Source of the DNA: Acidobacteriota bacterium
Lineage (GTDB): Bacteria; Acidobacteriota; Terriglobia; Bryobacterales; Bryobacteraceae
Direction: 5' to 3'
Assembly (NCBI GenBank): GCA_947470805.1
Contig: CANIVU010000089.1
Location: forward strand, 1-37,378
Length of the DNA stretch: 37,378 nucleotides
Shown here: one piece after another, positions 1 to 37,378 of the stretch
Layout: each line of letters opens with the position of its first letter
Numbering within the stretch: the stretch's first letter is position 1
Translations under genes and position numbers: made by a program
Notes under the pieces: generated by a model
What the model was told of the DNA's origin: nothing
Database searches by the model: none
What the model saw: the letters and a program-made list of their open reading frames with translations, nothing else

Positions 1-456
1 CTGATTGGGATTTGTGCGGTAGTAGTTCTGGTGGTAGGCTTCGGCGGGCCAGAAATGCTCGGCGGGGCGGAGTTCGGTGACGATGCGATCGGAATAAATG
101 CCAAGCATCTCCAGGTCGCGCATGACTTCGGCGGCAAGCTGTTTCTGTTCTTCGGAGTTGTAAAAGACGGCTGAGCGGTATTGAGGGCCTTCGTCATTTC
201 CCTGACGATCCCGGGTAGTCGGGTCATGGACTGTGAAAAATACAGCGAGGATTTCACGCAGGGAACTCTGCGCCGGATCGAAGGAAATCTGAACCACCTC
301 GACATGTCCGGTGCCGCCGAGACAGACTTCCTGGTAGGTAGGATTGTCGACATGGCCGCCCATGTAGCCCGAGACAATCGATTCGACGCCGGTCATTTCC
401 TGGAAGACCGCTTCGATACACCAGAAGCAGCCGCCGCCGAGGGTAATCAGTTCCAT
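1..456 (-). CDS. msrA: Peptide methionine sulfoxide reductase MsrA (3' end cut by window edge)
   Basis: MsrA reduces methionine-S-sulfoxide in proteins, using thioredoxin to recycle its catalytic cysteine. The reverse-strand translation begins MELITLGGGCFWCIEAVF, which contains the family signature GCFWC (Cys10 is the nucleophile). It continues with the conserved GGHVDNPTY and GHVEVVQISFDP segments and then HDPTTRDRQGNDEGPQYRS. 152 codons are present and the C-terminus lies outside the window. The start at 456 matches the usual MsrA N-terminus. An in-frame ATG at 477 would add MNWETKA and cannot be excluded. The gene is divergent from the receptor gene that starts at 522, so the short gap must hold both promoters. 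Identification is firm; the start codon is less so. Confidence 0.93.
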   Translation of the reverse strand, partial: MELITLGGGCFWCIEAVFQEMTGVESIVSGYMGGHVDNPTYQEVCLGGTGHVEVVQISFDPAQSSLREILAVFFTVHDPTTRDRQGNDEGPQYRSAVFYNSEEQKQLAAEVMRDLEMLGIYSDRIVTELRPAEHFWPAEAYHQNYYRTNPNQ

Positions 457-521
457 TGCTTTAGTTTCCCAATTCATATCCCCCCCATGCACTTGAAATA
501 TTCCCTTGGTATTCTTTTTGC

Positions 522-3500
522 ATGAATCGTCGCTTTGGATTTACCTTATTGCTTTCCTGCGGCTTAGCATTCGGGCAGGAGTTTCGGGCGAATATATCGG
601 GTACGGTTACGGACCCGTCCGGTGCGCCGATCTCTGGAGCTAAGATTGAGGCCACCAGCGCGGAGCGCCAGGTGCGCTATGACGCCGTGTCCAACGACGT
701 AGGTATTTATCTGATTCGCTTTCTGCCGCCGGGCACTTACACGCTGACGGTGCAGAAGGATGGCTTCAAGCGTGCGCAGCGCAGCAACCTGGTGGCGCAG
801 GGCGCCGACCGGTTGAGTGTGGACATTCGGATGGAAGTGGGCGGAGTTACCGAGAGTGTGACTGTGACGGGTGAGACGCCGCTGCTGGCGACGGAAACGG
901 CATCGCGCAGTGTGACCTTGGAGCAGAAGTATGTGGATGATCTGCCGACCTCGGGTCGCAACGTCTATCAGTTGCTGTTTTCGCAGCCCGGTGTCATTAA
1001 GAACAGCCGGTATTGGGGTTCCTTTGAGCTGTATGCTTTCGGGAATATCAACGGCGTGATGATCAATGGCGGGCGGAGCGGTGAGAACGAGACGCTGATC
1101 GACGGTGTGTCGTCGGTGCGCGGATCCCGCAGCGCGTCGTTCGCACCTGCTCTGAACGCGATCCAGGAAGTGTCCATTCAGACGAACTCCTATGATGCGT
1201 CGTACGGACGGTTCGGGGGCGGTGTGACGAGCATTGTGCTTCGCACGGGCACCAACCAGTTGCATGGGCAACTGTATGAGTTTCTGAAGAACGACAATCT
1301 GCAGGCCAATGGCTATTCGCGCAACTCGGTTGGGGTGAAGCAGCCGGAGTTCAAGAACAATACCTTCGGATTCACCGTCGATGGGCCGATCATGATCCCG
1401 AAACTGTTGAACGGAAAGAACAAGCTGTTTTGGATGTTGTCGTTGGAATCGTTAAATGAACGGAATCCGCAGTTGCAATTGTGGACGGTGCCGACGGCGT
1501 TGGAACGGCGCGGCGACTATTCGCAGGTGACCGACAATCAGAAGCGGTCGATTGCGATCTACGATCCATTGACGACTCGCGCGAATCCGAACGGGGCGGG
1601 TTTTATCCGCACGCCATTTGCCGGGAACGTGATTCCGGGCGGCCGGATCAACCCGGTGGCGGCGAAGCTGATGGAATTTTACCCGGCACCGAACCGCGTG
1701 AGCGAGAGCCTGGACGGGTTTAACAATTACCTTTTCGTGAACAGCTCAAAGAATAGCTACAACCAGTGGCTGGGTAAGCTGGACTGGGCGATTACGGATC
1801 GCCACCGGGTGAGCGGGCGGTACGGCGAGACGCCGTGGTCCAACTTCGCGCGTGTGCAGTGGGGCACCAACGCGGCCGAGCCGTCGAGCGAATATCCCTC
1901 GACACGCATTTCGCGCAACTGGGGCGCGGACTGGACCTATACGTTCTCGCCGTCGACGGTGATCAACGTCCGGGCGGGTTTGGCGCGGTATGAAGGCTTT
2001 AGCGGCAACACGTTTGGGAAGGGCTATGATCCGCGGCAGTTGGGGTTCCCGGACCGGCTGGTTTCGCAGTTTGTGGGGCTGCAGTTCCCGCGCTTCAACT
2101 TTGGCGGTAACAACATCTCTCCGCTTGGCGCCGCGCAGACGAGCGGCTATGAGACGAGTGATTCGTATTCGCTGCAGCCGAATGTGCAGAGCATCCGGGG
2201 TCGCCATTCGTTGAAGTATGGCGCCGAGTTCCGGCGGTACAACCAGAACAATATCCGGCCGGCTTCGGCGAGCGGGAACTACACGTTCAACCGGAACTGG
2301 ACGCAGGCGAACGCCCAGCAGGCGGACGCACTGTCGGGATCGTTCCTTGCGTCGTTCCTGCTGGGTTATCCCTCCAGCGGCTTTGTGGATCGCAACATCG
2401 ATCCAGCCTCCCGGAACCCCTACACGACGCTGTTCTTCCAGGATGACTGGAAGATCTCGAAGACCGTGACCATCAACATGGGTCTGCGCTGGGATTACGA
2501 GGGCCCGGCGGTGGAGCGCTATAACCGGCAGATCCGCGGATTTGCATTTAACCAGGCGAGTCCGATTGCCTCCAGCGTGCAGGGACTTTCGCTGAAGGGC
2601 GGGCTGATCTATGCCGGTACCGATGGGGCCAAGCGAGAGGCTTTCAACCGAGATTGGAATAATATTCAGCCGCGTATCGGCGTGGCCTGGCAGCCGGCGC
2701 AGAAGTGGGTTATTCGCGGCGGATACGGCCTCTATTACCTGGGACAGAATGCGGTGGGCGCCGAGACGGGATTCAGCCGGCAGACGGCGATGATCACCTC
2801 GACCGACAACAATCTGACACCGGCGGCCTCATTGTCCGATCCATTCCCGACGAGCCTGTTCCCGACCGGGTTGTTGCAGCCGATCGGGTCCTCGCAGGGG
2901 TTGGCCACCAATTTGGGGCTGGCCGCCGGCGCGCAACTGCTGGACCGCCCGATCCCGAAATCACACCAGTTTTCATTCGGGATTCAGCGCGCGCTGGGCC
3001 AGACATTGCTGCTTGACGCGTCGTATGTCGGGAACCTGAGCCGGGATCTGCCGATTTCGGCTGGCTTGAATTTCTTGTCCGCCGATACGTTGAATTCGAT
3101 CCCGCTGGCCAACCGGCAAACCTACTTCAACCAACAGGTACCGAATCCAATGGCGGGACTGTTGCCAGGTTCGGCTTTCAACGGCGCGACTGTTCCGCGA
3201 CAGCAACTGCTGTTTCCCTATCCGCAGTACTCGCAGGTCACGATCAACAACATTGCCGCCGGCGGGCAGAGCTACCACTCGCTGCAGGTAAAGGCGACGC
3301 GTCGTTTCCAGAACGGATTGGCGATGCAGGGCAGCTACACTTGGGGCAAGACGTTGGAACGGGTGACGCTGTTGAACGCGCAGGATGCCAATCCGGGGAG
3401 CCTCCGGTCGACCCGGGGCGAGCAGCGTCTGGTGGAGTTCGACATCCCGCACACGATCAGCATGGTGGGGTCCTACGAGTTGCCTTTCGGCAAGGGGCGC

Positions 3501-4013
3501 AAGTTCCTGAGCGGAATGGGCAACTTCGGGAACGCCATTTTTGGCGGCTGGAACATCAGCGGGCAGTATATCCGTCGCGGCGGACAGCCGTTGGAGTTCC
3601 CGAACGCCGCGCCGACGTCGGGGAAGAGCGCCAAGCTGACGCCCCAACAGCGCGACGACCTGGCACGGAAGGCTGGACGGAGCGAGTTCAATCCGTTCTT
3701 CGACAAGTACTTCGACACGTCGATTTTCCCGACGACGGCACAGGCTCCCTTCACTCTGCGGGACTTCCCGACGCGCTTCCCGGACGTTCGCGGTCCGGTG
3801 ATGACAAGCACGGAAGCCTCCGCCTACAAGAACTTCACGCTGAAAGAGCGGCTGAAGTTGCAACTGCGTGCCGACTTCCAAAACGTGTTTGATCAGGCCT
3901 ATTTCGGGCGCCTTGTGGCGACGAGCGTGCAGGATTCGCGATTCGGCCAGTTGAACCCGGAGCAGGATAATCAGCCGCGAATTGCTGTAATGGTATTGAA
4001 AGTACTTTTTTAG
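522..4013 (+). CDS. TonB-dependent-receptor-like outer membrane protein with carboxypeptidase regulatory domain
   Basis: This 1163-aa outer-membrane beta-barrel protein belongs to the Oar-like/TonB-receptor group that is greatly expanded in Acidobacteriota. Residues 1-18 form a signal peptide (MNRRFGFTLLLSCGLAFGQ). Residues about 23-110 are a carboxypeptidase-regulatory-like beta-sandwich (ISGTVTDPSGAPISGA, then PPGTYTLTVQKDGFKR). A plug-like segment follows at about 125-240 (LPTSGRNVYQLL, MINGGRSGENETLIDGV, FGGGVTSIVLRTGTNQLHG). The rest is barrel, ending in the hydrophobic stretch AVMVLKVLF with the C-terminal phenylalanine expected for outer-membrane insertion. The substrate cannot be read from the sequence; large polymers or peptides are plausible. 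No clear Shine-Dalgarno precedes the ATG. The stop codon directly abuts the next ATG at 4014. Confidence 0.93.
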   Translation: MNRRFGFTLLLSCGLAFGQEFRANISGTVTDPSGAPISGAKIEATSAERQVRYDAVSNDVGIYLIRFLPPGTYTLTVQKDGFKRAQRSNLVAQGADRLSVDIRMEVGGVTESVTVTGETPLLATETASRSVTLEQKYVDDLPTSGRNVYQLLFSQPGVIKNSRYWGSFELYAFGNINGVMINGGRSGENETLIDGVSSVRGSRSASFAPALNAIQEVSIQTNSYDASYGRFGGGVTSIVLRTGTNQLHGQLYEFLKNDNLQANGYSRNSVGVKQPEFKNNTFGFTVDGPIMIPKLLNGKNKLFWMLSLESLNERNPQLQLWTVPTALERRGDYSQVTDNQKRSIAIYDPLTTRANPNGAGFIRTPFAGNVIPGGRINPVAAKLMEFYPAPNRVSESLDGFNNYLFVNSSKNSYNQWLGKLDWAITDRHRVSGRYGETPWSNFARVQWGTNAAEPSSEYPSTRISRNWGADWTYTFSPSTVINVRAGLARYEGFSGNTFGKGYDPRQLGFPDRLVSQFVGLQFPRFNFGGNNISPLGAAQTSGYETSDSYSLQPNVQSIRGRHSLKYGAEFRRYNQNNIRPASASGNYTFNRNWTQANAQQADALSGSFLASFLLGYPSSGFVDRNIDPASRNPYTTLFFQDDWKISKTVTINMGLRWDYEGPAVERYNRQIRGFAFNQASPIASSVQGLSLKGGLIYAGTDGAKREAFNRDWNNIQPRIGVAWQPAQKWVIRGGYGLYYLGQNAVGAETGFSRQTAMITSTDNNLTPAASLSDPFPTSLFPTGLLQPIGSSQGLATNLGLAAGAQLLDRPIPKSHQFSFGIQRALGQTLLLDASYVGNLSRDLPISAGLNFLSADTLNSIPLANRQTYFNQQVPNPMAGLLPGSAFNGATVPRQQLLFPYPQYSQVTINNIAAGGQSYHSLQVKATRRFQNGLAMQGSYTWGKTLERVTLLNAQDANPGSLRSTRGEQRLVEFDIPHTISMVGSYELPFGKGRKFLSGMGNFGNAIFGGWNISGQYIRRGGQPLEFPNAAPTSGKSAKLTPQQRDDLARKAGRSEFNPFFDKYFDTSIFPTTAQAPFTLRDFPTRFPDVRGPVMTSTEASAYKNFTLKERLKLQLRADFQNVFDQAYFGRLVATSVQDSRFGQLNPEQDNQPRIAVMVLKVLF

Positions 4014-4649
4014 ATGACAGACACAGAGATTTTCAGCCGTTTTCAGCAGTTTTTGATGCAGACGGAAAGTGAACATGAGTTAGGCGCGCCGGCGTTCGGG
4101 ACCGAGTTGAACTCGGTCCCGGCGCCGCTGCGGGCCTTTTATAAACAGATGAACGGGGCGTCGCTGTTTGACGGCGACCTGCTGTTTTTTGCCGCCGGCG
4201 GACCGCCGGATGAAGACGGGACGGTGCAGCACGCCAGCCGCCTGGCGCGGGAGGCCGAATGGCCGATTCCGCAGGATGTGGTGCTGTTTGGCAGGGATAC
4301 TGGTGGCGAAGTTTTAGGCCTTTGGACGGGGCCGCGGGATGCGGCGAAGTTTCCATCGCCGATAGTGTTGACAGGGCTCTTGTTTCAACCGGCGGCGCAT
4401 GCGTTGTTGGCCACGTCGTTTGAACGGTATTTGTTGACGACGACGGTGTGGCATTGCTTTGGGACGGAACTGGCGGAGACGGCATTTGCCGCCTTCCAGG
4501 TGCCGAAAGCGCTGCAGGTGGAAGAGTTGGAAGACCTGGAAGCGGACGAGTGGTTCGCGTGGGCGGATCCGGCCTTACCGGCGTTGCCGGGGGATCCCTA
4601 TCAGGAACCGTTGACGGGCGCGCAAATTAAGACGTTGCTGGCTGGCTGA
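4014..4649 (+). CDS. SUKH (SMI1/KNR4-like) domain protein
   Basis: This is a 211-aa cytoplasmic protein without signal peptide or membrane segment. The region around residues 25-110 (LNSVPAPLRAFYKQMNGASLFDGDLLFF, then EAEWPIPQDVVLFGRDTGGEVLGLWTG) has the pattern of the SUKH superfamily: an N-terminal helical segment ending in F/Y-K-x-M-N-G, a strand with LFF, and an F-G-x-D-x-x-G strand. SUKH proteins are often immunity proteins against contact-dependent or polymorphic toxins, but many have no assigned role. No toxin gene adjoins it, so immunity is not supported here. The start ATG follows the receptor stop with no gap. The 3' end overlaps the convergent kinase gene by 23 bp. The assignment is by motif pattern and moderately sure. 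Confidence 0.7.
   Translation: MTDTEIFSRFQQFLMQTESEHELGAPAFGTELNSVPAPLRAFYKQMNGASLFDGDLLFFAAGGPPDEDGTVQHASRLAREAEWPIPQDVVLFGRDTGGEVLGLWTGPRDAAKFPSPIVLTGLLFQPAAHALLATSFERYLLTTTVWHCFGTELAETAFAAFQVPKALQVEELEDLEADEWFAWADPALPALPGDPYQEPLTGAQIKTLLAG
4098..4120. repeat. 23-bp palindrome inside the SUKH-like gene
   Basis: GGGACCGAGTT, a single G, then AACTCGGTCCC: eleven perfectly paired bases per arm around a 1-nt centre (4109). It begins about 85 nt downstream of the receptor stop codon. It could fold as a hairpin that terminates transcription from the receptor gene, or bind a dimeric protein. No T-tract follows. Confidence 0.6.
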
Positions 4650-5250
4650 GCGGTCGGCCCTGGACGAAGGATAGAACCGTGGCGACGGACTCATCGAGTT
4701 GGGCGTCGCCACGGATGATCAGATCGGCATGGCGGCGCGTGGGCCAGATGTACTGTTCGGCCATGGGGCGGACGGTGGTCAGGTATTGGTGCTCGACCGA
4801 TTCCGGTGTGCGGCCGCGTTCGCGGACGTCGCGGGCGAGGCGGCGGGCATAGCAGGTCTCGTCTTCGAGGTCGACGTAGATGCTGGCGTGGAGGAGGTGG
4901 CGGAGGTCGTTCCAGTAGAGGGTGAAGAGGCCCTCGACGATGACGATATCGCCGGGTTGGATGTGCTGGGTGCCGGGGACGCGGGTGTGGCAGGAGAAAT
5001 CGTAATGGGGAACGTCGATGGCCTGACCGCCGGCGAGGGCGCTGCATTGGGCGAGCAGGAGGGAGTCATCGAGTGAGGCCGGCTCGTCGAAGTTCGTTTC
5101 TGCGCGGGCTTCGAGCGGGAGGTGGGTGAGGTCGCGGTAGTAGCTATCGAGAGAGACTACAGGGGCGCCGGTGGCGGCCGAGAGACGGCGCGAGAGTTCG
5201 CTTTTGCCCGAACCGGAGGAGCCGGCGATGCCAATGATGCGGGTGGACAT
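4627..5250 (-). CDS. udk: Uridine kinase-like P-loop nucleoside kinase
   Basis: This 207-aa P-loop kinase of the uridine kinase/phosphoribulokinase family would phosphorylate uridine or a similar nucleoside with ATP or GTP in pyrimidine salvage. Walker A GSSGSGKS is at residues 10-17. It is followed by VSLDSYYRDL, the uridine-kinase D-x-Y-Y segment, then NFDEPASLDD, PHYDFSCHTR and IVIVEGLFTLY (Walker B-like strand). The lid region contains ARRLARDVRERGRTPESVEHQY, typical of the family. It is somewhat divergent from enterobacterial Udk, so the exact substrate is inferred. The ATG lies 3 bp after the stop of the upstream YCII gene, so the two probably share a transcript. The 3' end overlaps the SUKH gene on the other strand. 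Confidence 0.85.
   Translation of the reverse strand: MSTRIIGIAGSSGSGKSELSRRLSAATGAPVVSLDSYYRDLTHLPLEARAETNFDEPASLDDSLLLAQCSALAGGQAIDVPHYDFSCHTRVPGTQHIQPGDIVIVEGLFTLYWNDLRHLLHASIYVDLEDETCYARRLARDVRERGRTPESVEHQYLTTVRPMAEQYIWPTRRHADLIIRGDAQLDESVATVLSFVQGRPLSQPATS
4677..4714. terminator. Hairpin at the SUKH/udk convergent junction
   Basis: Arms CCGTGGCGACG (4677-4687) and CGTCGCCACGG (4704-4714) pair perfectly over 11 bp with a 16-nt loop. The hairpin starts 28 nt after the SUKH stop codon and lies within the coding tail of the kinase gene. It is a candidate terminator for plus-strand transcripts, without a T-tract. Confidence 0.5.
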
Positions 5251-5253
5251 GGG

Positions 5254-5625
5254 TTACTTGGCCTGGGGCAGGATGCCGATGCCTTTGGCGGAGTACCACT
5301 TCCAGAGCTTGACCTGGAAGCGGCCGGCTTGGATGGCGGGGTCGGAATCGCACCATTTGCGGGCTTCTTCGATGCTGGCGGTATCGAAGACGAAGATGCC
5401 GGCGGCGTCCCCGGCATCGGCGAGCGGACCGGCGAGGATTAATTTGCCGTCCTTCGCCATGCGCCCGATGTTCTCCATATGCCCCTTGAGAAGTTCCGTC
5501 GACTCCGGGGTGACCTCTTTAGTCCACTTCGGGCCCTTTTCCAGGATGGCCATGACGTAGTAGCGCATGGGGACGTCCTGCGCGCAGAGGGGCAGGGCAA
5601 GGATGAACAGAAGGAGGAGCCGCAT
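5254..5625 (-). CDS. Secreted YCII-related domain protein
   Basis: This is a 123-aa protein with an N-terminal signal peptide (MRLLLLFILALPLCAQ), followed by one YCII-like domain. Visible family features are MRYYVMAILEKGPKW, the conserved histidine in LLKGHMENIGRMAKDGKLILAGPL, and the conserved Asp-Pro in CDSDPAIQAGRFQVKLWKWY. The His/Asp pair forms the putative active site in YciI-like proteins, whose reaction is mostly unknown. The signal peptide places it in the periplasm, unlike classical cytoplasmic YciI. It lies upstream of the kinase gene with a 3-bp gap, and diverges from the haemoglobin gene across a 103-bp region holding the NsrR site. Family assignment is good; function is unknown. 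Confidence 0.85.
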   Translation of the reverse strand: MRLLLLFILALPLCAQDVPMRYYVMAILEKGPKWTKEVTPESTELLKGHMENIGRMAKDGKLILAGPLADAGDAAGIFVFDTASIEEARKWCDSDPAIQAGRFQVKLWKWYSAKGIGILPQAK

Positions 5626-5681
5626 ATCGGGGTCAGTATAGCGATTTTGGCTCAGAGTTTGCGTCAGGCTACCGATATGGT

Positions 5682-5710
5682 TTAAAGTTGCATATTAAAT
5701 ACATCTTTAA
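5682..5710. promoter_or_regulatory. NsrR operator upstream of the NO module
   Basis: Half-sites AAGTTGCATAT (5685-5695) and AAATACATCTT (5697-5707) flank a single T, giving the 11-1-11 inverted repeat known for NsrR (AAGNTGCATTT-like). Symmetry extends outward to TTAAAG/CTTTAA (5682-5710), with 11 of 14 base pairs matching. It lies 19 nt upstream of the haemoglobin ATG. The encoded NsrR three genes downstream makes autorepression relieved by nitric oxide the obvious reading. Confidence 0.85.
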
Positions 5711-5728
5711 GTCTCTGGAGAAGAACGG

Positions 5729-6094
5729 ATGAGTTCCTTGTACGAACAGCTGGGCGGACAACCCGCCGTGGACGCCGCGGTGGATATTTTCTACCGCAAG
5801 GTTTTGAGTGATGACCGTATCAGCCACTTTTTCGAGGGCGTGGATATGGACCGGCAGATTGGCAAGCAGAAAGCCTTTCTGACGATGGCCTTTGGCGGGC
5901 CGCACAACTATACGGGTCAGGACATGCGGAACGGTCACGCGCATCTGGTGGCACGCGGGCTGAACGATAGTCATTTCGACGCGGTGGCGGAGAACTTGAG
6001 CGCTACGTTGCAGGAGTTGGGGGTCGGGCAGGATTTGATTGATCAAGTTATGGCGATTGCCGGATCGACCCGGAACGACGTTCTGGGGCGGTAG
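5729..6094 (+). CDS. glbN: Group I truncated haemoglobin (trHbN type)
   Basis: This is a 121-aa 2-over-2 globin. It starts SSLYEQLGG, as group I truncated haemoglobins do, and has the Gly motifs GG at 9-10 and FGGPHNYTG at 55-63. The proximal haem ligand is His70 (MRNGHAHL). Tyr22 matches the B10 tyrosine and Gln47 the E11 glutamine of the mycobacterial protein, the residues that stabilise bound oxygen and support nitric-oxide dioxygenation. It would oxidise NO to nitrate in the cytoplasm, given a reductant. A good Shine-Dalgarno (GGAGAA, 5717-5722) precedes the ATG. It is the first gene of a three-gene unit with a reductase (6-bp gap) and NsrR, under the operator at 5682-5710. Identification is firm; the NO role is inferred from residues and context. 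Confidence 0.96.
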   Translation: MSSLYEQLGGQPAVDAAVDIFYRKVLSDDRISHFFEGVDMDRQIGKQKAFLTMAFGGPHNYTGQDMRNGHAHLVARGLNDSHFDAVAENLSATLQELGVGQDLIDQVMAIAGSTRNDVLGR

Positions 6095-6100
6095 CTGGTC

Positions 6101-7066
6101 ATGGCTGTGCTGACGTATGCCGGAGCCGCCTACGAGGCGGCTCCAGGGGAGACGGTCCTTGCAGCGTTGCTGCGGCAGGGCGTGGATGTGGCGAACTCGT
6201 GCCGGGCGGGGGCTTGCCAGTCTTGCCTGTTGCGCGCGGCGTGTGGGACGGTTCCGGCGGAGGCGCAGCAGGGATTGAAGGCGACGCTGGTGGAGCAGGG
6301 GTACTTTCTATCGTGCGTATGCCGGCCGGAGAGTGATCTGGCGTTGGAGCCGGCTGGTGGGCTGGAAGTGGCGGGGCGGATTGCGGCATTGGAACGGCTG
6401 ACGGAGACGGTTTTGCGGGCGCATGTGGAGACGGAGGCGCCGTTGGAATACCGGGCGGGGCAGTACATTACGCTGCGGCGGGCCGATGGGCTGGCGCGGA
6501 GTTATTCTCTGGCGAGCTTGCCGGCCGACGGGACGTTGGAGTTGCATGTGCGGCGAGCACCGAACGGGAAGATGAGCGGTTGGTTGTTTGACGAGGCGCG
6601 GGCGGATGATCCGGTATCCGTGCGCGGGCCGGCGGGAGACTGTTTTTATACGTCAGGGAAGCCGGAGCAGCCGTTGTTGCTGGCTGGAACGGGTACAGGG
6701 TTGGCGCCGTTGGTGGGAATTTGCCGGGATGCGCTGGTCCAAGGGCATACTGGGCCGATCCGTTTGTTTCATGGAGCCGTGCGGCCGGCCGGTTTGTATT
6801 TGCAGGATGAGTTGTCGGCACTGATGCGGGAGCACTCGAACGTTGTGTATACGCCGGTGGTGTTGGAGGGCGGGGAGGACGAGGGGATCGCAACCGGTGC
6901 ATTGGACAAAGTAATTGCCGCCGCGCATCCGAAACTCGGTGTTTGGCGCGGGTTCGTTTGCGGGGATCCGGGGACGGTCGCGCTGCTACGGAAGAAGCTG
7001 TTTTTGGCGGGGATGGCCAGCCGGGAGATCTTTGCGGACGCCTTCGTGGAGGCGCCGCGCGCATAA
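6101..7066 (+). CDS. [2Fe-2S] ferredoxin / FAD / NAD(P)H oxidoreductase
   Basis: This 321-aa three-domain flavo-iron-sulfur reductase is a candidate electron donor for the haemoglobin encoded just upstream. Residues 1-85 are a plant-type ferredoxin domain with ligands Cys34, Cys39, Cys42 (CRAGACQSC) and Cys71 (LSCVCRP; Cys73 lies two residues on). Next comes a ferredoxin-reductase-type FAD domain with RSYSLAS near 130 and a GxxxGWL-like segment. The NAD(P)-binding domain starts at LLAGTGTGLAPLVGI and contains CGDPGTV near 290; the chain ends EIFADAFVEA. The layout matches ring-hydroxylating-dioxygenase reductases and CDP-6-deoxyhexulose dehydrase reductases, but no oxygenase is nearby. With truncated haemoglobin and NsrR around it, it probably supplies the FAD/NAD half that flavohaemoglobin carries in one chain. 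Confidence 0.92.
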   Translation: MAVLTYAGAAYEAAPGETVLAALLRQGVDVANSCRAGACQSCLLRAACGTVPAEAQQGLKATLVEQGYFLSCVCRPESDLALEPAGGLEVAGRIAALERLTETVLRAHVETEAPLEYRAGQYITLRRADGLARSYSLASLPADGTLELHVRRAPNGKMSGWLFDEARADDPVSVRGPAGDCFYTSGKPEQPLLLAGTGTGLAPLVGICRDALVQGHTGPIRLFHGAVRPAGLYLQDELSALMREHSNVVYTPVVLEGGEDEGIATGALDKVIAAAHPKLGVWRGFVCGDPGTVALLRKKLFLAGMASREIFADAFVEAPRA

Positions 7067-7075
7067 TGGGATTGT

Positions 7076-7528
7076 ATGCAACTGACCGTACATACCGACT
7101 ATGCGCTCCGAGTGCTGCTCTATTTGGCCCATTTTCCTGAGCGGCGGGTGGGGACGGAAGAGATCAGCAGCGCGTACGGGATTTCGAAGAATCACCTGGT
7201 GCGGGTTGTGCATACGCTGGCGGAGGGCGGCTTTGTGGCGGTGACGGTGGGACGGTCTGGCGGGGTGCAACTGGGCGGTGATCCCAAGGAGATGCGGTTG
7301 GGGCAGATTGTGCGAAGGACAGAGGCCTCGTTCCGGCTGGTGGAGTGTCATGACGAGTTGAACAACACCTGCCCGATCCTGCCGGTGTGTGGGCTGAAGG
7401 CGATCCTGGATGACGCGCTGGAGGCGTTCCTGGTCGAATTGGACAAGTACACGCTTGCCGATTTGGTGAAGGAGCCGAGCCGGGACCGTTTTGTGCAGCT
7501 GATCACCCACCAGACAAATCCTGGGTGA
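7076..7528 (+). CDS. nsrR: Rrf2-family NO-sensing repressor NsrR
   Basis: This 150-aa winged-helix regulator is of the Rrf2 family and the NsrR type. The N-terminus MQLTVHTDYALRVLLYLA and the C-terminal FLVELDKYTLADLVKE are strongly NsrR-like. Three cysteines, Cys91, Cys99 and Cys105, lie in the cluster loop (VECHDELNNTCPILPVC), and Asp8 is in the position of the fourth cluster ligand described for Streptomyces NsrR. The [Fe-S] form should repress and NO damage to the cluster should relieve repression. The spacing between the first two cysteines (seven residues) is longer than in the Escherichia coli protein. The gene follows the reductase by 9 bp and would control its own operon through the site at 5682-5710. 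Its stop codon lies inside a 35-bp palindrome. Confidence 0.93.
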   Translation: MQLTVHTDYALRVLLYLAHFPERRVGTEEISSAYGISKNHLVRVVHTLAEGGFVAVTVGRSGGVQLGGDPKEMRLGQIVRRTEASFRLVECHDELNNTCPILPVCGLKAILDDALEAFLVELDKYTLADLVKEPSRDRFVQLITHQTNPG

Positions 7529-7547
7529 CAGTCACCCAGGATTTGTC
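7513..7547. terminator. 35-bp perfect palindrome between nsrR and the DinB gene
   Basis: GACAAATCCTGGGTGAC and its exact complement GTCACCCAGGATTTGTC (17-bp arms) flank a single A at 7530. The nsrR stop codon (7526-7528) is within it, and the DinB gene stop begins at the next base (7548). Its position fits a bidirectional terminator, although there is no T-tract. The length and near-zero loop also fit a dispersed palindromic repeat. Confidence 0.65.
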
Positions 7548-8066
7548 CTAGAGGCGGGCGCGGACGGATTCGATTTGGTCGCGATGGCGGTCCATGTGGA
7601 AGCGAAGAAATTCGAGCCGCTGACGGGCGTCGAGCGGACCGCAGAGGAAGTGGGGGAAGACGATCTCGTCGAGGTTTCGCCCTTCCAGTTCGACGGCAAG
7701 CGCCTTCAGGACGTGGGCGCAGGATTCGAAGCAGGCGATCCAATAAGACAAAGTTCCGCCGCCCTTTGGGGTGGCGATGGGCGGGGCGATTTCGAGCGGC
7801 TTCCAGGTGCGGTCGATAATCGTCTCAATCGGCAGACCGCGGTTGGGGTTCGATTCCATGGGCGCACCGGGGGCGGCGAGGGCGCGATAGATCTTCTCGA
7901 CGCCGGAGTGTTCGGCGAGTACGAGATGCTCCAGATTTTCGGCAATCGACCACTCTCCCGGGTCGCCCTTCCAGGAGGCCTGGGCGTGTGTCAATCCGCG
8001 AACCGCGGCCAGCACGCGGGCGCGCGCCGCTCCCACTTCCGCAACTAAGCCAGCGACCTCGGTCAC
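7548..8066 (-). CDS. DinB-family metal-binding protein
   Basis: This is a 172-aa four-helix-bundle protein of the DinB/YfiT-like superfamily. The expected metal-binding histidine triad is visible: His47 (NLEHLVLAEH) and His157/His161 (FLRFHMDRHRDQI). GEWSIAENLEHL is the typical helix-2 motif. Members include thiol-dependent transferases and hydrolases, and most have no known reaction. It begins with GTG at 8066 and overlaps the upstream metallo-beta-lactamase-fold gene by 4 bp (GTGA), so the two are translationally coupled. It meets nsrR tail-to-tail with the palindrome between them. Family assignment is good; function is unknown. Confidence 0.9.
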   Translation of the reverse strand: MTEVAGLVAEVGAARARVLAAVRGLTHAQASWKGDPGEWSIAENLEHLVLAEHSGVEKIYRALAAPGAPMESNPNRGLPIETIIDRTWKPLEIAPPIATPKGGGTLSYWIACFESCAHVLKALAVELEGRNLDEIVFPHFLCGPLDARQRLEFLRFHMDRHRDQIESVRARL

Positions 8067-9031
8067 TTGCCTCCGGAAATTTCGCCGTGGGGCTTCTTCT
8101 GGGTGATCTCCTCAAACGTCGCGATGGCTTGGCCGGCGAGGCCGTCGCCGATCCAGGTCTTCGATTCCGGGGAGAACTTCAGCGACGCTTCGAGGGTCTT
8201 CGCCATACCCAATTTCTGGATGTCGTCCGCCGTCTTTCCAGACTTGATGAGGCCCTGCACTCCGGCGTAGATTTCCTTCATGAACTTGCCCTGGCCCTTA
8301 ACGACCTCCATGCCGCCGGGGCGGCCGTGGCCGGGGAGGACGTGCTTGATCTTGTTCTTGGCGACGGCATCGGCGACCTTGGGCCAGTTGGCGATATGGC
8401 CATCAGCCATGTAGTTGAAGGGGCCGTTGGCAATAGCGTCACCGGTGGCGATGATCTGTTCCTTGGGCAGGTAGACGAAGCCGTCGCCGCGGGTGTGGGC
8501 CCAGCCGTAGAAGTGAAATTCAACGCGGCGGTTGCCATCATCGAGGACGTAGGGGGACTTGTCGAAGGTCTCCTTGGGCGGCTCGACCGTGGATTCATTC
8601 AAGTCCTTTACGTCCTTGCGATTCGTCTCGGCCCAGCGCTTGGGTTCGTAGCGTTTCATCTCCTGGGTGACGCCGGCGTAGGCGAGAGTGGTCGCGCCCA
8701 TTTTCGTCCAGACGGAGTTGCCGTAGGCGTGATCGCCGTGGTGATGGGTGTCGAAGACGTACTTGATGGGCTTGTTGGAGAGCTTCTTGGCGTCGGCCGC
8801 GGCAAGGCGGGCGCCGGAGGGGAAGTTGGCATCGACGATGATGAGGTAGTCCTTCATCTCGATGATGATGTTGTTGCAGTGGCCCTCCTTCTTGATGTCC
8901 CCTTCGCGGAACCAGACGCCGGGGACGATCTGTTGGACCGTGTTGGGTTGGGCGTCTGTCGAGGATGTGAAGAAGACGGAACCGATGAGGGCGGCGAAGC
9001 CACCGAGCAGGAGGAAGCGACCACGATGCAT
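8063..9031 (-). CDS. Secreted metallo-beta-lactamase-fold hydrolase
   Basis: This 322-aa zinc hydrolase of the MBL superfamily carries an N-terminal signal peptide ([21 protein letters not shown], cleavage probably after TDA near residue 27). The complete metal set is present: His96, His98, Asp100 and His101 (THHHGDH), His179 (GWAHTRGD), Asp198 (IATGDAI) and His235 (LPGHG). It resembles periplasmic MBL proteins common in Acidobacteriota; the substrate is unknown and beta-lactamase activity is not implied. It diverges from the DUF1080 gene with a 32-bp gap, and its 3' end is coupled to the DinB gene. The family call is firm. Confidence 0.93.
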
Positions 9032-9063
9032 GGGGGACAGTATACAGTAGAGACGATACGGTT

Positions 9064-9777
9064 ATGAAGACACTCATTGCGGCGATGGCGGTTTTGGCGG
9101 GCGGGACGTGGGCGTTGATGCAGGGCGGCCCGATGCCGGAGTTTCGGGACCTGTTCAATGGGAAGGACCTGACGGGGTGGGTGAACGTCAATACCGATCC
9201 CGATACGTGGAAGGTGAAGGACGGCATCCTGGTTTGTTCCGGGCATCCGATTGGCGTGATGCGGAGCGATAAACAGTATGAGAATTTCATGCTGCATATC
9301 GAGTGGAAGCATATGGAGGCGGGCGGGAACTCGGGCGTGTTCCTGTGGAGCGCGGCGCGGCCGGGCGAGAAGAACCGTTTGCCGGATGGGTTGGAAGTGC
9401 AGATGTTGGAGTTGGACTACGTGAACATGCATCCGAAGGACGGCGTGCCGCTGTCGTTGGGCTATGTGCACGGGGACCTGTTCGGTGTGGGCGGGGTGAC
9501 GATTGTGCCGGACAATCCGCGCGGGCCGCGCAGCAGTTCACGGGAGAACCGCGCGCTGGGGCGCGGGCAGTGGAACACCTACGACGTGATCGCGGTGGAC
9601 GGGACCGTGAAGCTGTCGGTGAACGGGAAGTTCGTCAACGGCATTTCGAAATCGACGCAGAAGAAGGGGTATCTGTGCCTGGAGAGCGAAGGCGCCGAGA
9701 TTCACTTCCGGAACATCAAAATCATGGAACTGCCGGGCAGTGTGACGGCGCCGAACGAGATTGCACCGACGCTGTAG
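9064..9777 (+). CDS. Secreted DUF1080 / 3-keto-disaccharide hydrolase-like protein
   Basis: This is a 237-aa single-domain protein with a short signal sequence ([17 protein letters not shown]). The domain starts at [14 protein letters not shown], the hallmark of DUF1080, a LamG-like beta-jelly-roll family that includes 3-keto-disaccharide hydrolases acting on oxidised sugars. Other family features are [50 protein letters not shown] and the closing [19 protein letters not shown]. It probably acts on carbohydrate in the periplasm, but the substrate is not evident. It meets the cyclotransferase gene tail-to-tail with no intervening base. The family is certain; activity is inferred. Confidence 0.92.
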
Positions 9778-10557
9778 TTACTTCTTCGTTGGCACGAGTT
9801 CGATCTGGTAGATCTTCGACCAGAGCTTGCCGGTGACGATGAGCTGGCGCGTGGTGGCGTTGTAGGCGATGCCGTTGAGCACGTCGGCGCTGTTGCGGTC
9901 GCGAGGCAGGTCGTAGCAGTCGATCCAGCCGAGCACTTTGCCGGTGGTGGGCGAGATACGGACGATCTGATCGGTCTGCCAGACGTTGGCCCAGATCTCG
10001 CCTTTCACCCATTCGAGCTCGTTCAGCGCGGCGATCTGGCGGGTGCCATCGGTAACTGTAATGCGGCGGATTTCATTGAGCGTGGCGGGGTCCCAAATGC
10101 GGATCTGGGCACTGCCGTCGCTCATGTAGATCTGCTTGCCATCGTTGGTGAGGCCCCAGCCTTCGCCGGAGTAGCGGAACTGCTTGACGAATTGGAGTTC
10201 GGGAAATTTGTAGACGAAGCCGGTCTGGTGTTGCCAGGTGAGCTGGATCAATTGGCCGTTGATGATGGTGATGCCTTCGCCGAAGAAGGGTGGGTTGACG
10301 CGGAGTTGCTGGAGGACCTTGCCGGTATCGAGCGCCACCTTGCGAATGCCGGAGGTGCCGACCATGCCGGTGCTTTCATAGAGCGCGCCGTTGTGGAACT
10401 CCAGGCCTTGGGTGAAGGCGCCGGGGTCGTGCGGGAACGACTTGACGATACGCGCGGTGTAGTGCGGCGCTTCGGCAGCGGAAAGGGAAATGGCGAGGGC
10501 GAGGGCTAGGGCGGCGAATCGAAACTTCACCTTCGCATGGTAGCGAATTTCAGGCAT
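9778..10557 (-). CDS. Glutaminyl-peptide cyclotransferase (plant/bacterial propeller type), secreted
   Basis: This 259-aa secreted enzyme would convert N-terminal glutamine of peptides to pyroglutamate. After the signal peptide (hydrophobic core FAALALALAISLSA) comes the five-bladed propeller typical of plant-type cyclotransferases. The diagnostic segment is FTQGLEFHNGALYESTGMVG, followed by GEGWGLTNDGKQIYMSDGS, LNELEWVKGEIWANVW and DVLNGIAYN. The ATG at 10557 has a GGGAG Shine-Dalgarno four bases upstream and overlaps the acyl-CoA synthetase stop by 8 bp. A GTG at 10530 would give a shorter, conventional signal peptide. It is co-directional with the synthetase. The family call is firm. Confidence 0.92.
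   Translation of the reverse strand: MPEIRYHAKVKFRFAALALALAISLSAAEAPHYTARIVKSFPHDPGAFTQGLEFHNGALYESTGMVGTSGIRKVALDTGKVLQQLRVNPPFFGEGITIINGQLIQLTWQHQTGFVYKFPELQFVKQFRYSGEGWGLTNDGKQIYMSDGSAQIRIWDPATLNEIRRITVTDGTRQIAALNELEWVKGEIWANVWQTDQIVRISPTTGKVLGWIDCYDLPRDRNSADVLNGIAYNATTRQLIVTGKLWSKIYQIELVPTKK
9804..9824. terminator. Weak hairpin at the DUF1080/cyclotransferase junction
   Basis: TCTGGT (9804-9809) pairs with ACCAGA (9819-9824) around a 9-nt loop. It starts 27 nt after the DUF1080 stop codon, inside the opposing coding tail. It is the weakest of the junction hairpins and could be chance. Confidence 0.25.
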
Positions 10558-12037
10558 TCGGCTCCCATTTTGGCAGGAGATGTTTTTGAATTTTACCGAG
10601 GGCGGTGCGGGGGAGTTTGTCGATTTGGAGGAACGCGCGTGGGATTTTGAAGCTGGCCAGATTGGCGCGACAGGCTTCTTCGAGGGCGGCCGTGTCGCAG
10701 GTGCCGACGATGTAGGCGACGGGAACTTCGCCGCGGCGCGGGTCGGCGGTGGCGGCGACAGCGACTTCGACGACGCCGGGCTGTTCGGCCAGGAACTCCT
10801 CGATTTCGCGGGGGTAGATGTTGAAGCCGCCGGAGATGATGAGGTCGCTGCGGCGGCCCTGAAGGGTGTAGTAGCCGTCGGGGGACCGGACGGCGATGTC
10901 GCCGGTGCGGAACCAGCCGTCGCGGTAGGCCTGTTCGGTGGCTTCGGCGCGGCGCCAGTAGCCGGCGAAGAGGTTGGGCCCTTTCAGGTAGAGTTCGCCG
11001 ACTTCGCCATCGGCAACGGGGTTGCCATCTGGGTCTGCGTTTTTCACGGAGACGCCGGGCATGGGCAGGCCGACGGAGCCAGGGCGGCGTTCGCCGATGT
11101 AGGGATTGGTGATGTTCATGAGCGTTTCGCTCATGCCGTAGCGTTCGAGGATGGTATGGCCGAACTTGGTGCGGAACTCTTCGTGGGTTTGGGCGGGCAG
11201 GGGGGCGGAGCCGGAGACGTAGAGGCGCATGGAGCGGCCGACTTCGGCGGCGGTTTCGGTGGGCCATTCCAGCATGCGGACGTACATGGTGGGCACGCCG
11301 AAGAAGACGGTTGGCTGGAAGTCGCGCATCCACTGGGCGGCGTGGTCGTGGGAGAAACGTTCCGTCAGGCGCATGCGGCAGCCGCTGGCGAGCCAGCAGT
11401 GGATGCCGTTGCCGAGGCCGTGGACGTGGAAGAGGGGGAGGGTGAGGAGCAGCCTATCGGCTGGGGAGAATTGCCAGATGGTGAGGAGGTTGACGGCGTT
11501 GACGACGAAGTTGTGATGGGTGAGCACGGCGCCTTTGGAGGTGCCGGTGGTGCCGGAGGTGTAGACGATGGCGGCGGGGGTGTCGCCGTCGGTGACGTCG
11601 ATTTTGCGGGTGGTGGGTTGGCCTTCCAGTTTCTGGCGGAGGTCTTCGAGGAGCCAGATGGGGGTGGGCGGATCGGGGATGAACTCGGTTTGGGCGGTGG
11701 TGGTGATGAGGGCTTTGGGTTTGGCGTCGTTCAGGATGTGGCGGATTTCGCGGTCGCGGTAGAGGACGTTGACAGGGACGAAGATGACGCCGAGGCGGGT
11801 GGCGGCGAGGTAGAGATCGATGTACTCGAGGCAGTTGGCGAGGTAGACGCAGAGGCGGTCTCCTTTTTCCAGGCCGCGGGCGGCGAGGAGGTTGGCCATG
11901 CGGGAGGCGCGGTCGTCGATGTCGCCAAACGTGAAGCGGGCGCCGTGCCACTCCAATGCGGGAGTGTCGCGGCGCCCAATGAGGGAAAGATCGAAGAGGG
12001 AAGGGAGGGTCAAGCTCCTTATTTTACCCGGTGCCAC
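10550..12037 (-). CDS. AMP-forming acyl-CoA synthetase, malonyl-CoA synthetase-like
   Basis: This 495-aa adenylate-forming ligase activates a carboxylic acid with ATP and joins it to CoA. The P-loop YTSGTTGTSKG is at residues 159-169. Further motifs are LERYGMSET, GWFRTGDIAV, the hinge GRRSDLIISGGFNIYPREIEEF, and catalytic Lys482 in LPRTALGKIQK. ERYGMSETLMNITNPYIGERRPGSVGLPMPGV resembles MatB-type malonyl/methylmalonyl-CoA synthetases more than long-chain ligases, so a short dicarboxylic substrate is possible but unproven. The start is GTG at 12037; an AGGAG sequence just inside suggests initiation could be slightly further downstream. It precedes the cyclotransferase gene with an 8-bp overlap. 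Confidence 0.9.
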   Translation of the reverse strand: MAPGKIRSLTLPSLFDLSLIGRRDTPALEWHGARFTFGDIDDRASRMANLLAARGLEKGDRLCVYLANCLEYIDLYLAATRLGVIFVPVNVLYRDREIRHILNDAKPKALITTTAQTEFIPDPPTPIWLLEDLRQKLEGQPTTRKIDVTDGDTPAAIVYTSGTTGTSKGAVLTHHNFVVNAVNLLTIWQFSPADRLLLTLPLFHVHGLGNGIHCWLASGCRMRLTERFSHDHAAQWMRDFQPTVFFGVPTMYVRMLEWPTETAAEVGRSMRLYVSGSAPLPAQTHEEFRTKFGHTILERYGMSETLMNITNPYIGERRPGSVGLPMPGVSVKNADPDGNPVADGEVGELYLKGPNLFAGYWRRAEATEQAYRDGWFRTGDIAVRSPDGYYTLQGRRSDLIISGGFNIYPREIEEFLAEQPGVVEVAVAATADPRRGEVPVAYIVGTCDTAALEEACRANLASFKIPRAFLQIDKLPRTALGKIQKHLLPKWEPNA

Positions 12038-12041
12038 GCGG

Positions 12042-12061
12042 GGATAGCCGGGCGGCTACCC
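12042..12061. terminator. Stem-loop at the end of brnA
   Basis: TAGCCG and CGGCTA pair perfectly around GG, and two more G-C pairs extend the stem past one mismatch. The brnA stop codon lies in one arm. It sits in the short gap before the synthetase gene and has no T-tract, so it is only a candidate terminator. Confidence 0.3.
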
Positions 12062-12310
12062 GGCGCGCTTGAGCTCTTCCCTCAAAACGCGCCTGAGCGT
12101 GCTCTCCAGGGGCTCGCGGCTTCGGCCTACAAAATCTCGTAACGCCAGATTGATCAGCGTTTGATAGTTGCCCCCTCCGGCTGCGTCCACCTCATTCCGA
12201 AACCACTCCAGAATGTCGTCGTCCAGCCGAATTGTCACGCGAGTCTTGCCTTGTGATACAGGCACGACGGCCCCGCGCTTGCCGTTGCTGAAATCATATT
12301 CCTGCTTCAT
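12056..12310 (-). CDS. brnA: BrnA-type antitoxin
   Basis: This 84-aa protein is the antitoxin partner of BrnT. Residues 22-65 form a ribbon-helix-helix DNA-binding region (KTRVTIRLDDDILEWFRNEVDAAGGG, then YQTLINLALRDFV), as in BrnA. The N-terminal segment MKQEYDFSNGKRG is typical of the family and likely contacts the toxin. The complex normally represses its own promoter. The ATG overlaps the stop of brnT by 4 bp (ATGA), giving the usual toxin-first BrnTA order. Both genes are intact. Confidence 0.9.
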   Translation of the reverse strand: MKQEYDFSNGKRGAVVPVSQGKTRVTIRLDDDILEWFRNEVDAAGGGNYQTLINLALRDFVGRSREPLESTLRRVLREELKRAG

Positions 12311-12579
12311 GAATTCTCCATATATTGCCTATGTTCGTTGGGCGTCGCTGTGCGCGCCGAGATCACTCGGACTGTATTGCCGCGCCACGTGTAGACGACA
12401 GTCAGAACCCGCGCCAACGCGTCCATACCAATCGTGATGCGCCTCACCTCGTCGTCGGCAACCTCGTGCAGTGTGATGGCGCGTTCATCTTCCAGAACAA
12501 CCACGGCATCGGCGAAATAGATCCCGTGCTTGCGAACGTTTGCCGCAGCCTTCCGGGGATCCCATTCAAATCCGATCAT
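12307..12579 (-). CDS. brnT: BrnT-type ribonuclease toxin
   Basis: This is a 90-aa toxin of the RelE-like fold; BrnT cleaves RNA and stops growth when BrnA is lost. The start MIGFEWDPRKAAANVRKHGIYFADA matches the family hallmark (F-E-W-D-x-x-K-x-x-x-N-x-x-K-H-G-I-x-F). The rest follows BrnT: VLEDERAI, RRITIGMDALARVLTVVYTWRGNTVRVISARTAT, with the active-site-like Arg run near the end (ISARTAT). The reading frame is open 16 codons further upstream, but the start at 12579 fits family length and N-terminus. There is no clear Shine-Dalgarno. A palindrome pair lies directly upstream (12580-12596). Confidence 0.92.
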   Translation of the reverse strand: MIGFEWDPRKAAANVRKHGIYFADAVVVLEDERAITLHEVADDEVRRITIGMDALARVLTVVYTWRGNTVRVISARTATPNEHRQYMENS

Positions 12580-12596
12580 TGTGCACAAGTGTACAC
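12580..12596. promoter_or_regulatory. Paired palindromes upstream of brnT, candidate BrnA operator
   Basis: TGTGCACA (12580-12587) and GTGTACAC (12589-12596), each an exact 8-bp palindrome, lie one base apart directly before the brnT start codon. The pair is also an imperfect inverted repeat. Ribbon-helix-helix antitoxins such as BrnA bind such repeats, so this is the likely autoregulatory site. The assignment is by position and symmetry only. Confidence 0.5.
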
Positions 12597-12659
12597 CACT
12601 TCGACGGTCCAACGAGAGCTCGAGCACACTGGTATGGGCGAAAGCCGGTGTGGCGACGA

Positions 12660-12953
12660 TTAGAGGGAAATCGGAAATTCGCGTCTACACGATCTCCAGT
12701 CGCTTACCAACTGATCGTCGATGATGATCGTAGGCTTGGGGAGATAGGCGCTGAAATAGTCAGATAGGCCCAATTCCTGCGCCGATTCTCTTGCGTAGTC
12801 CGCGCCGCCACTGCTCCATAAGTAGAGTATCGCGCCCTCCTCGTAAAGGGTCTTGATGTGTTCGATCACTCTAGGCATTGGTATCCGCTTTGTCCCGACT
12901 GAGCGAATCAGCGTATCGTCCACGTCCAAGAAAAAAACCGGCGTGTTCAGCAT
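12660..12953 (-). CDS. Small HAD-superfamily phosphatase-like protein
   Basis: This 97-aa minimal HAD-fold protein carries all core motifs. Motif I is FFLDVDDTLIRS with nucleophile Asp10 and acid/base Asp12. Motif II is the serine pair in LYLWSSGG. A lysine with an acidic pair follows in LPKPTIIIDDQL (motifs III/IV). There is no cap domain, so it would act on a large or macromolecular substrate if active. It stands between brnT (80-bp gap) and accC (89-bp gap) on the same strand. It is short even for the superfamily but not evidently truncated, because motif IV is present. The substrate is unknown. Confidence 0.82.
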   Translation of the reverse strand: MLNTPVFFLDVDDTLIRSVGTKRIPMPRVIEHIKTLYEEGAILYLWSSGGADYARESAQELGLSDYFSAYLPKPTIIIDDQLVSDWRSCRREFPISL

Positions 12954-13011
12954 GCACGCTATCTTACCCGTTCACCGACACTACAGCGTGTTCAGATTAG
13001 TGGACAGGTGC

Positions 13012-13033
13012 CAGGGCTGGAATGGCAGCCCTG
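13012..13033 (-). terminator. Hairpin after accC
   Basis: CAGGGCTG (13012-13019) and CAGCCCTG (13026-13033) pair perfectly with a 6-nt loop. The hairpin lies 9 bp past the accC stop in a true intergenic gap, so it probably ends the minus-strand operon. No T-tract follows. Confidence 0.55.
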
Positions 13034-13042
13034 CACCGATTG

Positions 13043-14404
<1,362 letters not shown>

Positions 14405-14405
14405 C

Positions 14406-14876
14406 TTAGTGAGGACGAACGGTGAAGAGTGTGGCGCCGTATTCGACAGGCGCGCCGTTTTCGACAAGCCGGGCGATGATGGTGCCAGAGACTTCGCACT
14501 CGATCTCGTTCATCAGCTTCATCGATTCGACGATGCAGAGAACCTGACCGGGTTTGACGACGTCGCCCACACTGACGAACGGGGCGGAGCCGGGAGAAGC
14601 AGAGGCGTAGAAGGTGCCGACAATCGGCGACTTCACAGCGAGCGTCTTGTCATCTTCGACGGGCGGAGTGGCGTGCGCCGGCGCGACGTGTGCGACAGGG
14701 TTGGAAGCCGCCGGGGCGGCGAGGGCAACCGCAGGCGCGGAACCAGCAACGATGATTTCCTGCTGGATTCCACCACGAACGATGCGGACGCGGTTTTCGC
14801 CGCGTTGGACTTCGAGTTCAGCTACGCCAGAATCGACGAGGGTCTGAATTAACTCTTTGATTTCGGAAATGTTCAT
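14406..14876 (-). CDS. accB: Acetyl-CoA carboxylase, biotin carboxyl carrier protein
   Basis: This 156-aa carrier protein has an N-terminal helix pair ([26 protein letters not shown]), an Ala/Pro-rich linker at about 45-75, and a C-terminal biotinyl domain ([25 protein letters not shown]). The biotinylated lysine is Lys120 in [10 protein letters not shown]. The length and the thumb sequence are normal for AccB of the type II fatty-acid synthesis pathway. It lies between the Xaa-Pro peptidase gene (8-bp gap) and accC (1-bp gap), in one minus-strand operon. Confidence 0.97.
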
Positions 14877-14884
14877 TTCGTAGG

Positions 14885-15973
14885 TTAAAGAAAAACGAGT
14901 TCTTTTGCTGTTGGGGTTAGGATTTCAACGCTGGTTGGCGTTGTGAGGACCGTGTCTTCGATGCGGACACCGCCGACACCATCAATATACGCGCCAGGTT
15001 CGATCGTGATCGCCATCCCGGCCTGCAGTTTTGTTTCGTCCGAGCGACCGAGCCGAGGTGCCTCGTGAATTTCCAGGCCGAGGCCGTGTCCGGTGCTGTG
15101 AACAAAGTATTTGGCGATTCCATGCTGACGGAGGACGCGACGGGTGGCCACATCGACATCACCGGCAGAGACACCGGGAGCCACAGCGTTTACACCGGCC
15201 AACTGGGCTTTCAGAACCGCTCGGTATAAATCGCGCGTTTTTGCACCGGGTTTGCCGAGGTGGACGCAGCGAGTCATGTCGCTGGCATACCCGCCCCGAA
15301 ATGTGCCCATATCAATTAATAATAACCCATTTCCATCTATCCGGGCATTGCCGGGTCTTGCATGGGGCAGCGCGGAGTTTTTCTTGAAGGCGACGATGGT
15401 GTCAAACGCCGGCTTGTCGGCGCCGAGCAGGCGCATCTGATATTCGATTTCGGCGGCGAGATCGGTTTCGGTCATGCCAGGGCGGAAGCGGGTGAGGGCG
15501 GCGGCGAAGGCCTGGGAATTGATGTTGACCGATTCGCGAATGGCGGCGATCTCGGTGGGGGACTTCACCATGCGCTGCTGCTCCAGCACGGTGCCCAATG
15601 GTTTGAGAGAGGCGCTGAGCGGGAGGTTGCGTTGCAGATGTTCCCACGAGCGGTAGGAGAGCCGGTTGTTTTCGAAACCGATGCGCTTGAGTTTGGCCAG
15701 CCGCGGCGTGAGGGCTTCTTCGAGTGACTTCTTGGCGATGACGACCTTCACGCCGCTGCCGGCGGTTTCGGTTCGCGCCTGAAGCGTGTAGCGGGGATCG
15801 GTGAGCAACGTGGATTGCCGCTCGGTGACCAACAGAAGCGCGTTGCTGCCGGTGAAGCCGGTGAGGTAGCGCACGTTGGGGAGCGCGGACACGAGGGCGG
15901 CGTCGAGTTCGAGCGCCGCCGCATCTTTCCAAAGTTGGGCCAGCCGGCCCCGCTGTTCGTTAGGCGTTGACAT
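14885..15973 (-). CDS. pepP: M24 Xaa-Pro aminopeptidase
   Basis: This 362-aa cytoplasmic creatinase-fold peptidase would remove an N-terminal residue ahead of proline. After the N-terminal domain (LPNVRYLTGFTGSNA) the M24 catalytic domain holds all five metal ligands: Asp in LLIDMGTFRGG, Asp in YASDMTRC, His in STGHGLGLEIHE, Glu in ITIEPGAY and Glu in VRIEDTVL. I chose ATG 15973 (MSTPNEQRGRLAQLW) since it fits the family. An ATG at 16018 would overlap the upstream gene by 59 bp. A peptidase of this type next to accBC is known in other bacteria, often with efp between, which is absent here. Confidence 0.93.
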   Translation of the reverse strand: MSTPNEQRGRLAQLWKDAAALELDAALVSALPNVRYLTGFTGSNALLLVTERQSTLLTDPRYTLQARTETAGSGVKVVIAKKSLEEALTPRLAKLKRIGFENNRLSYRSWEHLQRNLPLSASLKPLGTVLEQQRMVKSPTEIAAIRESVNINSQAFAAALTRFRPGMTETDLAAEIEYQMRLLGADKPAFDTIVAFKKNSALPHARPGNARIDGNGLLLIDMGTFRGGYASDMTRCVHLGKPGAKTRDLYRAVLKAQLAGVNAVAPGVSAGDVDVATRRVLRQHGIAKYFVHSTGHGLGLEIHEAPRLGRSDETKLQAGMAITIEPGAYIDGVGGVRIEDTVLTTPTSVEILTPTAKELVFL

Positions 15974-16934
15974 CGAGGAGAAGTTTGCCGGTGGTCTTGC
16001 GCGCCGCCAGATCCTCATGCGCCTGATGCACTTCGGACAGCGGATAGGTCTTGTGGATCTGCAGCTTCAACTCGCCGGAGGCGATGCCGTTCAGAACGTC
16101 GCCGGCGCGCCAGTTGAGCTCTTCGCGGGAAGCGCAATGATGGGCGAGGGTGGGGCGGGTAAGAAACAGCGACCCCTTCTGGTTCAGCAGCAGCGGTTCC
16201 ACGGCCGGTACGGCGCCGCTGGCATTGCCGTAGGTGACCATCATGCCGCGCGGGCGGAGGCAATCGAGCGAACCCATAAAAGTAGACGCGCCGACCGAGT
16301 CATAGACCACGTCCACGCCGCGGCCTTCGGTGATGCGCTTGGTTTCTGCCACCCAATCCTGCTCGTTGTAGAGGATGGTTTCGTCCGCGCCGATTTCCTT
16401 GGCGATGGCGGCTTTCTCCGCGCTGCCGACGGTGCCGATGACGCGAGCGCCGCGGCGCTTGGCCATCTGGACGACGAGCTGGCCGGCGCCACCGGCGGCG
16501 GCGTGGACCAGACAGGTCTGCCCGTGCTGGAGCGGGAACGTGGAGTGGGTCAGGTAATGGGCGGTCATGCCCTGGAGCATGGCGGCGGCGGCAAGGCTCA
16601 GGTCGAGCCCGGCGGGAAGCTTCACCAGTTGCCACGCCGGGACGACGGCGTATTGGGCATACGACCCGCGGGCCATGGCGTAGGCGACGCGATCACCGGG
16701 TTGGAGATCGGTGACGTCTTCGCCAACCGCTTCGACCACGCCGGCTGCTTCCATGCCGGGCGTGAACGGCAGGTCGGCTTTATAGAGGCCAATGCGGAAG
16801 TAGATATCGATGAAGTTCACGCCGCTGTTGGCGATACGGACCAGCGCCTGGCCCTTGCCAGGTATGGGGACCGGAACTTCTTCAAACAACATTTTTTCGG
16901 GACCGCCCGTTTCACGGACGAGAATCGCTTTCAT
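15960..16934 (-). CDS. Zinc-free quinone oxidoreductase / MDR-family NADPH dehydrogenase
   Basis: This 324-aa medium-chain dehydrogenase/reductase of the quinone-oxidoreductase branch has NADPH as the expected electron donor. Family features are MKAILVRETGGPEKM, ANSGVNFIDIYFRIGLYK, LPFTPGMEAAGVV, the signature LVHAAAGGAGQLVVQMAKRRGA for nucleotide binding, and VDVVYDSVGASTF. The structural and catalytic zinc ligands of alcohol dehydrogenases are absent. The ATG overlaps the stop of the upstream conserved protein by 4 bp, and the 3' end overlaps pepP by 14 bp, so it belongs to the acc operon. The physiological substrate is not indicated. Confidence 0.93.
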   Translation of the reverse strand: MKAILVRETGGPEKMLFEEVPVPIPGKGQALVRIANSGVNFIDIYFRIGLYKADLPFTPGMEAAGVVEAVGEDVTDLQPGDRVAYAMARGSYAQYAVVPAWQLVKLPAGLDLSLAAAAMLQGMTAHYLTHSTFPLQHGQTCLVHAAAGGAGQLVVQMAKRRGARVIGTVGSAEKAAIAKEIGADETILYNEQDWVAETKRITEGRGVDVVYDSVGASTFMGSLDCLRPRGMMVTYGNASGAVPAVEPLLLNQKGSLFLTRPTLAHHCASREELNWRAGDVLNGIASGELKLQIHKTYPLSEVHQAHEDLAARKTTGKLLLDVNA

Positions 16935-17479
16935 GCACGTGCCTTTCTGCGTAGATGCACCATGCCGGCGAAGGCCAGCAGGTAGAGAAGACTAAAGGGG
17001 AAAAGAACGATACGGCCGATGGTGAGTACCGCGCCCGCGCCGGCGAGGCCGAGTCGAAAGAGGGCGAAGTGGGTGAGGATGTCCAGGTGGCCCCGGTCAA
17101 TCCAGAAGTAGTCACCGTTCTCGTTCAGCAAGAATACCTTGCCGGGGAGGCGAAAGGCGAGCATCCATTTCCATTTGGTCATGATGGGCTCGGCGGAGCA
17201 GATCATGCCGGTGATGCTGTAGTTGCGGATTTTGAGTTCGCCGACGAGTTGTTCGCGGCCGGCGTGGCCGTTGTAAGCGGTGATGCGAAACACCTGTCCC
17301 TGTTCGGGGCGGAACGCTTTCGGCGTGCCGGCGTAACAAGTGATAAGGTCCAATTGCATCGACTCGCCATAGATCTCGTAGAGCCCCGGGAGGAGATCTT
17401 CGAGCAGTTGGCGGGAGCCACTTTCAATGATGGCGACCCGGTCGAACGGCGGAACTCGTTTGGAAAGGAAGAAACGCAT
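16931..17479 (-). CDS. Conserved hypothetical protein with C-terminal membrane segment
   Basis: This 182-aa protein belongs to no family I can name with a function. The frame is open well upstream, but MRFFLSKRVPPFDRVAIIESGSR is the plausible start, as the upstream extension is low-complexity and runs into the sigma gene on the other strand. Residues 10-145 look like an alpha/beta domain: IIESGSRQLLEDLLPGLYEIYG, IDLVTCY-like LDLITCYAGTPK, VFRITAYNGHAGREQL, and the striking MICSAEPIMTKWKWMLAFRLPGKVFLLNENGDYFWID. A membrane helix and basic tail close the protein (VLFPFSLLYLLAFAGMVHLRRKARA). It is first in the operon leading to accBC. A glycosyltransferase-like or lipid-related role is conceivable but unsupported. 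Confidence 0.8.
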   Translation of the reverse strand: MRFFLSKRVPPFDRVAIIESGSRQLLEDLLPGLYEIYGESMQLDLITCYAGTPKAFRPEQGQVFRITAYNGHAGREQLVGELKIRNYSITGMICSAEPIMTKWKWMLAFRLPGKVFLLNENGDYFWIDRGHLDILTHFALFRLGLAGAGAVLTIGRIVLFPFSLLYLLAFAGMVHLRRKARA

Positions 17480-17495
17480 TGCCTGGCGGCTACGC

Positions 17496-17507
17496 TTACT
17501 ATAGTAA
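17496..17507. promoter_or_regulatory. Palindrome TTACTATAGTAA between divergent operons
   Basis: A perfect 12-bp palindrome in the 70-bp gap between the acc operon and the sigma operon. It contains TATAGT on both strands, so it may be a shared or overlapping -10 region, or an operator. A TTGCCT sequence lies 15 bp upstream on the plus strand, short for a -35 spacing. Confidence 0.4.
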
Positions 17508-17549
17508 AGCCATGAGGGTAGTCGTTGCGGTAAAGGGCAGGGAATAACG

Positions 17550-18059
17550 GTGAAGCGCGCCGAGGTGCTGGCACAATTGCGTGAAAGGATTGTCGGGTTC
17601 GCGGCATCTCGTATGATGAGGGGCGCTGGTGGCCCGGTGACCGCGGAAGACGTGGCGCAGGAGACGCTGCTGGTGCTCGAGGAAAAGTATTCGCACGTGG
17701 AGGGGCTGGAGGAACTGGTGCCGCTGGCCATGCAAATCGCACGGTTCAAGATTATGGCGCTGCATACGAAATCGTCGCGGCGAGGCGAGGGCGCGTCGGT
17801 GCCGGTGGAAGACTATCCGATTGCGGACCCGGCGGAGAACCCGGAGGCGCAGTTGGAACGGCGGGAGCGATTGGACCGGTTGGAGACGGCGTTGTTGGCG
17901 CTGGGTGAGCGGTGCCGGGATCTGTTCCGGTTGAAGTTGCAGGGATTGAAGTTTCCGGAGATTCAGCAGGTGCTGGGCGCCGAATCGATCAACACGGTGT
18001 ATACGTGGGATTTGCGGTGCCGGAAGCAGCTGATTGAACGCATGAAAGGAGGCCGGTAA
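17550..18059 (+). CDS. ECF-type RNA polymerase sigma factor
   Basis: This 169-aa sigma-70-family protein contains only regions 2 and 4. Region 2 spans about residues 1-75 (VTAEDVAQETLLVLEEKY, the core-binding helix, then LAMQIARFKIMALHTKSSRR). Region 4 spans about 105-165 (RLETALLALGERCRDLFRLKLQGLKFPEIQQVLGAESINTVYTWDLRCRKQL), a helix-turn-helix for the -35 element. The start is GTG at 17550 with AGGGAA as ribosome site. The stop overlaps the next ATG by one base (TAATG), so sigma and the membrane protein are coupled, as expected for a sigma/anti-sigma pair. Confidence 0.92.
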   Translation: MKRAEVLAQLRERIVGFAASRMMRGAGGPVTAEDVAQETLLVLEEKYSHVEGLEELVPLAMQIARFKIMALHTKSSRRGEGASVPVEDYPIADPAENPEAQLERRERLDRLETALLALGERCRDLFRLKLQGLKFPEIQQVLGAESINTVYTWDLRCRKQLIERMKGGR

Positions 18060-19165
18060 TGGAGCGCGAACAGTTGGACCGGCTTCTGGCTGAGTATGCG
18101 ACGGGAGGGCTGTCGGAGGAGGAGCGGAAGACGCTCTTCGCGGCGGCCTTGCAGGATCAGGAACTGTTCGATCAGTTGATGGAAGAAGACGCGCTACGGG
18201 AGGCGATTGAACTGCCGGGGGCGCGGAATCGGTTGATCGATGCGTTGCAGGAGGAAGAGGTGCCGGTGGCGTCGATGCTGCGGATGCCGGCGGCGCCGGC
18301 GCCCGTCCGTTTATCGAAGGCGCAGCCCCGCCGGCAGCCCTTATGGCTGGCCTGGGCGGCGGGTATTGGCGTAGTGTTTGTTTCGGGTTCGGTGACGTAT
18401 ATGTTGTTCGACCGGCCTGAACTGGCGAAGATGGCGCAGGTGACCAGCAGCGCGCCGCGGGATACGAAACCGTTTGTGCCGCCGCCGTCGGCTGCTGTGC
18501 CGCCGAAATCGAAGCCGGTGGTGGTGGAAGAGCCTCCGAAGATTCTGGCGGAGAACCGCGCGCCGTTGCCGCAGCCGGTGGTTATACCGCTGCCAGCTTC
18601 GCCGCCTCCGCCGGTGCCGAAAGTTGCTGCCGAAGCGGCGGCGGATAAGCCCGTGGTGGCGCGTAACGAGGTGGTCGCCGAGTTCCGGGCCCAGACGCAA
18701 CAGCCGGCGGCGGCACCGCCTCCGTCCCAACAGGCCGGGCCCGCGGCCCCCGCGTTGGCGCGCCGCCAGGCGGCGCCGGGCGGCGGTGCGGCGGCGTCGG
18801 CATCCATGCAGGACGCGGCGAAGGAGAAGGATGCTTCGTCGCTCAGCGCATGGCGACGTACGGGCGACGGGGTGTGGATTCGTGTGCCGGCGGGCGAGGC
18901 TGTTGGCCGCGGCGAGACGATTGCCATTCGCTATGTGCCGGGCACTGCGACGCGCGTATCGTTGGTGGATGATCGCGGGCAGCGGTTGACGCAACGGGAC
19001 GGGCGCGCGGGCGAGGAACTGGAGTTGCCGGTGCCACAGGCTGCGATGGCGACCGGGGATTCGTTGGCCCTCCGCGTGGTGGAAGAGGCGCGGGCGATGA
19101 AGGTGGTGGGGCGTGTGGAACGCACCGATGCCCCGCCTTCGCGAATTATTTTGCGGCTGCGCTGA
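18059..19165 (+). CDS. Pro/Ala-rich single-pass membrane protein, putative anti-sigma factor
   Basis: This is a 368-aa protein. Residues 1-60 are an acidic helical domain resembling anti-sigma N-termini (LDRLLAEYATGGLSEEERKTLFAAALQDQELFDQLMEEDALRE). One transmembrane helix lies at about 94-117 (PLWLAWAAGIGVVFVSGSVTYML). A long Pro/Ala-rich stretch follows (about 130-260), then a beta-rich C-terminal domain (WIRVPAGEAVGRGETIAIRY to IILRLR) outside the membrane. The zinc-binding HxxxCxxC motif of classical anti-sigma factors is missing. By position after an ECF sigma gene with a 1-bp overlap it is probably the cognate membrane anti-sigma factor; no sequence signature proves this. Confidence 0.8.
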   Translation: MEREQLDRLLAEYATGGLSEEERKTLFAAALQDQELFDQLMEEDALREAIELPGARNRLIDALQEEEVPVASMLRMPAAPAPVRLSKAQPRRQPLWLAWAAGIGVVFVSGSVTYMLFDRPELAKMAQVTSSAPRDTKPFVPPPSAAVPPKSKPVVVEEPPKILAENRAPLPQPVVIPLPASPPPPVPKVAAEAAADKPVVARNEVVAEFRAQTQQPAAAPPPSQQAGPAAPALARRQAAPGGGAAASASMQDAAKEKDASSLSAWRRTGDGVWIRVPAGEAVGRGETIAIRYVPGTATRVSLVDDRGQRLTQRDGRAGEELELPVPQAAMATGDSLALRVVEEARAMKVVGRVERTDAPPSRIILRLR

Positions 19166-19226
19166 AAGGATTTTCTTGGTGGCGTCATCTCCCTGGTGAC
19201 GGCAACGAGCCAACACGGAGATCACG

Positions 19227-21470
19227 ATGAGAAAGCAGCTATCAGTAGTAGCCCTGGGCCTGGCGGCACTGGGATTGTGGCGGCCACAGACGGCCGAGGC
19301 GAGCAGCACGCCGGGCGGCATGCTGGCGCGGTTGGACAAGAATGGCGGGGTGGACGCTCCATGCCCGTTGGAGCATACGGCGGTGACGGCCGATGTGCAG
19401 GGCCCGGTGGTCCGCGTGAAGGTGCGGCAGGTGTTCCGCAATCCAACGAGCGACCCGATGGAGGCGATCTACACGTTCCCGCTGGCCGCGGCTGGCGCCG
19501 TGGACGACATGACTATTCGCATTGGCGACCGCGTGGTGAAGGGGACGATCAAGCGGAAAGAGGAGGCGCGGGCGATCTATGACGCGGCGCGCCGCCAGGG
19601 GAAACTGGCTGGGTTGTTAGACCAGGAACGGCCGAACGTCTTTGTGCAGAGTGTGGCGAACATTCCGCCGAACGCGAAGGTGGAGGTGGAGATTCAGTAT
19701 GTCGAGACATTGAAGTTCGAAGCCGGCCGGTATGAGTTTGTGTTCCCGATGGTGGTGGGGCCACGGTACTCGCCGAAGCATAATCCGGGCGCGTTTCAGA
19801 ATCCGACGTACGCCGCGCAGGGGACGCGCGCGGGGCACGACATTGCGCTGTCGCTGAAGCTCGATGCCGGGTTGCCGGTGGACTCGATTGATTCGACGAC
19901 GCATGAGGTGATTGTCGAAAATCGCACCGCCGCGGGCGCGTTCATCAAGCTTCGGAACCAGAACGAGATTCCGAACAAGGACTTCATTCTGCGCTGGGAT
20001 GTGACGGGGAAAAAGATCAACGACGCGCTGTTGACGCACCGCGGCCGCGATGGCCAGGGCTACTTCACGTTCGTACTGGCGCCGCCCGATCAGCCGGCGC
20101 GGGAGGACGTTACCCCGAAGGAGATTGTGTTTGTGATTGACACCTCCGGCTCCATGCACGGCTTCCCACTGGACAAAGCGAAGGAGGCGATGATGGCGGC
20201 GATTGAGGGCATGCATCCGCGGGATCGGTTCAACCTGATCACCTTCAGCGGCGATACGCATCTACTGTTCCCAGCGCCTGTGGCCGCGACGCAGCAGAAC
20301 ATTGCCGACGCCAAACAGTTCCTGGCCGGCCGCCGCAGTGGCGGGGGCACGGAGATGATGAAGGCCATTCGCGCCTCGCTCGCCCCATCTGGTTCGAAGG
20401 AGCACGTGCGCATCGCCTGCTTCATGACGGATGGTTACGTTGGGAATGAAGACGAGATTATTCGAGAAATCCGGCAGCATCCGGAGGCCCGTGTGTTCAG
20501 CTTCGGTATTGGCAGTTCGGTGAACCGCCACCTGCTGGACCAGATGTCGTTGCAGGGGCGCGGCGAGGTGGAATACGTCGGGTTGCAAGACGATGGCTCG
20601 GCCGCGGCAAAGCGTTTTCACACACGTGTGCAGACGCCGCTGTTGACCGATATTCAGCTCACATTCCAAGGCCTGGCCGTTGACGAAATCTATCCCAAGC
20701 GAGTGCCGGATCTGTTTAGCGCGAAGCCCGTGGTGATCACCGGACGGTACCGCGACGCGGGACGCGGGGTGATGAAAATCACGGGCAAAATGGGAGGGCA
20801 TCCGTTTGAGCGTTCCCTACAGGTGGATCTGCCGGCGGCCGCGCAGCGCGATGGAATCCGGTCGCTGTGGGCGCGGACGAAGGTGGGCGAGTTGATGATT
20901 GACGGTACGGAGCAGAACCGGGAAGCCATTACGGAACTGGGCCTGCGGTATGCGCTGATGACGCCGTTTACCTCATTCGTCGCCGTGGAGCACCAGACGA
21001 TTTCCGAGCAAGGCAAGCTGCGGACGATCGAAGTCCCCGTGGAGGTACCGGAAGGCGTGGATGGCCGCATGGCAGGCGCGGAATCTGCCAAGTACATGAT
21101 GCAGCCGATGACGGCTGCGGCACCGACTGGCGGATTCGTGGGCGGCATTATCAGCCGTCGCGCCGACAATACGGCCCGGCAGACGGCGGCTCCGCCTCCC
21201 ATGGTTCGCGAAGAGCGGAAGGTGAAGGATGCGCCGGCGTCCACAAAGCTGTCCGCCGAATTGCAGGGCAAGACAACTTCGCAGGAGAAAGTGGGTATCC
21301 GGCTTTACCTGCGGGATGTGTCGGAAGCCACGTTGAACAAATTGAAGGCCGCCGGGCTGCACATCATCGCACAACCCGGTGGGGCCAAGCTGATCATCGG
21401 CGAGATCACCGGCACGAAGCTGATGACTCTCGCCGCGATGGAGGAGGTGCAGTTGATCGCGCCCCGGTGA
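19227..21470 (+). CDS. Secreted VIT and von Willebrand factor A domain protein
   Basis: This 747-aa protein has a signal peptide (MRKQLSVVALGLAALGLWRPQTAEA). A VIT domain (about 45-170: PLEHTAVTADVQGPVVRVKVRQVF, EAIYTFPLAA, VKGTIKRKEEARAIYDAA) comes next. A vWA domain starts at about 300, with an intact MIDAS motif Asp305-Thr-Ser307-Gly-Ser309 (VFVIDTSGSMHG). The chain ends in a small alpha/beta module (about 690-747: IRLYLRDVSEATLNKLKAAG, LIIGEITGTKLMTLAAMEEV). The architecture mirrors inter-alpha-trypsin-inhibitor heavy chains; bacterial versions are thought to bind proteins with divalent metal. It is third in the sigma operon, 61 bp after the putative anti-sigma gene, with a GGAG ribosome site. 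Confidence 0.93.
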   Translation: MRKQLSVVALGLAALGLWRPQTAEASSTPGGMLARLDKNGGVDAPCPLEHTAVTADVQGPVVRVKVRQVFRNPTSDPMEAIYTFPLAAAGAVDDMTIRIGDRVVKGTIKRKEEARAIYDAARRQGKLAGLLDQERPNVFVQSVANIPPNAKVEVEIQYVETLKFEAGRYEFVFPMVVGPRYSPKHNPGAFQNPTYAAQGTRAGHDIALSLKLDAGLPVDSIDSTTHEVIVENRTAAGAFIKLRNQNEIPNKDFILRWDVTGKKINDALLTHRGRDGQGYFTFVLAPPDQPAREDVTPKEIVFVIDTSGSMHGFPLDKAKEAMMAAIEGMHPRDRFNLITFSGDTHLLFPAPVAATQQNIADAKQFLAGRRSGGGTEMMKAIRASLAPSGSKEHVRIACFMTDGYVGNEDEIIREIRQHPEARVFSFGIGSSVNRHLLDQMSLQGRGEVEYVGLQDDGSAAAKRFHTRVQTPLLTDIQLTFQGLAVDEIYPKRVPDLFSAKPVVITGRYRDAGRGVMKITGKMGGHPFERSLQVDLPAAAQRDGIRSLWARTKVGELMIDGTEQNREAITELGLRYALMTPFTSFVAVEHQTISEQGKLRTIEVPVEVPEGVDGRMAGAESAKYMMQPMTAAAPTGGFVGGIISRRADNTARQTAAPPPMVREERKVKDAPASTKLSAELQGKTTSQEKVGIRLYLRDVSEATLNKLKAAGLHIIAQPGGAKLIIGEITGTKLMTLAAMEEVQLIAPR

Positions 21471-21471
21471 A

Positions 21472-22290
21472 CTAGTCTTCGAGCGTGATCTTCGGGCCGG
21501 CCTTTTTCGAAAGGCCGGCCATTGCGTCGTTGACCATTGTTGCCAGCTGGTGGAACGCCGCACCGGCGCCGAGCGGATCGAGCGCGGCGGGGGCGCCGGA
21601 GTCGCCACCGATGCGAACGTTCGGATCGAGCGGGAGTTCCACCAGGAACGGGATGTTCATGGCTTCGGCCATGCGGCGACCGCCACCTTGGCCGAACACA
21701 TCGATGCGTTCGCCGCCGGGCGCGACGAGGTAGCTCATGTTTTCCACGAGGCCCACGATGGGCGTCTTCACCTGTTCGAACATGCGGACGGCCTTGCGGG
21801 CGTCTTCCATGGCCACTTCGCTGGGCGTGGTGACGACGACGGCGCCGTTGATCGGCACGGTCTGCACGAGTGAGAGTTGCACGTCGCCGGTGCCGGGCGG
21901 GAGGTCAATGAGCAGGTAGTCCAATTGGCCCCAATCGACGCCGCGCAGAAACTGCTGCATGACGGAATGGAGCATCGGGCCGCGCCAAATGAGCGGCTTG
22001 TCGCCGGGGCTGAGGAAGCCCATCGACATGAGTTTGACGCCGTGGCTTTCAATGGGCTGAATGCGCTCGCCGATGGCGTGCGGATTGGCGCGCGTTCCCA
22101 TCATTAACGGCACGTTCGGTCCATAGACGTCGGCGTCCATCAGGCCAACCTTATGCCCCTGCGCGGCAAGCGCGATGGCCAGGTTGACCGACACCGTGGT
22201 TTTGCCCACGCCGCCTTTACCGCTGCCGACGGCAATCAAATTCTTCACGCCCTCAACGGGCTGCAATGTAACGCCAGAAGGATTCATCAC
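21472..22290 (-). CDS. Mrp/NBP35-family P-loop ATPase lacking cysteines
   Basis: This 272-aa MinD-like ATPase belongs to the Mrp/ApbC family that carries and transfers [4Fe-4S] clusters. The deviant Walker A GSGKGGVGKTT is at 22-32. MDADVYGPNVP, PLIWRGPMLHS and LLIDLPPGTGD are all typical. The N-terminal MIP18-type domain of longer Mrp proteins is absent. The segment that usually holds the bridging CxxC reads ENMSYLVAPGGERIDVFG (183-200), with both cysteines replaced, and the whole protein has no cysteine. Cluster binding by the usual mechanism is therefore ruled out, and another role is likely. It follows the hydrolase gene with a 3-bp gap and meets the vWA gene tail-to-tail. Confidence 0.93.
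   Translation of the reverse strand: MMNPSGVTLQPVEGVKNLIAVGSGKGGVGKTTVSVNLAIALAAQGHKVGLMDADVYGPNVPLMMGTRANPHAIGERIQPIESHGVKLMSMGFLSPGDKPLIWRGPMLHSVMQQFLRGVDWGQLDYLLIDLPPGTGDVQLSLVQTVPINGAVVVTTPSEVAMEDARKAVRMFEQVKTPIVGLVENMSYLVAPGGERIDVFGQGGGRRMAEAMNIPFLVELPLDPNVRIGGDSGAPAALDPLGAGAAFHQLATMVNDAMAGLSKKAGPKITLED
21495..21520. terminator. Hairpin at the vWA/mrp convergent junction
   Basis: GGCCGGCCTTT (21495-21505) and AAAGGCCGGCC (21510-21520) form a perfect 11-bp stem closed by TTCG. It begins 25 nt after the vWA gene stop and lies within the coding tail of the mrp-like gene. It is a strong candidate terminator for the sigma operon. Confidence 0.6.
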
Positions 22291-22293
22291 CTT

Positions 22294-24273
22294 CTATTGT
22301 GCCGTGAGTTGGGCCCAACGCGTTTCCGCCTGTTTCTCCAGGCGTGCCCGGTCGGCGGGAAGGAGGAAGCCGTCTTTGGCGAGGGCGTCCATCGCGGCAC
22401 CGATTTTGGCCAGATAATCTTCGCGTGACGCATAGCGTTCGGTGATGGCCGGGCGCGGGTCCTTGCGTGCCGTCCGGTCCTTTACCGTTGCCGGAAAAGC
22501 GTGGAATCCACCCGTCATGCTGTAGATTTCCGTTGGTGCGCCGATGGAGGCATCGCGCAGATTCCAGCCGGTGTAGGTGCCGAGCGGCACGCTCACATCG
22601 GGCATGCGAATGCCGGCGACTTCGTTGCCATCGCGGTCCACCTGCGGGACCAGGACGCCGTACGGTTTGCCTAGTTTTGGTGGTTCGATGGTGGCGATGC
22701 CTTTGGACTTGAACTCTGGACCGTAGTCGGCACGGTAAGGAACATTGGGGCTCTTCGGCACGCTCACGCCCGGGATCGCCGGGAAACGCAGAGTGGCCAA
22801 GGGAACGAGTTCCCCCTTGTCGACGCGCGGGACACGGGAAGCGGGCGGGGCCTTGTCTTCCTTGACCCATGCCGTCAAGTGGGGCAACAACGCGCGCATT
22901 ACCGGGCGGGCGTCGTTGGGATTCGAGAGATACGCCGTGTCCGTCTTGCGCGGGGGGAACGTACCAGGCCCGTGCTGAGTTCCGCTGATGAAATAGGCGC
23001 GGGTGTTGTCGCCCAGGCCGTCGTCCTTTTTTCCATCGGGGCTGGTGTGAATGAGTGACGCGGCGCGCCCCCAATACTCATAGGCGCCGTTCGTGTAGAA
23101 GCTCTTTGGCTGGACGTTCTGATCGATGGCGGTGACGAGTAGTCCGTCCGCCTCCTTCGTCTCCGGGTCCAGCATGCGAAGGTCGGCGAAGGGGAAGACG
23201 TCGGTGGGGTAGAAGGTGTTCGTCATGCGGTGCCCATCGCGTGAGGGCTGCGCAAACCGCTGGTTAAAACTGCCGCGGCCGGCGCCGCCAACGTGGGACC
23301 AGACGCCGTCGAAAACGCGCTTGCCGTTCTCGTCGGCGTTGAAGCCGTCATAGAGAAACGTGCGGAGGAAACGGCCGGATTGCGAGGTGCCGATGCCGAT
23401 AGCCCGTTTCAAATAGCGGGATTGATCGCCGAGCAGGATGAGGCCGTCATTGGTGTACTTCAGAAAGCTGATCAGGTCGCGCGTGGCGGCCATGCCGAGG
23501 CCGGCAATGGCCGGATTCTTGGCGGTGTAGACCACGTCGTAGAGCTTGCCGGGCAGGAAGCCGGCGGCCATTTCCACACCGGTGTTATCCCAGAACTTCC
23601 ACTGGCTGCGCGGGATGACGCGGCGCGGGCCGTCGGGAGAGTCACGAACGAAAAGCTGCGTGCCGGGGGCGTCGGGATCGGCAACCGGATAGGGCTTCAT
23701 GGTGCGATCAGCCAGGTTGAATCGCGTGGTTTTTGCGGAGGGAACGAACTCGCTGCGGACGATTCCGGTAACGCCGTCGGCGCGCGGTACGGTGATGCCG
23801 ACGTTGCCTTTTTCCTCGGGAATATCGAACTGCCAACCCACCCAGACCAGCGTGAAACCCTGCTCCAACAGGAACAGATCGCCGAACTCGGCTTCGGTGC
23901 GCGGGTCCTTGCTGCCGGCGGCGTAGTTGAACGTGGAAAGCAGCCCTTTGCCGCCGCGGTTGGAAACCTCGTACAGGATGGTGCCGTTGCCTTTGTCCTG
24001 CAGGCGCGGTTTCAGAACGTAGAGGTCGGCCGTGAATTCGACGAGTCCGGCAGCGTTCTTCGGTGCCAGAGCGATATCGCGGATGCGCTGATTGGCGGGC
24101 AGAGTCGGATCGATTGCGAAATGGGCCTTGGCCGTAATGCGCTCATAGGGGCCGGTGTTGCCGAACGATCGGCCGTTGAGCACGTCGGTTCGTTCTTCCA
24201 CGTAGATCTTACGAATGGCGGCATTGGCGCACAGGGCGGCGGCCAATAGCACGCAGGCAGCACGGAGGAGCAT
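22294..24273 (-). CDS. Secreted alpha/beta hydrolase-domain protein (Abhydrolase_10 type)
   Basis: This is a 659-aa protein with a signal peptide (MLLRAACVLLAAALCANA). The body matches the large alpha/beta-hydrolase-domain family common in Acidobacteriota: FGNTGPYERITAKAHFAIDP, ILYEVSNRGGKGLL, LVWVGWQFDIP, and the nucleophile region AIGIGTSQSGRFLRTFLYDGFN (Ser297 or Ser299). Later come FDGVWSHVGGAGRGSFNQRF and SGTQHGPGTFPPR, probably carrying the catalytic histidine. The substrate is unknown; esters are a reasonable guess. It lies between tsaD (12-bp gap) and the mrp-like gene (3-bp gap) on the same strand. Confidence 0.9.
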   Translation of the reverse strand: MLLRAACVLLAAALCANAAIRKIYVEERTDVLNGRSFGNTGPYERITAKAHFAIDPTLPANQRIRDIALAPKNAAGLVEFTADLYVLKPRLQDKGNGTILYEVSNRGGKGLLSTFNYAAGSKDPRTEAEFGDLFLLEQGFTLVWVGWQFDIPEEKGNVGITVPRADGVTGIVRSEFVPSAKTTRFNLADRTMKPYPVADPDAPGTQLFVRDSPDGPRRVIPRSQWKFWDNTGVEMAAGFLPGKLYDVVYTAKNPAIAGLGMAATRDLISFLKYTNDGLILLGDQSRYLKRAIGIGTSQSGRFLRTFLYDGFNADENGKRVFDGVWSHVGGAGRGSFNQRFAQPSRDGHRMTNTFYPTDVFPFADLRMLDPETKEADGLLVTAIDQNVQPKSFYTNGAYEYWGRAASLIHTSPDGKKDDGLGDNTRAYFISGTQHGPGTFPPRKTDTAYLSNPNDARPVMRALLPHLTAWVKEDKAPPASRVPRVDKGELVPLATLRFPAIPGVSVPKSPNVPYRADYGPEFKSKGIATIEPPKLGKPYGVLVPQVDRDGNEVAGIRMPDVSVPLGTYTGWNLRDASIGAPTEIYSMTGGFHAFPATVKDRTARKDPRPAITERYASREDYLAKIGAAMDALAKDGFLLPADRARLEKQAETRWAQLTAQ

Positions 24274-24285
24274 GCGTTTATTGGA

Positions 24286-25341
24286 TCACAGCGCGAGTGA
24301 GGCTTTGGCGCGGAGGTCCATGCCGGCGAAGTCTCCGGTGCGGAATTTGCGGAAGGCGGCGGCGCCGATCATGGCTGCGTTGTCGGTAGAGAGCCCCGGG
24401 GTAGGGAAGTAGATGGGCACGCCGATGCGGGACCGTGCGGCGGCCTGCCGCAGACCAGCATTGCAGGCTACGCCGCCGGTGATGATGACACTTTCAACCG
24501 GGTGCTCCGCCGCCAGTTTGCCGATGCGCGACAACAGTTCGTCGATGACCGTTTGTTGGAAACTGGCGATCAGATCTCGCGTCGCGGGTGGCGTGACGGC
24601 CAGCCATTCTTCAACCGTCGTGCCGCTCCCCAGACGCCGGCGTGCGGCGGTCTCATCGGTAATCGGGTGCGCTTCCGTCCATCGCAAAACCGCCGTTTTC
24701 AGGCCGGAAAAGGAGAAGTCGAGCGCATTGCCCTTCATGTTGGCCCGCGTGAATCGCACGCCATGAGGATCGCCAAATGGGGCGAGCTTATCCAGAATCG
24801 GGCCGCCCGGATAGGGGAAGCCGAGCAGCTTGGCGACCTTGTCGTAGGCCTCACCGGCGGCGTCATCGCGCGTGCGGCTGATTAACTCGTACTCGAAATC
24901 GCCGCGTACGTGATAGAGGTGCGTATGCCCGCCACTGACAATCAACGCCAAGGCGGGGAGCGCCGTTTGCGGATACTCCAGAACGACGGCGTGGATGTGG
25001 CCCTCCAGGTGGTTCACCGCGAGGAGCGGCAAGTCCCGCGCCTGGCAGATGGCCTTGGCGTAGGTAACACCGACCAGCAGCGCGCCCAATAATCCCGGGC
25101 CGTAGGTGCAGGCAACGGCGTCCAGTCCGGACCACGTGATGCCTGCCCTCATCAGCGCCTCGTCCACAACGGGCGTGATCGCGCGCATGTGTTCTCGGCT
25201 GGCGAGTTCCGGGACCACGCCGCCGTACTTCTGATGGGTCTCAATCTGAGAAGCGACCACGGAGGAGAGGACCGTGCGGCCGTCTTCAACGACGGCTGCG
25301 GCGGTCTCGTCACAGGAGGATTCAATGGCTAGGATGCGCAA
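24286..25341 (-). CDS. tsaD: tRNA N6-adenosine threonylcarbamoyltransferase TsaD
   Basis: This 351-aa enzyme makes the t6A37 modification of ANN-decoding tRNAs together with TsaB, TsaE and TsaC. Its sequence has the N-terminal [21 protein letters not shown], the metal-binding His111 and His115 (NHLEGHIH), SGGHTHLY at 136-143, and the C-terminal [12 protein letters not shown] and [15 protein letters not shown]. The reading frame has no ATG or GTG at its start; TTG at 25341 is the only fitting start. It diverges from queA with 17 bp between the start codons. Identification is certain. Confidence 0.97.
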
Positions 25342-25358
25342 GTTGATAATCTGAGAGT

Positions 25359-26354
25359 TTGGACCTCTCTCAATTCGATTATGAACTGCCCGAGGAGTTG
25401 ATTGCCCAGAATCCTCCCGCCGAACGGGATGGCGCGCGGATGCTGGTGCTCAATCGGGCCGCTGGAACCTGGCAGGATCGCCTCTTTCGAGACCTTCCGT
25501 CGTTTGTGAAACCGGGCGACACGATGGTGTTCAACAATTCGCGCGTGTTCAAATCGCGACTGATCGGACATCGCAAAGGGCACACCGGACGCGTCGAAGT
25601 GTTCCTGGCGGAACAGATGGGTGACCGTTGGCGCGCGCTCGTGCGGCCGGGGCGGAAACTGCCGCCGGGAACAGTTGTTGAATTTGCACCTGGCTTTCGC
25701 GCTGTGATTGAGGATCGATTGGAGCATGGTGAGCGGAGTGTTCGCCTGGAAGCTGCCGACGAGTGGGAAGCAATCCAAGCGCACGGCCACATGCCACTGC
25801 CTCCCTATATTCGCCGCGCCGACGATAGCGGCGACGGGGAACGGTACCAGACCGTTTTCGCACGGGAGCGAGGAAGCGTTGCCGCTCCCACCGCCGGTCT
25901 TCACTTTACCCCCGCCGTGCTGGCGGCCTGCGCGGACGCCGGCGCGCACCGCGCGGAGGTGACGTTGCACGTCGGCCTCGGGACTTTCCAGCCGTTGCAT
26001 TCCACGACCGTGGAAGAGAACCAACTGCACCATGAACGCTACCACGTCCCGCCCGAGTCGTCGGCGCGGATACAAGGGGCCGAACGGGTGATCGCCGTTG
26101 GCACCACGTCTGTTCGTACCGTCGAATCGTTCGCCCAGTTCGGCAATGCGGGCCAGACAAATCTGTTCATCTACCCCGGCTACGAATTCCGCCGCGTGAA
26201 CGCTATGGTGACGAATTTCCACCTGCCGCAGTCCAGCCTGCTGCTGCTCGTCAGCGCCTTTGCCGGGCATGCGTTCACAATGGCCGCGTATCGTCATGCC
26301 GTGGCCGAACGCTACCGGTTTTTCAGCTACGGCGATTGCATGTTAATCCTTTGA
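25359..26354 (+). CDS. queA: S-adenosylmethionine:tRNA ribosyltransferase-isomerase QueA
   Basis: This 331-aa enzyme converts preQ1 in tRNA to epoxyqueuosine using S-adenosylmethionine as ribosyl donor. Typical segments are [94 protein letters not shown] and [19 protein letters not shown]. The start is TTG at 25359, giving the canonical N-terminus; the next in-frame ATG would remove 27 conserved residues. It diverges from tsaD and is followed after one base by the ceramidase-like gene. Confidence 0.97.
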
Positions 26355-26355
26355 T

Positions 26356-27735
26356 ATGCCGATCTCTCGCCGCGCTCTGTTGATGGGCCTCGCCGCGCCG
26401 AACACGCTTCGCGCCGGTGCCGCCACGGCCAATATCTCCCCCGCTCTGGGCTCCTCGCTCGCCGGCGGAATGACGGATCGCAAATGCACTGACGTGCACG
26501 ATGAATTGCTGGTCCGTTGCGCCGCGCTCGAAAGCGGCTCGACCCGCATGCTGTTGGCAACCATCGATTCCTGCATGGTTCCGCGTACGATTCTCGACAA
26601 AGTGCGCGCCCGCATCAGCCGGGAGAACTCCATTGCCCCGGAGTTCATTCTGATGAGCTCTACGCATACGCACAGCGCACCGCCCGCCATGCATCTCTTC
26701 CAAAGCATGCCGGATCCGAAGTATCTGGAGATGCTGGAAACGCGGCTTATCGACGCCGCTCGCATGGCCTTCACACGCCTCCGCCCCGCCCGCTTCGGCG
26801 CCGCCGTGGGCAAGGAGCCTTCACTCATCTGCAACCGCCGCTACTACCTGAAGGAAGGCGCCGTCCCCGCCGATCCCTTCGGCCGCCGCACCGACAAAGT
26901 GCAAATGAACCCCAATCTCGACAGCCCGGATCTGCTCCAACCCGCCGGGCCCACCGATCCCGATCACCCCGTCCTCGCCGCCATCGGCGCCGACGGGAAA
27001 CCCATCTGGGTCTACGCCAGCTACGCACTCCACTACGCCGGCTACAATCCCGGCACCCACGCCAGCGCCGACTACTTTGGCGCTTGGTCGAAGCGCGTGG
27101 AAGCTGCCACCAGCAACGACTGCGTCGCCCTTCTCTCCAACGGTTGCAGCGGCAATATCAACGCCATGGTCTATGCCCGCCAATATCCAACCCGCAACGA
27201 TTACGCGTTTATCGATCGCGTCGCCTCCGTTCTCGCCATTGAGACGCTCCGCGTGCTGAAAACCATCGAATATCGAGACTCGGTGCCCCTAGCCGCAAAG
27301 ATGGCGGACGTCGAAATCGGCATCCGCCGGCCCAGCGCCGCCGAACTGGCGGACGCCGTCAAACGAGTCGGCGCCAACCCCGGCAACGACTACAAAGATC
27401 GCGCCGATATCTACGCCCGCGAGACCATCTACATGAGCCGCTATCCGGCCAGCCGTCCCGTCCCCGTTCAGGCGTTGAAGATCGGCGACGTCGCCATCGG
27501 CACCTTCCCCGGCGAGACCTTCGTCGAACTCGGCCAAGCGGTCAAGAAGGCCAGTCCCCACAAGACCACAATCACCGTATCCATCGCCAACGACGCCTGC
27601 GGCTACATCCCCACCGCCGAAGCGTTCGACCTCGGTGGCTACGAAACCTGGCGGGCCAAATCAGCCCACGTCGAACGCGACGCCGCGGCCAAACTTGTTC
27701 GCGGCGTCGCTGCCGTGCTGGACCAGACTCGCTGA
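26356..27735 (+). CDS. Neutral ceramidase-like (NEUT/ALK N-terminal domain) secreted protein
   Basis: This is a 459-aa protein related to the N-terminal catalytic domain of neutral/alkaline non-lysosomal ceramidases. The N-terminus SRRALLMGLAA looks like a short twin-arginine-type signal. ATANISPALGSSLAGGM begins the domain. MSSTHTHSAP (His104, His106) is the zinc-site motif of ceramidases, followed by LLSNGCSGNINA and, near the end, IGTFPGETFVELGQAV and NDACGYIPTAEAFDLGGYE. The C-terminal immunoglobulin-like domain of full ceramidases is missing, as in many environmental homologues, so a ceramide substrate is uncertain. It begins one base after the queA stop. Use of C in the third codon position is higher than in genes before 22 kb. 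Confidence 0.88.
   Translation: MPISRRALLMGLAAPNTLRAGAATANISPALGSSLAGGMTDRKCTDVHDELLVRCAALESGSTRMLLATIDSCMVPRTILDKVRARISRENSIAPEFILMSSTHTHSAPPAMHLFQSMPDPKYLEMLETRLIDAARMAFTRLRPARFGAAVGKEPSLICNRRYYLKEGAVPADPFGRRTDKVQMNPNLDSPDLLQPAGPTDPDHPVLAAIGADGKPIWVYASYALHYAGYNPGTHASADYFGAWSKRVEAATSNDCVALLSNGCSGNINAMVYARQYPTRNDYAFIDRVASVLAIETLRVLKTIEYRDSVPLAAKMADVEIGIRRPSAAELADAVKRVGANPGNDYKDRADIYARETIYMSRYPASRPVPVQALKIGDVAIGTFPGETFVELGQAVKKASPHKTTITVSIANDACGYIPTAEAFDLGGYETWRAKSAHVERDAAAKLVRGVAAVLDQTR
27677..27710 (-). terminator. Hairpin inside the ceramidase-like tail, downstream of tldE
   Basis: GCGACGCCGCG (27677-27687) pairs with CGCGGCGTCGC (27700-27710), 11 bp with a 12-nt loop. It lies 34 nt past the tldE stop on the minus strand and within the opposing coding tail. 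It is a candidate terminator for tldDE. Confidence 0.5.
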
Positions 27736-27740
27736 AACGA

Positions 27741-27757
27741 AACGCTAAAACAGCGTT
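27741..27757 (+). terminator. Hairpin directly after the ceramidase-like gene
   Basis: AACGCT and AGCGTT pair around a 5-nt loop; AACGA and TCGTT extend the stem beyond a 3-nt bulge. It begins 5 bp after the ceramidase-like stop codon and covers the tldE stop, so it may end plus-strand transcription. Confidence 0.45.
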
Positions 27758-29082
27758 ACTTCGTTGAACGAAAAATCATTGACCAGCATCGCCGGCACAA
27801 CCATATCGAACGCCTCTTCGCCGGACCCGCGCTCCGGCGCCGACATCGCCTCCACCCGGTGCAATACGTCAATCACCGACTCGTTAAACCGGAAGTTGTG
27901 CAGCCCGCAAACGATCTGCCCGTCCTCCACCAGGAACGTGCCGTCGCGCGTCATCCCCGTCATCACTTTCCGGAACGGATCCACCTCGCGGATGTACCAA
28001 AGCCGTGTCACCAGAACGCCCGTGCCGAGCTTCGCCAGTAGCGCCTCGCGCGACTCCGTGCCACCAGCAATCACAATATTGCCGACGCTCTCCCCGCCCT
28101 CGCTTGGCAGGCTCGACCCATGTCCCGTGGGCGTGCGCCCGGCCCGCAGCGCCGCCGCACGCCCATAGGGCATCTCGCCCGGCACGCCATCGGCGAACAG
28201 TGTCAACGTCTGGCGTGGCACGCCCTCGCCATCGAACGGCGCACCATCCTGCAGCGGATGCCGCACGTCGTCATAAATCGAAATGTTCTTTCCAAACAGC
28301 TGCTGGTCCAGGCGTCCCGTCAGAAAGCTCCGTTCCTCCTCGATGGCCGTCGCGGTGCAGTCGCCAAAGATCTGCCCGACGAAGTCCAACACCGCCGCCG
28401 GCTCCAACAGCACTCGATACTTACCCGGCTCCATCCGCCGCGGCTTGGCGGAATGGGCCGCTTTCTCCGCTGCGCTCCGTGCCAGCCGGACCGGGTCCAA
28501 ATCCCCGGCCGACACCGCGCTCGCCTTCGCCCAGCCGCTCGAATCGGCCGCCGTTGCGGTGATGGAAAAAGTCGCGCCTGTCTCATCGTGCCGGACAAAA
28601 ACGCCGTTACTGTTCACTAGAATCTGCGAAGACCGGGACGTCTCAAAAATCCCAGCCGCCACCTGCCCCGCCGTCGCGACACACGCAATCGCCTCCCGCA
28701 CCGCCTCCGCCCGCACCTGTGGCGAATACGCCGCCGTGGCCTCATCCCAGCGCATCACCGGCGTTACCGGCGATGGTTCATAGAGCGCTAATAGATTCGC
28801 GTCCGGCTCGCTCGCACGCGCCAGCGCGATCGCCGACTTTGTCGCCTCGCGGATGTTGGCGAACCGGTTCGTCGTCGCCCGCGCCGTCCGCTGCCCAATG
28901 GCGACGCGAATCGAAATCGCCCGCGACTCCTCGCTCACATTCTGATGAATGCCGTTATTGGCGAACCGCGTTAGCGAGCTCTCCTCAGCCGCCAGATACA
29001 CTTCCACATCGTGAACCCCATACGCCCGTGCCTCGACGCGCGCAATGTCAAACCACTCCCGTGCCTGCGTATCCGTCATCAC
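27745..29082 (-). CDS. tldE: TldE/PmbA-type metalloprotease-related subunit
   Basis: This 445-aa non-catalytic partner of TldD belongs to the TldD/PmbA family. It has the paired-domain layout: an N-terminal domain with GVHDVEVYLAAEESSLTRFANNGIHQ and ATTNRFANIREATKSAI, then a C-terminal domain with YRVLLEPAAVLDFVGQIFGD, ISIYDDVRHPLQDGAPFDGEGVPRQTLTLF and IVIAGGTESREALLAKLGTGVLVTRLWYI. The HExxxH metal motif is absent, as expected for TldE. The ATG overlaps the tldD stop by 4 bp. In Escherichia coli the TldD/TldE heterodimer digests unfolded peptides and matures modified peptides. No peptide precursor is visible here. Confidence 0.92.
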   Translation of the reverse strand: MMTDTQAREWFDIARVEARAYGVHDVEVYLAAEESSLTRFANNGIHQNVSEESRAISIRVAIGQRTARATTNRFANIREATKSAIALARASEPDANLLALYEPSPVTPVMRWDEATAAYSPQVRAEAVREAIACVATAGQVAAGIFETSRSSQILVNSNGVFVRHDETGATFSITATAADSSGWAKASAVSAGDLDPVRLARSAAEKAAHSAKPRRMEPGKYRVLLEPAAVLDFVGQIFGDCTATAIEEERSFLTGRLDQQLFGKNISIYDDVRHPLQDGAPFDGEGVPRQTLTLFADGVPGEMPYGRAAALRAGRTPTGHGSSLPSEGGESVGNIVIAGGTESREALLAKLGTGVLVTRLWYIREVDPFRKVMTGMTRDGTFLVEDGQIVCGLHNFRFNESVIDVLHRVEAMSAPERGSGEEAFDMVVPAMLVNDFSFNEVTLF

Positions 29083-30524
29083 AAACTCCCTACCGCAATG
29101 CGGCCAAACCGCGAAGGGCTCGCCCCGTGCCCGGTACCCATCACCTGTTCCGGTTGTCCCTTACCGCAATTCGGTACCCCCCACAGCGTCCAGTTGTCGC
29201 GATTCCCAATCGCCTCGCAGGCATTCCAGAACTGCGTTGAAATGCCGCTATACACGGGGTTCTTCAGCATCCGCACCCGCTTGCCATACCGGATCTCCCA
29301 AGCCACTTCACAGCCGAATTGAAAGTTGTACCGCTTATCGTCAATCGACCAGCTCTTGTTCGTCTCCATGTAGATTGCGTGTGGAACATCGAACAGCTCC
29401 TCCAACGACGAAGTCCCCGGCTCCAGACTCGTATTCGTCATGCGGATCAACGGCAGCCGGTCCCAGTTCGCCGCCCGCAAACACCCATTCGACCGTCCCT
29501 CCCCCACAGCCCCAGCCGTCTCCCGGCTCGTCAAATAGCCCGTAAACAAGCCCTCGCGAATGATATCGGTGCGCTGCGCCGCCACGCCTTCATCGTCAAA
29601 CCCAAACGTCCCCAACCCCGGCCCATGCGTCTCCGTCGCGTCGCTCACCACATGTACCAACGGCGACCCATACCTCAAACTTCGCAACTGGTCGAGCGTC
29701 AGAAAACTCATCCCCGCGTAGTTCGCCTCGCTCCCCAATACCCGGTCCAACTCAATCGGATGCCCGATCGATTCATGAATTTGCAGTCCCAACTGCGAAC
29801 TATCAAGAATCAGAGTGAACTCGCCCGTCGGGCACACATCGGCGGCGTGCAGCGCGGCCGCTTCCTCGGCCAATCGCGGCGCATGCGCCAGCATGTCCAA
29901 CTCCTCCACCAGCTCCCAGCCCTTCAACTGATACTGCCCTCCAAACGAGTTCGGATACGAACGCTTCTGCAAGTCGCCGTCCTGGAACACGTGACAAGCG
30001 CACCCGGCCCCGGTCATCGTCCGGGTCTGCGCAATGACACTCCCTTCGGAGTTCGCAAACCACTGTCGCGTCCGAGTCGTATGGAACGAGGTCTCCGTCA
30101 ACGTCACGGCCTTATGGGCCCGCATCGCCTCATCCACCGCCAGCAAATGCGCCAGCTTCTGCGACACCGGAATGCTCAATGGATCAACGACGCACGGCGA
30201 GGCCCATGACGCCTGATGCACCGGTTCCGGCGCCAGGCGAACGGCCGAGCCCAACGCCAGCGTACTCGCCTTCGCAATCGCCCGCGCCTTCGAAATCGCT
30301 TTCTCAATTCCCGCCGGCGTCAGGTCGTCGGTTGCCGCGAATCCCCACCCGCCATCCACCAGCAGTCGGATCCCAATCCCCGCCGACTCGGTATCAGCCA
30401 CCTGTGACACCCGCCCGTTGCGTGTGGAGAGGTCCTGCGACCGCGACTCCACTAGCCGCACGTCGGCGTATTGCACGCCGTTCTGCGTGGCCAGGTCGAG
30501 CGCTCGAAGCACGATCTGTTGCAT
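29079..30524 (-). CDS. tldD: Metalloprotease TldD
   Basis: This is the 481-aa zinc-dependent catalytic subunit of the TldD/TldE protease. The HExxxH motif is His250-Glu251-x3-His255 (LQIHESIGHPIELDR). The conserved C-terminal cysteine ligand lies in VPNCGKGQPEQ. Other family features are GIRLLVDGGWGFAATDDLT, TFGFDDEGVAAQRTDIIREGLFTGYLTSRE and RMTNTSLEPGTSS. It diverges from the peroxiredoxin gene across a 22-bp gap. Identification is firm. Confidence 0.95.
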   Translation of the reverse strand: MQQIVLRALDLATQNGVQYADVRLVESRSQDLSTRNGRVSQVADTESAGIGIRLLVDGGWGFAATDDLTPAGIEKAISKARAIAKASTLALGSAVRLAPEPVHQASWASPCVVDPLSIPVSQKLAHLLAVDEAMRAHKAVTLTETSFHTTRTRQWFANSEGSVIAQTRTMTGAGCACHVFQDGDLQKRSYPNSFGGQYQLKGWELVEELDMLAHAPRLAEEAAALHAADVCPTGEFTLILDSSQLGLQIHESIGHPIELDRVLGSEANYAGMSFLTLDQLRSLRYGSPLVHVVSDATETHGPGLGTFGFDDEGVAAQRTDIIREGLFTGYLTSRETAGAVGEGRSNGCLRAANWDRLPLIRMTNTSLEPGTSSLEELFDVPHAIYMETNKSWSIDDKRYNFQFGCEVAWEIRYGKRVRMLKNPVYSGISTQFWNACEAIGNRDNWTLWGVPNCGKGQPEQVMGTGHGASPSRFGRIAVGSL

Positions 30525-30546
30525 ATGGTCTATTGTGAAGGACTGT

Positions 30547-31017
30547 ATGCTTGCCTGGCTATTTGGCAGTCCCTTGGAGGTTGGCGCGCCGGCGCCCCCA
30601 TTCTCGTTGCCCGACGAGAACGGCCGCGGGGTCTCCCTCGCGAGTCTGAAAGGGAAGCCTGTCGTCCTCGTCTTCTACCCGGGTGATGACACGTCCATCT
30701 GCACCCAACAGCTCTGCGAAATTCGCGACGACTGGGCCGCCTTCAAACGACTCGGCGCAGCCGTCTATGGCGTCAATGGCCAAGGTCCCAACGCCCACGG
30801 CAAATTCTCGGCAAAGTACAAATTCCCGTTCCCTCTATTGGTCGATAGCGGCTGGGAGATGTCGCGCGCCTACAACGCCGGCTGGGGTTTGGTGCGTCGA
30901 ACCGTCTACGTGATCGGTCCTGATGGCCGCATCGCCTACGCCCAAAGAGGAAAGCCCTCCACCGCGGAAATTCTCTCCGCGATAGAGGGCTTCCTGAACC
31001 ACAAAACTACTTCTTGA
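30547..31017 (+). CDS. BCP/PrxQ-type peroxiredoxin (cysteine form)
   Basis: This 156-aa thiol peroxidase reduces hydrogen peroxide and organic peroxides. The universal active site PxxxTxxC is PGDDTSIC (Pro45, Thr49, Cys52). Cys57, five residues later, is the resolving cysteine in the usual BCP arrangement. FSLPDENGRGVSLASLKGKPVVLVF is the family N-terminal part. The frame is open upstream, but ATG 30547 with GAAGGA as ribosome site gives the right length. There is no signal peptide, so it should act in the cytoplasm. Its 3' end overlaps the convergent selenocysteine-type peroxiredoxin by 11 bp. Confidence 0.93.
   Translation: MLAWLFGSPLEVGAPAPPFSLPDENGRGVSLASLKGKPVVLVFYPGDDTSICTQQLCEIRDDWAAFKRLGAAVYGVNGQGPNAHGKFSAKYKFPFPLLVDSGWEMSRAYNAGWGLVRRTVYVIGPDGRIAYAQRGKPSTAEILSAIEGFLNHKTTS
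30952..30992 (-). terminator. Nested hairpin downstream of the selenocysteine peroxiredoxin
   Basis: AAGCCCTC (30952-30959) pairs with GAGGGCTT (30985-30992), and inside it CGCGGA (30963-30968) pairs with TCCGCG (30976-30981) on the same axis. This gives 14 bp with a symmetric 3-nt internal loop. It lies 14 nt past the minus-strand stop at 31007 and within the coding tail of the BCP gene. On the minus strand a T-rich stretch (TCCTCTTT) follows, so it is a likely terminator. Confidence 0.6.
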
Positions 31018-31531
31018 TTCGCTGACACGCCGCGATCGACGCTTCGTTGTGAGGCGCCGGCTTGGGATCGTAGATGATCTCCGCGATCTTGCCTTCTTTG
31101 TCAATGACGAACGTTGTGCGGCTGGCGATGCCGCGTTCAGTCATCAGGACGCCATACGCTTTCGCGGTGTTGCGATTCGGGAAATCCGAAAGTAGCGGGA
31201 ACTCCAGTGTCAGGTCGTCGGAGAAGCGCTTCAAAGACGGCGCTGCATCGACGCTGATTCCAAACACCTGCGAATCCGCTTCGTTAAAGTTTTTGATTCC
31301 AGCCTGGAACCCTTTCATTTCCGCGGTTCAGCCACCCGTAAACGCCAGCGGGAAGAAGGCCAGAACAACTGATTTCTTGCCTTTGAAATCCGCCAGCGAA
31401 AACGATTTGCCGGGAACCGAGGAACTGAGCTTGGAAAACTCCGGAGCCATATCGCCAACCTTCAGATGCGTCTTGCCGTCTTTGGCAAAAAGCATCGCGG
31501 CGGCGAAGCTCAGGAAGATGAGTTTCTTCAT
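31007..31531 (-). CDS. Periplasmic peroxiredoxin with TGA-encoded selenocysteine at the active site
   Basis: Read through one in-frame TGA (31328-31330), this frame encodes a 174-aa AhpC/TSA-family peroxiredoxin. Residues 1-16 are a signal peptide (MKKLIFLSFAAAMLFA). VGDMAPEFSKL and SFSLADFKGKKSVVLAFFPLAFTGG lead to the TGA at codon 68, followed without shift by TAEMKGFQAGIKNF. The TGA occupies exactly the peroxidatic position of PxxxTxxC (Pro61, Thr65, residue 68). The second half is intact: VFGISVDAAPSLKRFSDDL, YGVLMTERGIASRTTFVID with the conserved Arg, to the TAG stop. A SECIS-like hairpin lies 16 nt after the TGA (31295-31311). Both halves are fully conserved, so a decayed pseudogene is unlikely. 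A sequencing error at one base is the main alternative. Selenocysteine machinery is not in the window. Confidence 0.85.
31295..31311 (-). promoter_or_regulatory. SECIS-like hairpin downstream of the in-frame TGA
   Basis: On the minus strand GGTTCCA pairs with TGGAATC (7 bp including one G-T pair) around a GGC loop. It starts 16 nt after the TGA, and the loop begins 23 nt after it. Bacterial SECIS elements lie within the coding region just downstream of the UGA, with a guanine among the first loop bases; this fits both. Confidence 0.7.
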
Positions 31532-31615
31532 AGTTCGTCCTCGTTGAAATGGAACTGCTCTAGTATTCTAGCGCCTCGCGATCATTTCGGCGGGGCGAAT
31601 GCGCACTTACCTGTG

Positions 31616-32365
31616 ATGGCTACCGCCGTTCTCCTCCTGACCGGAATCATCGCGTTCTTATGCGTCACGGCCAATGATTCCAACTTCGGCCCCATGCGCG
31701 CCATGCTGGCAATGGCCCAGTTGGGGCTTGTCTTTGTTCGCGATCTGCTCCTCACAAACACCATCGCGCGCCAGTCCCGCTGGCTCGCGCTGGCCTACCT
31801 CGTCGCCGCCGCCGCGGCCTTCCTCTGCCTGCTTGCCAGTCAGCACGGCTACGGCGAACTCTCTGACGCCGCCCTGCTCCTCGCCCCCATCGCCGCCTTC
31901 GGCACCCCTCTAACCGCACTCCTCGCTATCCACTGGCGCCACCCTGCCCCGGCCATCCTCTGCGCCTGCGTCGTTCTCGCCGGAGCCTACGTCAACGGCT
32001 TCATCCTCCCACAAATCTTCCGCAGCAACGCTCCGCCGCCGATCCCGCTCGCCGCCAACGCCCCGCTCGAAGACTGGCGACCTTACTTCATGGGGGCCCA
32101 GCGCGAACGCGTCATCACCCTCCTCAAACAGCGCCCCACACTCGAAGCCGATCTGATCGCCGGCCTCCAATCCCAGGAGCCTCTCGAAATGCTCCACACC
32201 TTCGATCTCATCTCGGCACTTGAACCCGCTCCCACCCCCGCCTTGCGCGACGCCTTCAGCGACGCCCGGAAACGCCTCGCCCCGCTCGTCACGCCCAAAA
32301 CAGAAGAGGCCTGGCGGATTCGAACTCGCCAGGCCTCGGAAGCGCTCGGAATGCCGAACTCCTAG
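31616..32365 (+). CDS. Integral membrane protein of unknown function
   Basis: This is a 249-aa protein not recognised as a known family. The first 125 residues hold four to five hydrophobic segments (ATAVLLLTGIIAFLCVTA, LALAYLVAAAAAFLCLLAS, ALLLAPIAAFGTPLTALLAI, AILCACVVLAGAYVNGFILP). The remaining ~115 residues are soluble and helical, rich in Pro, Ala and Arg (MGAQRERVITLLKQRPTLEADLIAGL, then EAWRIRTRQASEALGMPNS). I place the start at ATG 31616, where the hydrophobic region begins; the upstream open frame overlaps the peroxiredoxin gene. It ends with a 4-bp overlap with the convergent M24 gene. The coding tail contains a strong hairpin. Confidence 0.75.
   Translation: MATAVLLLTGIIAFLCVTANDSNFGPMRAMLAMAQLGLVFVRDLLLTNTIARQSRWLALAYLVAAAAAFLCLLASQHGYGELSDAALLLAPIAAFGTPLTALLAIHWRHPAPAILCACVVLAGAYVNGFILPQIFRSNAPPPIPLAANAPLEDWRPYFMGAQRERVITLLKQRPTLEADLIAGLQSQEPLEMLHTFDLISALEPAPTPALRDAFSDARKRLAPLVTPKTEEAWRIRTRQASEALGMPNS
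32306..32337 (-). terminator. Terminator hairpin downstream of the M24 peptidase gene
   Basis: GAGGCCTGGCG (32306-32316) and CGCCAGGCCTC (32327-32337) form a perfect 11-bp stem with a 10-nt loop. It lies 24 nt past the M24 stop on the minus strand, and TTCTGTTTT follows on that strand, so it looks like an intrinsic terminator. It is embedded in the coding tail of the opposing membrane-protein gene. Confidence 0.7.
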
Positions 32366-33534
32366 ATCTTCACCATCTCCGTCTGCAGTGCGCCGGTCAC
32401 GCGCGCGTCGCGATCGCCCACGAACACATTCACTTCGCTGCGAATCCCGAACGCCGGCAAATAGATCCCCGGCTCCACCGAAAAACACGTCCACGGAATC
32501 ACGCGCCGCTCGTCATGCGTCTCCAGGTTGTCCATGTTCGCGCCGGACCCATGCACGTCCTCGCCAATGGAATGGCCGGTGCGGTGCACGAAGTATTCCG
32601 CCATGCCGTGCTCGCGAATGTGCCCGCGGCAGGCATCGTCCACCTCAAATCCGTACAGCGGAACGCCAGCGCCAATCGATGCTTGCACCTTCGCCACAGC
32701 CGCGTCGCGTGCGCCCGTGACAATCGAAAACACGCGCTGCACTTCGTCCGGAATCACCTCGCCCGTGTACCCGGTCCACGTCACGTCGTAGTAGACAGTC
32801 CCCGGCTTGTTCAACTTCGCCCACAGGTCGATCAACACCACATCGCCCTGCTGAATCACCTCATGGTTGTCCGCCATCGGCTCGTAATGCGGGTTCGACG
32901 CATTCGCGTTCACGCCCACAATCGGACCGTGATCGGTGAACAACCCGGCCCGCTCAAACGACTCCAAAATGAAGTTCTTGACGATGAACTCATTCACCGG
33001 TTCGCGCCCGCGCAACCGGTCGCCGATCTCCAAAAAGGCTGCCCGCCGGATCTCGTCCACTAGCACTCCGGCCGCCATATGCGAGTCCAACTTCTCCTGC
33101 GTCCACTTGGCCTCAAAGATCTGCACCAGGTTCGCCGACGTCACCACCTCCACGCCCTGCTCGCGGATCAGTTCCACCGTCCCGGCATCCACCATCGCCA
33201 CATACGGCACCGCGCACATCGGCGAATACTGCATCGCCACGCGCTTGCACCCGGCCAACAGCGTCGTCAGCCCATACACCTGGCGCGACCAGCTCGAATA
33301 GGTAGCCATCGTGCCCGGCAGCGCGTCCAGCATCCCCGGCTCAATCTGGTGCACCAGCTTCCGCGGCTCGCCGTTCGCGGGGATCAGGTAATACCACCGC
33401 CGCGTCGGGATGCGCGGCGCGTCAAAGCCCAGAACGCGGTACGCCAGCGGATCGCGTAAGTGGTGATCGAAAAACAGCCACCCGTCCAGTTTCTCTTCCC
33501 GCAACGCCTGTTGAATCGCCGCGACATTCATCAT
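32362..33534 (-). CDS. M24-family metallopeptidase (Xaa-Pro peptidase-like)
   Basis: This 390-aa creatinase/prolidase-fold peptidase is separate from the pepP-like gene near 15 kb. All five metal ligands are in place: Asp in VVLIDLWAKL, Asp in YYDVTWTGY, His in HRTGHSIGEDVHG, Glu in FSVEPGIYL and Glu in IRSEVNVFVG. The N-terminal domain (LDGWLFFDHHLRDPLAYRVLG) is the family's usual non-catalytic half. There is no signal peptide. The ATG overlaps the stop of the oligopeptide transporter gene by 4 bp. This suggests imported peptides are the substrates, an inference from context. Confidence 0.93.
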   Translation of the reverse strand: MMNVAAIQQALREEKLDGWLFFDHHLRDPLAYRVLGFDAPRIPTRRWYYLIPANGEPRKLVHQIEPGMLDALPGTMATYSSWSRQVYGLTTLLAGCKRVAMQYSPMCAVPYVAMVDAGTVELIREQGVEVVTSANLVQIFEAKWTQEKLDSHMAAGVLVDEIRRAAFLEIGDRLRGREPVNEFIVKNFILESFERAGLFTDHGPIVGVNANASNPHYEPMADNHEVIQQGDVVLIDLWAKLNKPGTVYYDVTWTGYTGEVIPDEVQRVFSIVTGARDAAVAKVQASIGAGVPLYGFEVDDACRGHIREHGMAEYFVHRTGHSIGEDVHGSGANMDNLETHDERRVIPWTCFSVEPGIYLPAFGIRSEVNVFVGDRDARVTGALQTEMVKI

Positions 33535-34997
33535 TTCGACTCTCCCATTAAGCCGCGCAGCGGCTTTACAAATACCGTCAGAACTACCGCCGCCGCAATC
33601 GCGAACAGCGCCACATACAGGAACAATTGTTCCAGTTTCATCGATTCGTAGAATCCGGACAACCGCCCGCCGATATAATTCCCAGTCGCAATCGACAGGA
33701 AGAAGACGCCCATGATCACGCCGCCCATTCGCGCCGGCGCCAGCTTCGTCATTGCCGACAGTCCCACGGGGCTCAAACAGAGCTCGCCGATCGTGTGCAG
33801 CAGATACGTCAACACCAGCCAGAACGGGCTTACTTTTTCACCGGCATCCGCCACCGCCGCCGGAGGCACCAGGATCAAAAATCCCAGCCCCACAAAAAGC
33901 AGCGCCAGCGCGAATTTCGCCGGCACGCTCGGCTCCCGCGGTCCCAGCTTGATCCACAGCACGGAGAACAAAGGCGCCAGAATCAACAGCCAAATCGAAT
34001 TCACCGATTGGAACCAACTAGACGGATACGCCATGCCGAACACCTCATTGCGCGTCCGCTCATCGGCGAACAAATTCAACGTCGACCCGGCCTGTTCAAA
34101 CGACGACCAGAACACTGCCGACGCAATCGACAGACATAAAATCACCGCGATGTTCTTCCGCTCCTGCCCCGGCATCGCCGCCCGGAACAGCACCACGAAA
34201 ATCCCCACAAAGCTCAGCGCCATCAACACCGAAAACCCATCCGCGATGCCCGCGATGGAAACCGATGTCACGCCAGAAGTCTGCAAAAAGCCCAGCAAAA
34301 GCGGCAGTCCCACCACCGCGCCCAGCCCCAGCGCCAACTGCTTCTTCTCCTCCGCCCCCGGCGGCGTTGCCGTCTTTAGCCCGGCCTCGCCCAGAAACCG
34401 CTGCGTCAGTACATACTGAATGAGCCCCACCGACATCCCCACCGTAACCAGCAGAAACGCCCATCGCCAACTGATCGTCTGGCCCACATAGCCGATCACC
34501 AACGGCGCCAAAAAGGCGCCCAGATTGATGCCCATGTAGTAGAGCGAAAATCCCGCGTCGCGCCGCGTGTCCCCCTTCGCATATAGCGCGCCCACCATCG
34601 TGCTGGCGTTGGTCTTCAATAGCCCCGTACCCACACAGATCATGCCCAGGCCCAGATAAAACGTCCACATCAGCGGCGCCGCCAACAGCGCATTCCCAGC
34701 CGCGATAATGATGCCCCCATACAGCACCGCCTTCCGCTGCCCCAGGATTCGATCGGCCACCCAGCCCCCCGGCAAACTCAGCAGATACACCGACGCCGTG
34801 AAGATCCCATAGATAGCCCCAGCGGTGGTCTTATCCATCCCCAGCCCGCCGTTTTGCAGCTGTGCCGTCAAATACAGAATGAGAATCGCCCGCATCCCGT
34901 AATAGCTGAACCGCTCCCACATCTCCGTAAAGAAGAGCGTGGATAGTCCGCGCGGATGCCCGAAAAACGAAGTGTCGCCTACGGATTGCGTTGCCAT
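33531..34997 (-). CDS. POT-family proton-coupled oligopeptide transporter
   Basis: This 488-aa major-facilitator-type membrane protein imports di- and tripeptides with protons. The family signature ExxERFxYYG is at TEMWERFSYYGMRAILILYL near residue 24. GGWVADRILGQRKAVLYGG and FSLYYMGINLGAFLAPLVIGYVG are the second conserved motif region. About 14 hydrophobic segments can be counted. Its stop overlaps the start of the M24 peptidase, giving a likely uptake-and-digest pair. Its start overlaps the upstream ABC ATPase by 19 bp. Confidence 0.95.
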   Translation of the reverse strand: MATQSVGDTSFFGHPRGLSTLFFTEMWERFSYYGMRAILILYLTAQLQNGGLGMDKTTAGAIYGIFTASVYLLSLPGGWVADRILGQRKAVLYGGIIIAAGNALLAAPLMWTFYLGLGMICVGTGLLKTNASTMVGALYAKGDTRRDAGFSLYYMGINLGAFLAPLVIGYVGQTISWRWAFLLVTVGMSVGLIQYVLTQRFLGEAGLKTATPPGAEEKKQLALGLGAVVGLPLLLGFLQTSGVTSVSIAGIADGFSVLMALSFVGIFVVLFRAAMPGQERKNIAVILCLSIASAVFWSSFEQAGSTLNLFADERTRNEVFGMAYPSSWFQSVNSIWLLILAPLFSVLWIKLGPREPSVPAKFALALLFVGLGFLILVPPAAVADAGEKVSPFWLVLTYLLHTIGELCLSPVGLSAMTKLAPARMGGVIMGVFFLSIATGNYIGGRLSGFYESMKLEQLFLYVALFAIAAAVVLTVFVKPLRGLMGESK

Positions 34998-36169
34998 TGA
35001 ATCTCCGTGTTCAATTGAATCATTCCAGCCGTGTCGCGGTGATCGATCACCGCAAAGCTCAGCGAGTCATCGATCCAGTCCTGACTCGCCCCATCGGCGT
35101 GCTGCGTGGCAACCGTCAGTGTATATTCCGCCCGGCTTAACAGGCAATCCAGCGCGAACTGAATCTCCAGCACATCCCCCGCCGCATACGTCCCCAACTC
35201 CACCTTTTCCACCTTCGTGTTCGTCCCATAGACGTCCACGCCCAGCCGGTTCCGGATCAACATCCCCACCATCGGCGCGTCGCAGTCCTTCGCAAACACC
35301 GCCCGCACCCGAATCGTCGCCCGCTCCCCGCTCAGCAGACTCGTCGCCTCTTCCCCGCGCCCATTCAAAATCACAATCGATTCAATCCGGCTCGTCCCAT
35401 CCCCGTGCCGATAACTGCCACCCTCGGCCGGCGTATCGCGCAGTTGCAACTCATGCACCAGCCCCACATACCGGTTCACAATATCGCTCGGCTTGCCCAC
35501 CGCCGCTACTTCCCCATGCAGCATCAACGCCGCCCGGTCCGCCAGCCGCTTCACGATTCCCAAATCGTGCGACACAAACAAAATCGTCACTTTCCGTTCT
35601 TTCAACTCTTCCAGCTTCCGCACGCAGCGATTCGCAAAAATCGCATCCCCCACCGCCAGCGCCTCGTCCACAATCAGCACCTCAGGCTCCACGTGGATCG
35701 CCGTCGAAAACGCCAGCCGCACATACATGCCGCTGGAATACTCCTTCACCGGCCGGTCAATAAAAGCGCCAATCCCCGCAAATTCTTCAATCTTCGGAAA
35801 CGCTGTCTCCACCTCCGCCCGGCTCAGCCCCATGATCTCGCCGTTCAGAAACACGTTCTCCCGCCCCGTGAACTCCGGGTTGAACCCCGCGCCCAACTCC
35901 AACAGCGCCGCAATGCGGCCCGACGTCAACACCCGCCCCCGCGTCGGCTGCATGATCCCCGCCACAATCTGCAACAGCGTCGACTTCCCGCTGCCATTCG
36001 GTCCCACCAGCGCAAACACTTCCCCCGGTTCCACCCGCAGGTTCACATCGCGCAGCGCCCAGAACTCGCGGCCCCGCTCTTCTCCAATCAATGGCAACAG
36101 CGCCACTAAACGGTCGGCCGGGCGCTCATAGAGCGAATAGACTTTCGAAACGTGCTGAACAGAGACCAA
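34979..36169 (-). CDS. Wzt-type polysaccharide export ABC ATPase with C-terminal sugar-binding domain
   Basis: This is a 396-aa ABC ATPase. Walker A GPNGSGKST is at 56-64, signature-like YSSGMYVRLAFS and Walker B VLIVDEALAVGD follow. The N-terminus with WALRDVNLRVEPGEVFALVG and LLELGAGFNPEFTGRENVFLNG is the Wzt/TagH subtype. The C-terminal ~130 residues (from about 260) match the beta-sandwich that reads the end of O-antigen chains in Wzt. No Wzm permease or glycosyltransferase adjoins it, which is unusual. The only available start is TTG at 36169, since an in-frame stop lies four codons upstream. It diverges from the beta-propeller gene. Confidence 0.92.
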   Translation of the reverse strand: MVSVQHVSKVYSLYERPADRLVALLPLIGEERGREFWALRDVNLRVEPGEVFALVGPNGSGKSTLLQIVAGIMQPTRGRVLTSGRIAALLELGAGFNPEFTGRENVFLNGEIMGLSRAEVETAFPKIEEFAGIGAFIDRPVKEYSSGMYVRLAFSTAIHVEPEVLIVDEALAVGDAIFANRCVRKLEELKERKVTILFVSHDLGIVKRLADRAALMLHGEVAAVGKPSDIVNRYVGLVHELQLRDTPAEGGSYRHGDGTSRIESIVILNGRGEEATSLLSGERATIRVRAVFAKDCDAPMVGMLIRNRLGVDVYGTNTKVEKVELGTYAAGDVLEIQFALDCLLSRAEYTLTVATQHADGASQDWIDDSLSFAVIDHRDTAGMIQLNTEIQWQRNP

Positions 36170-36199
36170 CCTATCAGCTTAGCGATACACTCAACCCAA

Positions 36200-37186
36200 A
36201 TGCGCGCCGCCCTGTTCGCCCTCTCGCTCCTCACCGCCTCCGCCGCCGATATTCTGCTCGTCGTCGAAAAGAATAACGACTCCGTCGGCTTCTACAATCT
36301 CGCCACCGGCGCCCCCGTCGCCAGCGTCAAAGTCGGCCACATTCCGCACGAATTCGTCTTTTCCGCCGACGGAAAATCCCTCTACGTCACCAACTACGGC
36401 ACCGCCCGCTGGACCGACGACGCGCCCGGCGGCAACACCATCTCCATCATCGACCTCGCCACCAAACAAGTCACCGGCGAAATCAACCTCGGCCAATACC
36501 ACCGCCCCCATGGCATCGAACTCGGCCGCTCCGGCAAACTCTACGTCACCTGCGACCTGCCCTCGGCCGTTCTCATCATCGATCCGCTCCAACGCAAAAT
36601 CGAACGCGCCATCCCCTACGCGGCCAAGGTTCTCCCCCACATGCTCGCCCTCACCCGCGATGAAAAGAAGTTCTACACCGCCAACGCCGGCAACGCCGCC
36701 ATCACCGTCCACGATCTCAAAACCGGCCTGTCTAAACACCTCGAAGTCGGCGGCGTCCCCATGGGCCTCGCCCTCACCGGCGACGAGAAAACGATCTACG
36801 TTGCCACCCGCACTGCGGACACGGTGGTCGAAATCGACACGCAAAAATGGGCCATCCGCCGCACGCTTAATATCGAAGGCCAGCCCGTCCGCCTCCAACT
36901 CCTCCCCGGCGAAAAGCAGATCCTCGCCAGCCTCATCGTCGATGGCGCCATGGCCGTCATCGACCTCAAATCCGGCAAGGAAATCAAACGCCTCAAAGTC
37001 GGCCTCAACGCCGAGGGCATGCACATCGACCCGCGCACCAACGAAGGCTTCGTCTCCGCCCAGGGAGAAAAACGTGTCGTGCGCTTTTCCCTCAAAACAT
37101 TCGAAAAAAATGGGGTCGTGGCCACCCAGGAGCGGCCCGACCCCATTCTTATTTGGAGACCAGTGGGGTCAGCCAACTCCCGCTAA
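36200..37186 (+). CDS. Secreted YVTN/YncE-type beta-propeller protein
   Basis: This 328-aa protein has a signal peptide (MRAALFALSLLTASA) followed by about seven YVTN-like repeats, such as VFSADGKSLYVTNYG, LGRSGKLYVTC, LTRDEKKFYTANAG, LTGDEKTIYVATRT and VDGAMAVIDL. Such propellers bind proteins or ligands in the periplasm, and some help lactonase or cytochrome systems; the partner here is unknown. An in-frame ATG at 36152 would add 16 residues ahead of the signal peptide and is rejected. The last ~25 residues, after SLKTFEKNGV, run through an inverted repeat and look like a fortuitous tail, so the natural end may have been altered. Confidence 0.9.
   Translation: MRAALFALSLLTASAADILLVVEKNNDSVGFYNLATGAPVASVKVGHIPHEFVFSADGKSLYVTNYGTARWTDDAPGGNTISIIDLATKQVTGEINLGQYHRPHGIELGRSGKLYVTCDLPSAVLIIDPLQRKIERAIPYAAKVLPHMLALTRDEKKFYTANAGNAAITVHDLKTGLSKHLEVGGVPMGLALTGDEKTIYVATRTADTVVEIDTQKWAIRRTLNIEGQPVRLQLLPGEKQILASLIVDGAMAVIDLKSGKEIKRLKVGLNAEGMHIDPRTNEGFVSAQGEKRVVRFSLKTFEKNGVVATQERPDPILIWRPVGSANSR
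37109..37147. repeat. Inverted repeat in and after the beta-propeller tail
   Basis: AATGGGGTCG (37109-37118) pairs with CGACCCCATT (37138-37147), and GGCC at 37120-37123 with GGCC at 37134-37137, leaving one bulged base. A related TGGGGTCAGCC lies just beyond, at about 37164-37174. It pairs with GCTGACCC at 37205-37212. The clustered GGGGTC units suggest a dispersed repeat family or an element end rather than ordinary coding sequence. Confidence 0.5.
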
Positions 37187-37202
37187 CGGTAGAATCAATT
37201 GC

Positions 37203-37277
37203 ATGCTGACCCGCCTGTATCTGGACAACTCGGCGCGTGTCAACGACTTTGAGACAGTCGGTCAAGGAGTTTACTGA
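37203..37277 (+). pseudogene. Possible remnant of an AAA/ABC-type ATPase gene start
   Basis: A 24-codon frame reads MLTRLYLDNSARVNDFETVGQGVY then stops. It resembles the N-terminal MLTRLYxDNFRC.LVNFE of OLD/AAA-type ATPases found in defence and mobile loci, but the sequence departs after DN and no P-loop follows. The rest of the window to 37378 shows no recognisable gene. This is a weak resemblance; a chance frame is possible. Confidence 0.3.
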
Positions 37278-37378
37278 GTATCGTCGTTTGTTGTTGTTGG
37301 TTTGTTGATCCAGGCGTGCGCTGGGGCAAGCGGGGATTTGGGTGGATGCTTAACGAACCGTTCCGGGTGAACGAGATA

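Follow-up and report, generated by a model that had tools for sequence, protein, structure and literature searches.

A peroxiredoxin gene interrupted by one TGA codon

The window is the whole stretch of DNA analyzed here, 37,378 nucleotides of contig CANIVU010000089.1 from an Acidobacteriota bacterium. Its minus strand carries a peroxiredoxin gene in which a single in-frame TGA lies between the motifs PLAFTGG and TAEM, with the frame kept on both sides (Table 1). The initial annotation had placed this TGA at the peroxidatic position and noted that family conservation crosses it without a frame change. Both points were borne out: the site reads PLAFTGG-U-TAEM, and the Pfam AhpC-TSA match (residues 25 to 151, E = 3.9e-35) spans the codon, as does the Redoxin match (9.6e-28). 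A plain listing of open reading frames (ORFs) breaks the gene into two, 31531-31328 (67 aa) and 31318-31007 (103 aa), just as had been predicted for an ordinary gene caller.

Of the 19 genus genomes searched, 17 have, among the matches listed, an orthologue with the TGA (16 full-length genes and one partial gene, that of G006). The 17 comprise the window genome, two that share 99% identity with it, and 14 more; G002 (83% complete) and G012 (58% complete) have no TGA orthologue among the matches listed. Because the identical TGA recurs in 16 further genus genomes, a sequencing error is ruled out, including the misread TGC or TGT that the initial annotation had considered. Selection on the protein is evidently maintained 3' of the TGA: in ungapped alignments of 16 genus genes, codon changes downstream of it numbered 4089 at third positions versus 1239 and 658 at first and second positions.

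The other neighbors are unremarkable and encode a TldD/PmbA pair, an M24 peptidase, a POT transporter, and TsaD. The 3' end of the gene overlaps that of the convergent PrxQ-type peroxiredoxin gene by 11 bases. A PrxQ-type match adjoins 9 of the 17 selenocysteine (Sec) genes of the genus, and also the Cys copy in G030 (L025), and none was found in the stretches of flanking sequence covered for the other eight Sec genes (L015 to L022). No functional link with this neighbor is therefore claimed.

Table 1. Features at the peroxiredoxin locus of the window
Feature	Position	Strand	Remarks
Sec peroxiredoxin gene	31007..31531	-	174 aa, counting TGA as Sec; starts with ATG, ends with TAG
Likely ribosome-binding site, GAGGA	31538..31542	-	6 nt before ATG; from sequence
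Predicted export signal, residues 1-16 (MKKLIFLSFAAAMLFA)	31484..31531	-	Sequence, hydropathy, low pLDDT
TGA, proposed selenocysteine codon, residue 68	31328..31330	-	Peroxidatic position of PxxxTxxU
Candidate SECIS hairpin	31295..31311	-	7 bp; stem 31311-31305 / 31301-31295, loop GGC 31304-31302
Cys169 codon (TGT), proposed resolving Cys	31025..31027	-	Last helix, 162-173; alignment and model
Convergent PrxQ-type Cys peroxiredoxin (YPGDDTSICTQQLC)	30418..31017	+	TTG start as listed; ATG 30547 likelier
Ordinary neighbor genes	27748-30524, 32365-33534, 33534-34997, 24289-25341	-	

Fold, enzyme class, and second cysteine

The protein has the features of the peroxiredoxin superfamily, namely an AhpC-TSA/Redoxin domain, the PxxxTxxC motif with U in the place of C, and the conserved arginine, R138, which is invariant in the alignments. 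No NCBIfam model scored above its cut-off for the window protein. The leading structural matches of an AlphaFold2 model (mean pLDDT 90.1, pTM 0.84) were Sulfolobus Bcp4, the first Foldseek match (3hjp, E = 1.4e-17), and Mycobacterium tuberculosis AhpE, and sequence-profile matches were to 2ywn and AhpE entries. We classify the protein as an AhpE/PrxQ-like peroxiredoxin.

Residue 169, a cysteine within the last helix of the model, is invariant in an alignment of 12 diverse rows. When a C-terminal Cys was counted as any Cys from +85 onward, 86 of the 129 rows of the tree described below had only the C-terminal Cys, 34 had only a Cys at +4 or +5, nine had neither, and none had both (Fisher p = 3e-23 for the exclusion, among rows that are related and hence not independent). 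This distribution suggests that Cys169 stands in for the +4/+5 Cys of relatives, and the protein probably works as a Sec/Cys enzyme by way of a selenenylsulfide. A selenoprotein with a 1-Cys mechanism like that of M. tuberculosis AhpE, in which a small thiol or another protein would do the resolving and Cys169 would be structural, is unlikely. It would agree with the presence of the 1-Cys AhpE among the best structural matches and with the nine rows that have neither Cys, but it would leave the invariance of Cys169 and the mutual exclusion of the two positions without a reason.

A predicted export signal

The initial annotation assigned the protein to the periplasm from its N-terminus. Export was scored as an 11-residue stretch of mean hydropathy >1.6 before the domain, taking the best of the possible starts. 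Such a stretch precedes the domain in 62 of the 65 homologues described below versus 5 of 22 other peroxiredoxins of the same loci; with ATG starts only, the homologues still have it and the control drops to 3 of 22. Two of the five positive controls, L104 and L108, look exported themselves. The homologues that failed the measure were L002 (odd start), L023 (contig edge), and L102 (1.59). Mean pLDDT of the model in residues 1 to 20 was 54 and 51. A twin-arginine-like RR motif, under a loose pattern, was found in 18 of the 65: in family f3 it occurs in 14 of 23 genes, in f1 in three, and in f6 in one. The f3 Sec peroxiredoxins in which a twin-arginine-like signal takes the place of the plain one are L077, L079, L080, L082, L084 to L091, L093, and L095.

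N-terminal hydropathy against a control thus supports the proposed periplasmic signal, and export stands as a prediction. The Leu at residue -3 of the likely cleavage site of the window protein, and a hydropathy measure that picks the best of the possible starts, would suit a cytoplasmic or membrane-anchored protein whose N-terminus is no cleaved signal. This is improbable given the hydrophobic stretch in 62 of 65 homologues but 5 of 22 controls, and the twin-arginine-like motif that some homologues have under the loose pattern. On sequence grounds, the window protein appears to be exported.

TGA and cysteine codons among homologues

To follow the TGA column through homologues had been suggested at the outset. 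The sample comprised 61 related genomes (the window genome, G000, and 60 others), all of which gave some peroxiredoxin match. From the genes fetched, 65 homologues that had both the active-site pattern and a C-terminal Cys were taken. Left out of these counts were the repeat loci L005, L081, and L112; other peroxiredoxin types (L003, L004, L006, L007, and rows lacking the active-site pattern or C-terminal Cys); the PrxQ-type L107 and L109; and L096, a contig-end fragment. The peroxidatic codon was TGA in 57 of the homologues and a Cys codon (TGC or TGT) in eight. At least 52 of the 61 genomes have at least one TGA copy with the C-terminal Cys. Among the matches listed, three genomes (G031, G033, and G053) have Cys copies only, and six (G002, G012, G020, G027, G032, and G058) have no qualifying copy. 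The first five of these six gave only weaker matches among the matches listed, from which no gene was taken; G012 also has a contig-edge fragment at 78%, and G058 has TGA peroxiredoxins that lack the C-terminal Cys. Weaker copies may have been missed in the 61 genomes. A further set of at least 80 named loci, nine of 80 repeating the first set, had 41 TGA and 39 Cys codons at the site among the matches listed; these counts are not frequencies, because one of the two scan patterns contains Cys.

A tree of 129 rows, omitting L146, L176, L177, L096, and any identical rows, was made with the active residue masked and rooted at the midpoint. One group of 67 rows (96/87), all Acidobacteriota or window relatives, holds 57 Sec and 10 Cys rows. 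The Cys rows fall at five places within it: L027, a group of six, L025, L122, and L024, the last two placed by weakly supported branches. The nesting of the Cys rows, in a tree whose root is the midpoint only, suggests that Sec is ancestral in this group. Eighteen further Sec rows, chiefly from family f3 and likewise carrying the C-terminal Cys, form a separate group that adjoins with middling support (94/73) a mostly-Cys group of Verrucomicrobiota, Planctomycetota, and others. The whole tree requires 11 changes between Sec and Cys, nine of them forced by well supported branches, versus 36 in shuffles. The Sec form is widespread, is probably old in Acidobacteriota, and appears to have been replaced by Cys in several lineages.

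Several additional copies and relatives were seen. In G017, a second copy (G017:C8:143250-143540; L022/L081) adjoins the Sec gene; its Sec position is occupied by an Arg codon and it contains an internal TAG, which marks it as a decaying duplicate. The Cys paralogue in the window genome itself (G000:C11:21566-21904; L002/L112) aligns only from residue 58-60, has an unrelated tail, and looks frame-broken or misassembled; a copy in G004 (L068) aligns from residue 5. Other types of peroxiredoxin in the same class (PrxQ-like, AhpC-like, and others) likewise have TGA as the peroxidatic codon, namely L105 and L113 (G059), L107 (G021), L109 (G057), L110 (G026), L111 (G028), and L103, L104, and L108 (G058). 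The use of Sec may therefore extend to several peroxiredoxin subfamilies of the class. Six loci from Verrucomicrobiota, Planctomycetota, and one Acidobacteriota relative (L143, L152, L154, L159, L174, and L189) read UTAEC or UTAQC, with Sec and Cys four residues apart; in the window gene's register they show no hairpin. The Bacillaceae peroxiredoxins L176 and L183 have a TGA at the same site (YPLDFTPG-U-IKEI).

A hairpin that accompanies the TGA

Bacterial SECIS elements are hairpins downstream of the UGA whose small apical loop contains a G (PMC1088965). The window gene has such a hairpin (GGUUCCA-GGC-UGGAAUC) shortly after the UGA, with 23 nt between UGA and loop, where the initial annotation had located it. 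Its folding energy was unexceptional over a 51-nt stretch (z = 0.00; 89 of 200 shuffles equally good) and lower for the 19-nt hairpin alone (z = -1.94; 9 of 200), and a search of the whole window with Rfam gave nothing at the gathering score. Energy alone is no proof of the hairpin; the case for it comes from its register, its covariation, and its absence from Cys homologues.

Scored in a fixed register, all seven pairs of the core form in 36 of the 57 TGA genes, six in 13, and four or five in eight. Thus 49 TGA genes (86%) have at least six of the seven pairs versus none of the eight Cys genes, which have one to five. The TGA genes average 6.47 pairs versus 4.08 when the same proteins are recoded with synonymous codons (300 rounds, codon usage pooled from these genes). 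At least six pairs arise in 5.1% of these recodings and all seven in 0.23%, compared with 63% observed for the latter; the seven pairs of the window gene itself are matched by 0.5% of 20,000 synonymous recodings. The same division recurs in the named set, in which, among the matches listed, 23 of 41 TGA genes and none of 39 Cys genes have at least six pairs. Four pairs or fewer in this register were found in 13 of the 41 named TGA rows among the matches listed. Eleven of these, with zero to four pairs, lack the C-terminal Cys; TGA genes of that kind may possess other hairpins.

Covariation was evaluated over eight pairs in the 57 TGA sequences (48 distinct rows) with 500 shuffles. The covariation score was 0.291 versus 0.146 in shuffles, and two-sided changes occupied 28 cells of the 48 distinct rows; no shuffle was as high in either respect. 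Five of the eight pairs had a two-sided change, a number reached by one shuffle. Cells were paired in 85.7% of cases in the distinct rows, versus 77.7% when shuffled and 22 to 40% when slid. Further pair types numbered 8 versus 7.2 in shuffles, 187 of which reached that number, and the two outermost pairs were broken in 27 and 19 of the 48 rows. Across the stem, the Phe codon TTC is accompanied by GGA (Gly) and the Tyr codon TAC by GGT (Gly), whereas TAT (Tyr) occurs together with GAT (Asp), as seen in 14 of 16 genes. The hairpin changes cross the coding frame, and therefore a silent change accompanies a protein change. The hairpin is kept with the TGA and not with Cys codons, and it bears signs of selection.

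Selenocysteine machinery

The initial annotation had named selA, selB, selD, and tRNA-Sec as genes to look for, and all four are present in the window genome (8.7 Mb, completeness given as 100). Matches to selA at C5 (478.9 bits), selB at C37 (376.7 bits), and selD at C8 (365.3 bits) exceed the curated cut-offs, and the tRNA-Sec at C51 (72.1 bits, also over its cut-off) has the anticodon TCA (ARAGORN: tRNA-SeC(tca)). The selD match contains one internal TGA. Near its start the frame reads AAGUASK, in which U is presumably the catalytic residue, followed by a 7-bp stem with the loop GGU; therefore, selD may share the type of hairpin found in the peroxiredoxin gene.

A tRNA-Sec of at least 60 bits, or a selB that is over the cut-off or in pieces, is present in every one of the 52 TGA-bearing genomes. 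Those without a countable selB in the assembly are G007, G021, and G035, and those without a tRNA-Sec of at least 60 bits are G018, G023, G034, G037, and G039. At this threshold, tRNA-Sec was counted in 52 of the 61 genomes; 55 exceed the Rfam gathering score of 47, and matches of 45 to 50 bits are probably tRNA-Ser. G031 has kept selB and tRNA-Sec, yet has a Cys copy only among the matches listed. G053 (93% complete), which has a TGT copy, gave a best selB match of 196 bits (cut-off 242) and a best tRNA-Sec match of 49.5 bits, which is over the gathering score but within the presumed tRNA-Ser range. G033 resembles G053 but is 62% complete. A Cys copy that follows loss of the Sec trait would agree with G053 but not with G031.

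It is highly improbable that the UGA is instead read as Cys or Trp, through a suppressor or an altered code. Cys is indeed the alternative residue at the peroxidatic column, but the full Sec machinery and a SECIS-type hairpin are in place, the neighboring ORF 30418-31017 terminates in TGA, and the selD match itself contains a TGA. The reading of the TGA as a true stop or a mutation, leaving a pseudogene or two ORFs as in the plain listing, has a genuinely decayed parallel in the adjacent copy of G017, but it is in practice refuted by the TGA shared across the genus, the protein selection downstream of it, and the hairpin tied to it, and its probability is negligible.

Proposed mechanism and significance

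Selenocysteine is very well supported because the TGA site, the Sec machinery, the distribution of TGA and Cys codons in homologues, the hairpin, and its covariation all point to it; at 31330-31328 it is nearly as certain as sequence evidence allows. The selenoprotein proposed in the initial annotation therefore gains substance; the conserved C-terminal Cys, the broad spread through Acidobacteriota, and the prior listing of TxxU peroxiredoxins as selenoproteins are points that it did not raise. We hold with high confidence the interpretation that the gene encodes a selenoprotein in which Sec68 would be inserted through SelB and the hairpin; the product is predicted to be an exported AhpE/PrxQ-like peroxiredoxin, probably old in Acidobacteriota, that would work through a Sec68-Cys169 selenenylsulfide cycle. 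SelB carrying Sec-tRNA-Sec would bind the hairpin, whose loop lies 23 nt behind the UGA, and selenocysteine would go in at residue 68. The N-terminal signal would take the product across the inner membrane, and the product would fold as an AhpE/PrxQ-like peroxiredoxin. Sec68 would then attack peroxide and become a selenenic acid, Cys169 of the last helix would form a selenenylsulfide with Sec68, and an extracytoplasmic thioredoxin-like protein would reduce it.

A broader scenario is tentative, with somewhat less than an even chance of being right. It holds that an exported peroxidase, Sec-based since early in the history of the group, extends across much of Acidobacteriota, with the last-helix Cys resolving where relatives use a Cys at +4 or +5, at most five Sec-to-Cys conversions, and the general secretory or twin-arginine route used according to family. 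If this is true, the enzyme would be a main selenium-dependent defense of common soil bacteria against outside peroxide. The selenoprotein interpretation itself, if correct, would offer a selenium enzyme needing export, repeated replacement of Sec by Cys within a single enzyme alongside hairpin loss, and a test case for a resolving Cys that shifts its place within a fold. Because no NCBIfam model exceeds its cut-off and ORF listing splits the gene, such genes are likely split or called broken in the genomes of soil bacteria.

Comparison with known selenoproteins and peroxiredoxins

Sec peroxidases were known before. The TxxU peroxiredoxin is a listed selenoprotein family in Zhang 2006 (PMC1794560), in the Sargasso Sea study of 2005 (PMC1088965), and in reviews of 2022 (PMC9312934) and 2026 (PMC13188914), and 91 such proteins in 78 organisms were reported in 2016 (PMC5029168). 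For Acidobacteria, four selenoproteins of three families were given in 2006 (PMC1794560), and three selenoprotein genes are reported for Occallatibacter riparius (PMC12013277). A member of the exported variant may be among these known Acidobacteria selenoproteins. Among the papers listed from the openly accessible literature on selenoproteins of Acidobacteria or Acidobacteriota, on Solibacter usitatus, on AhpE with selenocysteine, on periplasm and signal peptide, and on twin-arginine, no title or abstract opening described the exported Sec form.

Like M. tuberculosis AhpE (1xvw and 4x1u; TM 0.81 to 0.83 by query length, 34 to 35% identity), the window protein has the Ala-Phe dyad of PxAF(T/S)xxC. 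It differs in that Sec replaces the Cys of AhpE, Gly rather than Val or Ile precedes it, and there is an additional C-terminal Cys. AhpE is not known to have an export signal. The AhpE subgroup is described by the motif PxAF(T/S)xxC, in which the peroxidatic residue follows Val or Ile (PMC5302317). AhpE has a single Cys (PMC8945050), from which the window protein departs through its second conserved cysteine, Cys169. The likeness to PrxQ/BCP proteins (Sulfolobus Bcp4, 3hjp; Bcp1, 3drn) is that PRK09437 is the best NCBIfam model, but the score of 79.2 bits is below its cut-off of 140 and no Cys is present at +4 or +5. The thiol peroxidase Prx-SUH, listed as a selenoprotein (PMC13188914), shares the superfamily and the use of Sec, but the window protein scores 48.4 against the cut-off of 298 for NF045827.

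The closest parallel in Sec use is PrxU of Eubacterium acidaminophilum and the other members of the TxxU family, which also have Sec at PxxxTxxU, bacterial Sec machinery, and a hairpin after the UGA. The window protein scores 53.4 on the NCBIfam PrxU model NF040737 (cut-off 270), and it has an export-type N-terminus and a cysteine in the C-terminal helix, two features that may set it apart from the listed TxxU members. Since TxxU peroxiredoxins are already a listed family, the window protein is best regarded as a new exported variant of it, with apparent export and a second conserved Cys near its end.
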